A DNA stretch of 64,000 nt from a virus: positions 30,431 to 94,430 of the IMG/VR virus record IMGVR_UViG_3300037247_000961. One strand, written 5' to 3'. Each line of letters begins with the position of its first letter. Position 1 is the first letter of the stretch. This document shows, in pieces, positions 1-64,000 of this stretch. Under the pieces are notes generated by a model. The model was given only the letters and a program-made list of their open reading frames with translations, did not search any database and was not told the DNA's origin. A program made the translations under genes and the position numbers.

Positions 1-435
1 ATCAGCAATTTGAATATCCCTAAAGAATCGTATGGCAGGGAAATTGATTCCAGCTTCCCAAAAATAGTCCAGGTCATAGCTCAAATTCATTCCTACAATG
101 TCACCGTCGAACGTGGCTCCTTGTTCCCGCATGTACCCGAGCACTTGCTCCTTGTCCAAGTTGTCGCCGCCTTCGTGAGCGAAGGGGAGATAGTAGGAAG
201 GCCCATCCTCAATGGCGAAGCTAATGCCCACCATGTAGGCGCCGCGGCGTACCCCAACCCCCAATTCCTTGAGATGGCGGTCGTTGGTTTCACTATCAAT
301 GCCAACGCGCTTTGCGCCCTTCCACGATGGCAAATCGCTCATGGACGGAAGCTTCCAATTGCACTCTGGCTCAATCAAAGGCAACTGCAGAGGCTTAAGC
401 TGCATCCCAATGCGGCCATCGAGGACGTCAGGCAT
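1..435 (-). CDS. DNA polymerase I-like (family A), N-terminal 3'-5' exonuclease part; cut by window edge
   Basis: The first 145 codons of a gene that runs off the left edge. After about 40 residues comes an exonuclease I motif (GIDSET, the DxE metal-binding pair), and near residue 120 an exonuclease II motif (MNLSYDLDYF), as in the proofreading domain of family A polymerases. The polymerase domain itself would lie outside the window, so the assignment rests on the exonuclease half; a stand-alone DnaQ-like exonuclease is the alternative. It is the last gene seen of the leftward replication block, 16 bases after the LexA-fold gene, which fits a phage replicase. I chose the ATG at 435, the only start preceding the conserved part. 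Confidence 0.75.
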   Translation of the reverse strand, partial: MPDVLDGRIGMQLKPLQLPLIEPECNWKLPSMSDLPSWKGAKRVGIDSETNDRHLKELGVGVRRGAYMVGISFAIEDGPSYYLPFAHEGGDNLDKEQVLGYMREQGATFDGDIVGMNLSYDLDYFWEAGINFPAIRFFRDIQIAD

Positions 436-451
436 AATGGTTCCTCTCGGG

Positions 452-940
452 TTATGCGTCCACAATGCGAATAGATCGAGGTTGATCCGGCGTGTAAGTG
501 ATAAAACCACGCTCAGTCAGACGTCTGACGAAATTAGTGACGCATCCCACGTATTTTAATCCAAGACCCTTGGCAATCTCAGCGTAACTTGGCGAATAGC
601 CATTGATATTCCGGTAATTGATAATGAATGCTAGGGCCTTCTTTTGTCGTTTCGTAATTCCACCGTTCCGTCGCGAATCAGGATGGCGCATATCATAGGC
701 CATCCTGGAGCACTCAATGCAGTAGTTAGTTGAAACCGTCCGCTTCGCCATATGACCATACAAGCAAGGATCACCGGTAGAATACTGCTTCAATCCACGG
801 TCGCGGGCCTCTTTCCGGCAAGTTGCCGCACGCTTCCGATGGTCACGGGCTTCCTTCCAACGATTTAACTCATGTTTTTGATGCACTTTCTTTATGTTGG
901 TTAGCCCTTGGGCGTATTCGACGGAAGTGTTTTTGCTCAT
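452..940 (-). CDS. Zinc-motif protein with LexA-type winged-helix DNA-binding domain
   Basis: 162 residues in two parts. The N-terminal half is very basic and carries a Cys/His cluster (CLYGHMAKRTVSTNYCIEC) resembling the zinc knuckle of HNH-type proteins. The C-terminal 70 residues (KRQKKALAFI, GYSPSYAEIA, GLGLKYVGCV, LTERGFI) match the winged helix of LexA. The LexA autoprotease domain is absent, so it cannot be an SOS-cleavable repressor. A DNA-binding regulator or a homing-type nuclease with a LexA-like recognition domain are both possible. Its start overlaps the preceding gene's stop (ATGA), implying coupled translation. Confidence 0.7.
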   Translation of the reverse strand: MSKNTSVEYAQGLTNIKKVHQKHELNRWKEARDHRKRAATCRKEARDRGLKQYSTGDPCLYGHMAKRTVSTNYCIECSRMAYDMRHPDSRRNGGITKRQKKALAFIINYRNINGYSPSYAEIAKGLGLKYVGCVTNFVRRLTERGFITYTPDQPRSIRIVDA

Positions 941-1185
941 TGCTGTCCCTTTTCATACTTGACAAGGACGTCCTCGATCTGGGCAGCAAACTTCGTAGCC
1001 ACATTACGCCGATCTGCCGGCGTCGGACAGGTATTGAAAATCACCATACCGAACCAACGCGCAATGGCCAAGAACATCACCTCGATTGAGACGGGTCCGA
1101 AGATTTCGTGGAACGTTTCAATGACTTGTGTGGTGCGCGCCTCAAGAATTTTCTCGGCTCGCGCAGCTTCGGGAGTTAGTGCCAC
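937..1185 (-). CDS. Hypothetical phage protein
   Basis: 82 residues, not recognised. It is predicted mostly helical, with a hydrophobic stretch around residues 33-50 (VMFLAIARWFGMVIF) that could be a buried helix rather than a membrane span. Its stop overlaps the next gene by ATGA and its start overlaps the preceding gene by 10 bases, so it belongs to a run of small coupled genes between the DUF3310 and polymerase genes. Confidence 0.6.
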   Translation of the reverse strand: MALTPEAARAEKILEARTTQVIETFHEIFGPVSIEVMFLAIARWFGMVIFNTCPTPADRRNVATKFAAQIEDVLVKYEKGQQ

Positions 1186-1454
1186 GCTTTTTCTTTCCTT
1201 GCTATTGCATCGTCGTGAAGAATTTTGGTGATTGCCGCTCGACGAATGTTTTCGGCCAAGGACTCCGTATGCTTCTGGATATTGCTCGGTTTACCATCAG
1301 CGATAGATGCCACAAGCTGACCCGCCAAGTTACACACCACAGTTAATGCCGACTCAACATCGGACTCGCCGATTTGCTCCATAATTATGTTGGTCAGCCG
1401 CGTCACCTCATCTTGTAGGGGCGCGGCAATTGGTGGAATGGGAGGTTTAGCCAC
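1176..1454 (-). CDS. Hypothetical phage protein
   Basis: 92 residues, not recognised. A proline-rich N-terminus (MAKPPIPPIAAPLQ) is followed by an amphipathic helical region and ends with a basic stretch. It is translationally linked on both sides by short overlaps. No motif indicates function. Confidence 0.6.
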   Translation of the reverse strand: MAKPPIPPIAAPLQDEVTRLTNIIMEQIGESDVESALTVVCNLAGQLVASIADGKPSNIQKHTESLAENIRRAAITKILHDDAIARKEKAWH

Positions 1455-1635
1455 GAGATTCCATCTCCTTGATAATACTCAATTCGGCCTCTCTAATTGC
1501 CTTAGCAACACGGCGCTCAACTTCACCATAGATCGGAGGCATTAGTTGATGCAACGCCGCTCGGGCACGGTCAATCGGGTCCATACGCTTGTCGCTTAGT
1601 GGACTCTCCCACCAGCGTTCGGCCCCTTCTGTCAT
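1447..1635 (-). CDS. Hypothetical small phage protein
   Basis: 62 residues, not recognised. Highly charged, with a likely helix from about residue 35 to the end (EVERRVAKAIREAELSIIKE). It overlaps both neighbours by 4-8 bases, which supports it as a translated member of this block despite its size. Confidence 0.55.
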   Translation of the reverse strand: MTEGAERWWESPLSDKRMDPIDRARAALHQLMPPIYGEVERRVAKAIREAELSIIKEMESRG

Positions 1636-2045
1636 ATGCCGGCGCTATCATCATTGATCAAAGATTGAATCGCCGCGCGGCAACCAAACAAGTCTTCAAC
1701 ACACGACCAACGAGAAATCACGGTTACCGCAAACTCCTCCGTTTTGTCCAAGTCCTGCATGACACTGAAATACTGTATATCGCTAAGCGATGCACATCCC
1801 TTGGGTACGCGGCGATGGTTCTTGTGCAAATCGATCAACTTATCCACAAAATGGATTGCTTTCTCCAAGTCCATCATGCCGTTGCCCTTATCGCGCCATC
1901 GGCACATATACTTGATGATGCACATTTCCAGCCCACCAAGGCCATGCTTTTCCGTAAAATCCCAGACCTGATACCCCGCTAGATAATGATCCCCGCCAAT
2001 TTGCATAGCGTTTGGATTGGCCCCGCGCCCTTCATCCTGGCTCAT
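1632..2045 (-). CDS. DUF3310 family protein (T7 gp1.7/SaV-like)
   Basis: 137 residues. The first 70 carry the DUF3310 signature: MQIGGDHY, then a helix with CIIKYMCRWRDKGNG and DLEKAIHFVDKLI. In T7, the family member gp1.7 has been described as a nucleotide kinase; many phages carry it beside thymidylate-metabolism genes. Here it sits immediately downstream of an HD nucleotidase and a ThyA-like gene, which supports a role in nucleotide metabolism. The C-terminal 60 residues are not recognised. A strong Shine-Dalgarno (AGGAGT) precedes the ATG. Confidence 0.75.
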   Translation of the reverse strand: MSQDEGRGANPNAMQIGGDHYLAGYQVWDFTEKHGLGGLEMCIIKYMCRWRDKGNGMMDLEKAIHFVDKLIDLHKNHRRVPKGCASLSDIQYFSVMQDLDKTEEFAVTVISRWSCVEDLFGCRAAIQSLINDDSAGI

Positions 2046-2059
2046 TGATGGACTCCTGG

Positions 2060-2593
2060 TTAGTTCCGGTTTTCAGGCAGCCGCGTCCATTTGTACTTGG
2101 CATAAAACTTGATGCACGGCTCGGGAAAGTTCAAAGCTCGACGCTCAATGGATTGTGTTAAGTATAGCAGACTTTTTTCACAATGTCGATTCCCAAATGC
2201 AATTTGCTCCTGGCACCACACCCAAGACTCCAGAAGATCGATGGCGTTAAGCCAGTGGAAATCTTCATCCGTGAGAGATTCAAATCCTTCATACATCCCC
2301 CACGTTTGAAGCGCAGCCATGTTGGCTTGATCGTAGGCTTCAAAAAGAGATTCATGGTACTGAGGCGCAGGCCGCGGCATATCGCCAACCCATCGCTCAG
2401 CTCCATCGTGCCAAAGCAAAGCCTTGATCAAAGGGACTGAGGGACTTGGGTGCAAGACGAGCAACATGCTCACTGCGTCATAGCTATGCTTGCCCACGGT
2501 GTATTCGCCCATGTGGGGCACGACATGGAACCGCCGAACGTTGCCGGCTTCCCTGGTAGCCTTGACGCGGTCTACCTCGCTAAGTTCGATCAT
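2060..2593 (-). CDS. HD-domain 5'-deoxynucleotidase (YfbR-like)
   Basis: 177 residues. The metal-binding HD signature is visible: a first histidine in VGKHSYDAVSMLL, then LLWHDGAERWVGDMP (the HD pair), and a later aspartate in LNAIDLLE. YfbR-type enzymes dephosphorylate deoxynucleoside monophosphates. Located between the ThyA-like gene and DUF3310, it would adjust the dNMP pool. The start is preceded by AAGGAG and overlaps the upstream ThyA-like stop by 14 bases. Confidence 0.75.
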   Translation of the reverse strand: MIELSEVDRVKATREAGNVRRFHVVPHMGEYTVGKHSYDAVSMLLVLHPSPSVPLIKALLWHDGAERWVGDMPRPAPQYHESLFEAYDQANMAALQTWGMYEGFESLTDEDFHWLNAIDLLESWVWCQEQIAFGNRHCEKSLLYLTQSIERRALNFPEPCIKFYAKYKWTRLPENRN

Positions 2594-3584
2594 CGATTCT
2601 CCTTAAAAGCCATTCGTTCGCGGCACCTTGCCAATCGGAGGCCCGTACTAGTGATACAGTATCCAGCGCCTTTCGGGCGCCGTCCATATTGAGGCCGGCT
2701 GTCGATTTGTATTGATCCCAAACTTGCCACATGGGCGCCGCCACGTGCCGGAAGAAAGGATCACGCATTCCCATGACCGGCCCTTCATCGAGGAACATGG
2801 ACAACTCTCCAAGCCAGGCATCCGAATCGATGGTCGCAATAGGGACAAGGACCGCTAGAGGAGGATAAGGATTGCTTGGAGGAAGCTTGTGAAATGAGTT
2901 CTTGATTAAATCCAATACCTTGGTTTCCGCCCCAAGGCAATTGGCTACAATTGTCATGCGCCCAATAGGGACACTGATCGCCTTAGCAATGAACTCTTGC
3001 ATCATGGAAAACACGATAGCGTCCAGACGCATGTCGAAGATATCGGCGTCCCTGTATACCACCATCATATCCAACCGTTGAGCGTGGTTGATGCTTAGAT
3101 ATAGATGCGTCGCTGCAGGTAGATTCCGGCTTGTACTGCCGAAGTCCTCCCCAGCATCCCACAACGAGATCACTGCAGCCTTGTGCCCAGGGTTGTTACG
3201 GAGCATATGAACCACGGATTTCAGTTGATCAATAGTGCCAGCCTGGTAATCCATGCCAGGATCGAAGTGCGCCCGCATGCGTTGTCCATATGCCCCATGA
3301 AGTATCTTACCATCATCACTCGTGCCCCCTTGATAGCCATCGAACTTAGCCAGAAACGTAACGTCATTGCGGCCACCGAGCACCCATAGACTTGTGAACA
3401 GTGCGACGAACGGATTCAGGTCATACTCAGTCCCACGTGACAATCGCTCCATGGGCTCCGTCATCATGAGGGCCACGGGACTGGTTATCTCGGTCATGTG
3501 CCTCTTGGGCTGTCCCTCATCGAAAAGCAATTCCAGACCCTGGGGTATGACCTCGTGCATGTTGCGGCCATAGATCATTTGCAT
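2580..3584 (-). CDS. Thymidylate synthase-like protein lacking catalytic residues
   Basis: 334 residues from the ATG at 3584, chosen over the in-frame ATG at 3602 because AAGGAG lies 8 bases before it. The central 120 residues follow the ThyA fold (YGQRMRA; DQLKSVVHMLRNNP; ISLWDAGEDF; VVYRDADIF). The catalytic Pro-Cys-His is replaced by Ala-Ala-Thr in LPAATHLYL. The paired phosphate-binding arginines read His-Lys in PGHKAAVIS. The glycine and asparagine after the RxxD motif are also lost, as is the His-x-Tyr motif. It therefore cannot work as an ordinary thymidylate synthase. It may be a structural or regulatory relative, or an enzyme of altered chemistry. Neighbours are nucleotide enzymes. 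Confidence 0.65.
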   Translation of the reverse strand: MQMIYGRNMHEVIPQGLELLFDEGQPKRHMTEITSPVALMMTEPMERLSRGTEYDLNPFVALFTSLWVLGGRNDVTFLAKFDGYQGGTSDDGKILHGAYGQRMRAHFDPGMDYQAGTIDQLKSVVHMLRNNPGHKAAVISLWDAGEDFGSTSRNLPAATHLYLSINHAQRLDMMVVYRDADIFDMRLDAIVFSMMQEFIAKAISVPIGRMTIVANCLGAETKVLDLIKNSFHKLPPSNPYPPLAVLVPIATIDSDAWLGELSMFLDEGPVMGMRDPFFRHVAAPMWQVWDQYKSTAGLNMDGARKALDTVSLVRASDWQGAANEWLLRRIDDRT

Positions 3585-3605
3585 TATTGACGCTCCTTCC
3601 ATTCT

Positions 3606-3893
3606 TCAAACTTCCGTGGATTGCTCAGCGGCTTCCATTTCCACCACCTCAGCGAGCATCGTCTGCAACAGAACCACCTCAGCACGGTCACCGCGGTCCA
3701 AAGGATAGCCGGCCTTTTCCAACAACGACCAGTGATCAAGCTTGGCCACGATCCTTTCGTGCAGGCCCCTGCGTTTGATAGCATCAACACTGGATTGGTG
3801 TTTGGCCCGCGCATCTTCGCGGAGTTCGACTTGCTCGTCGGTCAATTCCGGGAATACCTCGTCCGGGCTAATCGATTCTTTTGGTCTATCCAT
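3606..3893 (-). CDS. Hypothetical phage protein
   Basis: 95 residues, acidic, not recognised. It contains a helix-rich C-terminus (EVVLLQTMLAEVVEMEAAEQ) typical of small phage accessory proteins. It overlaps the upstream gene by 8 bases and ends just before the ThyA-like gene. Confidence 0.55.
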   Translation of the reverse strand: MDRPKESISPDEVFPELTDEQVELREDARAKHQSSVDAIKRRGLHERIVAKLDHWSLLEKAGYPLDRGDRAEVVLLQTMLAEVVEMEAAEQSTEV

Positions 3894-4152
3894 TGGAACT
3901 TCCTACCTCAAGCTGCCCATGCTCGACCAACTCCGCGCGGATGATGTCGCGCAGTTCCAATAGGTGCGCCAGTTGCTCGCGCTCGTTATCGGCAAACTCG
4001 AAGCCATCCTTGCCTGCCCATGCTTTTCGTTCCCAGTCATGCATCGAGGCGATCTTGTTCAACACGCGCTCGTATGCCAAGCGGCGATGGACGGCGCGGA
4101 CGCCGTCCATGTGCTTTTGATGAATCAACATGCGGTCGGATAGCTTTGTCAT
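3886..4152 (-). CDS. Hypothetical phage protein
   Basis: 88 residues, not recognised, helical and charged. Starts with an ATGA overlap on the DUF3489-like gene, so translation is probably coupled. No catalytic or metal-binding pattern is visible. Confidence 0.55.
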   Translation of the reverse strand: MTKLSDRMLIHQKHMDGVRAVHRRLAYERVLNKIASMHDWERKAWAGKDGFEFADNEREQLAHLLELRDIIRAELVEHGQLEVGSSNG

Positions 4153-4724
4153 GAAGCGATCTGGTACACGTTGCCACGGCCCTCGACCCGGCTCTTGGTC
4201 ACCGGCAAGCCAAGGCGCTTCTTCACATCCCGACTGATGGCCCCGCGTGCCGTGTGATTAAGCCAGTTCAATGCCTCGGCAATCTCCTTGATCGATGCGC
4301 CCTCGGGCCGCTTGAGCAAGGCGATAAGAGCCGCTTGCTTAGAGCCGTCACGCACCTTGCTCTTAGGCTCCTTACCCAAGGGCGCCAAAGGCTCCTTGCC
4401 GGTGGTAGGCACCACCGGCGCTGCCCCCGGTACTGGTTCCGGCATAGGCAGGCCTTTCATCGAGTCCGGCAGATCGTCGTTGAACTCCTCCATATCGTCG
4501 AAGGCGACATCGTACTTGAGCAGCAAGTCGATCACTGCTTTGATGCCCTTGGCCTTGTTCTGGAACATCTTGATGCGACGGCCCAAATCCAAATTGGAAA
4601 CGAGAAGGTTGCGCAACTCGACCAGCTTCTCCGCGGCCAAAGTGTCCAGAAAGATAGCATCTTCTGGGGCACCCACGCTGCCCTCAACGATGTACTTCTT
4701 ACCTAAGAATTCGACGGTTTTCAT
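4149..4724 (-). CDS. Protein with C-terminal DUF3489 helix-turn-helix domain
   Basis: 191 residues. The last 65 residues (SKQAALIALLKRPEG, IKEIAEALNW, GAISRDVKKRLG, GNVYQIA) match DUF3489, a winged-helix-like domain common in phages and proteobacteria. A proline-rich linker (residues about 95-120) joins it to an unrecognised N-terminal half. I chose the ATG at 4724, preceded by AAGGAG. The longer in-frame start at 4802 would lie inside a near-consensus promoter, whose -10 box would then be coding. Probably a DNA-binding regulator; being first behind the promoter would suit an early regulator. Confidence 0.65.
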   Translation of the reverse strand: MKTVEFLGKKYIVEGSVGAPEDAIFLDTLAAEKLVELRNLLVSNLDLGRRIKMFQNKAKGIKAVIDLLLKYDVAFDDMEEFNDDLPDSMKGLPMPEPVPGAAPVVPTTGKEPLAPLGKEPKSKVRDGSKQAALIALLKRPEGASIKEIAEALNWLNHTARGAISRDVKKRLGLPVTKSRVEGRGNVYQIAS

Positions 4725-4770
4725 GGCTTCTGCTCCTTGACCAGAAAGGGTTGAATCAATGATGTTATCC

Positions 4771-4799
4771 ATTATCCCATCGCCATCAAGAAATGTCAA
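4771..4799 (-). promoter_or_regulatory. Near-consensus sigma70 promoter, leftward
   Basis: Read on the minus strand: TTGACA (4799-4794), exactly 17 bases, then GATAAT (4776-4771). This is 6/6 and 5/6 against the sigma70 consensus with ideal spacing. It points at the DUF3489-like gene starting at 4724 and the nucleotide-metabolism genes behind it. It implies recognition by unmodified host RNA polymerase and early expression. Confidence 0.75.
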
Positions 4800-4829
4800 C
4801 ACCTTATTTTAAGGTGAAATCTTCACCTT
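4800..4829. promoter_or_regulatory. Interlocking inverted repeats just upstream of the -35 box
   Basis: Three copies of the hexamer CACCTT/AAGGTG alternate in orientation (4800-4805, 4811-4816, 4824-4829). They form two overlapping dyads: CACCTTA/TAAGGTG with a 3-base centre, and AAGGTGAA/TTCACCTT with a 3-base centre. They abut the promoter at 4771-4799 and overlap the stop codon of the upstream gene. No T-run follows on either strand, so an operator is likelier than a terminator. Confidence 0.55.
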
Positions 4830-5053
4830 CCCGGACAAATTTCAAATTCGCCTAATTGCATGCCGGCCTTACACCAACGAGCCCAATCGAGCATGGACTG
4901 GCGTTCGTCATATGCCAACCGTCCCCGCTTCCAACTCAGGTCCGTAAACTGCCTAATGATCTGCGTATCATTTTCCTCGGCAAACAGGATTCCATGATAG
5001 GCCAGCGTAACCCCTATGATGATAACTGACGCAGCTTGACTCATCAATCGCAT
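4823..5053 (-). CDS. Small protein with N-terminal membrane or signal segment
   Basis: 76 residues, not recognised. Residues about 5-25 are hydrophobic (AASVIIIGVTLAYHGILFA) and could be a signal peptide or anchor, followed by a charged soluble part with two cysteines. Start is either the ATG at 5053 or the one at 5044, the latter forming TGATG with the ribonucleotide reductase stop. Confidence 0.55.
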   Translation of the reverse strand: MRLMSQAASVIIIGVTLAYHGILFAEENDTQIIRQFTDLSWKRGRLAYDERQSMLDWARWCKAGMQLGEFEICPGR

Positions 5054-6861
5054 TCTTTGCGCCCCGTAACTTCATCGATGTGGCACATGGTGGTTGCCAC
5101 CAAGTCCGTTGGGCTGGGCAACGAATCATCCCCTTTCACAGTAAAAATGCCAGTGCGCATCCCGTCAATGCGAAATGTGGTCAACCCCTTTGCCCCACGG
5201 CGCCAGGCCTCGGTGTACAGTTCCTTGAACTCATCCCACTTCACAGAGCCAGGTACATTGCAAGTTTTAGATACGGCACTGTCAATGTGGGTTTGCGCCG
5301 TACAAAGGACGTCAAGATGCTCTTGTACCGTAACGAACTCGCTGATCTTGCCGCGAACCCCAAACACGCGAAGGCCATAATCTTCAACGTCCTCGTGAAT
5401 AACTCCCTCCGCCGTATTGATCTCACGATTAAAGGAATAGGCAAAAACTGGCTCCAAGCCACTCGACACGTTGTCAGCACAAAGGCTAATTGTGCCAGTT
5501 GGCGCAATGCTTGTGAGATGGCTATTGCGAATGCCGTAGCGCGCAATCCCTTCCCGGACATCATCGTCGAGCGTAGCTATAAATGCGCCCGACAAATATG
5601 AATCTTTGTCAAATAGCTTAAATGACCCTTTCTCACGGGCTAAATCAATCGATGCCAAATAGCATTCCCGAGTTAGCCGTTGCAGAATCATGTTTTCCAA
5701 TCGAAGGAAATCCGGCGAACCATAGCCACCTGGAATCATGGCCTCGATACAGTTGGCCATTCCAGTTACACCAATCCCCATACGACGCTTCCTCTGGGCT
5801 TCCTTCTTTTGTTCATATGTAGGATATTTGGCCTGGTCAATCACATTATCCATGGCACGGACGACACAGGGAATGTCTTTACCAAAACGATCCCAATCGA
5901 ATATGCGACGCATCCCTTCCGTCTTGACATATTTGACAAGATTCATGCTGCCCAAGAGGCAAGCACCGTGAGGCGGAAGTGGTTGCTCAGCACAGGGATT
6001 CGTCGCCGCGATTTTTTCGCAATACCATAAATTATTCATGCGATTGATCGTATCAATGAACAACACCCCAGGTTCACCCCAATCCCAGGTTGAACGCATG
6101 ACCATTTCCCAAAGCGCACATGGATCGATGTGGCGGTATACCCGACCATCAAACCGCAACGGGAAGGGTTTGCCCTCGGCAAGACACTCCATGAACTCAT
6201 CAGTCACCGCAATGGACATATTGAACGCGGTTAAAGGCAATGTTTTTTGCAGCGCCTTCCATGCCCGCAGGCGGACGTTGGGGTCTTTGATCTGTTCAAC
6301 CAACTCCCAAAGCACGCGCTGCTCTGGCGACGGGTGCTTGGCATTGATAAACATTTCGATGTCCGGGTGATCAATTCTCAGAACTGCCATTTGTGCGCCG
6401 CGTCTATGGCCGGCGGAGGCAATCGTCTTACACAGGCTGTTATGGATCGACATGAATGAGACTGGCCCAGACGCATAAGTATGCTGTGTTCTGATCAAAT
6501 CCTTATAAGGACGCAACGTTGAAAAGTCGTAACCAATACCCCCTCCCATGCGCATCGTCGCCGCAGCCTCGGCCAACCGACCCATGATGGAACCGTTGCC
6601 ATCGACCATGCTGTCCTCGATAATGCCAGACACAAAACAATTGTATGGTGTCACTTCCCAAAGCGCGCCAACTGCGGCCTGTATTCGACCAGCGGGGAGG
6701 AAGAATTGATTGAGAAGGAGTTGGCTAAAATGTTTAAAATGGTCGTCGTCGTCTTTGAGCGCGGCGGCAACTCGGTAGCCATAATCCCGAAACGTCTCTT
6801 GTGGTCCACGGTACTTTTCACCGTGCATAGCATCACTGAATGCGAGTTGTGGGCCTTGCAT
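5044..6861 (-). CDS. nrdJ: Adenosylcobalamin-dependent (class II) ribonucleotide reductase
   Basis: 605 residues. Reduces ribonucleotides to deoxyribonucleotides using a B12-derived radical, independent of oxygen. Class II features include NCFVSGI near residue 75, the substrate loop MRMGGGIGYDFSTLRP, SFMSIHNSLCKTIASAGHRRGAQM, the NPCAEQPLPPHG active-site motif, the RMGIGVTG segment, SIAPTGTISL, and a C-terminal cysteine (GRKEC). No beta (NrdB) subunit gene is nearby, as expected for class II. The shorter length compared with many host NrdJ proteins matches phage versions. SD GGAGGGAG precedes the ATG. It would supply dNTPs for phage replication. Confidence 0.9.
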   Translation of the reverse strand: MQGPQLAFSDAMHGEKYRGPQETFRDYGYRVAAALKDDDDHFKHFSQLLLNQFFLPAGRIQAAVGALWEVTPYNCFVSGIIEDSMVDGNGSIMGRLAEAAATMRMGGGIGYDFSTLRPYKDLIRTQHTYASGPVSFMSIHNSLCKTIASAGHRRGAQMAVLRIDHPDIEMFINAKHPSPEQRVLWELVEQIKDPNVRLRAWKALQKTLPLTAFNMSIAVTDEFMECLAEGKPFPLRFDGRVYRHIDPCALWEMVMRSTWDWGEPGVLFIDTINRMNNLWYCEKIAATNPCAEQPLPPHGACLLGSMNLVKYVKTEGMRRIFDWDRFGKDIPCVVRAMDNVIDQAKYPTYEQKKEAQRKRRMGIGVTGMANCIEAMIPGGYGSPDFLRLENMILQRLTRECYLASIDLAREKGSFKLFDKDSYLSGAFIATLDDDVREGIARYGIRNSHLTSIAPTGTISLCADNVSSGLEPVFAYSFNREINTAEGVIHEDVEDYGLRVFGVRGKISEFVTVQEHLDVLCTAQTHIDSAVSKTCNVPGSVKWDEFKELYTEAWRRGAKGLTTFRIDGMRTGIFTVKGDDSLPSPTDLVATTMCHIDEVTGRKECD

Positions 6862-6879
6862 TGAATTCTCCCTCCGGCG

Positions 6880-7134
6880 CTATTTCGTGCTCAACTGTTC
6901 AACAACGCGCTGGACCGTCTCCAGATCTTTGGACCGGCGTTCTTGCATGCGCCAGACTTGACTGGCTTGGAGTGCTCGCAGAAGTCTTTCACAGGGCTCC
7001 ACGAAGGCATCGTCACCTATGCGACTTTCACAGATAGATATCGCATCGATCTTCGCCCACTGCGTCAACGTTTGCTCGTCCGCTTTCGCAATCAGCGGAA
7101 CAGCAACCGCCAAAAAGAAAATTAGGTGTTTCAT
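6880..7134 (-). CDS. Small secreted or periplasmic protein
   Basis: 84 residues from the ATG at 7134; a TTG at 7140 is in frame but poorly placed. An N-terminal signal peptide (MKHLIFFLAVAVPLIAKA) precedes a short soluble domain with two cysteines that could pair. Function unknown. Its ribosome-binding site AAAGGAA lies in the 3' flank of the tRNA-Met gene, 10 bases from the start, so the tRNA and this gene are probably one transcript. Confidence 0.6.
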   Translation of the reverse strand: MKHLIFFLAVAVPLIAKADEQTLTQWAKIDAISICESRIGDDAFVEPCERLLRALQASQVWRMQERRSKDLETVQRVVEQLSTK

Positions 7135-7149
7135 GTTCAAGGTTCCTTT

Positions 7150-7225
7150 TGGTAGCGGGGGCCGGATTCGAACCGGCGACCTTCAGAATATGAATCTGAC
7201 GAGCTACCAACTGCTCTACCCCGCA
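7150..7225 (-). tRNA. tRNA-Met (CAU), initiator-like
   Basis: A complete 76-base cloverleaf with encoded CCA. Loop TTCATAT gives anticodon CAU. Three features are those of bacterial initiator tRNA: bases 1 and 72 are unpaired (T and T), the D-stem has A11:U24 (GAGC/GCTC), and the acceptor, variable and T-arm segments closely resemble E. coli tRNA-fMet. The three G:C pairs of the initiator anticodon stem are missing (TCAGA/TCTGA). The 5' end overlaps the last codons of the HNH endonuclease gene by 10 bases. Confidence 0.9.
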
Positions 7226-7569
7226 TTAAAATGGTCTTTCCAATGTTCTTTCCGATGGCAATTTGAGCATAACACTTCACATTTTGCAATCTCTTTCAAG
7301 ATTCTAGCCCACGAGATGTCTCGGATCATTTTGCCAGAAATTCCAAATTCCTTCTTGCTTGGGTCTAAATGATGAAAGTCTAAACAAGCGGGATGATCTT
7401 CTGGGCAACGATTGCAAGATAATTGAGCCTTCAATTCTTTAAATCGAATAATCCTCTTTCGTTTATTTTCTGTAGTCCTTGCTCGATGCACCTTCTTATT
7501 TTTTGGATACCAAATCTCCCTCATGTATTTTGCATGGTACTCTTTACGTTTGATAGGGTCTTTAATCAT
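7216..7569 (-). CDS. HNH homing endonuclease-like protein
   Basis: 117 residues. A basic N-terminus is followed by an HNH/zinc-ribbon nuclease core: CNRC, then CLDFHHLDPSKKE (the catalytic HH), and CEVLCSNCHRKEH. Free-standing HNH nucleases of this kind are mobile elements in phage genomes. The stop codon lies inside the tRNA-Met gene (its bases 8-10), an arrangement that ties the nuclease to a conserved tRNA. Confidence 0.8.
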   Translation of the reverse strand: MIKDPIKRKEYHAKYMREIWYPKNKKVHRARTTENKRKRIIRFKELKAQLSCNRCPEDHPACLDFHHLDPSKKEFGISGKMIRDISWARILKEIAKCEVLCSNCHRKEHWKDHFNAG

Positions 7570-7577
7570 AGTGTAGT

Positions 7578-7766
7578 TTACCCCAACGGCGACGTGCCGT
7601 CAATTAAATTCTGCAACGCCTTCACGGCTTCCGTCGCTTTTTTGTAAGCCTCTCGTGTGTTCACCGGACGATATCGCTTGAGTACGATCTGCACCACTAA
7701 GAAAAAGGATGCTTGGCAAAGCAACTGGTGGGCACGGCCCAATTCAGATTTGATCGGGTAGCTCAC
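7578..7766 (-). CDS. Hypothetical small phage protein
   Basis: 62 residues, not recognised. I place the start at the GTG 7766-7764, which overlaps the helicase stop as GTGA. Longer in-frame starts would read through the helicase gene in another frame. Sequence is helical with a hydrophobic middle (ASFFLVVQIVL) and a basic C-terminal half. Confidence 0.5.
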   Translation of the reverse strand: MSYPIKSELGRAHQLLCQASFFLVVQIVLKRYRPVNTREAYKKATEAVKALQNLIDGTSPLG

Positions 7767-9046
7767 ATCCTCACTACAACAACACGCTCTGCGGCGCGGG
7801 TGATGCCGGTGTAAAGCCATCGCCATTTGTCAGCGCGGAAACAATGGGACTCATCAAACAAAAGCACATCATCCCATTCACTGCCTTGAGCCTTATGAAC
7901 CGTTAAACTATATCCATAATCAAATTCCTCGGCGTTTTTGCGTTCCCACCAAGGCAATGCCTCACCTTGGCCAAGGAAATACTGCGTATGCGCCTCGACC
8001 TCTAGCGGAGGGCCATCATCCTCCGGCCGCAGGATCATGAACACCCGTTCATCCTCGATAAGGCCGACTTCATTCACAAACCAAATGGCCCCATTAAGCA
8101 GGCCGCGGTCATGATTATTGCGAAGACACACCAACTTGTCCCCGGCCACTGGCAATGTGTCCGTGCGGCCATACAGCGCGCGCATACGGCGATTAGATGC
8201 ATGTCGGGTCTTATTTCTGCCTACGAGAATTTGATCTGCCGCTTGAGCATGAGACTCATTTATGTGAACCTTCTCCGCAACTAAGCTGTTCCCATAAGAA
8301 CCAATTGCCAAGTCCTCCTGGTTGCGTACACGAGTCGCCATAGCGATAATAGGGTTGCTTTCGGCTTGGCGATGTATGTCAGTCAGCATGACATCGGGCT
8401 CAATTCCTTCGGTAAAGAATCCTGCACCATAGACCGGCGGCAACTGGGCAGGATCACCCAGAACCAATATCTTGGTCCCAAATGATTCCAAGTCCTCCCC
8501 CATAGGTCCATCCACCATTGACACCTCATCAATGATGACCAGCTTGGCATCCTTAACCACTGATTCTGTGTTCAGTGTGAACATGGGACGGCTTAACGCC
8601 TCTCGCTCGCGCTTGACCTTGGCCACCAAGTCCATCACCCTCGGATGATTCTCTACTTGCTCATCGACTGTAAATTGTGGGGGGCCTCCCTCCAACTCCA
8701 TTTCTGGGGAGGCTCCAATCTCCAACTTCAATTCGGCGCGCAATTCCACTAAGGACCGCTCCAAATCCCGCAATTTTTCTCGGCTCAGTTCCTTGGAATT
8801 GTAGATTATGCTATGGATCGTTGATGCGTCTGGACATCCCTTCTGCCGCAACACATATGCCGCCTTACCTGTATACGCCATGTACAGTACCGTCCCATCG
8901 ATACCTTGGCCGAAATGGCGCGCGAGCGTAGTCTTACCGGTACCGGCGTAACCAAACAGGCGAAAGACTTGCGGCGCCTGAGGATCAGCGAGCCATTGCG
9001 CTACAGCCACAAGGGCAGCGTCTTGTTGGGGACTCCATATAGTCAC
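7763..9046 (-). CDS. RecD/Dda-like superfamily 1 DNA helicase
   Basis: 427 residues with SF1B helicase motifs in order: Walker A GYAGTGKTT (residues about 32-40), Walker B KLVIIDEVSMV, motif III LVLGDPAQLPPV, motif IV-like LTDIHRQ, then SLTVHKAQGSEWDDV and WLYTGITRA near the C-terminus (UvrD_C_2 part). This is the layout of T4 Dda and the RecD core. A role in replication-fork unwinding or recombination fits the neighbouring SSB-like and SNF2-like genes. Confidence 0.9.
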   Translation of the reverse strand: MTIWSPQQDAALVAVAQWLADPQAPQVFRLFGYAGTGKTTLARHFGQGIDGTVLYMAYTGKAAYVLRQKGCPDASTIHSIIYNSKELSREKLRDLERSLVELRAELKLEIGASPEMELEGGPPQFTVDEQVENHPRVMDLVAKVKREREALSRPMFTLNTESVVKDAKLVIIDEVSMVDGPMGEDLESFGTKILVLGDPAQLPPVYGAGFFTEGIEPDVMLTDIHRQAESNPIIAMATRVRNQEDLAIGSYGNSLVAEKVHINESHAQAADQILVGRNKTRHASNRRMRALYGRTDTLPVAGDKLVCLRNNHDRGLLNGAIWFVNEVGLIEDERVFMILRPEDDGPPLEVEAHTQYFLGQGEALPWWERKNAEEFDYGYSLTVHKAQGSEWDDVLLFDESHCFRADKWRWLYTGITRAAERVVVVRM

Positions 9047-9402
9047 GCAGGCACCCGACAGTCTCGCAGGCCTTTAGTCGCGTGAAATTCTAGGAGTCGG
9101 CCCTTGCGAATCGTTGACGCAATGATACGGCGATAATCTTGTCCACGCTTACCAAAGGACGACGTCTCCTTGCGGTACTTGCGCTTGATGGCTTGTTGGA
9201 GAAGATAGTCACGGCGCCGATGCTCATTGCCCCATTCACGAGCGACACAAGGCATCATGCCTTTGCCCAATAAGATTGCCTCGATCTCGCCGCCCTTGGC
9301 CTCCTCACACATGGCATTGATGAAATCGTGAAGTTGCCGGCGCGTATTCACGTCGCGGCGCTTGAAATTCTTGATGATCTTATCGTTTTGTTGGTCAGCC
9401 AT
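9043..9402 (-). CDS. Hypothetical basic protein
   Basis: 119 residues, strongly basic (many Arg/Lys in KNFKRRDVNTRRQ and KRKYRKETSSFGKRGQDYRR), consistent with nucleic-acid binding but not a recognised family. Start taken at ATG 9402, which has AAGGTG upstream and overlaps the zinc-ribbon gene by 8 bases; the longer frame to 9501 lies inside that gene. Ends in a four-base overlap with the helicase. Confidence 0.55.
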   Translation of the reverse strand: MADQQNDKIIKNFKRRDVNTRRQLHDFINAMCEEAKGGEIEAILLGKGMMPCVAREWGNEHRRRDYLLQQAIKRKYRKETSSFGKRGQDYRRIIASTIRKGRLLEFHATKGLRDCRVPA

Positions 9403-9916
9403 GTTGCACCTTCGCTTTTTCGCGCGCCACATCCAGCTTCCGCGTATGGTACTCGATGTCTTTTTGGGCACGTCGAATACATCCTCGATGGTAGGTGGCA
9501 TTCCAAGCCCACGACTTGGTGTCTTTTTCCTTGCAGGCGATCCGTTCCAATTCCTGTTTGCTCGCCTCGTCAGCCAGTATCTGCGCCATTTCCAATGCCG
9601 CTTCTTCGGTTAACCAAAGTCGATCTTCCTCCACGATGTACGACGACGGAATGCGGTACTCGGTTTTGGTGGATGTAACGTCCATGCCGGTGATTTTTGT
9701 TTTTTCCGCCCTCGGGGTGCGCTCATAGGTTCTGATGCGCCCACGGGAGAATTGCTCATACCCGATATGACAGTTTTGGCAATCGATGGTTACTTCCGTT
9801 CCATCACCCATGATACAGCGGATATAGCCACTACCCACACAATCCGGACACTCCACGGATGTTTCGACGGTGTCAAATCGCGCCCACCAAACCTCTTGCC
9901 CGATTTCATAGTTCAT
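9395..9916 (-). CDS. Protein with DnaJ-type zinc ribbon
   Basis: 173 residues. Residues about 23-52 hold CPDCVGSGYI and DCQNCHIGY, the CxxCxGxG pattern of DnaJ-like zinc ribbons. The rest is helical and charged without a J domain, so it is not a chaperone of the usual kind. A second protein with the same zinc pattern is encoded at 51374-51898. Function unknown; likely nucleic-acid or protein binding. Confidence 0.6.
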   Translation of the reverse strand: MNYEIGQEVWWARFDTVETSVECPDCVGSGYIRCIMGDGTEVTIDCQNCHIGYEQFSRGRIRTYERTPRAEKTKITGMDVTSTKTEYRIPSSYIVEEDRLWLTEEAALEMAQILADEASKQELERIACKEKDTKSWAWNATYHRGCIRRAQKDIEYHTRKLDVAREKAKVQHG

Positions 9917-9955
9917 GGCTCAGTGCCCCTGATTTATGCAGTACCTTAAAGGAAA

Positions 9956-9993
9956 CGCGGGCCGGCTTAGGAGGGAGCAGAAGCCGGCCCGCG
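9956..9993 (-). terminator. Strong intrinsic terminator after the SSB-like gene
   Basis: A perfect 13-bp G+C-rich stem (CGCGGGCCGGCTT, 9956-9968; complement at 9981-9993) with a 12-base loop. On the minus strand it is followed by TTTCCTTT. It sits 28 bases past the SSB-like stop and would end the abundant SSB-like transcript. It could act on both strands, although only minus-strand genes are near. Confidence 0.75.
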
Positions 9994-10020
9994 TGCGCGC
10001 TGTGTCTAGGCTTAGCAGAC

Positions 10021-10893
10021 CTAGAACGGCGCGTCTTCTCCGTCACCCCCGTCTGCCGCGGGGTCTCCTCCCTTGCCTGAGGCGGCATGCTGCGACGCGA
10101 AGTCGGCTTTGGCCATTCCGCTCACGACCATGTCGCGAAAGTCACGGGCCTCGTTCAACAGTTCCTTGTTCTCGACCGGGTTGATGAGGCTTCCCTTCCA
10201 TGTTGCACCGAGCGGATCAATGCGGAAGTTGAAGAAGGTACCGCTGTCATTCTTCTGCTTCACCGTGCGCAGGATTGCACGATTTGCGAACATCGGGGGC
10301 TTGCCCTTCAGCGTGTACATCGCCGTGATCCAGTCCCGATAGGGCTTGATCTTGGTCGACGTGAAGCTCACCACACCGAATCCGACCGTCGAAATACCGT
10401 CCTCGTCCAGGAAGAGCCCATAGACGTAGAAGGTTTGGACCAAGTCGTTCATTGCGCCAGACTTTGCATCCGACCGCGAGTCGGGGCAATGCAACTTGCC
10501 GAAAGGCTTGCCGTCATTGTCCTCAATGGCCTTTTCGACCACATCGCCGTTGGGATCGTGCATGCCAACCATGCCGCCGCCAGCGTCACGCGGCACCCAC
10601 TCCACATAGACCTGTTCCTTGTGGACGGGGATGAAGGCGACGCCATCGGCCGTGGGGCCTTCGCCATCCCACATTTGCTTGGTCACGGTATTGAACAACA
10701 TGCCACTTTCGGCGCCGACTGGATCTTTGTCGACGACCTGGGGGCTGTTGCTTTGCAGGATGGCCAGGAACGGCACGGACAGGTCTTTGCTCTGCGTGCC
10801 TTCGAAGCCGGCACCCGAGTCATCACCATAATCATAACTCGTGGCTGGAACGCCCGCGGGTGTGGCCACAGCCACCTCTTTCGATTCACTCAT
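10021..10893 (-). CDS. Putative single-stranded DNA-binding protein
   Basis: 290 residues. It ends in an acidic glycine-rich tail with the terminal residues DGEDAPF, closely resembling the C-terminal partner-docking tip of bacterial SSB (DDDIPF). The middle (residues about 60-230) is beta-rich with many aromatics (VYVEWVPRD, TFYVYGLFL, FFNFRIDPLG), compatible with an OB fold. I do not recognise an exact family. Its placement among helicase genes, its own strong terminator and a long leader all fit a highly expressed SSB. Confidence 0.6.
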   Translation of the reverse strand: MSESKEVAVATPAGVPATSYDYGDDSGAGFEGTQSKDLSVPFLAILQSNSPQVVDKDPVGAESGMLFNTVTKQMWDGEGPTADGVAFIPVHKEQVYVEWVPRDAGGGMVGMHDPNGDVVEKAIEDNDGKPFGKLHCPDSRSDAKSGAMNDLVQTFYVYGLFLDEDGISTVGFGVVSFTSTKIKPYRDWITAMYTLKGKPPMFANRAILRTVKQKNDSGTFFNFRIDPLGATWKGSLINPVENKELLNEARDFRDMVVSGMAKADFASQHAASGKGGDPAADGGDGEDAPF

Positions 10894-11138
10894 CTTCGTT
10901 CTCCAGTTCTCGGTTCATAGTTCATAGATTGCAGCCCATCACACTCACCACTTCGCAGGTGACGCGGTGCGCCCCTCTAAGGACGCTGGGGGTTTCATTT
11001 ATAAAGGCATTGAACCCCTAAGCTCTAGCCTATACAATATGCGCCGGCCGGGGCGTGACTCCTAGCACAGCATCCGCTTTCCCTTATCCAATATGGGCGT
11101 CTTAATTCAACAGGCTGATTAGACCTATTGGTATCCGG
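10894..11138. other. 245-base leader/intergenic region before the SSB-like gene
   Basis: No gene seen on either strand. On the minus strand a weak promoter candidate reads TTGAAT, 16 bases, GATAAG (about 11111-11084). An imperfect stem, GGGGTTTCA (10989-10997) with TGAACCCC (11011-11018), could fold in the leader RNA. A GA-rich stretch with GGAGAA gives the ribosome-binding site. The region may carry regulation of the SSB-like gene. Confidence 0.4.
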
Positions 11139-11150
11139 TTATGTGACCGG
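11135..11150. promoter_or_regulatory. Dyad with GTTATGT core (candidate operator)
   Basis: CCGGTTATGTGACCGG is an imperfect palindrome overlapping the stop codon of the 11139-11351 gene. The same core with matching symmetry occurs in the dyad at 14879-14904 (GCTGTTATGTAACAGC on the minus strand). No T-run follows. Confidence 0.4.
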
Positions 11151-11351
11151 CTCCTTATGACACCTCGGCGCATGTAGAATATCAGACCAATTCCACAGTC
11201 CAGTTGTATGCTCATCTGGCGCAGGCTCTATCACATGGAGCATCTGGGATAAGTGATAATGCAATCGATCATCGATGTAACTATCACAATCTCTCGGCTC
11301 AGACTTTGCACCGCAGACTAACGTCCCGTCGCATCGCCATCTAAGGCTCAC
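11139..11351 (-). CDS. Hypothetical small cysteine-containing protein
   Basis: 70 residues from a GTG that overlaps the upstream stop as GTGA. Four cysteines (positions about 7, 13, 22, 64) and several histidines suggest possible metal binding but no known finger pattern is clear. Not recognised. Support comes mainly from tight coupling to the gene above. Confidence 0.45.
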   Translation of the reverse strand: MSLRWRCDGTLVCGAKSEPRDCDSYIDDRLHYHLSQMLHVIEPAPDEHTTGLWNWSDILHAPRCHKEPVT

Positions 11352-11917
11352 GCCTTCACCTTAACATCGGTGAAGCGTTGACGATAGGCGCCGAAGGTAT
11401 CCAGCGGAATTGCAATGCCATCCGCAAGCGCCCCTTTGATGAAGGCGCGAAGGGTGTTGGTGTGAACGCCACGCACCAATTTGAGATTGAGAGGCTTCTT
11501 GCGCTGCGCACAGTCCCGCATGAACTTACGTGCCCAAGCCTCTTGGTCCTTATTGAAGTCGATGGTCACTGTGCGCTTGATCAGATTGGCGTTGCCATTG
11601 TCCTCAAGCCAGGCATGAGCCTTTTCCTCATTGCCCTTGGGGATGGACCCACGAATCACTTCCTTGAGATTGATAATGATGCCACCGGGGGTGATCACCT
11701 TGGACTTGTCAAGCTGGGCCTCCTCCAAAAGGTTCGGCAACTTGGTTTCCTTAACCAACGTCACCGCGGCCTTAGCCTCGCCCAATTGGGCCTCCAGCGC
11801 AGAAACACGAGCCTCCGCATCAAGCTGCTCTTGGGCAAGGCCTTCGATCCGGCTCATCAAATTGCCGCCGGGCTCGTTAGTCTCCCAAGCACTGTAATCG
11901 TGTTCTTTGTCCATCAT
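11348..11917 (-). CDS. Conserved-looking phage protein with coiled coil
   Basis: 189 residues from the ATG at 11917 (GAAGGGAG in front; the frame stays open to 12025 but that part overlaps the upstream gene). A coiled coil at residues about 25-70 (LAQEQLDAEARVSALEAQL) is followed by a compact domain ending in LRAFIKGALADG and DTFGAYRQRFTDVKV. I do not recognise the family. Its place in the helicase/SSB group suggests DNA metabolism. Confidence 0.6.
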   Translation of the reverse strand: MMDKEHDYSAWETNEPGGNLMSRIEGLAQEQLDAEARVSALEAQLGEAKAAVTLVKETKLPNLLEEAQLDKSKVITPGGIIINLKEVIRGSIPKGNEEKAHAWLEDNGNANLIKRTVTIDFNKDQEAWARKFMRDCAQRKKPLNLKLVRGVHTNTLRAFIKGALADGIAIPLDTFGAYRQRFTDVKVKA

Positions 11918-11933
11918 CGATGCTCCCTTCCCG

Positions 11934-12287
11934 TTAAATAATGTTAGCTTCGTCCCTCGCCATGTCCTCAAGATGAGCCTGCAAGGCCTCTGGGATATCG
12001 TCCCACGTGATGCCATCTGGGCCAATCACTTCCAAGTCCTCGACCTCGCCGCCCTCTGCCGGGTAGCCAGGATCGCCATTGCTCAAATACCAGACTGCCG
12101 GATAGTAATCCGTGATCTTGGCGCTTACATCAAGCATCAACGTCGGATAGTTGCCGTCCGCATCGGGCTTAAGCAACTCATACTCATATTCAAAATTGAC
12201 GTCGGTTCCACGGATCACTGAATCGCTCCTCAAGCCATGATCAAGTTTAAACAGTGTGGCGTCAAAAGTCAATTCATTTAAATCCAT
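11934..12287 (-). CDS. Hypothetical acidic phage protein
   Basis: 117 residues, strongly acidic throughout (for example EGGEVEDLEVIGPDGITWDD). Acidity of this degree is often seen in DNA-mimic or inhibitor proteins, but nothing specific supports that here. The start overlaps the SNF2-like helicase stop by 10 bases. Confidence 0.55.
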   Translation of the reverse strand: MDLNELTFDATLFKLDHGLRSDSVIRGTDVNFEYEYELLKPDADGNYPTLMLDVSAKITDYYPAVWYLSNGDPGYPAEGGEVEDLEVIGPDGITWDDIPEALQAHLEDMARDEANII

Positions 12288-13759
12288 TCGCGCAGCATGT
12301 CTCCGGTCAATCGAGATGCAATATCATATTTACCTCGGAGATTTTCAACGATGTGCATATCGACCGTATCGTGGGCAAGCACATCGGCATACAGCACACC
12401 AAATCCATATTCACCGTGATCCACTCCATCTTGTCCAATGCGATGATTACGATCTTCAGATTGCATGCGGTCGCGGTATTTGAACGAATTGGAATAATAC
12501 ATCGTCGTCTTTGCCGCATTGATCGTGATACCTCGGGAGCCTTTGCTCGGGTTGCCCACAAACCAGTCCGCGTCGCCTGCATTGAATGCTAATTTAGACC
12601 GTTCGCATTCATCATCATCCAATGTGCCGTCATAGCGCACGGCCCTTGGGCCAAGGGCGTCCATAATTTGATCAATATCGCGAGTGAAGCGGGACCAAAC
12701 AATGGCCGGGTGATTTAGCTTCTCCAAAAACGCCAACGAGCAATCCAATCGAGGATTCTTGACGTCGCACAGTTCAACCGGCTCCTCGGCATCCGTCACC
12801 ATATACCCACACGTGATTTGCTGAAGCCGCAGCAAACGGGTCAGGGCCAAGTTGCCATCAACGATACGGCCATCCTGCAATTCGATCTCGAACTCGTCCC
12901 GCATCTTGTCGTAATACGCTTGTTGCTTCGGCGTCATGTCGAACCATCGTTTAGTGTACAGCTTATCAGGTAAATCCAGAACGTCGGTTTTCAACAGGCG
13001 ATCACTCACCGATGCAAGTATCTCGGCCAACTCATCGATGTTCTTATAGCGCAGCAATTTGTCATATCCGGGATCGTAGCCGTGAAGCGCCTCACAATCC
13101 GCAGCCGTGAACCATTCTGCATAATGCTGTTTGAATGAGCGAAAGTTTTCCATTCCAAGGCGGCGCCAGATTCCTTCATCAAGGAACCGTAACTGCGAAT
13201 AAATATCAAAGGGCTTGTCTGCCGGGGTGCCGGTCAAGATGCGCTTATACGCGGGATAAGCGCCCGAGGCTACTACGGAGCGCGTCCGCTTGGCGCTTGG
13301 CGTCCTGATATCATCAGACTCGTCCAATGTCATGAACACCTTGCGACGTTTTAAGAATCGCCAGACGGCTTTCTTCCCTTTGGCCGTCATGAATCCATCA
13401 TAACTGATGCAAAAGAAAGCCAAGCCCTGGAACTTGATCAGATTATTAAACGCCGCAGCATGCCATTTGGTGTTAGCCCGTTTGGTTTGCCAAAGGAAGA
13501 TCATCATTTTCTTCATGACCGCATCAGGCATGTGCTTCGGCAATTCGTCCGTGACCCAGTTTCGCTCGACACCCCCCGGAGCCACGATCAGCGCCCCGTC
13601 GATCTGCCCGCCTATGAATAAATAGGCAATGGAGTCAATGATTGGTTTGCTTTTTCCCGTGCCCTGTTCCCAGAGAATACCGTGGAACGGCAGTTCCCGC
13701 GTTTCCTTAAAGATGCGGTCTTGATGATCAAATGGATCAGTTTTGTATTGGTATGCCAT
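12278..13759 (-). CDS. SNF2-type superfamily 2 helicase/ATPase
   Basis: 493 residues. Motif I is GILWEQGTGKSK (near residue 28), motif II LDESDDI (a DESD variant of DEAH), motif III LTGTPADKPFDIYSQL, then motif V-like GSRGITINAAKT and motif VI QSEDRNHRIGQDG, the signature of SNF2 proteins. Phage relatives are thought to act in replication or DNA remodelling. It is the first gene after the repeat-rich spacer at 13760-14057 and has a good ribosome-binding site (GAGGAG). Confidence 0.85.
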   Translation of the reverse strand: MAYQYKTDPFDHQDRIFKETRELPFHGILWEQGTGKSKPIIDSIAYLFIGGQIDGALIVAPGGVERNWVTDELPKHMPDAVMKKMMIFLWQTKRANTKWHAAAFNNLIKFQGLAFFCISYDGFMTAKGKKAVWRFLKRRKVFMTLDESDDIRTPSAKRTRSVVASGAYPAYKRILTGTPADKPFDIYSQLRFLDEGIWRRLGMENFRSFKQHYAEWFTAADCEALHGYDPGYDKLLRYKNIDELAEILASVSDRLLKTDVLDLPDKLYTKRWFDMTPKQQAYYDKMRDEFEIELQDGRIVDGNLALTRLLRLQQITCGYMVTDAEEPVELCDVKNPRLDCSLAFLEKLNHPAIVWSRFTRDIDQIMDALGPRAVRYDGTLDDDECERSKLAFNAGDADWFVGNPSKGSRGITINAAKTTMYYSNSFKYRDRMQSEDRNHRIGQDGVDHGEYGFGVLYADVLAHDTVDMHIVENLRGKYDIASRLTGDMLREWI

Positions 13760-14057
13760 GGGAACTCCTCAGGCCCAAGGGGGACATAACTTGAGAGACT
13801 TGCGACTTTGGCTTTTCGTACTTGTTGGACCCTCTAAGTTACTATACTTTCTTATCTTTCTTTCAGAAAGAGAGAGAAGAGATACTTATATACTTCTTTC
13901 AAAACGTTGCGGTAAAAACTTTCTTTCCCCGCAACCCCAAAAAGGCCTCTGAAAGTTGAAAAGTATGTCTTTCTCAGATTCACTCTTTTGGGCCAGGGAC
14001 TTACCCCGAGTATCCTGGGAAATCCCTACCTCTGAAAGTATAGTCTCAAGTCTCTCC
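13760..14057. repeat. 298-base noncoding spacer with nested inverted repeats
   Basis: Lies between the endolysin stop and the helicase start. Two pairs of arms are arranged symmetrically: GAGAGACTTG (13793-13802) with CAAGTCTCTC (14047-14056), and ACTATACTTTC (13841-13851) with GAAAGTATAGT (14034-14044). Between them are a 7-bp hairpin (GTTGCGG...CCGCAAC), TCTTTCT-TTC-AGAAAGA, and a direct repeat CCTCTGAAAGT at 13946-13956 and 14029-14039. A weak leftward promoter (TTTACC, 18 bases, TATATA) is possible. It could be a regulatory boundary or a replication origin. Confidence 0.55.
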
Positions 14058-14852
14058 TTAGGTCATTTCGTAGTGAGGCGCGTCAATGAAGGCCGGCTTG
14101 TCCCTGGCCCGCTTGCGCTCCGCATAGGCCTGTACCAGCTTTTCAGGGGCCTGGAGGGGGGTCTCGTTATAGAGGGGTACCCAAGCGCCCCCCCAACGTA
14201 ATAGGCCCCCACAGGCGAACGAGGCCCGCCGTACGGCCTCCATGATCTTGTAGCAGGCCAGTAATTCCCATCGGGCACGTCCATTGATCCATGGAACCAG
14301 GTCCACGGCATGGCTAAAGCCATCGCTCTGAATCAGGTGCTTGGACTTCATGGTCTGGGATACCCTGGTACGTACGTATTCTGCCTGTTCCTCGCGAGTG
14401 CGCACGCCATCGGTCACAGTGAAATCTTGTGCCGTGATTCCGATGGCATGGTGAACGATCCTCACAAGATCAGGATGAACGCCTTCCAGGTTTTTGAGGC
14501 TGCTTTTGCCCAGCTTGTAGGAGCCAATCTCCACGTCGTCCAGCAACGGGTCTGTTGCCTCTTGCTTCGCACCGTGTGGGCGTGTGGGCGCCTTGGGCGC
14601 GCGGGCTGGCGCACCATGGTCCTCCATGCAATGGACCGCGATGCCTGCCATCTTTCGCATCACGTCGAGGGCTTTGGTGTCGCCGGGGTTGAGGGTCCAG
14701 TCCCGAATCAGTTGGGCCTGATAATGTGCCATCATTGTGGTATAATCGCCCACGGAATGAGGCTCGGGAGTCGGCTCCATTCGGTTGGGGCCGAGGCTGT
14801 CCTGGTAACGGCGCTCGCCGTCGATCAGGTTGTAAACATCTTTGCGTTTCAT
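14058..14852 (-). CDS. Endolysin, M15 L-Ala-D-Glu-type peptidase with extra N-terminal domain
   Basis: 264 residues. The C-terminal 165 residues are an M15 peptidase like T5 endolysin: LEGVHPDLVRIVHHAIGI, FTVTDGVRTREEQ, SKHLIQSDGFSHAVDLVPW (zinc ligands His and Asp) and the final APHYEM histidine. It would cleave peptidoglycan stem peptides. The N-terminal 90 residues (HSVGDYTTMMAHYQAQLI, ALDVMRKMAGIAVHCMEDHG) resemble small stand-alone phage proteins of unknown function, not a cell-wall binding domain. A proline/alanine linker separates the parts. No signal peptide, so a holin is needed. Confidence 0.8.
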   Translation of the reverse strand: MKRKDVYNLIDGERRYQDSLGPNRMEPTPEPHSVGDYTTMMAHYQAQLIRDWTLNPGDTKALDVMRKMAGIAVHCMEDHGAPARAPKAPTRPHGAKQEATDPLLDDVEIGSYKLGKSSLKNLEGVHPDLVRIVHHAIGITAQDFTVTDGVRTREEQAEYVRTRVSQTMKSKHLIQSDGFSHAVDLVPWINGRARWELLACYKIMEAVRRASFACGGLLRWGGAWVPLYNETPLQAPEKLVQAYAERKRARDKPAFIDAPHYEMT

Positions 14853-14878
14853 GATTGGTTCCTAATTATGAGGGTGAA

Positions 14879-14904
14879 GCGGGGCTGTTACATAACAGCA
14901 CCGC
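14879..14904. promoter_or_regulatory. 12-bp dyad upstream of the endolysin gene
   Basis: Arms GCGGGGCTGTTA (14879-14890) and TAACAGCACCGC (14893-14904) pair with one mismatch around a 2-base centre. There is no T-run after it on the minus strand. It lies between the 103-residue gene and the endolysin ribosome-binding site and shares the GTTATGT core with the dyad at 11135-11150, so a protein-binding site is possible. Confidence 0.45.
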
Positions 14905-14912
14905 TGCAAAGG

Positions 14913-15224
14913 TTACTTTGCGTCGACCAGTTTTGGCAAACTAGTCACCAATTTGTTCTCCGGCCTATAGGTATCAACCGTTTGGCCTTGATTGTTTAGG
15001 ACGTAGCAGTATCCCGTCAACAGGTAAGTTGATGAGATATCTGTATCCGGGAACGTGCATTCGGCCACACATACAGTCCACACTTTTCCCTTTGGTGTTT
15101 CGCTGAGGTTGAACAGTCCGCATTCATATTTTGTTGCAAGGATGCGGCAAAACTTGATCTCTTTGATGCCACCGATGATTCGATAATTCTTGTCCTTGCC
15201 CGACATGATTTTCAAGGTCAACAT
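14913..15224 (-). CDS. Hypothetical phage protein
   Basis: 103 residues, beta-rich with four cysteines (FCRI, YECGLF, CVAEC), not recognised. A very strong Shine-Dalgarno (AGAAGGAGATAGGTC before ATG) suggests high expression. It lies just upstream of the endolysin, after the metallophosphoesterase gene. Confidence 0.55.
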   Translation of the reverse strand: MLTLKIMSGKDKNYRIIGGIKEIKFCRILATKYECGLFNLSETPKGKVWTVCVAECTFPDTDISSTYLLTGYCYVLNNQGQTVDTYRPENKLVTSLPKLVDAK

Positions 15225-15299
15225 GACCTATCTCCTTCTACTTCTACTGATTGCGCTACGTCAACTCACGACGCGCCTCGCGCTTAGCGGCGCCGCTTC

Positions 15300-16940
15300 T
15301 TACGCTCTCCATCTCCCATTCCACATTGTGTATATGGCTCGTTTGCCTGTGCAATAGGTCACGATATGGGAAGGTGACCACGACGACGGCCCTTTATTAT
15401 ACCCTTGATCCATATCGCCACTCAAGCCTGAAGTATAAGTGCCCTCCAGAATTCCGGCGGAGTGTTCGTGGGCTCGATTAGCCTTGCGTCCCATGCGCGC
15501 CATATTAGAAGCACTTCCGCGGCTACCGTTAGGCCCAAGATGTCCGTGCATTCCGTGCTCGATGTCGAGCAACACAAAACTCTCATCCTCGTTCAGGAAT
15601 CGAATTGGCACAGCGCTTCCATCTTGCATCGTGTCGAATTCTCGGAGTATTGCCCAACGGAGTAGATTGTGAGGTTCATCCGGATTATCCCGAATCGCAC
15701 GGTAAACCTCAATCTGGGCTTCCAAGAAGTAAATGGCATTGACAGGATCATTCTTATAATCACCGATACGTAGCCACTCTTTGAAAAACCCATCGTGGTT
15801 TGAATTCACTACTACAGTCTGGCACCACTCCCGGCTTGATTCTTTCAGGAATCGTGCCACATTATTGACTTCTGTCTGAACAGAGTCGTGGCCCTGGATA
15901 TAAGCCAAAAAACGGTCATGAATCAGATGCTTCTTGAGTGTGTGACCATTGCGCGCCCGGAAGTCCATAACGTCGTGCATCATTTGATACTCTGGGCGCA
16001 GGACATCCATCATGCCCCCCTTGCCCCATGCCAACTCTGCAACTTCGGGGTCAAGTGTAGCTTCATGGATATCGCCCCATGTAATTGACTTGGCGCGGTG
16101 CCTATGGGTAATTTTGATGCCATCGATTTTCAGGTCCATGTCGCAGATGACACCCTTGTTCGTGGAAATCAACTGGCGCACAAACCAATCACCTCGGCAA
16201 TTTACTTCGACGATTAGGCCTCCATATACGTGATGGAAATCCGCCTTGAGGCCTGCCTTCTTGGCGATATAGTTCCGCTTGGTCACGGTGCCCGTCGTAT
16301 AGGTGAACTTCGTCGGTTCATTCTTGCCACTAGCAACCGATGACATGTGCATCTTGACGTGGGGGAAAATCGAACTATGCCTTCCGGTGTAAACCTCAAG
16401 TCCTTGTAACGGCTTTACCGCGGTCGGTTCGATGTTCATTTCCCCGCAGAAGATTAGTCCCGGGGCCAGCTCAACTTGGTCATCGCAGATGTAAGGCTCA
16501 ATGATAGGATCATACCAGACAGGTGCAAGGTCGGACGCTGTTGGTTCTTGGCCCCGCTTGACGGCCTTATTACCGAAACGTGCCTTGTTATAGGTGAACG
16601 TCGCCACCATCAACCTCGACGTCTCGACGCGCTTTTCTTTGCGCTTGGAATAGGTTATCAAAGAATCCCAGGCTTTCGAAAAAACTTTGGTGTTATTCTG
16701 AGCGGAAGTTAAAATGTAACGATTGATTTTGCCTTTTGAGGGCAACGGGAGGGAGGTTTGCTCGAACGGCGCAACGCGGCCCGCGAACAAGGGCTTGTCG
16801 TCATAGATACCAGCGGCTCTGATGCAGTCCCGAATCGTGCCGCGGACGTGACCGGTTTCCAATGCCGTGCCATATATCGTTCCGATGCGTTGATAAACTT
16901 CGACGATGCGCGCAGATTGCGCGTCTGTCAATGCGGCCAT
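15300..16940 (-). CDS. Metallophosphoesterase-like protein resembling phage T5 A1
   Basis: 546 residues. A calcineurin-type phosphoesterase pattern is visible: TWGDIHEATLD (GDxH), VVNSNHDGFFKEW (GNHD-like), and later LGPNGSRGSASN with RAHEHSAGI. The ending (YCTGKRAIYTMWNGRWRA) and the length are close to the T5 A1 protein, which is needed for host DNA breakdown and the second step of T5 DNA entry. I am confident of the metal phosphoesterase fold and less sure of A1-like function. Here it lies in the lysis region rather than in a pre-early block, unlike T5. Confidence 0.65.
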   Translation of the reverse strand: MAALTDAQSARIVEVYQRIGTIYGTALETGHVRGTIRDCIRAAGIYDDKPLFAGRVAPFEQTSLPLPSKGKINRYILTSAQNNTKVFSKAWDSLITYSKRKEKRVETSRLMVATFTYNKARFGNKAVKRGQEPTASDLAPVWYDPIIEPYICDDQVELAPGLIFCGEMNIEPTAVKPLQGLEVYTGRHSSIFPHVKMHMSSVASGKNEPTKFTYTTGTVTKRNYIAKKAGLKADFHHVYGGLIVEVNCRGDWFVRQLISTNKGVICDMDLKIDGIKITHRHRAKSITWGDIHEATLDPEVAELAWGKGGMMDVLRPEYQMMHDVMDFRARNGHTLKKHLIHDRFLAYIQGHDSVQTEVNNVARFLKESSREWCQTVVVNSNHDGFFKEWLRIGDYKNDPVNAIYFLEAQIEVYRAIRDNPDEPHNLLRWAILREFDTMQDGSAVPIRFLNEDESFVLLDIEHGMHGHLGPNGSRGSASNMARMGRKANRAHEHSAGILEGTYTSGLSGDMDQGYNKGPSSWSPSHIVTYCTGKRAIYTMWNGRWRA

Positions 16941-16953
16941 CCTTAACCCCTTC

Positions 16954-17220
16954 TTAGAATCCGAATTTGGATTTAATGCCGAGACCTATCGCCGTCGCTG
17001 TAACGCCGATGATAATAACGACGATGGTCATTAAGCTTTTGTCTTGTATGCGCTCAATACGCAAACGCCACTCTCTTAAGTGTAGCATATCCTTCTGGAA
17101 TTCTAAAGGATTTTCTGGATCGATGCCGTGAGAAATAAGCGTCCGTTCCACGGCCTGGCAAGCAGCATCGTAGGCGATCTCACGCAAAAGGGCTTCGACT
17201 TCGGGAGTTACGTCCTTCAT
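16954..17220 (-). CDS. Small C-terminal-anchored membrane protein (DUF6127-like/holin candidate)
   Basis: 88 residues: a charged helical N-terminal part and one membrane segment near the C-terminus (SLMTIVVIIIGVTATAIGLG). Phages with M15 endolysins often carry such single-span proteins beside lysis genes. It overlaps the lipase gene by ATGG/TGA coupling. Holin or antiholin function is a guess from position and topology. Confidence 0.55.
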   Translation of the reverse strand: MKDVTPEVEALLREIAYDAACQAVERTLISHGIDPENPLEFQKDMLHLREWRLRIERIQDKSLMTIVVIIIGVTATAIGLGIKSKFGF

Positions 17221-17873
17221 GGTACGACCCTTATATACTTGGCGACACTGTGACGAGACACGGGGCCAGGCCAGCCTCCACTGTTGATCTTAACCTGGTT
17301 CTTCGGGTGATCAAAGCCAGGAATCGGAGGCCAAAAGGGGGCAAAGTCATAGCGATTCGTAAAGCGGAAAACAGGGCAAGCGATGCTCGCTATAGCTTCA
17401 TCGCTCAAACATTTGGGGGCACCATAGGTGATAAGCCCAGCCAACTTATGATCATCAATCCCGCCTGAGGCAACCCATGAGGCATAAAGTGTTGCAAGGC
17501 AACCACCCATGGAATGACCAGTGACGATTAATGGAATCGGAGTTGGAATACGCTCTGCAAAATCTCTGGCAGGCCCACGGATATAGGAGAAGTGTCGAGC
17601 ATAGCCACTGTGGGCTTTACCTTTTCCAATCCAGTCCCTTGGGACACCGAAATTGGAAATAAGGTCTCGAAGTTTTGCTCGTGATACCTCGGTGCCTCGG
17701 AATACGAGATATGCGTGTGTAGGCCCAAGGACGAGCATGCCCTGTGAGCCCATGATATCGAAGGGCTCACAAACCATGTCCATATCCATGGTATCCAAGC
17801 CAAGATTGACGTGGGGCCATTCTTCATAGATTAAGCCTGAGAGAATGGCCCCAGTCTTGAAGTTTGTCATCAC
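17217..17873 (-). CDS. Class 3 lipase-like alpha/beta hydrolase
   Basis: 218 residues. The class 3 lipase layout is clear: AYLVFRGTE (oxyanion region), IVTGHSMGG with the nucleophilic serine (residue about 118), an aspartate in FTNRYDFAPFWPP and a histidine in VSRHSVAKYI. All three catalytic residues are present, so it is probably active on acyl esters. No signal peptide. Sandwiched between lysis-type membrane genes, it may attack membrane phospholipids at lysis. Confidence 0.8.
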   Translation of the reverse strand: MMTNFKTGAILSGLIYEEWPHVNLGLDTMDMDMVCEPFDIMGSQGMLVLGPTHAYLVFRGTEVSRAKLRDLISNFGVPRDWIGKGKAHSGYARHFSYIRGPARDFAERIPTPIPLIVTGHSMGGCLATLYASWVASGGIDDHKLAGLITYGAPKCLSDEAIASIACPVFRFTNRYDFAPFWPPIPGFDHPKNQVKINSGGWPGPVSRHSVAKYIRVVP

Positions 17874-18685
17874 ACTATGGGCCTTCCAATGCCCTTGCGC
17901 TCATTCGGCGCAACGCCGTCGCGCGTGATGATGTCATACTCGGCCATCCACACAGCCCAATCGCCCGCGCTGCCGCCATCACCCGGGTATATTAAGTCTA
18001 ATTCCCCGGTCTGTGTGCCGCCGTAGGGTCCAGTGCCACCCCCGCCGCTGATGAATCCTGGCATAGGTAACATAGTTTCCGTGGAAGACAATGTCGGTCC
18101 GCCGGTTAGAGCGCGCAAAGTATTACGGTTCATTGCCGTTCGATCCTCGCAAGCTTTCCAAGCGGCGACCTTTTGCATTTCGCCGGCTTCAACCGCCGTA
18201 AGGACTCGATTGATATCCTTCATGACCGCATGCCCCTTGACCGTCAAGACCATAATCCGCTTGGCCACGTTCAAGAAGTTCGTCACGGTTGGTCCGCCAA
18301 GCAAGATTTGGGATAATCGGGACTTGTCCACGTCTTTCAAAACGGCCGCAAACAGTAGGGCCACATCGGCAGTGTCCGTTTCGATCCAGAACGGATCGGT
18401 CATGCGCGCCTTGTCAATGGCGCCCTGCAACAATGCCAAATGCCCGAGTGCTCGTACGGCTTCGGCGCCCCCGGCCTGTTGGGCCAAGTCCGTCATCACT
18501 TCGACCGCGCCGGCTGCAAGCCAGCACACCCGGAGATCTCGGTTCTCATTGCTCACGTCGACGACGGCACCTGCCACTTGTTGCCCAAGAGAACCGAGCG
18601 GTATTTTGCCATCGTTTGGAACAATGCTACAGGCCCCAAGGGCCAGCATGCAAAGTCCGATGAAAAGTGCCTTGAATGTATTCAT
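17870..18685 (-). CDS. Lipoprotein of unknown function
   Basis: 271 residues with a lipoprotein signal: hydrophobic residues 5-18 then the lipobox LALGAC, so the mature protein would be anchored through Cys19. The body is helical (residues 40-190), followed by a glycine-rich stretch (FISGGGGTGPYGGTQTG). In the lysis cluster, outer-membrane disruption (spanin-like) or superinfection exclusion are possible, but length and sequence match neither closely. Confidence 0.6.
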   Translation of the reverse strand: MNTFKALFIGLCMLALGACSIVPNDGKIPLGSLGQQVAGAVVDVSNENRDLRVCWLAAGAVEVMTDLAQQAGGAEAVRALGHLALLQGAIDKARMTDPFWIETDTADVALLFAAVLKDVDKSRLSQILLGGPTVTNFLNVAKRIMVLTVKGHAVMKDINRVLTAVEAGEMQKVAAWKACEDRTAMNRNTLRALTGGPTLSSTETMLPMPGFISGGGGTGPYGGTQTGELDLIYPGDGGSAGDWAVWMAEYDIITRDGVAPNERKGIGRPIV

Positions 18686-18954
18686 GATTTTGTCTCCTTG
18701 TCGGATTGAGGTGCGCGTTCCCCTGTATCGAATGCAGGGTGTTGCACAATTGGCGCCTTTGTCGTAAAGCGCCGGATTACGTTGACCAATGCCGTGGAAA
18801 CCACGCCAAAGGCTGCTGTGAGGGCCGCATACTTGATCTCTGACAAGTCAGGCGGAACGAACTGCCACGATTCGCCGTAGGTCATCCAGATCGTTGAAAT
18901 CGCCAGCCCGACACTGCCGGGGGCAATCTGATCTTGTAATTGTTCCTTGTTCAT
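18682..18954 (-). CDS. Putative holin
   Basis: 90 residues from the ATG at 18954, which overlaps the peptidase stop as ATGA. One clear membrane segment (KYAALTAAFGVVSTALVNVI) and a weaker hydrophobic one before it (SVGLAISTIWMTYG), followed by a charged tail (FTTKAP to DKETKS). Size, topology and position next to lysis genes fit a small holin, without a recognised holin family signature. Confidence 0.5.
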   Translation of the reverse strand: MNKEQLQDQIAPGSVGLAISTIWMTYGESWQFVPPDLSEIKYAALTAAFGVVSTALVNVIRRFTTKAPIVQHPAFDTGERAPQSDKETKS

Positions 18955-19478
18955 TTCAATTTCCTCCACCAGAAGTCGTGGCCAGGCCATTCTTCTGAAA
19001 TCCATATGTAGTTGCCGCGCTGGCGCTTACGCCAGAGGCTCTCGGTACGGTTGTCCAGGATCACTGCGTCGCCATCGTCTAGATACACCAAGAGGACGCA
19101 ATGGTAAACTTGGCTCAACCCAATTTGGCAAATAGCCAGGCGCAACGCCCCGCGGGGGTAGCCCCGCGCCACAAGAGCTTGTAACTTATGGACGGCATAG
19201 TCGTCACAATCCCCAACACGGAATCCGTTGACCAATTTCCACGGCCCCCAGACGTCCTTGCCCGGGTCATCTGCCACATACATGGCAGACCGGTTGACTT
19301 GCTCAGTTACCTCGGCCAATGCCCACTTCAAATGGGATGAATTGGCCAACCCATCCGGGCGCACCTTCCACATTGAAAGATGTTGGTAGCGAGGCAGCTT
19401 CATCATTTCGCGATAACCTTTCGGCGCCCATGCGAAGATGGGCGTCGCGATGCCAATGGCCTGTGCTAACGATGGCAT
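18951..19478 (-). CDS. Bacterial transglutaminase-like cysteine peptidase (BTLCP)
   Basis: 175 residues. Contains the BTLCP triad in order: cysteine in VGDCDDYAVHKLQAL, histidine in QVYHCVLLVYL, aspartate in AVILDNRTESL. The family is common in alpha- and gammaproteobacterial phages, with a role in processing or cell-wall interaction still debated. It opens the lysis cluster, behind a possible weak promoter (TTGCGT, 17 bases, TAAACT near 19503-19531). Confidence 0.75.
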   Translation of the reverse strand: MPSLAQAIGIATPIFAWAPKGYREMMKLPRYQHLSMWKVRPDGLANSSHLKWALAEVTEQVNRSAMYVADDPGKDVWGPWKLVNGFRVGDCDDYAVHKLQALVARGYPRGALRLAICQIGLSQVYHCVLLVYLDDGDAVILDNRTESLWRKRQRGNYIWISEEWPGHDFWWRKLK

Positions 19479-19544
19479 GATGTATTCCTATTCCCTAGCT
19501 ACTTTAGAAGTTTACACGTCCCACGGCTAGAACGCAAGCCTTAT

Positions 19545-20267
19545 TTAGCTCGCAGCCTTCCGCGTGTACTCGATCCAAGCCGCCCGGAGCCTCACGGCGT
19601 CGGTTCCATGTGCGCCGGGCACCAGGGATATGTTGAAATATCCTAAAGGCCCACCAGAGATGTCGGCGTTGGCTATCGTGACGATCAACTCCGCCGCTGT
19701 CACAGACAGCGCCGCCGTGGGGCCACCCATCTCCGTGTCGCCGGTCTTGTCGAAGACTTGCACGTCGACCGTCGGCGTGTCCGCCCCACCGCTCATGTCC
19801 ATAATGAGGTGGATCGTCACATCCACCGTCTCGTCAAGGTCGGGCGGCATGGGGAACGTCGGGAACTGTACCTCGTCCACGTTGCCGAGCGGCCAGTTGA
19901 CGACGAGGGCCTTGTCGGTGGCCAGATTAACCCGCTTCAAAGACGGCGTGGTGTCGGCTGCAAGTATGCCGCCCGAACCTTTGGCGGCGCCGTCGGCCGC
20001 GTCGCCGATTTCGTTAGCGGTATCCACTCCAATCTCTCGGAGGGATGTGATGTCGAGTGCTTGGAACCCCTTGCCAGCTATGAGCGTCCGAAGTTCCGCC
20101 ATGGTGAACTTCGCGCTCGTCCCACCATCATTGGTATAGCCCTCGTCGCCGTCGGTGAGCGTGGCGGAGGGGAGCGCAGACAGTTTCGTATCTACCGCGT
20201 AAAGGGGGTACGGCGCAGTCGCCACGAGGGCGAGCAGGAGCGCCGCAGTGCAGAGTCTCTTGAGCAT
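19545..20267 (-). CDS. Tail fibre-like/structural protein with signal-like N-terminus
   Basis: 240 residues. The N-terminus looks like a signal peptide (RLCTAALLLALVATAPYPLYA). The motif after it (DTKLSALPSATLTDGDEGYT) is typical of phage fibre-associated proteins. The rest is beta-rich. It lies at the end of the tail/fibre block. The signal peptide on a fibre-like protein is odd and may mean export or a false start. Confidence 0.5.
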   Translation of the reverse strand: MLKRLCTAALLLALVATAPYPLYAVDTKLSALPSATLTDGDEGYTNDGGTSAKFTMAELRTLIAGKGFQALDITSLREIGVDTANEIGDAADGAAKGSGGILAADTTPSLKRVNLATDKALVVNWPLGNVDEVQFPTFPMPPDLDETVDVTIHLIMDMSGGADTPTVDVQVFDKTGDTEMGGPTAALSVTAAELIVTIANADISGGPLGYFNISLVPGAHGTDAVRLRAAWIEYTRKAAS

Positions 20268-20279
20268 TGGTCTCGTCTC

Positions 20280-21029
20280 CTAGTCTGAAGGTGAAGTTAT
20301 TGAATCTGTCACCGCGCCAGAACCACCTTCCATTGTGAAGTTCTGTGCGGTTCCTTTATTCGTCCCAGCGTTCCATACCGCAGCATCTCCTTGGAAAAAG
20401 ATAACTGGGCCAGTAGCTGTGGGTAATTCTCCATTGTTACCAAGAAATACCGGCTTCCCCGCAACGCTCCTGAATAGGAGGCGATTTGCTGCCATACTCA
20501 AGTCGATATATTGGTTGGGCGCGAACCAGAAGTCTGCAAGGTTTTCTTTTAAATTGTTCAGGTCAGTTCCCTCTTGCGAGCCCACAGCATGATTTGTTCG
20601 TTGAAAGATGATGTTATCATTCACATAAGTTGTCCACGTTGCATCACTGACGCCATCAACATACAAATGCCTTTTACCTGTATCAGTAAGGTCGAAACTG
20701 ATTATGAAATGGTGCCAAGATGTTGTATCAGTAATAGCTGTGGTAGTTTGTGCATCTATTCTACTTCCGCTAGAGACAACTCTTATTTGGTCACTCGACC
20801 AGCGTATTTCTAATCGTGCCCCTTGGTTGTGGTAGAATCTCCCAGCAGTCCCTGAAGCTGGCCTCCTAAACCAGAAGGAACAAGTAAACAATTTACCGTC
20901 GCCCATATTAGGGCCGGTGAGAGAGCCGTTGCTCTCTACCCTGTCTTGATCAAACTTCACGCCAGTCGTGATGTAACCTGCTGGCGCAGCCTCACGACTC
21001 ATGGCAACTCTAAGTGCTGATGCAAACAT
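20280..21029 (-). CDS. LamG/concanavalin A-like lectin-domain protein
   Basis: 249 residues with the jelly-roll pattern of LamG-type domains: FTCSFWFRRPASG, RLEIRWSSDQIRV, TTSWHHFIISFDL, KRHLYVDGVSDATW. Likely a receptor- or glycan-binding appendage of the virion. Frame abuts the fibre-like gene at 21029-21865 by a one-base stop/start overlap. Confidence 0.65.
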   Translation of the reverse strand: MFASALRVAMSREAAPAGYITTGVKFDQDRVESNGSLTGPNMGDGKLFTCSFWFRRPASGTAGRFYHNQGARLEIRWSSDQIRVVSSGSRIDAQTTTAITDTTSWHHFIISFDLTDTGKRHLYVDGVSDATWTTYVNDNIIFQRTNHAVGSQEGTDLNNLKENLADFWFAPNQYIDLSMAANRLLFRSVAGKPVFLGNNGELPTATGPVIFFQGDAAVWNAGTNKGTAQNFTMEGGSGAVTDSITSPSD

Positions 21030-21865
21030 TATGTGAAGTCCAATCCACCGAGGAAACCGTCCCAGGTACTACCGCCGTCAAGTGTGATGAAGGAAAGCCA
21101 GTCAACATCGTTCGCCCCCACACTCAATGACGGCACTATTCCTCCTGCCCATGCGACTTCCGCAGGGAATGTCGAGGTCCATCCTCCTGTTCCATCTTGG
21201 ACAACCCTCAAGGAGAAACTTCCTGCGCTACCACTCGCAGGAGGATTGCTAAAGACATAGGTAGTGTCCTCTGTAAGAGTAACATCAAACACATTACCAT
21301 TTTCAAGATCGAGTGTCAGCGTTCCTGCTACACTTGAAGGACTTGTAAAGGTCTCCCCGTAATCTTTCAACTCCGCCTGCGTAATCTTCTTGTCGACCCA
21401 GTCGAAGTTCCCGGTCGCCGGGACCGAGCCGTCCGCCTTGAGGGCGCCCGTCTCCAGCGCGTCGTCCGCGACTATGGTGATCTCTATGCCCCTCACGTGG
21501 ATCGTCTTGGTGGCACCAGATGCTATATCAACCGGTGGAGTCGCGCCCGTGACTGTATCAATCGTGGTCGCCTGGGTCGAGGCGTTCTCGAAGGCGACCC
21601 GTATGTTCCCGTCCGGCACGATGATGGTGGTCGCTGCGCCGGGCGAACCCGTCAGACGGATCAGACCGTTCTCCAAGTAAAGGTCGAGGTTCGCCTGGGG
21701 TGTGTCCAAGTTGAACGTGCCGCCCGCTCCGACGGCGAGGACCGAGGTCTTGTTTTGGGAATTGTCCAGCAACGCATCCAGGAGATTGGAGGTGACCTCC
21801 TTATCGTCCTGGCCCTCTGTGACTGTCCCGCCATCCGTATGCGCGCCTCTGTTTGGAAGTACCAT
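21029..21865 (-). CDS. Fibre-like structural protein, paralogue 1
   Basis: 278 residues, beta-rich. It aligns along most of its length with the next gene upstream (21875-22777): RLTGSPGAATTI vs RLTGTPGAGFTI, TLTEDTTYVFSNPP vs TLTEDVTTLTISNPP, and QDGTGGWTSTFPAEVAW vs QDGTGGWTITWPASVSW. The pair arose by tandem duplication. Probably receptor-binding or tip-associated, given that both follow the tail-tip gene. Confidence 0.6.
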   Translation of the reverse strand: MVLPNRGAHTDGGTVTEGQDDKEVTSNLLDALLDNSQNKTSVLAVGAGGTFNLDTPQANLDLYLENGLIRLTGSPGAATTIIVPDGNIRVAFENASTQATTIDTVTGATPPVDIASGATKTIHVRGIEITIVADDALETGALKADGSVPATGNFDWVDKKITQAELKDYGETFTSPSSVAGTLTLDLENGNVFDVTLTEDTTYVFSNPPASGSAGSFSLRVVQDGTGGWTSTFPAEVAWAGGIVPSLSVGANDVDWLSFITLDGGSTWDGFLGGLDFT

Positions 21866-21874
21866 TATTTTTCC

Positions 21875-22777
21875 CTACTTCATATCAAGGCCAAGGACAA
21901 AAGCATCCCACGTCGTTCCGACATCTACAGTCACGAATGAATAGATATCCTTAGCATCCGGGTCCAACGTTTGACCTTCTGTGGAGGTTAATTCAAGAAG
22001 CAGCACACCAGTTCCATCTTCGAGTAACAAACTGTCCACTCCGTTCTCTAGCAGTAGCTTATCAGAGAATTTACCCCATGAAACGGAAGCGGGCCATGTA
22101 ATTGTCCAACCTCCTGTGCCATCTTGTTTCGCGAAGAGTGTGAAGGAACCAGAGCTACTTGGAGGATTACTAATAGTGAGCGTTGTTACGTCTTCCGTGA
22201 GGGTAACTTCAAATACATTTCCGAGAGATAAGTCTAGGACGAGTGTTCCACTCGAACTCGACGGCGCAGTTCTCGTAAGTGCTGTATCCTTAAACTCGGG
22301 TCGGGCGATCTGGAAATCGGCCAGGTCTATGTCGCCGGTCGGGTCCACCTGCCCGGAATGCAGGAGGGCTCCAACCTGAAGGCCCACGATGCCCAGGACC
22401 GTAAAGTCTGTGCCGCGCAATTGCAGCAGCACTGTCGTCCCCGACGTGACCGAGGGGGGTGATGCTGCCCCCGTGGCGCTCTCAATCGTCGCCGTCTGAC
22501 TGGTAGCGTTCTCGAACTCCATCTGCTTGTTGCCGTCGGCCATCTCTATCGTGAAGCCGGCCCCCGGTGTCCCGGTCAGGCGCACAAGCTGCGCGGCATA
22601 CCGCTGAGTGACGGTAAGGACGATGGTGCCCCCGGCCGTGCAGTCGACGTCAATGACGTCATTGTTGCTCCATCCAAGGAGTCTGTCGCGCACGTTCGAG
22701 ATGATCTCGCGCCACAGACCCGTCGCAGGCATATCGACCGCGCCATCTGGGTGGGGAGATAGGTTCGGGAGCCCCAT
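21875..22777 (-). CDS. Fibre-like structural protein, paralogue 2
   Basis: 300 residues, homologous to its downstream neighbour but with an inserted leucine/glutamate repeat (DKLLLENGVDSLLLEDGTG) near residue 240. Such LLLExG repeats occur in many phage virion proteins. It starts one base after the stop of the large tip protein, so it is probably co-translated with it. Confidence 0.6.
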   Translation of the reverse strand: MGLPNLSPHPDGAVDMPATGLWREIISNVRDRLLGWSNNDVIDVDCTAGGTIVLTVTQRYAAQLVRLTGTPGAGFTIEMADGNKQMEFENATSQTATIESATGAASPPSVTSGTTVLLQLRGTDFTVLGIVGLQVGALLHSGQVDPTGDIDLADFQIARPEFKDTALTRTAPSSSSGTLVLDLSLGNVFEVTLTEDVTTLTISNPPSSSGSFTLFAKQDGTGGWTITWPASVSWGKFSDKLLLENGVDSLLLEDGTGVLLLELTSTEGQTLDPDAKDIYSFVTVDVGTTWDAFVLGLDMK

Positions 22778-22778
22778 T

Positions 22779-25700
22779 CTAGCCCCCGATCAACGTCTGT
22801 TCAATCGAGAAGCCCCGGCCAACTCCGCCCAGGCTGATGGGGTAAATCTTGAACGTGACCGTTGTCTGAGGTGATCCAAAGTCCACACTCTGATCTGCAT
22901 CGTCATAGAAAAATTGATGGCTTGCGCCGGTAACAACCGAGCCGTTTGCCGATGCCGTTGACGTGTAAGTGGCCAGGACCGTACCCCCAGGGCCGCTCAG
23001 TATATCGACCTCATAATCAAAGGTGCCAGGAGCAGCGAGTCCTTGTAGGTTGCGCCATCGTCCGTTAATGCGATTGCGCCACGTCCAGTTAACAGTCCAG
23101 TCGTTTGCGGTGATTGAACCATTTACATGTACGGGTGCCCATGTCCACTGGGACTTACCAAGCACCGTTCGAATCTTTCGCAGCGCCTCGCTCAATGACC
23201 CGCCTCGGGTGACGCCTTTGTAAAAGAACGGATCTCCCTGATCAGACAAGTCCATTGCTTTACGGATGAGCGTATCCGCGGAAATCACAATCACACGTTC
23301 CTCGGCGATGTGGTTATCTATCTCGCCTTCTGTGCCGCCTCGGCCGCGTAACAAGGTTGAAACAGTAAAGGAGCTATTCCCATTATCAACCGAGGTAACA
23401 TAGCACAAAAGCTCGTTTCCTACAAGCAAAAGTCCAGCACCGTCCAAGGCAAGAGCCTCGGTCGTTGATGGCAAAGTACCACGCGACATTGTGATAGTGA
23501 TTGATGTATCCCGGTCCCATACCCCAGGGTCTGCGTCAGCCGGGATAGTTGTCGTGAAGCCATGATCAACCGCACGGGAGCCAGGGATAAAGGCGAATGG
23601 CGCATAATCCATACCATCAAGGGATCGAAAGATTTCTTCACCTTTCCATCCAGTAGAATTATTGAACGGTCCACCGCCAACATACACCCCAAAGCCGTCA
23701 TCCTGGTCACGGAGCAATGAGATATCCAGGATAAAGAATTGAGACGCTGCAGTGTTGCTGATCGTCTGCCCCGGGATCTCGCCACTGAATCCAGTGGCCA
23801 CACTGACCAAGTCTCGCGGGTCATCTGCCGATCCTCGAATCTCAAGCACGTTGTTTGCGCCTTGGTCAATTTGCCCAATGACCATTTGATGTGAAAGGCC
23901 TTCAGCCTGGACCGTAATTACATCAGCCGGACTTAGCTTGAGCCATTTCTGGGATGTGCGGATTACGACTGGGAGTCGCTTGTTCCAAATCTGGTAAAGC
24001 AACGTCTCAAGTCTCTTGGCTGCATCGGTGTCCGAGATAAAAGTACCGGGGAAAGATAGGAACCGGCGTCGCCTGGAATTGGTTGTTGTCCTCGGCCACT
24101 TCGCGACTTGAATCTGGGCTTGATATTCCCGTTTTTCACCTGCCGATTCCATCTCAAGGACTTCAGGCAATTCAATTTCGCTGATAATTTCCTCAACTAA
24201 CTTGTCCACTTCAACCCGCACATCTCCATCATCCCCAGCAGCCAAATCATCCTCGGGGATGGTGGCAATGGAAGCTGTGCCCAATAGTGGAAACTTTATT
24301 TTGAAATCCTCGCTAATGGGATTGAAGAAGAAGAAACGTCGCAATGGGTCGATTGCTGTATTCGCTGCTACGCGCTGCGCTATAAGGTAACCGTGAAGTT
24401 GCTGCGTTAAGTTGGAAGTAACAAATTGGGGAAGCTTGAGGCCAATGCGCAAACAGATGAAGTCCACAATCTCCTTAACGGTGATAGGGTCGCCAGTCTT
24501 GCGGTCAAAGTACAACCAATGAATCTCAAGGCTTACGTCCTCTCGTTTCATCATGGCATTGCGGCTTTCGTCCATCATGCCACGATGAATCGCGCTACTT
24601 GGTAGGCCCCAATCACCGGCAGGTGACCATATTCGCGGTTCAGCCGACATGGAATGGACGTTGTATTCCTGGAAACCACCAAGCGTGGCCCCCACTTGGA
24701 TGTACATGGTCCCGTCGCTGTTTGGTCCATTCCAAAACACAGAATCGTTTTTGTCGCCACCGGCATAGGTGAACGAGTCATCCCTGGCATCAATAACATG
24801 ACTATCCAAACCCCAACGCACCATTCCATTAGTCACATTTCCAAGGATCAAGCTATTTGTGACAGGATCATATGTCATTAGGTCGAAGGTTTCACCTGTG
24901 ATTGTGTAAGTCTCAATCGGCTGACCTGAGCCAGGATTGATTCGGTTTAGTTCAGTGTCCGCTCCATTTTCAGCAGCCGTCCACAAAAAACGCTCACCAT
25001 CAACCACTATAGTATCTATATGCTTAAGCGGACTGTAGAAATTGATGCACCCTCCACCGCGCTCAAGCAAATTGTCTATTGCAAAGACCCCAGTTTCCGC
25101 CGTAGCACTAAGCGTATCACGTTGACAATAGATCATCTCCCCAATGAGATTACCCTCAGGCGACCTTATACCACCAAAAACACGGGCCTTAGACCAGTTG
25201 AGACTTCCCAAGATTTTAGCATCCGTGAATGGATCTCGAAGCTGCGCACTTTCTAGAAGTTGATTCAAAGTTTCCCCACTGACCTTTGTGATCCGCCCAC
25301 CCTTCTGTTCTGGATCACCAAAGCCATCTCGGATGCGATAGAAATTTCCTTCACCATCGACGCACGGGAACTGAGGCTCACCGCCTCCAAAGCCCCCTTT
25401 TTTCAAAATCTGTTGATTGGCATTGCTAATGCGTGTTTGTTCACTTGTAAGAAAGGACTGTTTACCGGGCTGCCATTCCCACTCACTGTTTCCACCAGGC
25501 GCACCGGTTAATGTGGTGATTGGAAGAATCTCGGTTGCCTTCATCGCAATGAGTACTGTGATCTGCGGAGGCAATCCCCCGGAATCATCCAACGGGTAGT
25601 TTTGGAAGAAGGCACCAACGATCCCACGATAAGCCGGCGTAGCATTTACACCCTTGTCAGCTTGCTCGGTCGGATCGGGAAGCTGCGTCTCTGTGCCAAG

Positions 25701-26258
25701 ATACAGGCGAATCGCATTAACACCTGGTGCACGTTCGAGTCGCGCTAAATCAATGATAGGTTCGGTCGTATTTGTTGCATCATAGATTAAAACACGATTC
25801 ATCCAAATCTTGAGGATTGCATCGGCAGGGCCTTCACAGAAATTGGCCCGGAATGAGCCGGTATAGGTATAGGAGCGAGACGTCTGGGTTGGGCCCATCT
25901 TGCCACCCAATTCCTCAGTGATCTCGTGTTCAACAAACCCCGGATAATAGGATATAATGCCGCCAACCACAAATTGGCCGAAACCAATTGGAATCGGGGT
26001 GCCATATGCAGCCACCATTCTTTTGTTGGGGTCTAGACGCGAGCCCACAATGTCGGGCAGTATTTGTGGAAACAGGATATTTCCTAACAGCGTTCCGCCT
26101 ATGAAACCTGCCTGTGCGCCGAACGCGGCTGCACCAAAAGGACCACCAATGGCGAATCCTATGGCAGCACCAGCCAGTCCCAGTCCCAATCGGCCAATAG
26201 TACTAGAGTCCCCAGACTCATCTGACCATATATCCCTGAGGACATTGAGGATATTCAT
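22779..26258 (-). CDS. Large tail-tip/host-specificity protein (GTA gp15-like)
   Basis: 1159 residues. The glycine-rich N-terminus (GLGLAGAAIGFAIGGPFG, GTLLGNILFP) followed by MVAAYGTPIPIGFGQFVVGG is characteristic of the large tip protein of gene transfer agents and phiJL001-like phages. A phage-tail_3-like region is near residues 690-860 (LVEEIISEIELPEVLEME, KRLPVVIRTSQKWLKLSPAD). No TIM-barrel hydrolase is apparent. It would form the distal tail hub contacting the host. Starts by ATGA overlap with the NlpC/P60 gene. Confidence 0.8.
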   Translation of the reverse strand: MNILNVLRDIWSDESGDSSTIGRLGLGLAGAAIGFAIGGPFGAAAFGAQAGFIGGTLLGNILFPQILPDIVGSRLDPNKRMVAAYGTPIPIGFGQFVVGGIISYYPGFVEHEITEELGGKMGPTQTSRSYTYTGSFRANFCEGPADAILKIWMNRVLIYDATNTTEPIIDLARLERAPGVNAIRLYLGTETQLPDPTEQADKGVNATPAYRGIVGAFFQNYPLDDSGGLPPQITVLIAMKATEILPITTLTGAPGGNSEWEWQPGKQSFLTSEQTRISNANQQILKKGGFGGGEPQFPCVDGEGNFYRIRDGFGDPEQKGGRITKVSGETLNQLLESAQLRDPFTDAKILGSLNWSKARVFGGIRSPEGNLIGEMIYCQRDTLSATAETGVFAIDNLLERGGGCINFYSPLKHIDTIVVDGERFLWTAAENGADTELNRINPGSGQPIETYTITGETFDLMTYDPVTNSLILGNVTNGMVRWGLDSHVIDARDDSFTYAGGDKNDSVFWNGPNSDGTMYIQVGATLGGFQEYNVHSMSAEPRIWSPAGDWGLPSSAIHRGMMDESRNAMMKREDVSLEIHWLYFDRKTGDPITVKEIVDFICLRIGLKLPQFVTSNLTQQLHGYLIAQRVAANTAIDPLRRFFFFNPISEDFKIKFPLLGTASIATIPEDDLAAGDDGDVRVEVDKLVEEIISEIELPEVLEMESAGEKREYQAQIQVAKWPRTTTNSRRRRFLSFPGTFISDTDAAKRLETLLYQIWNKRLPVVIRTSQKWLKLSPADVITVQAEGLSHQMVIGQIDQGANNVLEIRGSADDPRDLVSVATGFSGEIPGQTISNTAASQFFILDISLLRDQDDGFGVYVGGGPFNNSTGWKGEEIFRSLDGMDYAPFAFIPGSRAVDHGFTTTIPADADPGVWDRDTSITITMSRGTLPSTTEALALDGAGLLLVGNELLCYVTSVDNGNSSFTVSTLLRGRGGTEGEIDNHIAEERVIVISADTLIRKAMDLSDQGDPFFYKGVTRGGSLSEALRKIRTVLGKSQWTWAPVHVNGSITANDWTVNWTWRNRINGRWRNLQGLAAPGTFDYEVDILSGPGGTVLATYTSTASANGSVVTGASHQFFYDDADQSVDFGSPQTTVTFKIYPISLGGVGRGFSIEQTLIGG

Positions 26259-26692
26259 CGGTCCAAATCCTCAATGCGGAATGCCATCGTTGGAATCCAG
26301 CCAGCCGGGAGGCTGGTTTTCATCATTCTCCTAGCATCGCGATCAGCGTGGAAAAATTGCAAGGGCTTGAGGCTGGCAATGAGGGCAATGTGGTCTGGCC
26401 GACCATTGAGGCGGAACAGTAACATGTCGCCTGGGATGGCATCTTGCACCATAATAGGCACCATATGCTCTTGCATCGCATCGACCATCATGCGCGGAGT
26501 TAAGGGCCTTGGGAGCATAGCCAGTGGTGTTCCAAGCGCCACAAGTTCATTATATCCACCCATCTCACGTGCCACGCCGATAGGATAACCGATGCAGTTC
26601 GCACCTTCACGTGTCGAACCAACTTTGCGCCACGGCACCTCGTCATCAACCCATAATTGGGCAATGCGAAGAAATTCATTACGCGCCGGCAA
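26255..26692 (-). CDS. NlpC/P60 peptidase (GTA gp14-like)
   Basis: 145 residues. A catalytic cysteine lies in EGANCIGYPIGVARE and a histidine in PDHIALIASL, with a further His in FFHAD. GTA gp14 and relatives are tail-associated hydrolases thought to open peptidoglycan during DNA entry. The gene occupies exactly the gp14 position between DUF2163 and the tip protein. Confidence 0.8.
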   Translation of the reverse strand: MPARNEFLRIAQLWVDDEVPWRKVGSTREGANCIGYPIGVAREMGGYNELVALGTPLAMLPRPLTPRMMVDAMQEHMVPIMVQDAIPGDMLLFRLNGRPDHIALIASLKPLQFFHADRDARRMMKTSLPAGWIPTMAFRIEDLDR

Positions 26693-27785
26693 CGGGGGGT
26701 CTCACAATTTTGTTAGTGCCTGGCACGTGAGGCCAACCACGGTAATTGTTGATGTTGAAGAATCCTCCGCTACATCGGCCAATGCTCTTATCGCAGCCTG
26801 CGCTTAGGTTGAGATCTTCTCCAACTGTAATGGTGAAAGGTAAGGGCCGAGCAAAAAGGATTGTACCTGTGGCTAAATCCCAGTCTTTGACCGCGGATCG
26901 CAACGCGAGGTTAGTGTTGGGGCCATCGATAAACTTGGCAGTGCCCTCACGCAAATGAATGTCTGGGGCATCCGCCGCTGGGCTCATTGTGATTGTAATC
27001 TCACTCTGATCCACCACAGTCGCCACGGTCCCGACCAAACGGTTAGCGTGCATCGTGGTCCACTCAACGCCGCCCGTCTCCGTAGTCACGTTGCCAATGG
27101 TCAAATCCCACGTTGGCTCACTTGCATCGGTTGTACCTCCCTTGGTGCAACGAAAGATTCGATTCTTATCGGACGCACCTGTTGGACTTACATAATCTCC
27201 GATGCTGGCGTCGGCAGTATTAGTTTCGGTAACGGCCGTTGTTCCCTGCCAATTGGTTGGAACTTCAATCACCTTGCACTTACTATCGAATAGGTCTACA
27301 GGGCACTCCTCAACGACAATATCGCCAATCTCATTCAGGAATAATTCAAGCAGATCGCGGAATTCTGCAACAAACAAATTGTCGTGGATGCTGATACGTC
27401 CAAGGAAACCGGTTTGGAGTTTGATCTCTTTATGTGTGAGGTTTTTCCAATTGACTTGGAAAATCCATACCTGAGCAAAGTCGTAGCGCTCCGCGCGAAT
27501 ATCTTCCTTGGTGATAGTGGTGCTTTCAATGATGCCTTGGATTTCCATATTGCCGACTTTGAAATCGGCCGTACTCTCCAGGGCAGTGCGATTGAAGCCG
27601 GTATCTGACTTATAAATGAGCAAGCCGTCACTTTCACCATCGTCGACAAGGTCAAACGGCACATCAATATCAAGTGATGTGGCAGCAATGATAACACCAT
27701 CGGTGCGCTTGAGTTTCCAACACGTCGTCATCGACGTGGTGATCCCTTGCATGTGGGTATCAAGCGTCGAATCGATTACCTTCAT
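26679..27785 (-). CDS. DUF2163 tail protein (GTA gp13-like)
   Basis: 368 residues. The C-terminal signature GCDKSIGRCSGGFFNINNYR followed by GWPHVPG matches the Cys-rich end of DUF2163/phage_BR0599. The N-terminal part (FDLVDDGESDGLLIYKSDTG) also fits. A beta-rich stretch at residues about 180-260 makes it longer than a typical ~290-residue member. Part of the tail hub. Confidence 0.85.
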   Translation of the reverse strand: MKVIDSTLDTHMQGITTSMTTCWKLKRTDGVIIAATSLDIDVPFDLVDDGESDGLLIYKSDTGFNRTALESTADFKVGNMEIQGIIESTTITKEDIRAERYDFAQVWIFQVNWKNLTHKEIKLQTGFLGRISIHDNLFVAEFRDLLELFLNEIGDIVVEECPVDLFDSKCKVIEVPTNWQGTTAVTETNTADASIGDYVSPTGASDKNRIFRCTKGGTTDASEPTWDLTIGNVTTETGGVEWTTMHANRLVGTVATVVDQSEITITMSPAADAPDIHLREGTAKFIDGPNTNLALRSAVKDWDLATGTILFARPLPFTITVGEDLNLSAGCDKSIGRCSGGFFNINNYRGWPHVPGTNKIVRPPVAGA

Positions 27786-28657
27786 TGTTTTTCTTCCACG
27801 AGCGGGATATTTTGCCAGGAGCCCCGCCGGAACATGAGCAAGTTGAGTTTCAATTTGTCCGTATCGAATCGCATTGGAATATCGAACTCAAGGGCCACCT
27901 GAATATCGACACCCACGGCCGGCCAAAATCCGGCGAGCCATGTAATGATACCCGTGGTAAGATTGACGGTGTAATGTGTGTTTTCGGTCTGGACGACATT
28001 GTCCTTGAGCACAATAACGCGGCCACTGACAAGGTGTGTGATTGGACGGTCATAGTTGATACCACCATCACTGTACCGTTTGAAAATTGAATCTGTCTCA
28101 CGGAGCAACGTAATTGTGACGCTGGCTCCGGCACCCTCATTCACAATACCACTGGGCACTGTAATAGTGCCGGCCGATGTGGTACTGATTAGGAAAGTAC
28201 CATCGTTGCTTGCGCTCCCGGAAATCTCGATGTAGTCAGCCGCAAGGAATTTCTCTAGGTCGTTCCCGCTGTCCGAAATAGTGTCTGTCGCTGTAAATGA
28301 GATCGTCGAAGCCGTAAGTGTGATCGACGTGCCACCGGTTGCAACGGACTGATTATCTGTTGTGGGATTCTGCCAATCCCCGATCTTGAAGTCCGACCAA
28401 TCCTTGAATCGAAACGTGTGGGCTTTACCCTCGCGCGTGTAGAAAAAGGCCAAAAGGCTGTCGATGGTTGCCTCAAGGATGACACTGTCTTGATCCATCA
28501 GGCCATAGCCAATATCGAATTCAGCGCGTGTCCGCGCCCAATCAATATTGCGTTGCTCTTTACCTGAGCCCAACGGAGTAACAGTTGTTTTGAATCCTGG
28601 CCCGCCAAGCGCGCCGCGTTCTACGTCAACTGGAAGCCTGGTATCATGGAACGCCAT
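27782..28657 (-). CDS. DUF2460 tail protein (GTA gp12-like) with inserted domain
   Basis: 291 residues. The N-terminus FHDTRLPVDVERGALGGPGF with GSGKEQRN, and the C-terminal region TGIITWLAGFWPAVGVDIQV are DUF2460. Between residues about 95 and 195 there is an extra beta-rich, Thr/Ser-rich segment (ITLTASTISFTATDTISDSG) that the usual ~210-residue family lacks, possibly a surface Ig-like insert. Distal tail protein or hub adaptor. Confidence 0.85.
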   Translation of the reverse strand: MAFHDTRLPVDVERGALGGPGFKTTVTPLGSGKEQRNIDWARTRAEFDIGYGLMDQDSVILEATIDSLLAFFYTREGKAHTFRFKDWSDFKIGDWQNPTTDNQSVATGGTSITLTASTISFTATDTISDSGNDLEKFLAADYIEISGSASNDGTFLISTTSAGTITVPSGIVNEGAGASVTITLLRETDSIFKRYSDGGINYDRPITHLVSGRVIVLKDNVVQTENTHYTVNLTTGIITWLAGFWPAVGVDIQVALEFDIPMRFDTDKLKLNLLMFRRGSWQNIPLVEEKQ

Positions 28658-31600
28658 TAACCTCTCCCTCGCGCAGCGGCAATCCCACTGCCTGCTTGGC
28701 CCATGATCTGATGGCGACTGCGGTTAAACCCGCCGACGTCCGGCGATTCAATGTTCCAAATTTGTGTGATGTTTCCACCTTCCTGTCGCGCTTGCTCTGG
28801 CGTTCGTACAGACACTTCTTCGCCGCGGGTTGCCTTGAATTGAACTAATGTTCTATCTATGCCGCCTGGCCCTCCAACGGTGAAGTCTCCGCCATGTCGG
28901 AAGGATGGGCCTAGGGGGAGCAGAGCCGCGCTGGCCCCGGCGCTGCCGGCGCCGGTCAGTGGAGCAGCGCCGCCTCCTAAACTAAACAGGCTCTCTAAGA
29001 AGCCCCCACCCCCTCCACTTGCAGCAATGGTTTGAAGGGATAAGGCTGCGGCTTCGGCTGCAACGGCAAGCGTTGTTAATGATGTTGTCGCGGTTACCGT
29101 TGCCGCTGTCTCGGTTGCGGTGCCAATCGCGGCCTCTAAGGTGCCCTTTACCAGATCCGTACCAAGAGCCGTTGCCGCTGGCAGTGCCGCGCTTGTTACA
29201 TTCTCAATTGCCGGTGCGGCGTTTGTTAAAGCCTGCGTAACGGTATCTGCCGCTGTGCCTATTGCGGTCAACGCAGGGTCGACGCTAAATCCGCGACCTC
29301 CAGGATCTGAACCTGCTGGTGGTAAAGTGTCCTCAGACCCGAAGAACTTATTGAACAATCCCTGTAAACCCTTGGTCGGATCTTCATCACCGATACCAGT
29401 TTTGCCTAAGCCAAGTAAGTTGGCCAATGGATTGACGATGGCCCCCTGGATTGCCAAACGGGCCAGATCTGAAATGATGCTATTGATGAGGCTGGCAAAA
29501 TCCAATTTGCCCGTGGTGACGAATTCGGCCAATGCATCACCGGCACCACGGAAAGCATTCGTGAGCACAGATTCAATCCTTGACGCAAGGTCTTCCGAGT
29601 CACGTCCCATCTTGAGGAACGAGCGCTCGATGCCGGATACAAGGTCTGTTTGTTGATCAAGGAACGCAATGCGCGCGTCGCGCATGGCCTGCGTCCGTTC
29701 CTTCTCGGAAAGTGCAGCCGTGGCCATTGAACCATTTAGCGCATCGATAGCATGCTTATAATCTTGTACCGGCCCAAGGATATCCTCGATCACTTCACGC
29801 TGATCTCGGAGCGCCTGATTCTCACGTGCCAAATTCTCGATGAGTAGTTTATGTGCGGGCTGGAGTGCGTCATCGGCAGCAGCCTTGGCATCAAGCAGCA
29901 CTTGTTGAATCTCGCGTTCGCGGTTAGACACCTTGAGCAGGTCCGCTTCTTGAATTAAGGCTTGCCTAAGTTCCTCTAACTTTGGCGGAAGCGCCTTTGG
30001 GTCACGCCCCGAACCATCGTCGACGACTAACCCCTTTCCGGCTTGAACGCCACGAAGCCTTTGTAATGCTGCGTCCAGATTCTCCACGTGGGCAGTCAAA
30101 GTTTTCACGGCTTCGGAACCAGGAGCCAAAAATTCCGTGATTAGAAGCTGGTCCGAAATCCGAGTTTTCAATTCCTCAATGGTATCGATGAAGGCGGTAA
30201 ATTCATCGCCGGTCAATTTCCCATTCTTCGTGGCTTTTTTCAAAGCCCCTGCAATTTCCCCAATCTCTTCCGAAAAGCCTTGGATTGCATCGGTTGGAAT
30301 CACAATATCCTTGAAGAAACCTACAATTTGCTCCTTCATCTTCTCAAAAGTTTCCGCGATGTCTTCACCATTTGCCTTAGCGATAGCGGCCAAAATGGCA
30401 AATGCAGCAATTGCTGCCGCAGCCATTGCCGGAATAATGCGTGCACTAAGCAAAGTCATCGTAACAACCAACTTTTTAAGTTGACTGATGAGGATGGCAA
30501 TGGCTCCAACGACGAGCCGTCCCAAGATCACAGTGCCCATGATGGTTAGGGCCTTCGCCAACATGTCCGCATTATTGGCAACGATGCGCAAGAACTGCGC
30601 AGTCTTTTCGAGCAACGTACGTAACCCGGATGTTCCCCCCTCGTCTCCCAGTTCAAGGATCACACCTTCAAAGGCAGACTTCACACGTAGCAAAGCGCCA
30701 TTAAGGTTATCATCCATGACCTCGGCCATCTCTTCAGCAGTGCCAGCGGCTTCCCGATTCAGTCGGGCCAGTTCCTTGAGACGTGGCAAACTATCAATCA
30801 GGATTAGGAGATTATTCGCTTGTCGTATACCGACCAATTCATATGCTTGTGTCAATCCAATGTTGGCCGCACGGAGCGTCTCAAGAACTGGAATAAGCCC
30901 GCGGGATTCGATGTTGACGTCTTTTAGGCTCAGATCAACGGCCTTAAGAGATTTCTTGGCAGCACCTGCACCAGCGAGCAATTTGATGAAGGATGTACGC
31001 AAGCCTGAGCCGGCTCGCGTACCCTGAATAGCAGCGTCAGACAGTACACCAATCGCAGCCGCGGTCGTCTCAACGGAAACACCCAAGGCAGCCGCGGCCG
31101 GCGCCGCAAAGGACATAGCGTCACCAAGCTGTTCGACATTGGTATTAGACTTAGATGACGTTTTCGCGAGCACATCAATAACACGATTCATGGAATTGGC
31201 TTCCAATCGGAAACCCTTTAAGACGTTGGATGCAATATCTGCAGCCCGCGCCACATCAATCAATCCAACTTGCGCAAGGTTGAGTGTGCCCTGAATTGTT
31301 TGCAAAACCTGATTTGCATCGAAGCCCGTACGGGCAAGAAATACCATTCCCTCCGCTGCCTGTGTCGCGCTGAACCGGGTTTCAATACCAAGTTTCTTTG
31401 CTCGATTACGAAGCGCATCGAAGGCGGCACCTGTCTCCCCCGTGATAGCCTTAATCGTCGACATGGACTGCGAGAAATCCGCAAGCGTACGAATGGTACT
31501 GCGTAGAATCAGCGCCCCGCCGAGCGCGCCCAGAGCGGAGCGGAGGAGCGACACTCCACCCTGAGCGGCTCGTGACGCAGTCCCGATCTTCGCGATATTA

Positions 31601-31659
31601 CGCGAAACGCGCCGGGAACCGCGTTCACTGACGACAATGTCCAGACGCTCTACGGCGAT
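28657..31659 (-). CDS. Tape measure protein, apparent AUC start
   Basis: About 1000 residues. Sets tail length. TMP-type sequence near the N-terminus (FSQSMSTIKAITGETGAAFD, GIETRFSATQAAEGMVFLA), then helical and transmembrane-like segments (VIPAMAAAAIAAFAILAAIA), a coiled-coil middle and an Ala/Gly/Thr-rich C-terminus. The first in-frame ATG/GTG/TTG-type start is the GTG at 31554. However, 35 further codons upstream read as ordinary TMP sequence (AVERLDIVVSERGSRRVSRN) and begin at an ATC (31659-31657) placed 6 bases after AAAGGCAGG, just inside an in-frame stop at 31680. I take the ATC as the start. Confidence 0.8.
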   Translation of the reverse strand: MAVERLDIVVSERGSRRVSRNIAKIGTASRAAQGGVSLLRSALGALGGALILRSTIRTLADFSQSMSTIKAITGETGAAFDALRNRAKKLGIETRFSATQAAEGMVFLARTGFDANQVLQTIQGTLNLAQVGLIDVARAADIASNVLKGFRLEANSMNRVIDVLAKTSSKSNTNVEQLGDAMSFAAPAAAALGVSVETTAAAIGVLSDAAIQGTRAGSGLRTSFIKLLAGAGAAKKSLKAVDLSLKDVNIESRGLIPVLETLRAANIGLTQAYELVGIRQANNLLILIDSLPRLKELARLNREAAGTAEEMAEVMDDNLNGALLRVKSAFEGVILELGDEGGTSGLRTLLEKTAQFLRIVANNADMLAKALTIMGTVILGRLVVGAIAILISQLKKLVVTMTLLSARIIPAMAAAAIAAFAILAAIAKANGEDIAETFEKMKEQIVGFFKDIVIPTDAIQGFSEEIGEIAGALKKATKNGKLTGDEFTAFIDTIEELKTRISDQLLITEFLAPGSEAVKTLTAHVENLDAALQRLRGVQAGKGLVVDDGSGRDPKALPPKLEELRQALIQEADLLKVSNREREIQQVLLDAKAAADDALQPAHKLLIENLARENQALRDQREVIEDILGPVQDYKHAIDALNGSMATAALSEKERTQAMRDARIAFLDQQTDLVSGIERSFLKMGRDSEDLASRIESVLTNAFRGAGDALAEFVTTGKLDFASLINSIISDLARLAIQGAIVNPLANLLGLGKTGIGDEDPTKGLQGLFNKFFGSEDTLPPAGSDPGGRGFSVDPALTAIGTAADTVTQALTNAAPAIENVTSAALPAATALGTDLVKGTLEAAIGTATETAATVTATTSLTTLAVAAEAAALSLQTIAASGGGGGFLESLFSLGGGAAPLTGAGSAGASAALLPLGPSFRHGGDFTVGGPGGIDRTLVQFKATRGEEVSVRTPEQARQEGGNITQIWNIESPDVGGFNRSRHQIMGQAGSGIAAARGRG

Positions 31660-31693
31660 GGCACACCTGCCTTTCGATTAGAGGGTTCGGCCA

Positions 31694-32098
31694 TTACTTA
31701 AAAACCCTCGTCTTAGCAAGTACCGCAACTGCTGCCAATACAGCAAGTTGAACAAATCCAGCCGGTGCCTGAGACGATGACCCCTCATTCAATTCGTTAA
31801 TGTAAGGAACATTATTCGACAAAATAATGTCCACACGCTTTTCGCGTGCCCGAATCAGTGTATTGTTCCGTGCAATAGTGGCTGCTCCGTCTATGTCCTC
31901 GGCATCAATCTCCTTTGTGATTGGTGCGACTAACCCAATTTGCCAATTCGCGCGTGCGTGTCCTGTCTTGACCGGGGTCTCTAGTATTACAACCTGGTTA
32001 ATAACTAGCGCTGCGGACTTGACAGCGTCCGACGCGCCCGACTCAACTTGCCGAGCGCGTCGTCGAATCCGTCTTGCAAAAATCTCTGGACTCGCCAT
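31694..32098 (-). CDS. HK97 gp10-like tail/neck protein
   Basis: 134 residues. The pattern ETPVKTGHARANW followed by NNVPYINELNEGSSSQAPAG is characteristic of HK97 gp10-like tail-completion proteins. Such genes normally lie between the connector and tail terminator; here it is displaced to between the tail chaperones and the tape measure. ATG forms TGATG with the chaperone extension stop. Confidence 0.7.
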   Translation of the reverse strand: MASPEIFARRIRRRARQVESGASDAVKSAALVINQVVILETPVKTGHARANWQIGLVAPITKEIDAEDIDGAATIARNNTLIRAREKRVDIILSNNVPYINELNEGSSSQAPAGFVQLAVLAAVAVLAKTRVFK

Positions 32099-32879
32099 CA
32101 ACCGTTGCCTTTATTCTTCTCACGGTGCCATTCCACATACCAAGCATCAAGTGCTTGAACGCAGTAAATCAGGTCTATCCGCTGATCTCCAATTACTCCA
32201 ATTCGGTCGCAGTAATCATAGATCGTTAACCACGGAATCCGCCCCATCGACATGCTGTTGAGGCGGCTTGAGTCTAAATCCATGAAGGCTTGCATATACA
32301 AGCCCAACCCCATATCAAGCTCCGGCGCGTCGCGGATGCTGTTCGGATAAGGTTGTTTCGTCTGCAAGCAAGCCCTCAAGATTGCCTGTTCATGCGGTCC
32401 TTGCTCCAGTGTGTACTGGAGGACCGCGATTAGTTTCCCGTGTCTGCCTCCTGATACTGAATCAGGTACAGTGCCAGCTTCTCCGCATCTTCCTTGAACC
32501 ACATGAACAATTCCGGCAAATCGATCATCGCCTGGACCACGTTGTCACGGGTGAATGGAACCAGCTTGATGGGGTCACCCGCCTTCTTGGACTTGGCCTC
32601 GATGCCAATTTCCCATTCGCCCTTGGCATTTTTGGTTTCCCAATGGAGGACGATTGAATCAGCATAAACCTCGCGCAGGATCTCGATGGCCACGTCATTA
32701 TCCATGGTCCCGGTTTTCCTAGCACGTTCATGTGGCTTCGCCCGAGCGTCCAAAAGCCTTTCATATTTCTTGTTAGACCCGCCAGCACGGGCCAATGTGA
32801 CACGGAACGAACCGTAATTGATCTCCACGCCCTTGGTCTCAAGGGCTTTGTCGGTTTCGAGTTGTTCATACATGCTCAT
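32098..32879 (-). CDS. Tail assembly chaperone, frameshifted long form (lambda gpGT-like)
   Basis: If ribosomes slip -1 at GGGAAAC (32439-32433), the 149-residue chaperone is extended to about 260 residues: the zero frame GGA AAC TAA becomes GGG AAA CTA ATC, continuing as LIAVLQYTLEQGPHEQAI and ending at 32098. The -1 frame is open from 32502 and has no credible start of its own. This is the arrangement of lambda G and GT, required for tail assembly around the tape measure protein. Confidence 0.75.
32430..32879 (-). CDS. Tail assembly chaperone, short form (lambda gpG-like)
   Basis: 149 residues from the ATG at 32879 (AGAGGAG in front); the longer frame to 33047 overlaps the tube protein gene and is not needed. 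Sequence includes GVEINYGSFRVTLARAGG and LVPFTRDNVVQAMIDLPE, with a helical end. Position directly after the tube protein and before the tape measure is that of tail chaperones. Ends within the frameshift site. Confidence 0.75.
   Translation of the reverse strand: MSMYEQLETDKALETKGVEINYGSFRVTLARAGGSNKKYERLLDARAKPHERARKTGTMDNDVAIEILREVYADSIVLHWETKNAKGEWEIGIEAKSKKAGDPIKLVPFTRDNVVQAMIDLPELFMWFKEDAEKLALYLIQYQEADTGN
32433..32439 (-). promoter_or_regulatory. -1 ribosomal frameshift slippery site GGGAAAC
   Basis: On the minus strand the heptamer G GGA AAC lies directly before the zero-frame stop TAA (32432-32430). It fits X XXY YYZ exactly and resembles the lambda G/T site GGGAAAG. The downstream -1 frame is open for about 110 codons. 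Confidence 0.8.
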
Positions 32880-32994
32880 GGTGTTGCTCCTCTGCAATTG
32901 GGGTTGACGCGAGGGCCATGTGACCCTCGCGTTTAGTGCCATCCCGATTAGGTGTCCAAGGAATCGGGCCACAATGGCCCGATTCATGGCCCGT

Positions 32995-34866
32995 TTAGAT
33001 GTCCGCGGAATCGGGAAGGAAGTCGAAGAACACGAACATCGCGACATAATCGAGGGTAGAATCGATTATCGCCGCAGTGGCCGCGGTCATATCCAACGGC
33101 AACGTGATTGCTTGGTCTTGCACAACGTTCAATCGCGCATCGCCCAAAGTGATCAGCGGCAAATCAAGCACGAAGCCCGCTTTGCTCCCTGCTACACCCT
33201 TGACACATGCGAAGTCGAGGGTCACATTGGCATTGTCCTTGACCGCTTCAATCGACGCCACACTGGCGAAGTACGCAGTAATCGACCCGCCGATGTTCAG
33301 CGTGCCATGACTAATCTCGAAAGAGCCCAACGTGCCAACGGCTTTGTTCGGAGTCAGGTTTTCGTTGAACGTGATTTCGAGGTTCTGTGCGAAAGCGAAC
33401 AGTGGAGTCGGCGCCTCGGTGCCGTCCACGTGTACCGCCAGCCGAATGCGACTAAAGTCGGACGAAGTGTTGAAAGCGTCCGATTCAACTACGGCCGGGC
33501 GCGTCCCGGTCTTGAGCGCAGTCGGCCCGTCAACCGTTGAACTGTCGCCGGCGATGAACGAAAGGTTGGCCATTAGCTTGCTCGCCGAAGGAATCGTAAG
33601 CGATGCCTCGCTTGGCACTGCGCCCTCGATATATTCGGCCTGAATCTCAGACGATTGAGCGTCATCGGGTTTGCCGAGTTGCCGCTCTAGCTGGTAGGTG
33701 CGCCGGAAAATGAGGTTGCTAGCATCGTTCTCATTCTTGAGCACACGGCCAAGGTAGATTTCGATGGTCTCATCACCGCCGGTCTCTGTGACCATTGCCA
33801 AATCAGACTTATCGAATTCCAACCGTGCCGCAACAACCGTGCGTACCCGCTTGAAACCGTTGTTTGCCGCGGTATCGAATAGGCTTGCCGCAAGCTCCCC
33901 ACCGATGTAGACCCACTCACCTGGGATTACGCCCAAATCGGTGAAGTCCGTTGTGGTGGAGGTAAGTGCCGGGAATGTACTGGCCACGTCCACATCAATG
34001 TCATTGGCGTCGCACTGGAAGCCAACTGTGGTCAACGTCGCTGCGGCATTCGGAGTTGCATCCAGCACCAAGTTTTCTACGACGGTGATGATGTTATCTG
34101 CAACGGAGGAAACGACAAAGTTGCCATTGTTCCCAGCGTCGTCGTTACCCTGCATGCGAACGATATCGCCTGCACCCCAGACCAAGCCATTACCATAGGT
34201 CAGGGTCAAAGTGAGAGCATCGTCACCTGAGCCAGTGATCTTCGTGGTAGCAGCCCCCGCGCTGGTATCCGTGTCGGTGCGGCCTTCAAGGCCACCCGAG
34301 AAGCCGGTGAAGGTCAAAGCCACGGTATCCACAAGGCCACCAGTCTGTCCGGTCACCAAGAACCGAGCCAAAACCGTCGCATTCGCGTCAGTGACTTCGA
34401 CGAGATCACCGTCCGCGTAGCCAGTGCCCGCCACCACCACGACAGCGGAGAGCGCCACGCGACTGTCAACGGTGATTGTGTCGGTCGCCGTGGTAATGCC
34501 GGTGATCGAATAATCCTCGAACCCGCCGGTTATACCCGCCCGCCGGGGCTGACGGTCGTCTCCGACGTCATTCTTGCGCCGGAAGTCGGCAAACATGACA
34601 CCTTCCCACAAGTCTTGCAGGCTGGTTTGCGTCACGTCAAAGGTGTAGCCGCCGGATGCGTCCAGGTCCGTGACCAGACCCTTCTTCGGCATACGGCTCG
34701 CGTTGATGGGGTTACGAGCAGTCGTTACGATGCTTCCACCGAAATCGTCGTACTCGTTGGGCTCCATCGGCAGCCAGATCGGCGTGCCAGGGAGCACCTT
34801 GAAGCTCAGTTCCTCTGCGACTCTCAAACCAGTCGCGTTGGAATCGATTTTGTTGACAGCCGCCAT
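32995..34866 (-). CDS. Major tail tube protein with inserted beta domains
   Basis: 623 residues. N-terminal FKVLPGTPIWLPMEPNEY and C-terminal EITFNENLTPNKAVGTLG with GGSITAYF are typical of siphovirus tail tube proteins, but most are 200-400 residues. The extra length is beta-rich, repetitive in Gly/Thr/Asp (residues about 110-330), likely surface domains decorating the tube. A good ribosome-binding site (AGGAGA) precedes the ATG. Confidence 0.75.
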   Translation of the reverse strand: MAAVNKIDSNATGLRVAEELSFKVLPGTPIWLPMEPNEYDDFGGSIVTTARNPINASRMPKKGLVTDLDASGGYTFDVTQTSLQDLWEGVMFADFRRKNDVGDDRQPRRAGITGGFEDYSITGITTATDTITVDSRVALSAVVVVAGTGYADGDLVEVTDANATVLARFLVTGQTGGLVDTVALTFTGFSGGLEGRTDTDTSAGAATTKITGSGDDALTLTLTYGNGLVWGAGDIVRMQGNDDAGNNGNFVVSSVADNIITVVENLVLDATPNAAATLTTVGFQCDANDIDVDVASTFPALTSTTTDFTDLGVIPGEWVYIGGELAASLFDTAANNGFKRVRTVVAARLEFDKSDLAMVTETGGDETIEIYLGRVLKNENDASNLIFRRTYQLERQLGKPDDAQSSEIQAEYIEGAVPSEASLTIPSASKLMANLSFIAGDSSTVDGPTALKTGTRPAVVESDAFNTSSDFSRIRLAVHVDGTEAPTPLFAFAQNLEITFNENLTPNKAVGTLGSFEISHGTLNIGGSITAYFASVASIEAVKDNANVTLDFACVKGVAGSKAGFVLDLPLITLGDARLNVVQDQAITLPLDMTAATAAIIDSTLDYVAMFVFFDFLPDSADI

Positions 34867-34877
34867 GGCAATGTCTC

Positions 34878-35297
34878 CTATTTGATCTCGTCGTACACGA
34901 ATTCAACGACGACATTGAACTGATACCACTCGTCACTCGGTCCAACCTCGACGATACGAACATTGCGAAACCACACGGCAGAGGCGGTTGCCTTGCCTTC
35001 GAATGCATCCGCAACAGTTTTCCCGAGGGACCGAGCCAACGATAGGCCGTTGCCGTTCGGAATAAATATCGACACAATCATAATCCCGTGCCGAATGTAT
35101 TTTATTTTATTCAGCGCACCTGTAAGACTCTGTCCGCCTCCTGGGGCATGCCGAATTGAAGGTCGCGCCCATGCTGCTTGGGCAGTAGGAACCGCGCCCC
35201 TCACGTTCTCATAGACTGCTATCAGGCTCGTGGTATCCCATGCCGTTTTGAAGAAGGCCAACATCTCGTCCGAAGCCGTCTCTTGCGTTGCAGCCAT
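34878..35297 (-). CDS. Tail terminator (DUF4128/lambda gpU-like)
   Basis: 139 residues. SDEMLAFFKTAWDT at the start, IVSIFIPNGNGLSLARSLGK and the closing WYQFNVVVEFVYDE match the tail terminator fold, which caps the tail tube before head joining. It is in the normal place between the head-completion protein and tube protein. TAATG overlap with the upstream gene. Confidence 0.75.
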   Translation of the reverse strand: MAATQETASDEMLAFFKTAWDTTSLIAVYENVRGAVPTAQAAWARPSIRHAPGGGQSLTGALNKIKYIRHGIMIVSIFIPNGNGLSLARSLGKTVADAFEGKATASAVWFRNVRIVEVGPSDEWYQFNVVVEFVYDEIK

Positions 35298-35686
35298 TAG
35301 CGGCCAACCGCCACATATGCCAGAGCATTTACAGTGCCTGGCTTGAACACTTCAACGTGACCGATCTTCCAATAAATGATTCCGTCAAGCACCTCTTGAA
35401 ATTCTTCAACATTGACCGTGCCCGGAATCACCAACATGATCTGCTCGGCGCGAGGCACAAGATCCGTGGACTCGAACGAGATGCCCAACTCGGCCAGGCT
35501 AGACGGGTTGAAAAACAGCGCATCAAGCGTGGCCGTTGCAGCGGGCGTCGTACGTGCGTCTGTTGGACCTTCCCACGGCTGATTCGCATCGGCCAATGTG
35601 GCATTGTGCTTTATGAAAACCACCTCCCGCCCATTTTCTTTCACAAGCGCCGCCGCTGTTGCAAGGATGGGGGTCAGGTCAACCAC
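35297..35686 (-). CDS. Putative head-tail joining protein
   Basis: 129 residues, beta-rich. Segments REVVFIKHNATLADANQPWE and EVLDGIIYWKIGHVEVFKPG are like head-closure/stopper proteins that sit between the DnaT-like connector and the tail terminator. I infer the role mainly from order: connector, this gene, terminator, tube. Confidence 0.6.
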   Translation of the reverse strand: MVDLTPILATAAALVKENGREVVFIKHNATLADANQPWEGPTDARTTPAATATLDALFFNPSSLAELGISFESTDLVPRAEQIMLVIPGTVNVEEFQEVLDGIIYWKIGHVEVFKPGTVNALAYVAVGR

Positions 35687-36590
35687 GAATAACCCTTCCG
35701 CCTGGAATGAGATATCCCACCAGCAAACGATCCGCGGCGGGATACGGCTTAATCAATTGCGCCAATGAACCTGCATCCGAAAAGCGAGTCTCCGTTTCGA
35801 TTGGTCCCACCTTCACTCGTGATCCCACAACAATTTGCCCTGTTGCATCAACGGTTGGATCTGGACTCAACTTGGTTCCAGCCACAGTGCGTACTGCATA
35901 CTCGGCCGTCGCCTGCAACAGCTTTGTGGGCATGCCCAGCACCTGCAAGCCTTCCCGGTCAAACAGGTTAACACGGGGGAAGCTTAGCCACTGAGGCTCA
36001 CCGGTATCCGACCCCCCGGCAAGCGTAGCACTGGCCCATGATGCCGCAGTAACGGTCTCTGTGGTGCCGACGTCGTTGCCAGGGGTGCCCTTGGCTACGG
36101 CTACGGCGATCATGCGGTCGCCTATGCCTTCCCCCGCCGTAATAGTGGTATGTGCCACGGTGCCTAGGCCTACGGTATCCCCCAGCTTGTCCGCCGTGGC
36201 CGCAATAGCATCGATCAGATTGATGATGGATGCTTCCACACTGGCACCGATCAAGACGCTATTTGCGCCGCCGAGCGTGGTGTTGTAGGTGTACACGATT
36301 CCGTCGATTGTGACTGTTTCTGTGTTTAAAGGTTGACCGGTAAACGTCAACGTCCCGCGCGCAACGGAGATATTCTGAAACTGGCGCCGCCCGAGGAATC
36401 GCTGACCAAACCGAGTCTCGATGTAATCGGTCGCAGCAATTACGGAGGCGTCCTTCTCCGAACCAGAGAATCCGCTCCAACCACTCTCATCGACGCGATT
36501 CCGTTCTACTAGGTAAGCATTCACCAACGCACTTGTCGTATGGGCATTGGCTCCCGATACCCCAGTCCCATCTTCCAAGATCAATGTCAC
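35679..36590 (-). CDS. DnaT-like head-tail connector with inserted Ig-like module
   Basis: 303 residues. N-terminal LILEDGTGVSGANAHTTSAL with SVIAATDYIETRFGQRFLGR, and C-terminal PQWLSFPRVNLFDREGLQVL are the DnaT-like connector family of siphoviruses. Inserted between them (residues about 75-190) is a beta module starting ETVTIDGIVYTYNTTLGG with a helix VEASIINLIDAI. A similar module occurs in the protein at 54118-54963. Such modules are common surface insertions in virion proteins. Confidence 0.75.
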   Translation of the reverse strand: MTLILEDGTGVSGANAHTTSALVNAYLVERNRVDESGWSGFSGSEKDASVIAATDYIETRFGQRFLGRRQFQNISVARGTLTFTGQPLNTETVTIDGIVYTYNTTLGGANSVLIGASVEASIINLIDAIAATADKLGDTVGLGTVAHTTITAGEGIGDRMIAVAVAKGTPGNDVGTTETVTAASWASATLAGGSDTGEPQWLSFPRVNLFDREGLQVLGMPTKLLQATAEYAVRTVAGTKLSPDPTVDATGQIVVGSRVKVGPIETETRFSDAGSLAQLIKPYPAADRLLVGYLIPGGRVIRG

Positions 36591-36602
36591 AATTCTGCTC
36601 CT

Positions 36603-36971
36603 TTAGACCTTGGTGATGTCCTGGACGATGAGGCACTTGCCGATAATCAATGTTGCTTTGCCTCCACCAGCATCGATTTGCTCGATATCATAAAAATAGG
36701 TATCAGGCGCGATATCAGTGTCAGTTATAGTCGGCGCAAAAGAAATCTGTCCGTTAACGGCATCAACGAGCACTCCAGCGATTGTAAATTGCTGATTATC
36801 CGTATTCGCAGGGTCTTTCTCACTGTTGACGGTCAACTTAAACGAGAAACCCGAAACGTCAATGGCGATTCCGGCACTGTCCTGTCGGACGAAGCCCTTG
36901 GCATTGCTGTCACCCCGACCCCAGCAAATCGTCTTAGTGGCGTCCTTGGTCTGGTCAATTGCACAAGCCAT
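36603..36971 (-). CDS. BppU-like beta-sandwich structural protein
   Basis: 122 residues: FSFKLTVNSEKDP, ISFAPTITDTDIAPDTYFYD and GGKATLIIGKCLIVQDITK resemble the N-terminal domain of upper-baseplate proteins (BppU family). It follows the repeat protein directly. Probably a virion component; the exact role is not clear. Confidence 0.55.
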   Translation of the reverse strand: MACAIDQTKDATKTICWGRGDSNAKGFVRQDSAGIAIDVSGFSFKLTVNSEKDPANTDNQQFTIAGVLVDAVNGQISFAPTITDTDIAPDTYFYDIEQIDAGGGKATLIIGKCLIVQDITKV

Positions 36972-36972
36972 G

Positions 36973-39900
36973 TTAAATCCCCGTATCCCCTCCAGCCCTC
37001 ACGATGATGTCCGAAATGCCCGCCAGCACAATGCCCGCCGGGGACGGAACGCCAATGTCAGGATCATCAAGCAGTGCGATGAACTCCGCCACGAATAATG
37101 GACCAGCGAGAACCACAACCCCGGTTCCAGCCTGGGCCAAGGCGGCAAGGGTCTGAACGCCAGCCCCAATAAAGACTTGAACACCGTCTCCGTTCTGTAC
37201 GAAATCGGCTAAAGTCTGGGCACTGATACCCTCGAAGCTTATACCACCAATGCCGCTTTGAGTCAAGCTTGAAAGGGTCTGACTACTTGCGGCGATGAAG
37301 ATTTCAACCCCCATTCCCGCCTGAGCATAGTTAGATAGAATCGATGCACCAGCACCAACTGGTGCCATCACTCCAACACCGTTTTGAATAATATCCTGAA
37401 GGACTGAGGCGCCTGTTCCGATGATGATTTCACTACCGGAAGCGGCCTGTAACAATTCAGCAATAGTCTGGGCTCCAATCCCAGAAGGTATCATCACTAC
37501 ATCGCCAGCCTGTATAAATTCCGCCAATGTCTGCACAGACGCTGCAATGAAGAATATTTGCCCAGTGGCCGCTTGCGTGATTTGTGCCAGAGTCAACTCG
37601 CCCGTGACGGACGGGATCATCAAGGCAACACCAAATTGGAGATAGTCCAAAAGTAATTGGCTCCCGGCCACTGTAAAGATTTCTGCGGCGGAAGCTGTTT
37701 GTAAGAAATTGGTTAATGTTTGAGCGCCCACGGCCGTTGGCACCATATGGACAGCCCCGGATTGAAGGTAATCGCCCAAGGTCTGTGCGCCTGCAAGAGT
37801 AATCGTTTGGGAATGAGTCACATCACCGGATTGTAAATAGTCCGGGAGAATCAAGGTTCCAGTTCCGTCAGGGTGTATCAATCCTACGCCGGCCTGTTGC
37901 AATTCGGCCAATGTCAAGGCACTGGCCACTGCAAAAATTTGCGCGGCTGTAGCGGCTTGAAGGAAGTCAGCCAGGATTTGCCCGCCTATGCTAGATGGGA
38001 GCATTAAGGTCACACCGGCTTGTTGTAGTTCTGCCAATGTCAAATCGCCGGTCACTGTGAAGATTTCACTGGCCACGCCGGCCTGGAGGTAATCAAGCAA
38101 TATTTGAGCGCCGACTGGTAAGAAAATTTGCGCAGCGCCCCCAGCCTGTTGCAATTCAGCTAATGTCAAGGCACCTACTGAGGATATCGCCAAAGAATGA
38201 GTCACATCACCGAATTGCAAATAGTCCGGTAAGATTAAGACCCCAGTTCCCTTTGGATGCATCAGACCCACGCCGGCCTGCAAGTAATCCTCCAACGTCT
38301 GACCACCGTCCACGGTGAAGATTTCACTGGCTGTAGCGGCTTGGAGGAAATCAGCCAGAACTTGGACACCCGTGCCGGCTGGAATCATCACAGTCACGCC
38401 GGCCTGTTGCAATTCGGCCAATGTTAGATCGCCGGTCACTGTGAAGATTTCACTCACTGATCCTGTCTGGAGGTAGTTCGCCAACGCTTGCGCTCCGTCC
38501 GGTATAAAGATTTGCACGGCAACCCCGGCCTGTTGCAATTCGTCCAATGTCAAGGCCCCAGCTACCGATGGGAGCATTATGCCATTGCCGCTCTGCAAAA
38601 AGTCGAACAGGCTTTGGGCACCTGTTGCAATGAAGATTTGCACCGCGGAACCAGATTGTAGAAAGTCCGCCAAGACCTGAACGCCCGATATAGAATGCGG
38701 ATGCGCACCGACCCCGGCTTGAAGGTAGTCGTCTAGTGTTTGGTCCCCCGCTGCCGTGAAGGTTTCGAGCGATGTCGCCGCACCGGACTGGAGGTAGTCC
38801 GCAACCACTTGGGCTCCGGTCACCGTGAAGATTTGAACGGGCGAACCGGCCTGGAGGTAGTCTGCCAGCACCTGAGCGCCAACAATGTCCGGGTGCATGT
38901 GGGCTTGACCAGCCTGGAGGTAGTTGGTCAAAAGCTGAATGGCGGTTGCAATGAAGATTTGATTTGCCGCGCCTGCCTGGAGGTAGTCTCCCAGTGTTTG
39001 AGAGCCGTCTGCGGAATGAGGGTGCAAGCCTTGGCCCGCTTGTGTGTAATCGGGAAGCGTTTGGGCTCCGGCGCCACTCGGTGGTACCGCTCCCAGCACG
39101 ATCACCCCGTACTTAGTCGTTCCAGCATCGTCGTAGACATAGAGAAGATCACTGGTGCCTACCCGACAGTTTATACGGTTGACCGTGACGGCATCGAGTT
39201 CTTCGTTGTCCGTTCCGCTTCCGCCGTCCACGTCATCGTAGTGGTACAGGTCTTGATCTACGCCGGCCGCCCCGCCAGCGGAATAAAGCAGATGCACATC
39301 TGTTGTGCCTTCAAGGGCTAGGCAGAACGGTGCGAATGGTGCCGCAGTCCTACCGTTACCAAAAACAAATTGTTGCCCAGTTCCTGTAGTTACCTCTATC
39401 TCTACTCGCGCGGCTTCGGCAGATGTTAATGGTACACCAAAACCATATATTTTAACCTCAAGTGCCTGTACCTTAGCCCACGTCCACCCACCAGACGGTG
39501 TGGCAAAATTAAAATATTCCCCCCAATCAGCGGTGTCCGGACTAGCAGACGGACCATTCAAATCCTCTCCTAATCCGTCTGTGAAAATATTACCCTTAAC
39601 TATATCCAAAGCGCCTATCGACGCACCAAATATCCTTGCTCGAATTGATTTAATACTGTCGCCCGAAGCCGGGGCGGTTGTTCCTTCTCCGAAAAGGAAA
39701 TTAGAACCAAGCCCTCCAAGTGTTGTTGTTGTCGCAAGTGTCGATGTTGAACCGTCAAAAGCATTTGCATCATCGGTCCAAACTCCATCAGTATCCGTAG
39801 GCCCGCCATCAGACGCATCAAAATAATATGTTGCTGTTGCTATATCGAGACTAACGGTCGGGCTCACACCGCTTGTCCAACTGGCAATAGTAATTCTATC

Positions 39901-40590
39901 GTCGCTATCGATGTAAGGAACGTAGATTTTGTTGGCGCTGTCGATGACGCCAAGGGCGACCAATAGAGTTGCAGTATCAACCTCCGCATCGACCTCGACC
40001 GCGCTGGCAATGGTGTCGTCCGAGGCGATGCTTTTCAGGTCAACATCGTCATTCGTCAGGTCGCCGTAAATCCAGGAAATCCGGTCCGAACTGTCCGGCC
40101 CAACAACAGAAACACCAGCATAGTCCGTGCTCGCTGTGCCTGCTGTGGCTTCGCCCTCGTTGATCCAACCCCCGCCCTGCTCGGTGAACACTCGCAGGGT
40201 TTCATCAGTCCCGTCGTTATACGCAGCAGCAAGAACTACATCGCCGTCACTTCGCAACGCAAGACTTACAGCAGGTTCTGCTGGTGCATTCTCAAAATTC
40301 GTATCCCCCGCAACTGCAACTTCCTCGTCTACCGTCGTCCAAGCATCCGTGCCAGGATCGAACACATGGTAGGCCACACGGCCCCCCCGTTGTTGTGTAC
40401 CGATATGAAAATCGCCACCGAATTCGTATGCCCAATAAGAAACAATCTCATTCGCTGTGCCCAAAGTATATCGAGGAGAATTTGCACTATCTTGACTATC
40501 CCAATCCCCATCAGCAGGATCAGCCACAGTAGTCTTAACTACATGAAGCTGTAGGAAATCCGTTGTGGTGAGGACAATATACTTTGCCAT
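36973..40590 (-). CDS. Giant tandem-repeat structural protein
   Basis: 1205 residues. Residues 1-500 form a beta-rich domain, partly propeller-like in appearance (DRISWIYGDLTNDDVDLKSI). Then about 31 tandem units of 21 residues follow the pattern G-A-Q-x-L-x-D-Y-L-Q-A-G-(about 4)-I-F-x-x-T. A short C-terminal tail (FVAEFIALLDDPDIGVPSPA) ends it. Even and odd units tend to differ (EIFT vs HPHS/MIPS), giving a 42-residue superperiod. A fibrous virion appendage is the best guess. It starts with TGATG on the preceding gene. Confidence 0.7.
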   Translation of the reverse strand: MAKYIVLTTTDFLQLHVVKTTVADPADGDWDSQDSANSPRYTLGTANEIVSYWAYEFGGDFHIGTQQRGGRVAYHVFDPGTDAWTTVDEEVAVAGDTNFENAPAEPAVSLALRSDGDVVLAAAYNDGTDETLRVFTEQGGGWINEGEATAGTASTDYAGVSVVGPDSSDRISWIYGDLTNDDVDLKSIASDDTIASAVEVDAEVDTATLLVALGVIDSANKIYVPYIDSDDRITIASWTSGVSPTVSLDIATATYYFDASDGGPTDTDGVWTDDANAFDGSTSTLATTTTLGGLGSNFLFGEGTTAPASGDSIKSIRARIFGASIGALDIVKGNIFTDGLGEDLNGPSASPDTADWGEYFNFATPSGGWTWAKVQALEVKIYGFGVPLTSAEAARVEIEVTTGTGQQFVFGNGRTAAPFAPFCLALEGTTDVHLLYSAGGAAGVDQDLYHYDDVDGGSGTDNEELDAVTVNRINCRVGTSDLLYVYDDAGTTKYGVIVLGAVPPSGAGAQTLPDYTQAGQGLHPHSADGSQTLGDYLQAGAANQIFIATAIQLLTNYLQAGQAHMHPDIVGAQVLADYLQAGSPVQIFTVTGAQVVADYLQSGAATSLETFTAAGDQTLDDYLQAGVGAHPHSISGVQVLADFLQSGSAVQIFIATGAQSLFDFLQSGNGIMLPSVAGALTLDELQQAGVAVQIFIPDGAQALANYLQTGSVSEIFTVTGDLTLAELQQAGVTVMIPAGTGVQVLADFLQAATASEIFTVDGGQTLEDYLQAGVGLMHPKGTGVLILPDYLQFGDVTHSLAISSVGALTLAELQQAGGAAQIFLPVGAQILLDYLQAGVASEIFTVTGDLTLAELQQAGVTLMLPSSIGGQILADFLQAATAAQIFAVASALTLAELQQAGVGLIHPDGTGTLILPDYLQSGDVTHSQTITLAGAQTLGDYLQSGAVHMVPTAVGAQTLTNFLQTASAAEIFTVAGSQLLLDYLQFGVALMIPSVTGELTLAQITQAATGQIFFIAASVQTLAEFIQAGDVVMIPSGIGAQTIAELLQAASGSEIIIGTGASVLQDIIQNGVGVMAPVGAGASILSNYAQAGMGVEIFIAASSQTLSSLTQSGIGGISFEGISAQTLADFVQNGDGVQVFIGAGVQTLAALAQAGTGVVVLAGPLFVAEFIALLDDPDIGVPSPAGIVLAGISDIIVRAGGDTGI
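37100..39075 (-). repeat. About 31 tandem 63-bp coding repeats
   Basis: In-frame repeats coding 21-residue units. On the plus strand, recurring strings include CCGGCCTGTTGCAATTC and ACTGTGAAGATTTCACT. DNA copies have diverged while the protein pattern is kept, so the array is under protein-level selection rather than freshly amplified. Confidence 0.8.
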
Positions 40591-41936
40591 CAGATTTCAA
40601 ACGGTCCCGCGAAGAAGTTTTGGGTACCAAGTATTCCGTCAGAAAGTGCGGTGAAGGTTTCGCTGGGTTTTTCGTTGGTCTCAATAGCCCAACCCATAAT
40701 AATATCGGCAGAGCCGTTGACGGTATTGATAGTAGTGGTGAACCCGCCACTATCAAAACTTAAATGGGAGTGGTCTTGCTCCACTGTTGCTGTATCGTCA
40801 TCACGGAAGTCGATAACCCGACTGCGGAACAGATTGGCGGTGTCGGTAGTCACCGTGTTATAGGCATTGTAGAAGGAGTGACAGGTTTCCTCACCGCTGC
40901 CAGCGTTGGAGCTTATCCCCATCGGCCCAGCGGTAGCGTCCGAGGCAATAGTGCCACCAACCGAACGATCACTTATGGTACTCAAGCCCGTAAGTCCTAG
41001 TCCAACATACTGCGGTATGAAGCTCAAACTGAGAGAGGGCGACCAAGTTGCACCGCTCGTTGGTAGTGTTGTGTCGAAGACTGCCGCGCTTCGGTCACTC
41101 AAGTCTAAGGCGAGAGAATAGACCTCCATCCCCGCACCAGCACCATTGTCGCGCGTAGTGACTTCCCAAGTATCTGTTGTGTGTTCTAAATCTGTGACTT
41201 CCAAGCCCCAATCTTCACCACCAGCTTCTGTGATGATATTGAGCACTCGGTCATTGGTAATTTCTGCGTGTGGTGCGCCCTCAGTCGCATTATGATCGCT
41301 CGCCCAGCCAATCGACCGCTGCGAGAACGTCCAGCCGCCCCCATCACTCCCCGTCGCGTGGCAGACTCCGAAGGAGTTGTTGATTCCCGAACTGGCGCTG
41401 TCCTCGCCAGAAATATCCGAGCCGATGAAGAAGATCAGCTTGTCGTTGCCGTCCGTGAAGCCAGAGTGGGAGATGGTGGCCGTGCCATCGGCAGAGGAGT
41501 TGATTGCGGAGCTTTGTAGAGAGACGGCAAGATCGGCCCCGCCAAACATAATGACGGTGGCGAAGGAAACAAAAGTCCCAAGAGAATTAGTTAGCCTTAC
41601 ACCATCTGTTATTGCACTTGCAGTACCCCGTTTTCTTACTGTACCACTTGCAAGAAAGAGATAATAAGAGTAAGTATTTGATTTATAAGCATCACAATCT
41701 ACTTTGCTGGAACTATTATCATCTTGGTGAGCAATACAATAATCACTGGTGAAATCACTAAATCCAATAGATGCTATTGACTCATCAAAAACTGAAGTAT
41801 CATTAGTAATATCAAGTGTAGCAATAATGATGCAGGCTTCCGGCGTTCCAAAGCCCACCTTCGTAAAATCAGCTGTCCCTGTAGAACTTTCTGCTAGTGC
41901 CCTACCAACAACCGCAATCTTGACATCACCCGCCAT
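40590..41936 (-). CDS. Structural protein, paralogue of the small gene at 42698-42859
   Basis: 448 residues from the ATG at 41936 (GGAGAT in front). Beta-rich, low in charge; not a recognised family. It contains TADFTKVGFGTPEACIIIAT near its N-terminus and AITDGVRLTNSLGTF...VIMFGGADL near residue 120. Both motifs reappear side by side in the 53-residue protein at 42698-42859. Likely virion-associated. Confidence 0.55.
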   Translation of the reverse strand: MAGDVKIAVVGRALAESSTGTADFTKVGFGTPEACIIIATLDITNDTSVFDESIASIGFSDFTSDYCIAHQDDNSSSKVDCDAYKSNTYSYYLFLASGTVRKRGTASAITDGVRLTNSLGTFVSFATVIMFGGADLAVSLQSSAINSSADGTATISHSGFTDGNDKLIFFIGSDISGEDSASSGINNSFGVCHATGSDGGGWTFSQRSIGWASDHNATEGAPHAEITNDRVLNIITEAGGEDWGLEVTDLEHTTDTWEVTTRDNGAGAGMEVYSLALDLSDRSAAVFDTTLPTSGATWSPSLSLSFIPQYVGLGLTGLSTISDRSVGGTIASDATAGPMGISSNAGSGEETCHSFYNAYNTVTTDTANLFRSRVIDFRDDDTATVEQDHSHLSFDSGGFTTTINTVNGSADIIMGWAIETNEKPSETFTALSDGILGTQNFFAGPFEI

Positions 41937-42474
41937 GACTGATCTCCTTCGAAGCCTTAGCGTAGGAGGACAGCCCCAACTGCCCGAGGATGCGATCAAC
42001 AATAGCGTCGTGGCCGCTCGGGAGCCTTTCAAACCTCACCGGGCCAGCTTGCAAGTCGTCGATGATTTCTTGGGAGCCACAGGCGCCGACAATCAAGGTA
42101 TCGTCGTCATCGTCCAGCACGACGCAGTGCATTTTACTGTCCTTGACGGCCCGCATGATTGCGGCTTGGCCCTTCTTTGAGAGTGCTGCTTTGGGTGTTA
42201 GAGATTTAGCGACCAGAACATGCCCATACTGACACCACCTACGATCCATCAGCACGCCGCAGCTATCGGGTCGGTCTCGGTTTTCCAGGTCTGAGCCAAT
42301 GCCGCGTATCCAGGAGCAGTTGTATTCCGCACACATCTTTGGCCGATCCGCGTAGATCGTGCAGCGAAAGCCAAGTTTGCAAAGATGCTGGCAAGGAATA
42401 CGCGCAGGCTTGTCGATCTCCTTAACGGAAGGCCAGCGGCAACAAGCCGAGCATGTGCCGCACTTCCGAGGCAT
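41926..42474 (-). CDS. YkgJ-family cysteine-cluster protein
   Basis: 182 residues. The N-terminus has CGTCSACCRW (CxxCxxCC), then PCQHLCKLGFRCTIYADRPK and CAEYNCSW, the full metal-binding signature of YkgJ proteins, which probably hold zinc or an iron-sulfur centre. The C-terminal 90 residues are unassigned. Function in phage unknown. Start overlaps the preceding gene as TGATG. Confidence 0.75.
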   Translation of the reverse strand: MPRKCGTCSACCRWPSVKEIDKPARIPCQHLCKLGFRCTIYADRPKMCAEYNCSWIRGIGSDLENRDRPDSCGVLMDRRWCQYGHVLVAKSLTPKAALSKKGQAAIMRAVKDSKMHCVVLDDDDDTLIVGACGSQEIIDDLQAGPVRFERLPSGHDAIVDRILGQLGLSSYAKASKEISHGG

Positions 42475-42698
42475 CAAACATTCTCCTGCCACTCGACACA
42501 GCCAAAATCTTGCTTTGTAAAGAAGCTCCCCTCACCGCTATCTCGCCCGCCAGCACGAGCGCGGATAACAGTCTCCCAGACAGGGACCTCGTTATCAATC
42601 CCTGCCTCGCCAAGTAAGGAACAGTGGCCCCATCCAGGCAAAGACTCGCTGTCTAGGCTGTCCCAGAACTTACATGAATTACAATGTAACTGTCTCAT
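42474..42698 (-). CDS. Small cysteine-rich protein
   Basis: 74 residues from the ATG at 42698, which shares one base with the upstream stop (TAATG). MRQLHCNSCKFWD supplies CxxC, with further cysteines at GHCSLL and DFGCVEW. Four to five cysteines spaced this way suggest a zinc-binding fold found in several phages; no function is known. Immediately upstream of another Cys-cluster protein. Confidence 0.6.
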   Translation of the reverse strand: MRQLHCNSCKFWDSLDSESLPGWGHCSLLGEAGIDNEVPVWETVIRARAGGRDSGEGSFFTKQDFGCVEWQENV

Positions 42699-42859
42699 TA
42701 GCTCGCCGCTTCTGCCAGGCACTCTTGATCTTCGCCGTTAAAATCGGCACCGCCGAACATGATGACAATACACTCCCTTGGTGTGCCAAAGTTCGTCTTG
42801 GTAAAATCCGTAGACAGCCTGACGCCATCGGTAATCTCTGTGGGATGATCTTTTTCCAT
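42698..42859 (-). CDS. 53-residue mini-paralogue of the 40590-41936 protein
   Basis: Small gene: ATG at 42859 preceded by AGAGGTGAGTTG, stop TAA at 42700-42698. It contains ITDGVRLSTDFTKTNFGTP followed by ECIVIMFGGADF, fusing two motifs that are about 100 residues apart in the larger neighbour. It may be a trimmed duplicate that is still translated, since its stop is coupled to the next gene. Confidence 0.6.
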   Translation of the reverse strand: MEKDHPTEITDGVRLSTDFTKTNFGTPRECIVIMFGGADFNGEDQECLAEAAS

Positions 42860-42901
42860 GGTTCAACTCACCTCTTTGGCGTTCGCTTGTATCATAAGTA
42901 G

Positions 42902-44167
42902 TCACGCAGGAACTCCACCAATACGGTACATGGTGAAGATTATCGACGGCGTTCTCGGGACTGCGGGCGGTATGACCACCGCGTCAGTGTTCTTCAACCC
43001 CATGCCTATAGCAGAGTTACTTACCCTCTGCATCATTCGTATCTTATCCCCGACACCTAGCTGAATAGTGATCGAGAGGATAACAACATCCGTAATATCA
43101 GAATCCTTGATGGTCAACTTGATGTTCGAGTTGGCCTCGTCTGCGAAACCAGAACCCCTGTCTACTTGCAGGAACAGGTCAAAGTCCGTCTTGACCGAAC
43201 CCGAATCCTTCCCTACTTGAGGCTGGGGCGACACAAAGTACACTCCAGCCGTATCAATCGTGATTTCCCCTGGGTTCACCGTTGTCGAGTGAATAAGCCC
43301 GTTGATGGCATCCTGAACATTGTAGGTAATCACCGTTGGGTCCGTGTCCCCCGGAACCTGATCCACTGAACTGCTGAGCTGCGCATAGATCGTCTCGTCT
43401 ACGATAACGGAAGCATGAAGCTCGTTCACCCCCGTCACGTTATTTGCGTCATCAACGATGACACCAGAACCTTGCAAGTTCTTACCGCTAACTCCATTAA
43501 AGCGAGTGATGGTGTTATCCACAGACGAGGCGGGACCGGACGCATCGCCGCCTCCCTGAGCCTGCCACACGACTCCGTTGAAGAACTCGACTTGATCCGT
43601 GTCGATGTTGTAGATCACCATTCTGGCAACAGGCGTCAGAGCGTCTCGCTGGACAGTCGTAAGCTGATTAAGCAGGAGAGCCTTGTCCGTGGCCTTTAAG
43701 TCGATAGAAGCATCTGCCGCTGGGGCCGTCAGCGCACCAACGCTTAATTGCTTCTGAACCGCCACATCTTGGTTGAACGTCCACGCCTTGGTGGTGTTTA
43801 GCCACAGGATGGTCTTATCGCTGCCTGTATCCCCAAAAAGGACTATCCCACCCCCATCGGCTGTAATGTCAGTTGGTGTACCAACGTTATCGAGTACAAG
43901 ATTTTTATTTGAAACATTAAGGGCGCCCTCTACATCAAGTGTCGCCTGGAAGATCGCGTCATTCTCGACGAGCAAGCCGCCACTCAGAATTGTATCACCC
44001 GCAACAAGCAAGTTGCCGAAAACACTTAGTGTCTCGAATTGAGGGCTGTCTATGGTCCTAAGGGCTTGACCAAACTCTACCCCCTTCTCAGTAGAGTCTA
44101 CTTGAACTACTTCTCCGCCATGCCCAGCGTATAGAGCGGCAGGGGTCAAAAACTCAACAGCAGCCAT
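42902..44167 (-). CDS. Tail fibre-like protein
   Basis: 421 residues from ATG 44167 (AGGAGA in front). The N-terminal part AALYAGHGGEVVQVDSTEKG, then SVFGNLLVAGDTILSGGLLV and ALNVSNKNLVLDNVGTPT give a beta-solenoid-like fibre. The C-terminal 120 residues (INGLIHSTTVNPGEITIDTA with GVYFVSPQPQVG) look like a C1q/TNF-like knob. A receptor-binding fibre or head fibre is likely. Confidence 0.6.
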   Translation of the reverse strand: MAAVEFLTPAALYAGHGGEVVQVDSTEKGVEFGQALRTIDSPQFETLSVFGNLLVAGDTILSGGLLVENDAIFQATLDVEGALNVSNKNLVLDNVGTPTDITADGGGIVLFGDTGSDKTILWLNTTKAWTFNQDVAVQKQLSVGALTAPAADASIDLKATDKALLLNQLTTVQRDALTPVARMVIYNIDTDQVEFFNGVVWQAQGGGDASGPASSVDNTITRFNGVSGKNLQGSGVIVDDANNVTGVNELHASVIVDETIYAQLSSSVDQVPGDTDPTVITYNVQDAINGLIHSTTVNPGEITIDTAGVYFVSPQPQVGKDSGSVKTDFDLFLQVDRGSGFADEANSNIKLTIKDSDITDVVILSITIQLGVGDKIRMMQRVSNSAIGMGLKNTDAVVIPPAVPRTPSIIFTMYRIGGVPA

Positions 44168-44207
44168 AATGTTTCTCCTAGTTAACGATGCAAATGCATT
44201 TCTATCC

Positions 44208-44528
44208 CTAACTCGCCGCTTCAGCAAGCCGTGCGTTCACTTCGATATTGGTGGCATAGAACGTCACGTCCCGATCACCAATCAGCATCAGGATATTGTC
44301 CAGCGTCTTCCGGAGCCGCAGCTTCTTGGCGTTGGTGTTGGCCGAATCATAATGCATCTTGAGTACATCTAATTCGGCCTCGTCCTCTGGCTCCAGTTTG
44401 AACTGAGCGATGATCGTGACACGAGAGAATCCCGTCGCGCCATCGGCCCATTCGCTGAGCGCCGCCTGGAATCCATGGGCGTTAATGCGTGGGCTTTCGA
44501 TGCCACGCAGACGATCCAATAGGCTCAT
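44208..44528 (-). CDS. Hypothetical virion-region protein
   Basis: 106 residues, alpha/beta, not recognised (INAHGFQAALSEWADGATGF; KKLRLRKTLDNILMLIGDRD). It lies in the structural block with similar spacing to its neighbours. A role in the virion is only inferred. Confidence 0.55.
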   Translation of the reverse strand: MSLLDRLRGIESPRINAHGFQAALSEWADGATGFSRVTIIAQFKLEPEDEAELDVLKMHYDSANTNAKKLRLRKTLDNILMLIGDRDVTFYATNIEVNARLAEAAS

Positions 44529-44544
44529 GCCATTACCTCCGTAT

Positions 44545-45543
44545 TTACGTCGCCGTTGGACCCTGAGGCTGTGTAATGGTCCAGGCAGTGAAGCTCACCG
44601 TTGCACCCGACACAATGGCCACGGTATTGAAGATGAAGTCCGCGGACGCCGTGCCAGCCTCACCATCGATGTGGCTATTGAGAACCGTGTCAGCCACATT
44701 GGACGAGGAGCCTCGGCAGTAAAGGACGGTACCCGTATTGTCGGCCGACGCATCGTCTGTGATCGCAGCGGCAGTGGCCAGGGCACCAGGAGTGTCGTCG
44801 GTGGAGGCACCGAACGCGGTCGTAGAGCAAGTGGCAGAGAACAGAATCGTGCCAACGTCAGCCGCGTCCGGATCGACGGGCTGTGCACCGGTCCATCCCT
44901 GGATGACACCGCCGAGTGACCCTTCATCCATGAGATCCACCGAAGCGTCAATGCCCGCCTGAGCGAAGGCGATAGACACGTTCGTGTTCAACGCGAACAT
45001 TTCGTCAATGCCAAGATGTAGCTGTTCATCCGGCCAGAATGTATCCTCGGGCGGAAGCGGGTCGGCGCCCTTGCCCACCTTGCCACGCTCGCGGACATTG
45101 CCCGCTGCACGTTCCTCTGCCTCGCCCGCGTACAACGGCCACCGGGCATCCTTCATGCCGTGACGCGTCACACGCGTACCGACCTTGGTCTGACCAACGA
45201 CGGAGGTTCCGATCTTGCCGGGAATGTGATTGCCGTCTGGATCGATGGCCAACTTGTCGGCGAGGATCTTTTCGAATGTCTTCTGAGAGCGCGGAATGAA
45301 CCGTTCCATCGCCTCCTTCTCGAACTCGGCTAGGCTATCTGGACCGAGACGTGCCTTGAACTTGGGAAGGAGATACTCGAATTCATCCTTGTAATCGGCC
45401 CGCTCCAGACTCTGCATGGCCCATTCGCGACCATAGATAGCTATTTCAGAATCCTTGTTCGAGAACCTGCTGGGCAGGCCAAAGTGCGAGGCCCAGACCT
45501 TTGCTGCTTCGTCAAGAGTCGCAGTGTCAAGATTACGTGCCAT
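44545..45543 (-). CDS. Structural protein of unknown role
   Basis: 332 residues. The helical N-terminal half (ARNLDTATLDEAAKVW, DYKDEFEYLLPKFKAR) and a Thr/Ala/Asp-rich beta C-terminal half (GGVIQGWTGAQPVDPDAADV, GTASADFIFNTVAIVSG). It has its own leader with an inverted repeat, so it may be expressed separately. Possibly a head-vertex or decoration protein. Confidence 0.55.
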   Translation of the reverse strand: MARNLDTATLDEAAKVWASHFGLPSRFSNKDSEIAIYGREWAMQSLERADYKDEFEYLLPKFKARLGPDSLAEFEKEAMERFIPRSQKTFEKILADKLAIDPDGNHIPGKIGTSVVGQTKVGTRVTRHGMKDARWPLYAGEAEERAAGNVRERGKVGKGADPLPPEDTFWPDEQLHLGIDEMFALNTNVSIAFAQAGIDASVDLMDEGSLGGVIQGWTGAQPVDPDAADVGTILFSATCSTTAFGASTDDTPGALATAAAITDDASADNTGTVLYCRGSSSNVADTVLNSHIDGEAGTASADFIFNTVAIVSGATVSFTAWTITQPQGPTAT

Positions 45544-45621
45544 GATTTTGTTTCCTTGTTAACGCGGGTTGAGAATCACCGCCCGCGCCATGGCGAGCAA
45601 GAGACGGAAAAAGGGTAAAAT

Positions 45622-45672
45622 TTGCATCTTTTTATGATGGGCACGTTACCACACTTCGGCCCAAAGATGCAA
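45622..45672. promoter_or_regulatory. TTGCATC inverted repeat in leader; possible leftward promoter
   Basis: TTGCATCTTT (45622-45631) and AAAGATGCAA (45663-45672) are exact complements 31 bases apart. On the minus strand the right arm reads TTGCAT and could serve as a weak -35, but the -10 match 16-18 bases on (around TAACGT) is poor. The motif recurs in the capsid promoter at 51225-51254. Confidence 0.4.
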
Positions 45673-45677
45673 GCGAA

Positions 45678-46982
45678 TTAAGTCAATTCTCGCCAGGACA
45701 TTGAGCCCTCAACATTTGCGGCTGTCACTCCACCAATGGGCCGAACACACAATACAATTGTGTCCAAAGTTCCATCGATGGCAGATCCTAGAACCAGTGC
45801 ACTTGGCATAACGCCACTATCCGATCCTCCATCTTTTCCAGACTCAAGATAGCCCCCAGCAAGTTCATCCCCACCAGTCACTGCATTCGCAGTAACGCCA
45901 AGGGCGGTTTGGACAGCGGAATTAGATAAATCACCGTAGGTAAATGTTCCAGCAACCGTTGGATTAAATAGCAAGATCCATTCAAGAAATTCAGAATTAG
46001 ACTGAGTCTGCATCGCCATTCTGAGCATCTTAATAGTGGTGCCAATGAAATCCGCCTTGAGCCGAATGCCGACAACTGCATAGATGGTATTCTCCACCGC
46101 TGTTACGACCGCTGCCCCAGCCGTAGACTTGTAACGAACGATGCCGATGTCATCTGTTCCTCCCTCAGCGACCACGCTAGCACAGATGACTCGCATCGAG
46201 CAGACACCTGAATCGGCCGTCGTGGTAATTGCATATCTGAGCGGAAGATTTGGGGTACTAGCCCAAGGAATGATACCTGTGTTAGCAACTTCAGTTTTGT
46301 GGACGTAAACAATAGACCCGTCAATCTCGAAACCAAAGCGAACACGTCCAGCAGAGAGCCATTGAAAATCGATGACAAATATTTGCGACTTGGTTATATC
46401 CAGGATCACGCCAGAGGGATTGAATACATCGTCATCACCATCCATGGTGTCTATGTTCCATGCGGCTTGGGCCACAGAGGAATCTACCACGGACCCATTA
46501 TCCTTGGATCTAGTGACGATGTTTATAGTTCCAGCGTTACTTTCGAAGAAGGCCCCATTATCATCATCGAACATGCCAAGTTGTCGCACGCATCCAGTCT
46601 TTATTCCACTGGCAAGTTCAAGGACAGTAGACATAAGAATCAATTGAGATTTACCCGGCTGGTAATTGAACCTGCGAAAAGTTTGCCTTATTCGAGTTCC
46701 AGCTGTAGCATCCGTGCTTGTCCAATCAATATAAGGCTTGTCCACGGTCGGTCCTGCAACCGCCATTGTGCCTGTTAGCACTTCGTCCCAGAATAAAGGC
46801 TGGTTGCTCCCGTGGAGTAGTTTACTGTCAAATTCGGTAAAGGGTTGCGAGACCCGAAATCTTCCAAAGGCATCAACTGACGGCCCATCATCGGAACTGA
46901 CTAGGACTCTTTGAAGCTTTTTGCCTCCATCATCTCTGGAGGCATAAACTTCACCGGTACCATATGCGGGTCCAATAGACAT
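45678..46982 (-). CDS. Virion protein with VSxPFTxFD motif
   Basis: 434 residues, beta-rich. DAFGRFRVSQPFTEFDSKLL near residue 37 is a motif I associate with large decoration or fibre-base proteins in aquatic phages. The remainder is jelly-roll-like (FGFEIDGSIVYVHKTEVANT; EWILLFNPTVAGTFTYGDLS). Probably exposed on the virion. Confidence 0.55.
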   Translation of the reverse strand: MSIGPAYGTGEVYASRDDGGKKLQRVLVSSDDGPSVDAFGRFRVSQPFTEFDSKLLHGSNQPLFWDEVLTGTMAVAGPTVDKPYIDWTSTDATAGTRIRQTFRRFNYQPGKSQLILMSTVLELASGIKTGCVRQLGMFDDDNGAFFESNAGTINIVTRSKDNGSVVDSSVAQAAWNIDTMDGDDDVFNPSGVILDITKSQIFVIDFQWLSAGRVRFGFEIDGSIVYVHKTEVANTGIIPWASTPNLPLRYAITTTADSGVCSMRVICASVVAEGGTDDIGIVRYKSTAGAAVVTAVENTIYAVVGIRLKADFIGTTIKMLRMAMQTQSNSEFLEWILLFNPTVAGTFTYGDLSNSAVQTALGVTANAVTGGDELAGGYLESGKDGGSDSGVMPSALVLGSAIDGTLDTIVLCVRPIGGVTAANVEGSMSWRELT

Positions 46983-46983
46983 A

Positions 46984-47352
46984 TTATGTTTCGTTACACG
47001 TCACAACTAATTTATAGTAAACTGTTCCTGTGACGCCTGCGGGCGTCGCTCTTACGGATTGAGTGTTGGCTGCCCAAGTGACGGTCGACGGAGCACTCGC
47101 TGTTATTAGATTGTTAAGCGGCGGCTCAAAGACCGGAGCGGTGTTGACCGTTTGGATCTCGATCAGTACTGTGCCGGCTGAAGGGACAACAGGAATAGTG
47201 CCGGCTGCGTCACTGAAGAATTGCACTCCAGCAAAGCAATGCGGCTTAGTGATATCGAGTTCGCCCAGGGTAATGATTGACCCAACTGCAAACACCGCGC
47301 TCTCAATGAACGCAACCGTCTTATTTGCACCACGACGTGCTCCACCTGCCAT
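46984..47352 (-). CDS. Small beta-rich virion-region protein
   Basis: 122 residues, not recognised. A basic N-terminus (AGGARRGANKTVAF) then a beta-sandwich-like sequence ending YYKLVVTCNET. TAATG overlap with the upstream gene; co-translated with the VSxPFT protein. Confidence 0.5.
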   Translation of the reverse strand: MAGGARRGANKTVAFIESAVFAVGSIITLGELDITKPHCFAGVQFFSDAAGTIPVVPSAGTVLIEIQTVNTAPVFEPPLNNLITASAPSTVTWAANTQSVRATPAGVTGTVYYKLVVTCNET

Positions 47353-48002
47353 TACACAAAGTGCCTTGGCACCTGTCCCACATAAATGGATAACGGTTCG
47401 ATCACCGTGAATCCATCCGGGGCGATCTGAGATCCTGCTGGTACATCCACGACCACTGTACCCTGTACGGCAGCCGCGAAACTGCCATTGCTATCCTCCG
47501 CCCAGGCCTTGGCGGCACCGAAGGTATCGGAGGATGCCACAGCCCGCGCAAGTTCTTGGCCGTTGCCCCACATACGCACGCGACCATCTCCGGGCCGTAT
47601 GGCAACGACCAAATCCATCAACAGCCCAACAGGCAACTCGACGGTATTGTCAAAGAGTGCTGTGGCCCCGTTAACCGTTCCATCTTCACCGGCATGGAAG
47701 CCAATAGTCTGATCACCGACCCACAAGGCGGCACCGATATCAGCACCGCTAAACTCAAACACCAGGCCTTTATGGACCCCGGCATTGGCTGTAATCTCAA
47801 TGGCTGTACGGAATGTGATCGGAGACGTCCGTGAAGGGAAGATGGCACCTGTATCAATGTCCGCGACGGCCATAACGGTGCCACCGAAGATTTGATGCGT
47901 GCGGAACATCTCCGGGATACCAGCCAAAGACTGGCGCCGCCGGACGGCATGGTGGAAAACGACCCGACCTAAACCGTCATCCTGATGCTGTGCAAGGTGC
48001 AT
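47352..48002 (-). CDS. Lectin-like beta-sandwich protein
   Basis: 216 residues. From residue about 60 the sequence reads like a concanavalin-type sandwich (SPITFRTAIEITANAGVHKG, GLVFEFSGADIGAALWVGD, LLMDLVVAIRPGDGRVRMWG). The first 40 residues are basic and atypical; an internal start at VMAVADID is possible. Likely virion surface protein. Confidence 0.5.
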   Translation of the reverse strand: MHLAQHQDDGLGRVVFHHAVRRRQSLAGIPEMFRTHQIFGGTVMAVADIDTGAIFPSRTSPITFRTAIEITANAGVHKGLVFEFSGADIGAALWVGDQTIGFHAGEDGTVNGATALFDNTVELPVGLLMDLVVAIRPGDGRVRMWGNGQELARAVASSDTFGAAKAWAEDSNGSFAAAVQGTVVVDVPAGSQIAPDGFTVIEPLSIYVGQVPRHFV

Positions 48003-48009
48003 GATGCAC
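47997..48009. promoter_or_regulatory. GTGCATGATGCAC palindrome over a gene start
   Basis: A perfect 6+1+6 dyad spanning the ATG at 48002. The same 13 bases occur, on the other strand, inside the 25-bp palindrome at 53360-53384. Possible operator or RNA hairpin at the start codon. Confidence 0.4.
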
Positions 48010-48011
48010 GC

Positions 48012-48794
48012 TTACCCCCGATGCTGGGGCCTCTGAGTACCACGCGGAGGCTTGCGGCCTAGGAAGGCTTTATCGATAGGCGAACGCACCTCCAGCATCT
48101 TTGCAACGTCACTGGGTTTAGCGCCGGAATTACCCATGAACTTACTGGCGCGCATGGCACGGTTATAACGCAGCTTATTCTGCATCGCGATATAGTCCCG
48201 AATGCCAGCCGTGGCAGCATGAGGATTGGCAACGGTAAGGGCGTCGATCTTTGAGCATATCTCGTTGACCTTATCGCTGGAAATCTTCATCGCCTTGTCC
48301 GCGGCCTCTTTCACGCGGTCAGCATCGAGCATGGCTTCTTCATGAACCGCAAGTGAAGCCTGAAGGGCCTGCATCTCGGTCAATACCGGCGCTACGGCCT
48401 TTTCCGGGGCCTGTGTGGCGATCTCGGGAGCGACTGGTGTCACCGTAACCGTTTCACCTTGAGTCGCCTCCATGGCCACGACATCCGGTTCTACGGCATC
48501 GACCATCACATCGAATTCGCCGCCGGCCTGGACGTCTATTACCGCCTCGGAGGCTTCGGGGGCTTGTTCGGACTCGGAAAGTGCTTCGACATCATTGTCC
48601 TCCGTTGAATCGATGGCCTTGTACTCTTGGACCGATGCACGTGAGAAATCGGGCGCGGCATTGGTGACCTGTGTCCGGGACAAATCCGGCATCTGGGTCA
48701 ATTTCTGCAACACGTCCATACGAGGCATGCCATCGCCGGTCCAATGACTGTCATTGGCAGGGTCCAGCTTTGCCAGGGCTTCTTTGATATTCAT
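48012..48794 (-). CDS. Conserved phage head-region protein (LDPANDxHWTxDG motif)
   Basis: 260 residues. The N-terminus NIKEALAKLDPANDSHWTGD followed by GMPRMDVLQ is a motif seen in small head-region proteins of several phages. An acidic Ala/Glu/Pro-rich low-complexity middle (residues about 65-140) leads to a coiled coil and basic C-terminus (FLGRKPPRGTQRPQHRG). Perhaps an assembly or scaffold accessory protein. Confidence 0.55.
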   Translation of the reverse strand: MNIKEALAKLDPANDSHWTGDGMPRMDVLQKLTQMPDLSRTQVTNAAPDFSRASVQEYKAIDSTEDNDVEALSESEQAPEASEAVIDVQAGGEFDVMVDAVEPDVVAMEATQGETVTVTPVAPEIATQAPEKAVAPVLTEMQALQASLAVHEEAMLDADRVKEAADKAMKISSDKVNEICSKIDALTVANPHAATAGIRDYIAMQNKLRYNRAMRASKFMGNSGAKPSDVAKMLEVRSPIDKAFLGRKPPRGTQRPQHRG

Positions 48795-48905
48795 TTACCG
48801 CTCCTCGGTTTATAGAAAAGGGGTTGCGCCCTACATAGGCTGTGGCCAATCAGGAATAGCCAGCCACCACAACCCTCAAATAACGTCGCGATCCGCGCCG
48901 CCTCC

Positions 48906-49379
48906 TTACTCGGAGGCCGCAAGGGCGTCCGCGATAGCCTTCGCCAGCAATGCGACAAACGCATCAGCCTGAACGCCCGACTTGGCACTCAACGCAGAGA
49001 CCTCGTCGATGTTCCAGACGCGATCCGTTGCAATGTCCCGGTGACTGGTGTGCTGCTTGTTCAGGGCATCGGCATTGGCTGCCATATTCGTCAGCAATTG
49101 AACCTGGACCGTCCGGAGATTGCCCAAATGATCCTGTGCCGCCTGCGCGGCACGCTGCATTTCGATGCCGACGAAATCGAACGTGCGCTTGGTGTTGGCA
49201 TTCCACGAACGGGTCTGATCCAGAATCGCCGCCATGGTGGCTTCATCCGCTCCCACGTCGGTAATTTGGTCTTGCCGCGCAACAACCGAATCCCGCTCGA
49301 AGTCCGAAACCGTTCGCCGTGCTCCAATGCCCGATGCCGCTTCCGACGTCGCGCTCTCAGATACTGAGTCTTTCGCCAT
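48906..49379 (-). CDS. Hypothetical helical head-region protein
   Basis: 157 residues from ATG 49379. All-helical in appearance (TMAAILDQTRSWNANTKRTF, EMQRAAQAAQDHLGNLRTVQ). Likely coiled-coil. Not recognised. The frame extends to 49412 but that start is less well placed. Confidence 0.5.
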   Translation of the reverse strand: MAKDSVSESATSEAASGIGARRTVSDFERDSVVARQDQITDVGADEATMAAILDQTRSWNANTKRTFDFVGIEMQRAAQAAQDHLGNLRTVQVQLLTNMAANADALNKQHTSHRDIATDRVWNIDEVSALSAKSGVQADAFVALLAKAIADALAASE

Positions 49380-49454
49380 AGTTGTTCTCCATTTATTGAA
49401 ATTACTCGTCACTAATCCACTTAGTAACGAGATCGTGAAACCGAACGCGCCTGC

Positions 49455-49991
49455 TTAGTCGTTGCCAAGCACGATGTATGAGATGTACAGTTCGCCGTCG
49501 ATGGTAAGCACGCTGTCGTCGCCGGTGATGTCTGCAGCGTCGACCAAGATATTAAGGTTCAGTTCGAGCGAGCCGTCCGTATTGTCGTACATGACACCGG
49601 CTTCGCCATCTGTGCTAACACTGCGTGTGCGAGGAGAAACTTCAGCCGTCGCAGCAGCGATATCTACGACCTTGATGATATCTTCCATCGTGGTCGCGAT
49701 GGGATCGGTATCATCGGTGCTCGGCGTTGTGCCGACACCATAATTGCCCTCCCACGTATCGACGAGATCGCCGTCTGAGCCGGAACCAGCGAACGTGAAG
49801 TATGAAGCCGCACCGAGGAACAGGATATTGCCCTCGGGGAAATCGCCAACAACGAGAGTGGCCCAGGCCGGTTGTCCGCCTGTATCCTCGGTCAAAGTGA
49901 CTGTCTTGGCCTTGACCACGAACACATCACGCACAATAGGCGCAACAGACTTGTTCGCGGCATCGTGGGAGCGAGGCAATCCTTTTGCCAT
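49455..49991 (-). CDS. Capsid decoration-like protein
   Basis: 178 residues, acidic, beta-rich (FPEGNILFLGAASYFTFAGS, TRSVSTDGEAGVMYDNTDGS). The second gene after the major capsid gene on the same transcript, where decoration or cement proteins usually lie. No family recognised. Confidence 0.55.
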   Translation of the reverse strand: MAKGLPRSHDAANKSVAPIVRDVFVVKAKTVTLTEDTGGQPAWATLVVGDFPEGNILFLGAASYFTFAGSGSDGDLVDTWEGNYGVGTTPSTDDTDPIATTMEDIIKVVDIAAATAEVSPRTRSVSTDGEAGVMYDNTDGSLELNLNILVDAADITGDDSVLTIDGELYISYIVLGND

Positions 49992-50070
49992 TTGTCTTTT
50001 CCTTATGGTTAGAGGTTGAGGCGAGAGAGGGGCAGCCTAGACCGCCGCCTCCCGAGGCCCCGACTTAAAC

Positions 50071-51108
50071 CTATGCTTCCCGAGAAACCAATCTTGCGAA
50101 CTTGATCATCTTCCGCTCGGGGTACACCCGATTCCAGGAAGTGGCCACGTTCAGTTGATTGGCACCTGTGCCGTTGCCCGGCCCACCGTTCGGGGCCGTG
50201 CCTGTGTAGGCATGCCCGACCGGGTGAAGCGACCATTGCTGACGGGAGTAAAGAATCTCCTGCCCGCCGCCGTTACCGGCGCCCGCGGCGCGGACGATCT
50301 CGGTCGGCACCTTCGGGGGACTAGAGCCAAGCCGCAAGAAGCCGGCACCAAACAGCCACGAGTCGTAAACATTCGAGGCGTTGGGCATGCCGTCATCGAT
50401 CAACACCGACCGGCCAAGGAACGTGGGGATGTTGACCACACCGTTCGAGTCCGGAATGAAGTCGATCAGGTTGTTCTTCTGCATGCGGTTGTACACGACC
50501 GAATGAACCATGATCGCGACCAGGTCTTCCATCGAGTCGCCCATCGTAACGGCGGTGTCGAGGAACGCCTCGGCCGAGAAATTGGTCACGCCATCGACGA
50601 AGCTGGAACCAGAGATGTCGTTCTGGTAATCGCCAGAGTCGTTGGCAACGTTGTCCTTGATCACACCGTTCACGGTAGCGAGGACAATCGTTTGAAGGCG
50701 CCGGGTCCAATAGAAACCGACCCTGCCGATAATGGCATCGAGCGGATCTTCACCGGCCAGTACCGCGGACAGATCGGCACTCGACCAGGACTGGTTACGG
50801 TTCAAGCGAACCGCGATCTCTTGGTCGGTCTCGATTTTCTGCGGATTAGGAGAATCCGTTCCACCGGAGAAGCCAGCGGACGTCGAGGTATCAGTTGACA
50901 CCCGATCCGCGTCGCTATCCAGATCACGGAATGACGGAACGTTGAAGGTGAGGCCCCCGCCGGCCAGCATCTCGTCAATGGCAGGATCGCGCACCGCAAC
51001 ACCTGAAGTGATGATGCGAGCCTTCTCCTCCGTCAACTGCTGAACGTAAGGGGTGAAGATTTCCGGCACTATGACGTCGGAAACTTGGGTGATGGGACCA
51101 GCGGCCAT
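50071..51108 (-). CDS. Major capsid protein
   Basis: 345 residues. HK97-like features: an N-terminal arm (SDVIVPEIFTPYVQQLTEEK), the E-loop-like GGGLTFNVPSFRDLDSDAD, spine-helix region LSAVLAGEDPLDAIIGRVGF and a closing beta segment WNRVYPERKMIKFARLVS. Also characteristic is SRQQWSLHPVGHAY near residue 290. It has its own promoter and a leader hairpin, unlike most genes here, consistent with very high expression. A ribosome-binding site AAAGGAGA precedes the ATG. Confidence 0.85.
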   Translation of the reverse strand: MAAGPITQVSDVIVPEIFTPYVQQLTEEKARIITSGVAVRDPAIDEMLAGGGLTFNVPSFRDLDSDADRVSTDTSTSAGFSGGTDSPNPQKIETDQEIAVRLNRNQSWSSADLSAVLAGEDPLDAIIGRVGFYWTRRLQTIVLATVNGVIKDNVANDSGDYQNDISGSSFVDGVTNFSAEAFLDTAVTMGDSMEDLVAIMVHSVVYNRMQKNNLIDFIPDSNGVVNIPTFLGRSVLIDDGMPNASNVYDSWLFGAGFLRLGSSPPKVPTEIVRAAGAGNGGGQEILYSRQQWSLHPVGHAYTGTAPNGGPGNGTGANQLNVATSWNRVYPERKMIKFARLVSREA

Positions 51109-51187
51109 GGGAAAATCTCCTTTGCAGGCTGGCTATGGGATAAACCATCGCCGAGCACCATGGCCGGGTCTGGAGGGATTGGAGGCA

Positions 51188-51217
51188 AAATCAGACTGGC
51201 CCATGGCCATCTGATTT
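51188..51217 (-). promoter_or_regulatory. 5'-terminal stem-loop of the capsid transcript
   Basis: On the minus strand AAATCAGATGGCC and GGCCA-TCTGATTT pair over 13 bp with one bulged G and an ATG loop. It begins just where the predicted transcript start falls (about 51218). Such 5' stem-loops protect mRNA from decay, which fits a capsid message. Confidence 0.55.
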
Positions 51218-51224
51218 CGCACCT

Positions 51225-51254
51225 TATATACACGATCTTGCATCAAGATGCAAG
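51225..51254 (-). promoter_or_regulatory. Leftward capsid promoter with overlapping palindrome
   Basis: Minus strand: TTGCAT (51253-51248), 17 bases, TATATA (51230-51225). The -35 is weak. The 18-bp palindrome CTTGCATC-AA-GATGCAAG (51237-51254) covers the -35 and half the spacer, so an activator or repressor probably works here. The gene behind it is the major capsid gene. Confidence 0.6.
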
Positions 51255-51320
51255 TCTTTTCTAGAACAAAAAGGGAATTGGGTAATATTCTTGCGTTTTT
51301 ACATCATTGGTCGATTTTGG

Positions 51321-51349
51321 TTGACTTGGAGCGATGGAAGGCTTATTTT
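51321..51349 (+). promoter_or_regulatory. Rightward promoter of the plus-strand cassette
   Basis: TTGACT (51321-51326), 17 bases, TATTTT (51344-51349). A 12-base direct repeat TTTTTACATCAT occurs at 51296-51307 and again at 51346-51357, flanking the -35 and covering the -10/start region, as an operator would. The first gene's GAGGAGG follows within 15 bases. Confidence 0.6.
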
Positions 51350-51373
51350 TACATCATACCGAGGAGGAACCCA

Positions 51374-51898
51374 ATGACCTTTACCGCCCCCACCACATAC
51401 GCCGAGGCCAAGGCCCTGATGGGCAAGGACGTTGAGACCCCCATCGGCACGCTGCACTGCACAGGCGCCGGGCTGCACGGAGTCGCCGGCACACCCACGG
51501 AGGAATACAGCATCAATTTCCACAACGCCAAAGGCAACGTCGCGATCTCTTGGTCAAGCATCGATGGCTGGGTCACCCTGGCCGAGCAGAAGGCGCGGAC
51601 CTGGAAGATCGGATACGACCGGCTGAGCACCGCAGCCCACAAGTTGCTTGACCTGGTCCTGGGCACCGAGCTTAAGGATATCCCGGTAGAGCGCCGCGCC
51701 AATGTTGACAAGCTCTTGCGGATCGCAAAGCGCCGGTTGATTAAGGCCGGCAAAATGACCCTCAAGACCTGCGCGCGCTGCGGCGGAGGAGGCAAGTTTA
51801 GCTACAACGAGATCGACGGGGACATGTGCTACGGCTGCGGCGGAAGCGGCAAGGTGCTTCCTACCACGACCGACGCCCTGCGCGTAGCGCGCAAGTAA
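51374..51898 (+). CDS. Plus-strand cassette gene 1: DnaJ-type zinc-ribbon protein
   Basis: 174 residues from ATG 51374 (GAGGAGG in front). Near the C-terminus are CARCGGGGKF and CYGCGGSGKV, two CxxCxGxG zinc knuckles. The N-terminal 110 residues (ALMGKDVETPIGTLHCTGAG; AISWSSIDGWVTLAEQKART) are unrecognised. First gene of a short operon that runs against all other genes, between the scaffold and capsid genes. Possibly a regulator or host-takeover protein. Confidence 0.65.
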   Translation: MTFTAPTTYAEAKALMGKDVETPIGTLHCTGAGLHGVAGTPTEEYSINFHNAKGNVAISWSSIDGWVTLAEQKARTWKIGYDRLSTAAHKLLDLVLGTELKDIPVERRANVDKLLRIAKRRLIKAGKMTLKTCARCGGGGKFSYNEIDGDMCYGCGGSGKVLPTTTDALRVARK

Positions 51899-51911
51899 GG
51901 AAAAGGCAATC

Positions 51912-52085
51912 ATGATAACACCTATGAAACCCAACCGCGCATTTGAGGTTGCCAACTCGGGAGCAAAAACGGAAGCTCAGCGGGTGCAAGCAATTAAGGC
52001 GCTCAAACTGTTTGCTCGCCAAGCGCCGGAAGCAGCAGAAATCGCACAGGAAGCTTGGCGTAAACTTGCAAGGAGACTGCCATGA
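51912..52085 (+). CDS. Plus-strand cassette gene 2: 57-residue protein
   Basis: Small gene with AAAAGGC before ATG 51912. Helical, basic and alanine-rich (EAQRVQAIKALKLFARQAPE), no known family. Its stop overlaps the next start as ATGA, which supports translation. Cationic helical peptides of this size can bind nucleic acid or host enzymes, but this is only a possibility. Confidence 0.55.
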   Translation: MITPMKPNRAFEVANSGAKTEAQRVQAIKALKLFARQAPEAAEIAQEAWRKLARRLP

Positions 52086-52243
52086 AGCTAAACAAAGAAC
52101 GGAAATCGCGTCTAATCGACGACCTGATCCAGGTAGCCTTGGATATTTTGCATCACGATATTGACATAAATGACGACGCGGGCAAGTGGGAAATTGAAAG
52201 ATTGCAAGAAGAATTCGGCGTAATCTTAGACGGCATGGAATAA
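52082..52243 (+). CDS. Plus-strand cassette gene 3: 53-residue protein
   Basis: Small gene coupled to the previous one by ATGA. A basic start (MKLNKERKSRLIDDLIQVAL) then an acidic helix (ERLQEEFGVILDGME). Not recognised. The run of tightly coupled small genes is typical of phage early accessory operons. Confidence 0.55.
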   Translation: MKLNKERKSRLIDDLIQVALDILHHDIDINDDAGKWEIERLQEEFGVILDGME

Positions 52244-52261
52244 AGGTTGGAGGACAGACCA

Positions 52262-52459
52262 ATGACCTCTACCATCAAGGGAGATAATCAAATGCCCTGG
52301 TACATCATAACGGACTACCAAGACAACGGCGCTGTAGCGCAGCGCCAATACATCGAAGCCAAGAACCGCAAAGAGGCACGAGTGAAGGCCGGCGAAATGC
52401 CGACCCTCAATCGCGTAACGGAAAAAGCGCGACTCGACAAAGACGGACGACTCGTTTAG
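52262..52459 (+). CDS. Plus-strand cassette gene 4: 65-residue protein
   Basis: Starts at ATG 52262 (TTGGAGG in front) or at ATG 52292 (AAGGGAG in front); both are plausible. Sequence WYIITDYQDNGAVAQRQYIE with AKNRKEARVKAGEMP has a small alpha/beta look. The stop overlaps the stop of the scaffold-like gene on the other strand by four bases, so the two transcripts converge here with no terminator between. Confidence 0.55.
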   Translation: MTSTIKGDNQMPWYIITDYQDNGAVAQRQYIEAKNRKEARVKAGEMPTLNRVTEKARLDKDGRLV

Positions 52460-53301
52460 GCCTTAGCCTTCGGCGCCGGCTGTCTCCCGCCGATGGATGT
52501 ACCGGCCGATGCTGCCATCCGTTCGGCCTTGGGCCTATCCTCGCGGATGGCCTTGCCCTGCTCCGTAAGGTTCCAATGCTCCTTTGACCACGGATTCTTG
52601 GCGAAGCCCGCCCCGCCAGTGCCACCGCCGGCACCGCCGCCCGTGGATGCCGGCCACCAATGCGGACGCTTCTCCTGCATCTCGGACAGCCAGATATCAG
52701 GGGCAATGCCCGGGGTCACACCGACCTGGTCACGGGTCAACACGAGGCCTTCGTCATTGATCTCGAACTGGCGCTCGGCATACATCAACACGTCGTCGAT
52801 TGCCGTATCGATGACCTTGGAAGCTGTAGCCGCCGTGCGCACTGCATCGCCGATGGTGCGAATGGTGTTCGCCTGCTCGAAGCCCAGGATCTTCTCGTCC
52901 TTCTCTTCCCCGGCCTTTTTCAGATCCAAGTTCTCACGGTCAGAAGTCACCTTGGCCGCAACAATGCGAGCCTCGGCCGCGGCCTTGACCCCCGCTTCGA
53001 ACTTCTCTTTGCCGTCTTTGCCGCCTTCGCCGGCCTCGGCCGCTGCACGCAACTCGGTCAGTTCGGCCAAGTCCGCATCGACCTTTTCCTTATCCATCTC
53101 GGCCCAAACGGCGACCTTCTTCTTGGACTCCTTGTGATCGGTGCGCTCCTTGCCGAGAGCAACGTTCAACTTGTCGACATCGGCCTTGGTGACAAGGCCA
53201 TTGATGCCGGTAAGCTGCCACTTGCCCTCGACCTCGGTGTAGAGTTCGATATGCGCCTCGGGAACGTCCTCTTTCTTTTCGTACATTAGTTCGAGTGCCA
53301 T
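52456..53301 (-). CDS. Capsid scaffold-like protein
   Basis: 281 residues from ATG 53301 (AGGAGAGA in front). N-terminal YEKKEDVPEAHIELYTEVEG and GINGLVTKADVDKLNVALGK, a long coiled coil (residues about 55-135), and a Gly-rich, basic tail (STGGGAGGGTGGAGFAKNPW). This plan matches phage scaffold proteins of the GP20 type. Normally the scaffold gene directly precedes the capsid gene; here the plus-strand cassette separates them. Confidence 0.7.
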   Translation of the reverse strand: MALELMYEKKEDVPEAHIELYTEVEGKWQLTGINGLVTKADVDKLNVALGKERTDHKESKKKVAVWAEMDKEKVDADLAELTELRAAAEAGEGGKDGKEKFEAGVKAAAEARIVAAKVTSDRENLDLKKAGEEKDEKILGFEQANTIRTIGDAVRTAATASKVIDTAIDDVLMYAERQFEINDEGLVLTRDQVGVTPGIAPDIWLSEMQEKRPHWWPASTGGGAGGGTGGAGFAKNPWSKEHWNLTEQGKAIREDRPKAERMAASAGTSIGGRQPAPKAKA

Positions 53302-53359
53302 GACTCTCTCCTTTTTTGACCCGGCCACGCCGAATCAGTTGCGCGCCTCATAGGCGCAA

Positions 53360-53384
53360 GGAACTGTGCATCATGCACAGTTCC
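53360..53384. promoter_or_regulatory. 25-bp perfect palindrome before the scaffold gene
   Basis: GGAACTGTGCAT-C-ATGCACAGTTCC: 12-base arms around one base. On the minus strand a second short hairpin (GCGCCT-ATG-AGGCGC) follows between it and the scaffold start. A one-base centre favours a protein-binding dyad over an RNA loop. Contains the same 13-bp core as 47997-48009. Confidence 0.55.
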
Positions 53385-53387
53385 AAA

Positions 53388-53684
53388 TTAGATGCGTTTC
53401 CCCCAGTTGCCAGGGCCTTCGCCCTCGCAAACACTGGTCACCCACAACGAGTCATTGCCGTCAAGGATCACTTGGCCATTGACGCAAGTGCTTGACCACA
53501 CCCTGGTAACAATCATTGGCACCGGCACACCCATGTAAACCTTATTTCCAAAGTGCGCTTGATACCCATCCTTGCGGACTCGCATCATATCCCGATTATG
53601 GGAAGCATGTTCATACCGTCGATTGATGCTTGCCGCATCATCGTCCGACAATTGGTACAGAACGGTATCACCTAATTGAATCAT
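53388..53684 (-). CDS. Hypothetical phage protein
   Basis: 98 residues: small beta domain (MIQLGDTVLYQLSDDDAASI, NGQVILDGNDSLWVTSVCEG), not recognised. AAAGGAG lies in the gap between the tRNA-Thr 3' end and the ATG, so it is probably read with the tRNA. Confidence 0.55.
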   Translation of the reverse strand: MIQLGDTVLYQLSDDDAASINRRYEHASHNRDMMRVRKDGYQAHFGNKVYMGVPVPMIVTRVWSSTCVNGQVILDGNDSLWVTSVCEGEGPGNWGKRI

Positions 53685-53700
53685 CTTTCACTCCTTTTGT

Positions 53701-53775
53701 TGGTGCCGCGCCGAGGAATCGAACCCCGATCTGCCTCCTTACAAGGGAGGGCTCTGCCTGTTGAGCTAACGCGGC
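53701..53775 (-). tRNA. tRNA-Thr (UGU)
   Basis: 75 bases with encoded CCA. Acceptor GCCGCGT/GCGCGGC, D-stem GCTC/GAGC, anticodon stem CCTCC/GGAGG around CTTGTAA (anticodon TGT), T-arm CGGGG/CCTCG with TTCGATT. It resembles E. coli tRNA-Thr(UGU) but lacks the usual single base between the D and anticodon stems (position 26). Confidence 0.85.
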
Positions 53776-53825
53776 ATGTTGCTTTCAGCCTACATGCAAG
53801 CCTTAAATGTCGCCCGAAGGCAACA

Positions 53826-53999
53826 TCAACAAGCATCCGATTTGTTCCGCCGAGCAATCCACTCTTCATACTCGGGGAACTGGCCTCGCTCCGTGAGGCC
53901 TGCGGTCGATCCGATCATGACCGGCTTGCGATAGAGCGGGTCACTGGGATGAATTCGGCCTCGCGTTAATAGTGCCTCGGCCTTTTGTAAATCGCTCAT
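53826..53999 (-). CDS. 57-residue hypothetical protein
   Basis: Small gene starting at ATG 53999 with GAGGAGATCAA in front; stop TGA at 53828-53826. Sequence begins MSDLQKAEALLTRGRIHPSD and includes LYRKPVMIGSTAGLTERGQF; not recognised. It fills most of the stretch between the tRNA-Thr and the gene at 54118. The strong ribosome-binding site is the main support. Confidence 0.6.
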   Translation of the reverse strand: MSDLQKAEALLTRGRIHPSDPLYRKPVMIGSTAGLTERGQFPEYEEWIARRNKSDAC

Positions 54000-54024
54000 T
54001 TGATCTCCTCGGTTCGGTATAGTA

Positions 54025-54065
54025 GGAGTGCAGGAATTCTAGAAAACTGTGAATTCCTGCACTCC
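54025..54065. repeat. 15-bp perfect inverted repeat
   Basis: GGAGTGCAGGAATTC (54025-54039) and GAATTCCTGCACTCC (54051-54065) around an 11-base loop. In RNA it would be a very stable hairpin between the 54118-54963 gene and the 57-residue gene. No T-run follows, so it is not a standard terminator. It could stop exonucleases or be a processing or recombination site. Confidence 0.7.
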
Positions 54066-54117
54066 AAGTATAGCGGCCGGCAACCTAGCGCCGACCCCAG
54101 GCCCCAATGGCCACAAG

Positions 54118-54963
54118 TTACGAGATGTCGGCGAGTACCGAGCCGTCGATCTGTGACTGCCAGAACTTGGCAATGTTGTGCGCCGCTGGGTAAACCCGCG
54201 CACCAGTCGCCGTGAGAGACCCAAGGAGCACTTCTTCCATCGCCTCGGCGACAGTCGTAACCGTGCTGACCAGGGTCGTGATGCCCGTGCCCGCGTCGGT
54301 AATGTCCACGGCCGTCCCGGCCTCGGCCAATGCCTTGGTTGTGGCCAAGCTGAACGTGTCGGCACTGAGGCGAATGACCCAGTAATCCGTCCCGGAGGCA
54401 CCATTCTCCAACGTGGCATTATCGGCCACCATCGTGCCGCCCGTGGAGGCCAAAGTGATGGCATCACCAAGCGTGGCATCGAGTGTACGAGCCACGATGC
54501 GCAGGATCGTGGTCGCCGCAACATCGGTGATAACGGCCTTAACGGAATCGTTTCGAGCCGTGTCCAGGTCGTAAGTCGTCGCCGCTGCAAGGATATCCCG
54601 ATTGATCGCCGCCGCGAGATTGGCCATCGACTTGGCCGTGCCTACGGTCGTCGCCGCACCAACATCGATATCTCCGTCCGCCGCCGGAGTAGCGATGTAT
54701 GTATACGCCTTGCCAGCGATGGTAATGGTATCGGTCGCAATGGGACTCGTACACACGAAGAAGGAGAAAGAGTGCACGGCCTCAACGAGACCAGCCGGAG
54801 CATCAGCGACATTGTTCATGACCTTGTACGGACCTGCGCCCGTTTGAAAGCCATGCGCCGTGGCAGTGCAGATATCGGACGCCGCAGCAGTGAAAACGGT
54901 CTTCGGCCCATAGGGGAGTAACGCTCCGCCCTTGGCCGTAATGAATAGTGCTTTGGTAGTCAT
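54118..54963 (-). CDS. Virion protein with inserted Ig-like module
   Basis: 281 residues. N-terminal half includes ASDICTATAHGFQTGAGPYK, a motif of virion beta domains. Residues about 75-160 form the module DTITIAGKAYTYIATPAADG with helix AKSMANLAAAINRDI, resembling the insert in the connector at 35679-36590. Its position between minor head protein and scaffold suggests a capsid accessory or head-fibre protein. Confidence 0.55.
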   Translation of the reverse strand: MTTKALFITAKGGALLPYGPKTVFTAAASDICTATAHGFQTGAGPYKVMNNVADAPAGLVEAVHSFSFFVCTSPIATDTITIAGKAYTYIATPAADGDIDVGAATTVGTAKSMANLAAAINRDILAAATTYDLDTARNDSVKAVITDVAATTILRIVARTLDATLGDAITLASTGGTMVADNATLENGASGTDYWVIRLSADTFSLATTKALAEAGTAVDITDAGTGITTLVSTVTTVAEAMEEVLLGSLTATGARVYPAAHNIAKFWQSQIDGSVLADIS

Positions 54964-55052
54964 GTCATTAGTCCTTTTCCTGTACAGGTTGGTGGATCAC
55001 ACCATGCGATCCAATATCACCGCCTGTCGATGCATCAACAGACGGCAAATTC

Positions 55053-56276
55053 TTATACCGCAACACCCGCCGCTTTAAACGCGGCCCCGTGCGCAGCGGC
55101 TAATTGCTCAAGGGTGAACAGTTTACCAGTTTGGTCGACGAATTTGTCGAGCGTCAATCCGCCATCCCGGAACAGCTTGCCGCGCGAAACGCCAAGCACG
55201 TCGTTTTGAAACTCGGACGTCTGCCGACCGAGGAATTCCTGATATGTGGTCTTGGCTGGCGCCCGTCCAGTCAAATCCCGCATACGCTTCTGGGCGAATG
55301 AATCAAATGGTCCCTTGTGCCCTCTGGGCAAATTGGCTCGATTGCCTTGTACCTTGAGTCCATTCTGACGGCTATACTCACGGACAAGTCCCTTTTGCGT
55401 AAATTGGCGAATGGGGCGGTTGCCTATGACCTCTGGGGTCAGTACAGCAACGCGCATTGAGCGGCATTGAAAATGAACCGGCGGAATTGGCCCTTTGCCA
55501 ATCTCATAACGATTGCCGTCTAGGCTCATGCAAATATGCGTCGTGCGACTGTCCAATGTTGCAACGTACATTTCCTCTGTGAACAGGTCTTTGTTCTCAA
55601 CGTAATAGAGTCGCTTGGCATGGTTGGCAATGCCGTTGACCGCAGTGCGGGTTACTGCTACAGCCTGTCGCCGTGTGATCTCTGTCACTCCGTTCACACC
55701 GCGAAGGCGCTTTGTGCCCACAATACGGCGGGCGATCTGCGGTCCGGTTTCTCCTTGGACCATTCCGATTCGAATTTGTTGCTCAATGCGGGTCAGGTCT
55801 GCACGTGCAATGGTGTCCGCCCATTGCTTCATCGTCTGACCTTCAAACGGCTTGCTCGTCACAATGGCCTTAAGGAAACTGGTTTGCGGGATCACTGTAT
55901 CCAGGATCACCGGGACACTGCTCTTGAGCAATCCGTCCATGAAGCCCGGCTCCGCTACGGCCAAGTCCTGCATCTCTTTCACCCATAACGCAGTGACTTG
56001 CTTCCACGCTGTAATCCGGGTGCCCCGCAAGACCTTAATCAATCGTTGCATACGGATGACATCGGCCGGGGTATTAAGCCCACGGCGCCCAATTAGGCGA
56101 CTTCTGATCTTGTCCGCCATGTCTTGCTCAGTTGCATCGAGCAGCGCAATGACGCGCTTACTGATCGATCCCGATAGACGCATGAGTCCAATCTGATGCC
56201 GGATCACGGAATCAAAGAATACCTCATTGAACGTGAGAACGCCGCCGGGTAACTGTTTGGTTGGGTCGATGGTCAT
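55053..56276 (-). CDS. Minor head/morphogenesis protein (Mu gpF/SPP1 gp7-like)
   Basis: 407 residues. The conserved C-terminal-middle motif is clear: ATLDSRTTHICMSLDGNRYE and PIPPVHFQCRSMRVAVL, with RRQAVAVTRTAVNGIANHAK before it. These proteins enter the head with the portal and help form or pilot the capsid. Lies downstream of the portal as expected, separated by four small genes. Confidence 0.85.
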   Translation of the reverse strand: MTIDPTKQLPGGVLTFNEVFFDSVIRHQIGLMRLSGSISKRVIALLDATEQDMADKIRSRLIGRRGLNTPADVIRMQRLIKVLRGTRITAWKQVTALWVKEMQDLAVAEPGFMDGLLKSSVPVILDTVIPQTSFLKAIVTSKPFEGQTMKQWADTIARADLTRIEQQIRIGMVQGETGPQIARRIVGTKRLRGVNGVTEITRRQAVAVTRTAVNGIANHAKRLYYVENKDLFTEEMYVATLDSRTTHICMSLDGNRYEIGKGPIPPVHFQCRSMRVAVLTPEVIGNRPIRQFTQKGLVREYSRQNGLKVQGNRANLPRGHKGPFDSFAQKRMRDLTGRAPAKTTYQEFLGRQTSEFQNDVLGVSRGKLFRDGGLTLDKFVDQTGKLFTLEQLAAAHGAAFKAAGVAV

Positions 56277-56279
56277 TGG

Positions 56280-56741
56280 TTAGATAATGCCCAGTTCGGT
56301 GAGCCACGCGCACGTAGCTCTGGCGTTTATGTGCGTGATCCAAAGACCACCAGCATCGATCCATAACTGCCTGTGCTTTTCATAATCATCGATCAACAGA
56401 TCGCCGGGCTGGCAAAACGTATGCTTATCCTTGGCGCGACACGTAATGATTTCAGTGTCCGGTGTCAAGTGCCGCTTGCACCATTCCCGTTTGTTGTCCT
56501 CTGCCTCTGCCTCGGCTACTGACGACGGGATGCCGGTCAGCACGATGGGCTTGTATGGATACAACCGATCCCAAAGCATGTCTAGGTCCGGCATTTGCGG
56601 GATGGACTGGTAAAAACCCTTATGCTCCCGCACCGCTTTCCAGTCCACTCCTCCTGGCCGCATTGGCACCTTGCCGAAGGTCTTAAGGTAATGCTTATCA
56701 AAGTCGGCCAGCACCCCGTCCATATCGACATAGATTTGCAT
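56280..56741 (-). CDS. 5'(3')-deoxyribonucleotidase (HAD family)
   Basis: 153 residues. HAD motifs: IYVDMDGVLADFDKHYLKTF (nucleophile Asp), PIVLTGIPSS (motif II), CRAKDKHTFCQPGDLLIDDY (Lys and acidic motif III/IV). Family members dephosphorylate dNMPs, especially dUMP/dTMP. It is an unusual location, within the head genes, for a nucleotide enzyme; others lie at 1.6-6.9 kb. Confidence 0.8.
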   Translation of the reverse strand: MQIYVDMDGVLADFDKHYLKTFGKVPMRPGGVDWKAVREHKGFYQSIPQMPDLDMLWDRLYPYKPIVLTGIPSSVAEAEAEDNKREWCKRHLTPDTEIITCRAKDKHTFCQPGDLLIDDYEKHRQLWIDAGGLWITHINARATCAWLTELGII

Positions 56742-57157
56742 TAGGCCTCCTTCTCCAATTCTCGGTCGGTTAATTCAAATTTAGCCTTTTCATCAACCAA
56801 CGGCGACTCACCAGCCTCACGCTTAGCCTTTGCAGATGCCCGCGAAAAGTCGTGCTTGCCACGGACAAGTTGCCATTGACCGAAGATCAATTCGGTCTCG
56901 CCCGTGTGCTTACCGTCCACATTTGGCTTGTATGCCACGGCCCACCCCGTATTGTCGCCCGGCGCATAGATCTCAATGATGGACTTGATTGTCGGTTCGC
57001 CATCGAATAGAATCGTCCAATCAACGCTATGGATATCCTGTGGCATGTTCAAAGGCACACTTACAAACATACCTCGCGCCGCAAGCTTGGCCAATGTGAC
57101 CGGCGACGTTAATACATTATGCATGATAGATTCAGCAACGCTTGGATGATCACTCAT
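56741..57157 (-). CDS. Hypothetical phage protein
   Basis: 138 residues from ATG 57157, eight bases into the upstream gene. Mixed alpha/beta (VDWTILFDGEPTIKSIIEIY, ELIFGQWQLVRGKHDFSRAS) with a charged C-terminus. Not recognised. Confidence 0.5.
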   Translation of the reverse strand: MSDHPSVAESIMHNVLTSPVTLAKLAARGMFVSVPLNMPQDIHSVDWTILFDGEPTIKSIIEIYAPGDNTGWAVAYKPNVDGKHTGETELIFGQWQLVRGKHDFSRASAKAKREAGESPLVDEKAKFELTDRELEKEA

Positions 57158-57398
57158 TGTCCTCGTCTTCCTCTTGGGCCTTAATATAAACGGCGATTTC
57201 CTCATCCGTCATTGGCCGGAAATCACTTATCCCTGCAGTCTCGCCCGCTGTTGAAATCGCAACATCAACCAAGGACGCTGGGATATCCTCCTTTATGGCC
57301 TTCCCACCGCCCACTGAAACAACAGCGTTAATTCCCGCTGCATCGCTTGTCAGGTATACGCTCAAACTTATGCGCATTCCTTCAGGCAACCTTACCAT
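57150..57398 (-). CDS. Hypothetical phage protein
   Basis: 82 residues from ATG 57398, chosen because AAGGAGAG precedes it. The ATG at 57416 is in frame but less well placed. Small alpha/beta protein with an acidic end (IKAQEEDEDNE). Not recognised. Confidence 0.5.
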   Translation of the reverse strand: MVRLPEGMRISLSVYLTSDAAGINAVVSVGGGKAIKEDIPASLVDVAISTAGETAGISDFRPMTDEEIAVYIKAQEEDEDNE

Positions 57399-57399
57399 C

Positions 57400-57903
57400 T
57401 CAACTCTCCTTGTCATCTCGCCAATTGGCGATTCGCATACGGGCAGTCGCGCCTAGATTGATAAATCGATGCAGCCCATAATCATGGGCCACGATGCGTC
57501 CATTGAATCGCCCGAAATTACTGTACTTCAAGTCGGTGAAGAAGCATGGCATCTTTTCAGGGAAGGCGGACTCTTCCATCGGACGAGTCCGCGCCTGAAT
57601 TAAGACTATACCACATGGGCTTATGTAATGGCAAGGGGCAAACCATTTCAGGGCGTCTTGTTCTGTATATTCTAGGTCGCTCCAGACCTGCCACTCTGCG
57701 ACATTCTGAAACGAGTGGGTGGCGGTTTCGATCTTGACCACGAGCGATGGATCGGTGCCATGTACATACACGCCGCGGCCAATACCTCCACCGAGGAACT
57801 TGCCAGTCATGGTGCGGAAGAAATCAAGGGCAATAGTGCCAGAGAAGTAAGATGCTACTCCCGAGTCCTGCACTGACGGGCGCTTTATTGTGCCGTCACT
57901 CAT
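57400..57903 (-). CDS. Small protein-kinase-like protein
   Basis: 167 residues from ATG 57903, overlapping the portal stop by eight bases. It reads like a compressed kinase fold: FLGGGIGRGVYVHG (glycine-rich loop), SLVVKIETAT (lysine), NVAEWQVWSDL (helix C glutamate), hinge-like ISPCGIVLIQARTRPME, then FTDLKYSNFGRFNGRIVAHDYGL, resembling the catalytic DxKxxN loop plus a DYG in place of DFG. At half the usual kinase length it may be a minimal kinase or a pseudokinase. Its place between portal and minor head genes is unexpected. Confidence 0.55.
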   Translation of the reverse strand: MSDGTIKRPSVQDSGVASYFSGTIALDFFRTMTGKFLGGGIGRGVYVHGTDPSLVVKIETATHSFQNVAEWQVWSDLEYTEQDALKWFAPCHYISPCGIVLIQARTRPMEESAFPEKMPCFFTDLKYSNFGRFNGRIVAHDYGLHRFINLGATARMRIANWRDDKES

Positions 57904-59410
57904 CGTCACGTTCCGCCGCAAGGTCCGCCGCGTCTTGTGAACGGTTGAAGTCTGCATCCTTAGCACCTTCGATGAATGTCAAATCGAGTTCCTTTTCCTT
58001 TTCGATCTCTGCCAACTCTTCCTCGAAGTCCATGTCGGTTAGCTCCCGCTCATGCATGCGATCATGGATAGTGCGAAGGCTGAGCGGCGCACCCAACGCC
58101 TTGGCCGTCATCCATTCGTTAAGCGTCTTACCGTCCAAGCTGTCATCAGCAAAGTCCAAATTCGGAGTGACCTTGACCTTACTGTCATCCTGACCGAGCC
58201 AGCGCGCAGCCATCTTGAGCACTTGCTCTAGACCGAAGGCGCCAGCCAGCACAATTTGATTCAGCGTCGCCGTCCGCGCCGCCACACGAATCTTGAGAGC
58301 GTCTCCCGATTCCTTCTCCCGACTCACACTGTCGATTAACTGGCCTCCCTTTTCACTGGCCTGCCGATAATCATTCTCCAAGGCCTCACGCATCTCGGTA
58401 AGGCCTTCACTATTGACACCGATGTACTTGGCATCGTTGCCTGGCCCCGAGGGCAATTCGATGGACGCATTAGCCCCTGTGCGGAAGGTGGTTTCACCAG
58501 GAACGGCTCCCTCACCTCCCGTAGCGCCAAGCGCGCCGATGACAACTAACGTATCTTGTCCTTGCATGAACAGGGCTTGCCGATAATCGGCCTCCCCGCG
58601 ATAGATTGTAAGGGCAAGACGGCCTAGGCCCAAGAGGGGCGGCGCGTCTGGCTCCGGGATGATGTCCTTGGCATTGATAAACACAAACGGAATCTCGTCC
58701 AGCGTTTTACCGCCGATGGATGGAATCACCAAATCCAGCGCATTGAAGTTTGCAGAGTTTTCATCGAACATGCCAGTCGCATACACCCCTGCCGCCTCAT
58801 TGAGCGTAGGGTCACCAAGAATGAGAGCGCGGTACTTCTTTTTGAACTCCCATTCAAAATTGGCGATTCTTTCATGCTCCGACTCATCGAGGATGACCAA
58901 GTTCAGGATTTGCCGAAGGGGCATCCCAACTTTGCCGTCGTCCCAATTCAGGATCGTTGCAGCTTGGTAAGTAGCGATATAAGGCAACGTGCCGACCGGC
59001 GATTGGTCCGCCACATCCAGGAGCAACCCCATGCGTCCAGTGATTAACTGTTGCTCGTTGATACGCTGCAAGAGCATTTCGAGAGACTCGCCGAACAGCG
59101 TCACGCTTTCCAGCATAGGCTCCATCGGCTTTGGCAACTCGATGACCGGTGGCTTGTGATGCATCACACCGAGCATAGCCTCAACCGCGTCCTTGACACT
59201 GTTCGGGAACACAGCACGCTCCCTGTAAGCGTCATATGCCGCCTTGCCTGGCTGGCCTTTATTCATACCGTCCGCCTTTTGACCGGACGTCACTGGAAGG
59301 TAAAGTTGTCCCTGATCCTTGATCTTGCGTTCGCCCTCGTGGACGTCCGCCATCAAGTTCCAATCGGGAAGGGCCTTGGTGTAACTGGGATGTTTTGAAT
59401 CGAGTGCCAT
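57896..59410 (-). CDS. Portal protein (DUF4055)
   Basis: 504 residues. HPSYTKALPDWNLMADVHEG with YRERAVFPNSVKDAVEAMLG near the N-terminus is the DUF4055 portal signature; the middle includes LYIATYQAATILNW-like wing sequence (TLPYIATYQAATILNWDDG). The C-terminus is acidic and helical (MDFEEELAEIEKEKELDLTF). Lies downstream of the large terminase, separated from it by an inserted endonuclease gene. Confidence 0.9.
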   Translation of the reverse strand: MALDSKHPSYTKALPDWNLMADVHEGERKIKDQGQLYLPVTSGQKADGMNKGQPGKAAYDAYRERAVFPNSVKDAVEAMLGVMHHKPPVIELPKPMEPMLESVTLFGESLEMLLQRINEQQLITGRMGLLLDVADQSPVGTLPYIATYQAATILNWDDGKVGMPLRQILNLVILDESEHERIANFEWEFKKKYRALILGDPTLNEAAGVYATGMFDENSANFNALDLVIPSIGGKTLDEIPFVFINAKDIIPEPDAPPLLGLGRLALTIYRGEADYRQALFMQGQDTLVVIGALGATGGEGAVPGETTFRTGANASIELPSGPGNDAKYIGVNSEGLTEMREALENDYRQASEKGGQLIDSVSREKESGDALKIRVAARTATLNQIVLAGAFGLEQVLKMAARWLGQDDSKVKVTPNLDFADDSLDGKTLNEWMTAKALGAPLSLRTIHDRMHERELTDMDFEEELAEIEKEKELDLTFIEGAKDADFNRSQDAADLAAERDDE

Positions 59411-59487
59411 CGTTACCTCGGAATACGGAGATTAAGCATTAATCTACCTAAGTTCATAACACAGTTCTTTAGAAAAGGCAAACAATT

Positions 59488-60138
59488 TTACAGCAAAATA
59501 AGCTGATTGGAATTATGCAAACGCGCTTGTTTGCTCAATCGTTGAGCTTCTTTAAGCCGACGATTGAATTCTGGGTCTTGACGCAGCTTTTTCATCCTTT
59601 GTGACCGTTGTTTCCGAATCTTAGGATCGGCATTGTTCTTTGCAAGAACTTTTTCCATCTTTTCTCGATGACCTGGTTTTGCCCACGCAGCCATACATGC
59701 TTTCCTCTGACTCTCTCGATATTCTTCGGTTCCATTTCTGTAAGCATGATGTTTCTTCACTGCGGATTGAAGATTCGGATGGATTGCTTTACCCCTGTTC
59801 GCTGATCCAATTCGATATCGCACTTCCTCGCTTGGATCACCCCCAGTCGATCCCCCACGAACTGTATTGTACTCCGAAGGACTCCGAGTGCCAAAGGACT
59901 GAATGAAATAATCCTCTAAGGCAAATATTAAATCTCTTGGGCCAACTAGCAAAGTCCTAACAGTAAAGTTTTCGGCCCCGTACTTACGCATAGCATTTTG
60001 AAGATATGATCCATCACCGCGCGGATTGGTCCGTTTGGAATCAGACACATGACCACTGAAGCGGCGAGCAATGGTGTTTTTTGTAGCCCCAATATATTGT
60101 TTCCCCTCTGGGCCTGTAATGATGTAAAGTTCTGCCAT
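59488..60138 (-). CDS. GIY-YIG homing endonuclease
   Basis: 216 residues. LYIITGPEGKQYIGAT is the GIY-YIG motif; RRFSGHVSDSKRTNPRGDGS supplies the catalytic arginine and histidine, and ALEDYFIQSFGTRSP the glutamate. The basic C-terminus with repeated helices (RQDPEFNRRLKEAQRLSKQA-type) binds DNA. It begins directly after the terminase stop, splitting the terminase-portal pair. A Seg-like mobile gene. Confidence 0.85.
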   Translation of the reverse strand: MAELYIITGPEGKQYIGATKNTIARRFSGHVSDSKRTNPRGDGSYLQNAMRKYGAENFTVRTLLVGPRDLIFALEDYFIQSFGTRSPSEYNTVRGGSTGGDPSEEVRYRIGSANRGKAIHPNLQSAVKKHHAYRNGTEEYRESQRKACMAAWAKPGHREKMEKVLAKNNADPKIRKQRSQRMKKLRQDPEFNRRLKEAQRLSKQARLHNSNQLILL

Positions 60139-61725
60139 TTAATACATCCCGAGATGGCGACCCGATTTGGCGTATTGCCCAGCAAAGCGTACGCGGTAGC
60201 GCGTTTCATCGCAGACATGGTCCTCGGCATTTTTGTCGACTAGGTCCATGTCCTTTTCATCACGCGGCAGATTCGGCACAGTGCGCATGAACTGAATGCA
60301 CTCCTCACAAACGAACAAACCCGGCAACTCGCGCGGCCGTCCCTTTTTCGGATGCGCATGCTTGATCATCTTGCGCATATGCTCCAGTCCATTCTTGACC
60401 GAGCCAGCCGTCTTATCGGCTCTCGTCCAGGCAATCCCGGAATACATCAAATTACCAATACGTACGGGCCGCGACATGTCAATGGCGATGCTCACCCCAT
60501 TCTCAACATTGTGGATAGCGTTATCCGCTGGGCCTGATTGGACGCGTGCCCTCTTGATCGTACGCAAACCCCACATTAGCTCACGCTCTACAATGCCGGC
60601 TGCCACTTCAACGGCCAGCATGCGCTTGCCTTGGTTCGGGCGCCCTGACCAGCCATACCACTCATGAATGCGAAATAGATCCCCGCGGACCGTGCTGCGC
60701 ATCTTGCCATCCTTGAACAGCAAATCGCTCCCGTTGGACTCAGCCCACCAGCCAACCGAAAAAGGCGCACTCGATCCCCAATCAAAGGATCGGTCGATGC
60801 GCCAACCATTGGGCACCTCGAACGCAGGCACAATGTTATGTGCCGCTACCCACACATCATCGAACATGCCACCGGCCACAATATCCCATGACCCATGGAG
60901 CCATGCTTCAGCCATGGCAGGGTTGTTCGCTGATGCAATAATCGTTTGCTTGTAATTTGGATCTTCCTTGAGCAGAATCTTATTCTCATCAAGGTAACTG
61001 TATATGGAGCAGCGCGATGGATACAAACGACCCTCGGGGTCCGTTGCATCGTCGATGTAAATGGATTTCCACCACTGTCCATATAGGCGGTAGCGCTCTT
61101 TAACCCAATTGTGGCCTGTCCCATAAGGATTCGTCGTTGCGCGAATCATACGAGGCAAGCCGGGCGTCGACGACCGGCAACACGCAAACATCTGCGTAAA
61201 ACAAGAGTCATCGGCCCAGTTACATAGCTCCTCCCAGCCAATGAATGGATACTCATGGCCCAAGAGGGCAAGGGCGTCGGTAGTCCGGTTCATGTGGCGG
61301 AACATGAGCATCTCGCCAGTATCCCACTCCCATTGCATCTTTGTTTTATTGAACTTGGCGCGATTGCCAAATACCTGCCGGAACCACTTCTCCGACTTGG
61401 CTTGGACGTCCGCAAGCTGGGGGTAGGTCTGCCGGAAAATGATGCCACGCCATGCAGCGCCGAAGCCCCTATCTACATATTGGGCATAGCTCATCAATAA
61501 TGCATCGGTTTTACCGCCACCACGCGTGCCATGAATCAAACACTCAAACACGGTACATGCCATGAAGTCGTTTTGTGATCCATCCTGCGGAGCCCAGATG
61601 ATGTCCAGCCCCATATCAGTTTGAATCGGAACGCGCGCCTCTTGCTTAACGGCTTCCTTGTAGCGCGCCGCGTACTCAACCTCCTCCTCATCGGACGGAG
61701 TATGTACGCCTATGGCCTCAGTCAT
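60139..61725 (-). CDS. terL: Terminase large subunit
   Basis: 528 residues from ATG 61725, overlapping the upstream gene by eight bases. Walker A is FECLIHGTRGGGKTDALL (residues about 60-75), Walker B YPFIGWEELCNW, coupling motif MIRATTNPYGTG, and nuclease-domain acidic residues in DRSFDWGSSAPF. Packages DNA into the procapsid through the portal. Confidence 0.9.
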   Translation of the reverse strand: MTEAIGVHTPSDEEEVEYAARYKEAVKQEARVPIQTDMGLDIIWAPQDGSQNDFMACTVFECLIHGTRGGGKTDALLMSYAQYVDRGFGAAWRGIIFRQTYPQLADVQAKSEKWFRQVFGNRAKFNKTKMQWEWDTGEMLMFRHMNRTTDALALLGHEYPFIGWEELCNWADDSCFTQMFACCRSSTPGLPRMIRATTNPYGTGHNWVKERYRLYGQWWKSIYIDDATDPEGRLYPSRCSIYSYLDENKILLKEDPNYKQTIIASANNPAMAEAWLHGSWDIVAGGMFDDVWVAAHNIVPAFEVPNGWRIDRSFDWGSSAPFSVGWWAESNGSDLLFKDGKMRSTVRGDLFRIHEWYGWSGRPNQGKRMLAVEVAAGIVERELMWGLRTIKRARVQSGPADNAIHNVENGVSIAIDMSRPVRIGNLMYSGIAWTRADKTAGSVKNGLEHMRKMIKHAHPKKGRPRELPGLFVCEECIQFMRTVPNLPRDEKDMDLVDKNAEDHVCDETRYRVRFAGQYAKSGRHLGMY

Positions 61726-61933
61726 CGTTCTGGGCTTCCTCAACGACATCGGCAAATGCAGTAAATAGGAGAGCGGCCCGTGCACAATCCGGCCCTATCT
61801 CACCTTCGTCCATCGGGTAGCCGGCTATTTTGGCAAAGATCGAAAACTCCTCCAGCCGCTTGGCCAATGATAGGAACAAGTTGGGATTGGCCATATGGTA
61901 CTCAAAGGTCTGCTCGGGGGTCATGGTAGCCAT
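61718..61933 (-). CDS. Hypothetical small phage protein
   Basis: 71 residues from ATG 61933; ATG 61924 is an alternative that forms ATGA with the phosphoribosyltransferase stop. Helical: EQTFEYHMANPNLFLSLAKR, CARAALLFTAFADVVEEAQN. It weakly resembles the 62-residue protein at 62285-62473 (LAKRLEEFSIFAKIAGYP vs LGRRLKELSIHAERIKWP), suggesting a duplication. Confidence 0.55.
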   Translation of the reverse strand: MATMTPEQTFEYHMANPNLFLSLAKRLEEFSIFAKIAGYPMDEGEIGPDCARAALLFTAFADVVEEAQNDD

Positions 61934-62313
61934 GTTCGAAAGACCCTGAATATTGGAATAATCCAATTCGAACAACCCACCACTGAACGATCATAGACGA
62001 CAACCCCAAGTGCATCTCGGCCTTGACGCTGGCGCATCATGCTTTCCCCTGTTGTTAAAACATCATCGACAATCAAAACCTTACCAATCGTGCAAAACTG
62101 CATTAAGGCCTCCGCTAGTTTTAAACCTCCTCGCGGAACACCTTCAACGTGGCCAAAGCAAATATGTGAATCAATGATTTTAGCCAGGGTTTTCCAGTCC
62201 TCATCGATGAAAGCATCGCAGTCAATCTTCCAAGGGAGTTCTTGCCCAGACGAATTTATGAAATCACCGTCTTTGAACAACGCCTTAGAATCCACGTTCC
62301 TCAACCTCCGCAT
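61921..62313 (-). CDS. Phosphoribosyltransferase (orotate PRT-like)
   Basis: 130 residues. The PRPP-binding motif VLIVDDVLTTGESM is unmistakable, with DFINSSGQELPWKIDCDAFI before it as in orotate phosphoribosyltransferases. At about 60% of the usual OPRT length it may be a minimal phage version. ATG 62313 or the GTG at 62295, behind GAGG, may be the start. Nucleotide salvage is the likely role. Confidence 0.7.
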   Translation of the reverse strand: MRRLRNVDSKALFKDGDFINSSGQELPWKIDCDAFIDEDWKTLAKIIDSHICFGHVEGVPRGGLKLAEALMQFCTIGKVLIVDDVLTTGESMMRQRQGRDALGVVVYDRSVVGCSNWIIPIFRVFRTWLP

Positions 62314-62473
62314 CTTCGGCGATGATCTCCATCACCTTTGCCGCATCCCGTAAATCGGTGACGATGCTCGCCGGCCACTTGATCCGCTCGGCGTGGATCG
62401 ATAGCTCCTTGAGCCGGCGTCCCAAAGGCCGACACTCGGCCGCGGACGTGCCTTCAAAGTCCTTACGGGCCAT
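62285..62473 (-). CDS. Hypothetical small phage protein
   Basis: 62 residues, helical and charged. Shares a short pattern with the 71-residue protein two genes downstream. No function recognised. Preceded by GGAGGATTTGTG in front of its ATG. Confidence 0.5.
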   Translation of the reverse strand: MARKDFEGTSAAECRPLGRRLKELSIHAERIKWPASIVTDLRDAAKVMEIIAEDAEVEERGF

Positions 62474-62488
62474 CGATCACAAATCCTC

Positions 62489-62635
62489 CTAACCGTGCAG
62501 CGGTACGCAACCGCCGTCGTACCAGCGCTGCCAGTCTCCGGCCTCAGCGACCTCGACCAAACCCCGGTCGTCGTCGGGGTGCTGATCCTGGAATTTGCGG
62601 AAATCCGCGTCCACGTCGTCCCACCAGTGAGCCAT
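62489..62635 (-). CDS. 48-residue acidic protein
   Basis: Small gene: ATG 62635, stop TAG 62491-62489, with GGCGGAG in front of the start. Sequence starts MAHWWDDVDADFRKFQDQHP and ends WQRWYDGGCVPLHG: tryptophan-rich and acidic. Not recognised; the close fit to both neighbours (2 bases and 15 bases) supports it as a gene. Confidence 0.55.
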   Translation of the reverse strand: MAHWWDDVDADFRKFQDQHPDDDRGLVEVAEAGDWQRWYDGGCVPLHG

Positions 62636-62637
62636 GC

Positions 62638-62919
62638 TCAACTCCGCCCCATTGGATTGCCATGGATATCCGGAAACAGATGGTCGATGCTTCGTGCCGT
62701 TTTGAAATCCGGCATCACGATCAACTCCCGGCCATCGACTAAATTAATGATCCCAGGGCGCTGTCCATGACCACAGCATGAGCCAATGGTTTGCAACCCG
62801 CCACAGTTTAGGGCCTGGACGAGCGGCGCAATACATGGGTCTACCGACGCATGTGTACGACCATCTGATCTTGGCTCGAAGAGCCGTATCTGCGTTGCTT
62901 CAATTCCATGCTCACACAT
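62638..62919 (-). CDS. Small conserved-looking Cys/His protein
   Basis: 93 residues. PLVQALNCGGLQTIGSCCGH is a distinctive Cys/His-rich stretch, followed by GIINLVDGRELIVMPDFKTA. I have seen comparable small phage proteins without assigned function. Metal binding by the Cys-Cys-Gly-His cluster is plausible. Confidence 0.55.
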   Translation of the reverse strand: MCEHGIEATQIRLFEPRSDGRTHASVDPCIAPLVQALNCGGLQTIGSCCGHGQRPGIINLVDGRELIVMPDFKTARSIDHLFPDIHGNPMGRS

Positions 62920-62940
62920 TGTTCAAACTCTGATTTTTGC

Positions 62941-63129
62941 TCAATCCAACATCGGTGTGCCATTAAGCGTCTCACACCATCCTAAATCGTAATGAGCCCG
63001 CAAACCAATGAGATCAAAACCATCGACTTTGCAGAACGGGCAAATCACACTTGCGCCATCCAATTCTGCCAATCGTTCAGCGTAAGTCGGCGAAGTTTCA
63101 ATCTCATAATTTAATAAATCACTCATCAT
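62941..63129 (-). CDS. Small zinc-finger protein
   Basis: 62 residues. CPFCKVDGFDLIGLRAHYDL followed by GWCETL gives CxxC...H...C, a C2H2/C2HC-like finger. Starts at ATG 63129 (or 63126), forming ATGA with a 22-residue reading frame upstream. Possibly a regulator. Confidence 0.55.
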   Translation of the reverse strand: MMSDLLNYEIETSPTYAERLAELDGASVICPFCKVDGFDLIGLRAHYDLGWCETLNGTPMLD

Positions 63130-63194
63130 GGTTTGTTCTCGGTGTCACGCTCGATCATGTCCGCTTCCATGTCCGGTTGCGTGGTATAACTCAA
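63126..63194 (-). CDS. Possible 22-residue peptide
   Basis: A TTG at 63194 overlapping the small terminase stop opens 22 codons (ending PDMEADMIERDTENKP) whose stop overlaps the next start as ATGA. It exactly bridges the two genes by coupling. Could be a leader peptide serving translation only. Confidence 0.3.
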   Translation of the reverse strand: MSYTTQPDMEADMIERDTENKP

Positions 63195-63910
63195 CGAACA
63201 ACAGCCTTGCCAGCCTTACGAGCGGCGACGTCCGCGGCACGGTCGGGCAGCACGACCTCCTTGGCCACATTGGCCGAGGCATCCTCGCCAGGCTTCTCCG
63301 CATCAGCCTGCATAGGATTCTGTCGCTCCTCGTTCTTGCGTGCTTGATCCGCAACCCATTCAGCTGGCGTCATAGCCGCCGGAACCACAAGGACGCCGCC
63401 GCCGCCCGTAAGGTTGACCTCTTGCTTGTCCCTGTATCCTGCATCGATACGCTTTAGCTCCATGGCGATCAAGGGCACAGGGAATTCACGCTTCTCCTCG
63501 TAGACTACACCTTCCTTGGTCGCCCTCATGATGGGATTGCCTTTGAAGGCTAGATCCCCAATCGCATGCTCAACGAACTTATCCCGATACGCCGCCTGAG
63601 CCTCATCATAGGCATGAGCGAAATTTGGGTCGTTTTTGCAATGGAGGGTAACAGTGATGACGCTTACGCCGGCAGCCGTGGCCGCATGCTTCTTGCGATT
63701 ATGCTCAGCGTATTCCGCGAGGAAGATTTCCTTTGCAGCATCGTCGAACTTGATGCTTCCAGCCTGTAGCTTGCGGCGCCAATTCGTTTGATCAGCAACC
63801 GGATTGGCCTTTGGTGCAGGAGATCGCCGCGGCTTGCCCGTGGACGCAGTGATCTCACCTGCCTTGACCTTATGATGCTTCTTCCGAGGTATTTTGGTTG
63901 GCTTGCCCAT
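63191..63910 (-). CDS. terS: Terminase small subunit
   Basis: 239 residues from ATG 63910 (GGCGGAG in front); the frame is open to 63973. A basic N-terminus is followed by a helix-turn-helix (EHNRKKHAATAAGVSVITVT) and helical AYDEAQAAYRDKFVEHAIGD, the usual DNA-recognition plan of small terminases. The C-terminus is Ala/Asp/Lys rich. First gene of the packaging block. Confidence 0.7.
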   Translation of the reverse strand: MGKPTKIPRKKHHKVKAGEITASTGKPRRSPAPKANPVADQTNWRRKLQAGSIKFDDAAKEIFLAEYAEHNRKKHAATAAGVSVITVTLHCKNDPNFAHAYDEAQAAYRDKFVEHAIGDLAFKGNPIMRATKEGVVYEEKREFPVPLIAMELKRIDAGYRDKQEVNLTGGGGVLVVPAAMTPAEWVADQARKNEERQNPMQADAEKPGEDASANVAKEVVLPDRAADVAARKAGKAVVR

Positions 63911-64000
63911 GGCACTCCGCCCGTGGTCAACGTCCATGACGCCGAAAGAGCCATCGCGCGGTTGTCGAGCCATGCTCAGGCGCGCACGCGAGGCTGATGA

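Follow-up and report, generated by a model that had tools for sequence, protein, structure and literature searches.

The four open reading frames (p1 to p4) that lie between the head scaffolding and major capsid genes of this phage are likely to constitute an optional, moron-like accessory unit of early-type genes, placed at a natural operon boundary. The observations that carry this reading are the layout of the genes, the absence of the cassette from related phages, the retention of the capsid promoter and the replication-module setting in which relatives of p1 are found. The window, that is, the whole stretch of 64,000 nucleotides that was analyzed, corresponds to bases 30431-94430 of a virus record of 94,430 bases. 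Within it, the cassette occupies positions 51374-52459 of the plus strand. The genes at this location, and one hairpin, are as follows.

50071-51108, minus strand: major capsid gene (phrog_247, E 4.7e-97)
51374-51898, plus strand: p1, 174 amino acids
51912-52085, plus strand: p2, predicted basic helical protein of 57 amino acids; the least certain gene
52082-52243, plus strand: p3, predicted acidic protein of 53 amino acids; ATGA overlap with p2
52262-52459, plus strand: p4, predicted protein of 65 amino acids, or of 55 from a second good start at 52292
52327-52347, minus strand: terminator-like hairpin, antisense to p4 and about 110 nt past the scaffold stop; hairpins in this region are about as numerous as expected by chance
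52456-53301, minus strand: head scaffolding gene (phrog_206, E 1.7e-31)

The frames are closely packed: p1 and p2 are separated by 13 nt, p2 overlaps p3 by 4 nt, and p3 and p4 are separated by 18 nt. Each of the four is preceded by a Shine-Dalgarno-like sequence. The stop codons of p4 and of the scaffold gene overlap (TTAG, 52456-52459), so that these genes converge with zero gap. An earlier note on this DNA had described four tightly coupled genes opposed to all others, and gene calls based on codon usage bear this out over the whole record. In the 64-kb window, 75 genes were called on the minus strand and three (p1, p3 and p4) on the plus strand. Over all 94,430 bases, about 132 genes were called on the minus strand; the plus strand yielded the cassette and three ORFs that are short and weak. 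The cassette ORFs are the sole credible plus-strand genes of this phage record.

The earlier note also took the cassette to be accessory, and comparison with relatives agrees. None of 71 other scaffold-capsid loci (a set that includes several near-duplicates) carries these inverted genes at this site, and the cassette is thus optional. In 67 of these loci, the gap between scaffold and capsid genes measures 78-269 bp; the others are L009 (332 bp), L051 (543 bp), L037 (738 bp) and L053 (853 bp). From this comparison, the cassette looks inserted. The closest relatives by capsid share just 71% identity, too distant to date the insertion event. In L037 (5259-5879) and L053 (4787-5494), the gap is occupied by DNA methyltransferase genes, which belong to two different PHROG families and are co-oriented with the head genes. 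The slot therefore accepts cargo and appears to be a recurrent site of insertion; we found no literature on it. The only other copy of the cassette was found on L079 (IMGVR_UViG_3300043256_000247), an identical contig of 9,426 bases whose identity to the window was established over the 6,624 bases fetched. This contig starts at window position 51272, inside the p1/capsid control region, and its start could be an assembly break caused by strain variation at the edge of the insertion.

The region between the capsid gene and p1 is 265 bp long and contains two divergent promoter-like sites. Elements of the region are listed here.

51185-51220, minus strand: capsid leader hairpin, GCGAAATCAGATGGCCATGGGCCAGTCTGATTTTGC, which in the window is a longer form whose apex reads AUG
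51225-51253, minus strand: capsid promoter, TTGCAT-N17-TATATA, at a distance of 148 bases as measured to the last base of the capsid ATG
51296-51307, plus strand: direct repeat, copy 1, TTTTTACATCAT, preceding the -35 element of the cassette promoter
51321-51349, plus strand: promoter-like site of the cassette, TTGACT-N17-TATTTT, a 9/12 match
51346-51357, plus strand: direct repeat, copy 2, TTTTTACATCAT, overlapping the -10 element and the expected transcription start

The feature marked in the earlier note began at 51225, but positions 51225-51253 are part of the capsid promoter and not of the cassette. That note further claimed that a separate promoter for the capsid gene had been made necessary by the insertion. 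The relatives contradict this idea: many phages without the insert already carry a TTGC-N17-TA promoter in the gap, usually 110-155 bases upstream of the capsid start, and the window retains its copy. When 70 gap sequences were scored (the window itself and a few loci that lack a scaffold match among them), 40 reached at least 7/12, compared with 10.5 expected. Because relatives that lack the insert have a capsid promoter, the capsid gene already formed its own transcription unit prior to the insertion. By eye, some relatives also have a G+C-rich hairpin between the scaffold stop and the capsid promoter. Judging from these comparisons, the cassette sits at a natural operon boundary, with the scaffold stop on one side and the ancestral capsid promoter on the other. 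More generally, the scaffold-capsid junction in this phage group emerges as an operon boundary that tolerates cargo and at which the capsid gene has a promoter of its own. In L007, L010, L012 and L016, the -35 and -10 elements of the capsid promoter are located inside an inverted repeat (CTTGCACCAT...ATGGTGCAAG) that might serve as an operator; a shorter repeat, CTTGCATC/GATGCAAG, is present in the window at 51237-51254.

Capsid leaders of this phage group share a hairpin with the apex C-[AG]NGG-G, that is, an [A/G]NGG tetraloop on a C-G closing pair. Hairpins with a stem of at least 5 bp are present in 33 of 68 capsid leaders (2.8 expected), including those of L006, L007, L016, L035, L038, L054 and L059. 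The commonest tetraloops are ATGG, AGGG and GTGG, and stems vary. With a stem of at least 6 bp and the C-G closing pair, 28 hairpins occur in the leaders (12.3 kb) and 17 in the remaining sequence (742 kb), an enrichment of roughly 100-fold over the rest of the loci. Six of these 17 have an AUGG loop and lie 980-1090 nt upstream of the capsid gene, where the scaffold leader is expected. Because the hairpins were selected for pairing, variation in their stems is by itself no proof of covariation; the bias in loop sequence and the position are the stronger evidence. The capsid leaders of the window and of five loci tested gave no match in Rfam, and we found no literature on the hairpin. It is a candidate for a new regulatory RNA element in phage capsid production.

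On the cassette side, the earlier note had proposed a good sigma70 promoter and a direct-repeat pair. The promoter-like site is appropriately placed for p1, but its sequence match is at the level of chance, with 6 such sites in 8 kb against 4.6 expected. The promoter is therefore supported by position, not by sequence. The repeat was confirmed as an exact 12-bp direct repeat, TTTTTACATCAT, with copies 50 bp apart that bracket the promoter-like site. In shuffles of the 149-bp stretch, a 12-bp repeat arose in 1 of 3000 trials (p ~3e-4, a local value). Across the window, this is the sole 12-bp repeat within 100 bp, apart from a few tracts of repeats within long genes; by our estimate, about 0.4 repeats of such spacing are expected in 64 kb. 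A fair guess is that the pair is a putative repressor or activator site. As a phage-wide promoter motif, TTTTTACATCAT was rejected (6 near matches in 64 kb versus 5.15 expected).

The p1 protein consists of a small five-stranded beta domain, a helical middle and a DnaJ-like C-terminal zinc ribbon (CxRCGGxG...CxxCxGxG). Its AlphaFold2 model (mean pLDDT 88.4, pTM 0.66) was built from an alignment of eight sequences that included the locus homologues. Foldseek searches of PDB and viral models with p1 gave no match at E 0.001 or better; weak resemblances to the BSD2, anti-TRAP and CarD folds were below significance and were set aside as evidence.

Five relatives of p1 were found, all among genes for replication or DNA metabolism and none in head modules. 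Two are nearly full length (34-41% identity): QWY83595 of RHph_X2_26, with helicases, a RecB-type exonuclease and a primase downstream, and the protein of L086, next to a DNA polymerase exonuclease subunit. The other three match the C-terminal half. That of L085 (residues 71-166, 40%) adjoins ParA/ParB, that of L087 adjoins Holliday junction resolvases and thymidylate synthase, and that of L089 adjoins DnaD/DnaC-like loaders and a Mom-like protein. From these neighborhoods, p1 looks like a replication-module type of gene. On plasmids, no p1 homologues were found, and the only close relative in IMG/VR was an identical contig.

Chaperone and antitermination roles were also considered for p1. The zinc ribbon is common to many otherwise unrelated phage proteins, and it is the only part of p1 that matches DnaJ (13.8 bits against a cut-off of 377.2) or the antitermination protein Q-like family phrog_127 (E 0.39). 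The score to the Q-like model TIGR02642 was 19 bits against a cut-off of 101.4, and both assignments were rejected. The zinc ribbon of the closest relative of p1 matches the antitermination Q-like family phrog_6060 with E 3e-5. Probably, p1 binds nucleic acid or a host enzyme that acts on nucleic acid.

By codon usage and composition, p1, p3 and p4 look coding and p2 is doubtful. G+C content is 63% in p1, 53% in p2, 43% in p3 and 53% in p4, and 53% in the window. The codon score of p2 is negative; most minus-strand ORFs that overlap the cassette score lower still. No relatives of p2, p3 or p4 were detected in phages, the sole IMG/VR match to p3 and p4 is an identical contig, and the left 30 kb of the record contains no paralogue of p1-p4 below E 0.29. 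The score of p2 and the lack of relatives for p2-p4 would suit a scenario in which p1 alone is real and the others are chance or decaying ORFs, brought along with a misplaced fragment of a replication module. We consider this quite unlikely, since the frames tile compactly with ribosome-binding sites and an ATGA overlap, and p3 and p4 combine positive codon scores with low second-position GC.

Several specific functions can be envisioned for the cassette. Small, uncharacterized early-type phage genes often serve in anti-defense or host takeover, and the cassette could accordingly act at an early stage by blocking host restriction or other defenses, or by redirecting host RNA polymerase. This proposal is a sub-case of the moron-like explanation with a specific function added, and we regard it as possible, if doubtful. 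It is consistent with the methyltransferases that occupy the same slot in two relatives, with the several DNA methyltransferases encoded by the phage itself, and with the Mom-like DNA modification gene beside one p1 relative (L089). However, neighborhood by itself is weak evidence, PADLOC models match none of p1-p4, no fold match exceeded the threshold, and p2-p4 lack relatives. Very unlikely, in our judgment, is the stronger proposal of a new anti-defense or host-takeover operon, led by an uncharacterized zinc-ribbon family, whose antisense orientation lets late transcription switch it off. Another hypothesis is that the cassette chiefly regulates the head genes, with p1 as a Q-like or other DNA-binding regulator that acts at the divergent p1/capsid region and balances scaffold against capsid. 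The -35 elements of the two promoters are about 70 bp apart with repeats alongside, the Q-like match of the zinc ribbon in the closest relative would fit, and the ant moron of P22 alters read-through into the tailspike gene (PMC2629481). Yet 71 relatives express the same head genes without the cassette, the Q-like match is confined to a ribbon that many phage proteins have, and p1 relatives sit in replication modules. We find this regulatory role improbable.

Under the moron-like explanation that we favor, the cassette would have been acquired downstream of the scaffold stop codon and upstream of the ancestral capsid promoter. Host RNA polymerase would then read it rightward from its own sigma70-type promoter, presumably at an early stage of infection. 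At later times, leftward late transcription that passes through the scaffold gene would run antisense over the cassette and may damp its expression, while the capsid would be made from its own ancestral promoter. A non-exhaustive scan revealed no integrase among the ORFs checked.

Other additional elements are present in the head module. A homing endonuclease gene (59488-60138, minus strand) lies between the terminase large subunit and portal genes, and a tRNA-Thr gene with a TGT anticodon (53701-53775, minus strand) lies between the scaffold and MuF-like head genes. The same interval contains small ORFs close to this tRNA gene, at 53388-53684 and 53826-53999.

Among known phages, the head modules of Nipunavirus and Beaumontvirinae (JG054, BUCT627 and Salva) have related proteins in the same portal, scaffold and capsid order, but only a gap of 113-150 bp separates scaffold from capsid, and the window differs by the cassette. 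QWY83595 of RHph_X2_26 is 34-35% identical to p1 over nearly its entire length, zinc ribbon included. However, it is encoded on the same strand as its neighbors, in a cluster of small ORFs before replication genes, whereas p1 is opposed to its neighbors in a head module. The C-terminus of p1 has CxxCxGxG repeats as in the zinc-binding domains of DnaJ (cysteine-rich), BSD2 and anti-TRAP, with weak fold resemblance; the likeness is restricted to this stretch, and p1 has no J domain and no significant fold match.

The closest parallel for the cassette as a whole is provided by morons. A strict definition of these elements requires a factor-independent terminator after the genes (PMC5567305), and none was found in the plus direction past p4. 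Given this and the chance-level promoter match, the cassette is not a complete moron, although its absence from all 71 related loci points to inserted genes by comparison of relatives. The genes are also unrelated to ant, mnt and arc of the ant moron of P22-like phages (PMC2629481). The cassette is probably an optional extra of a familiar sort, not a new type of system, and it yields a short list of uncharacterized early-type proteins. Like the ant moron (PMC2629481), in which nonstructural genes occupy one tolerant site of a late operon, it is absent or different in relatives, and morons are usually expressed independently.
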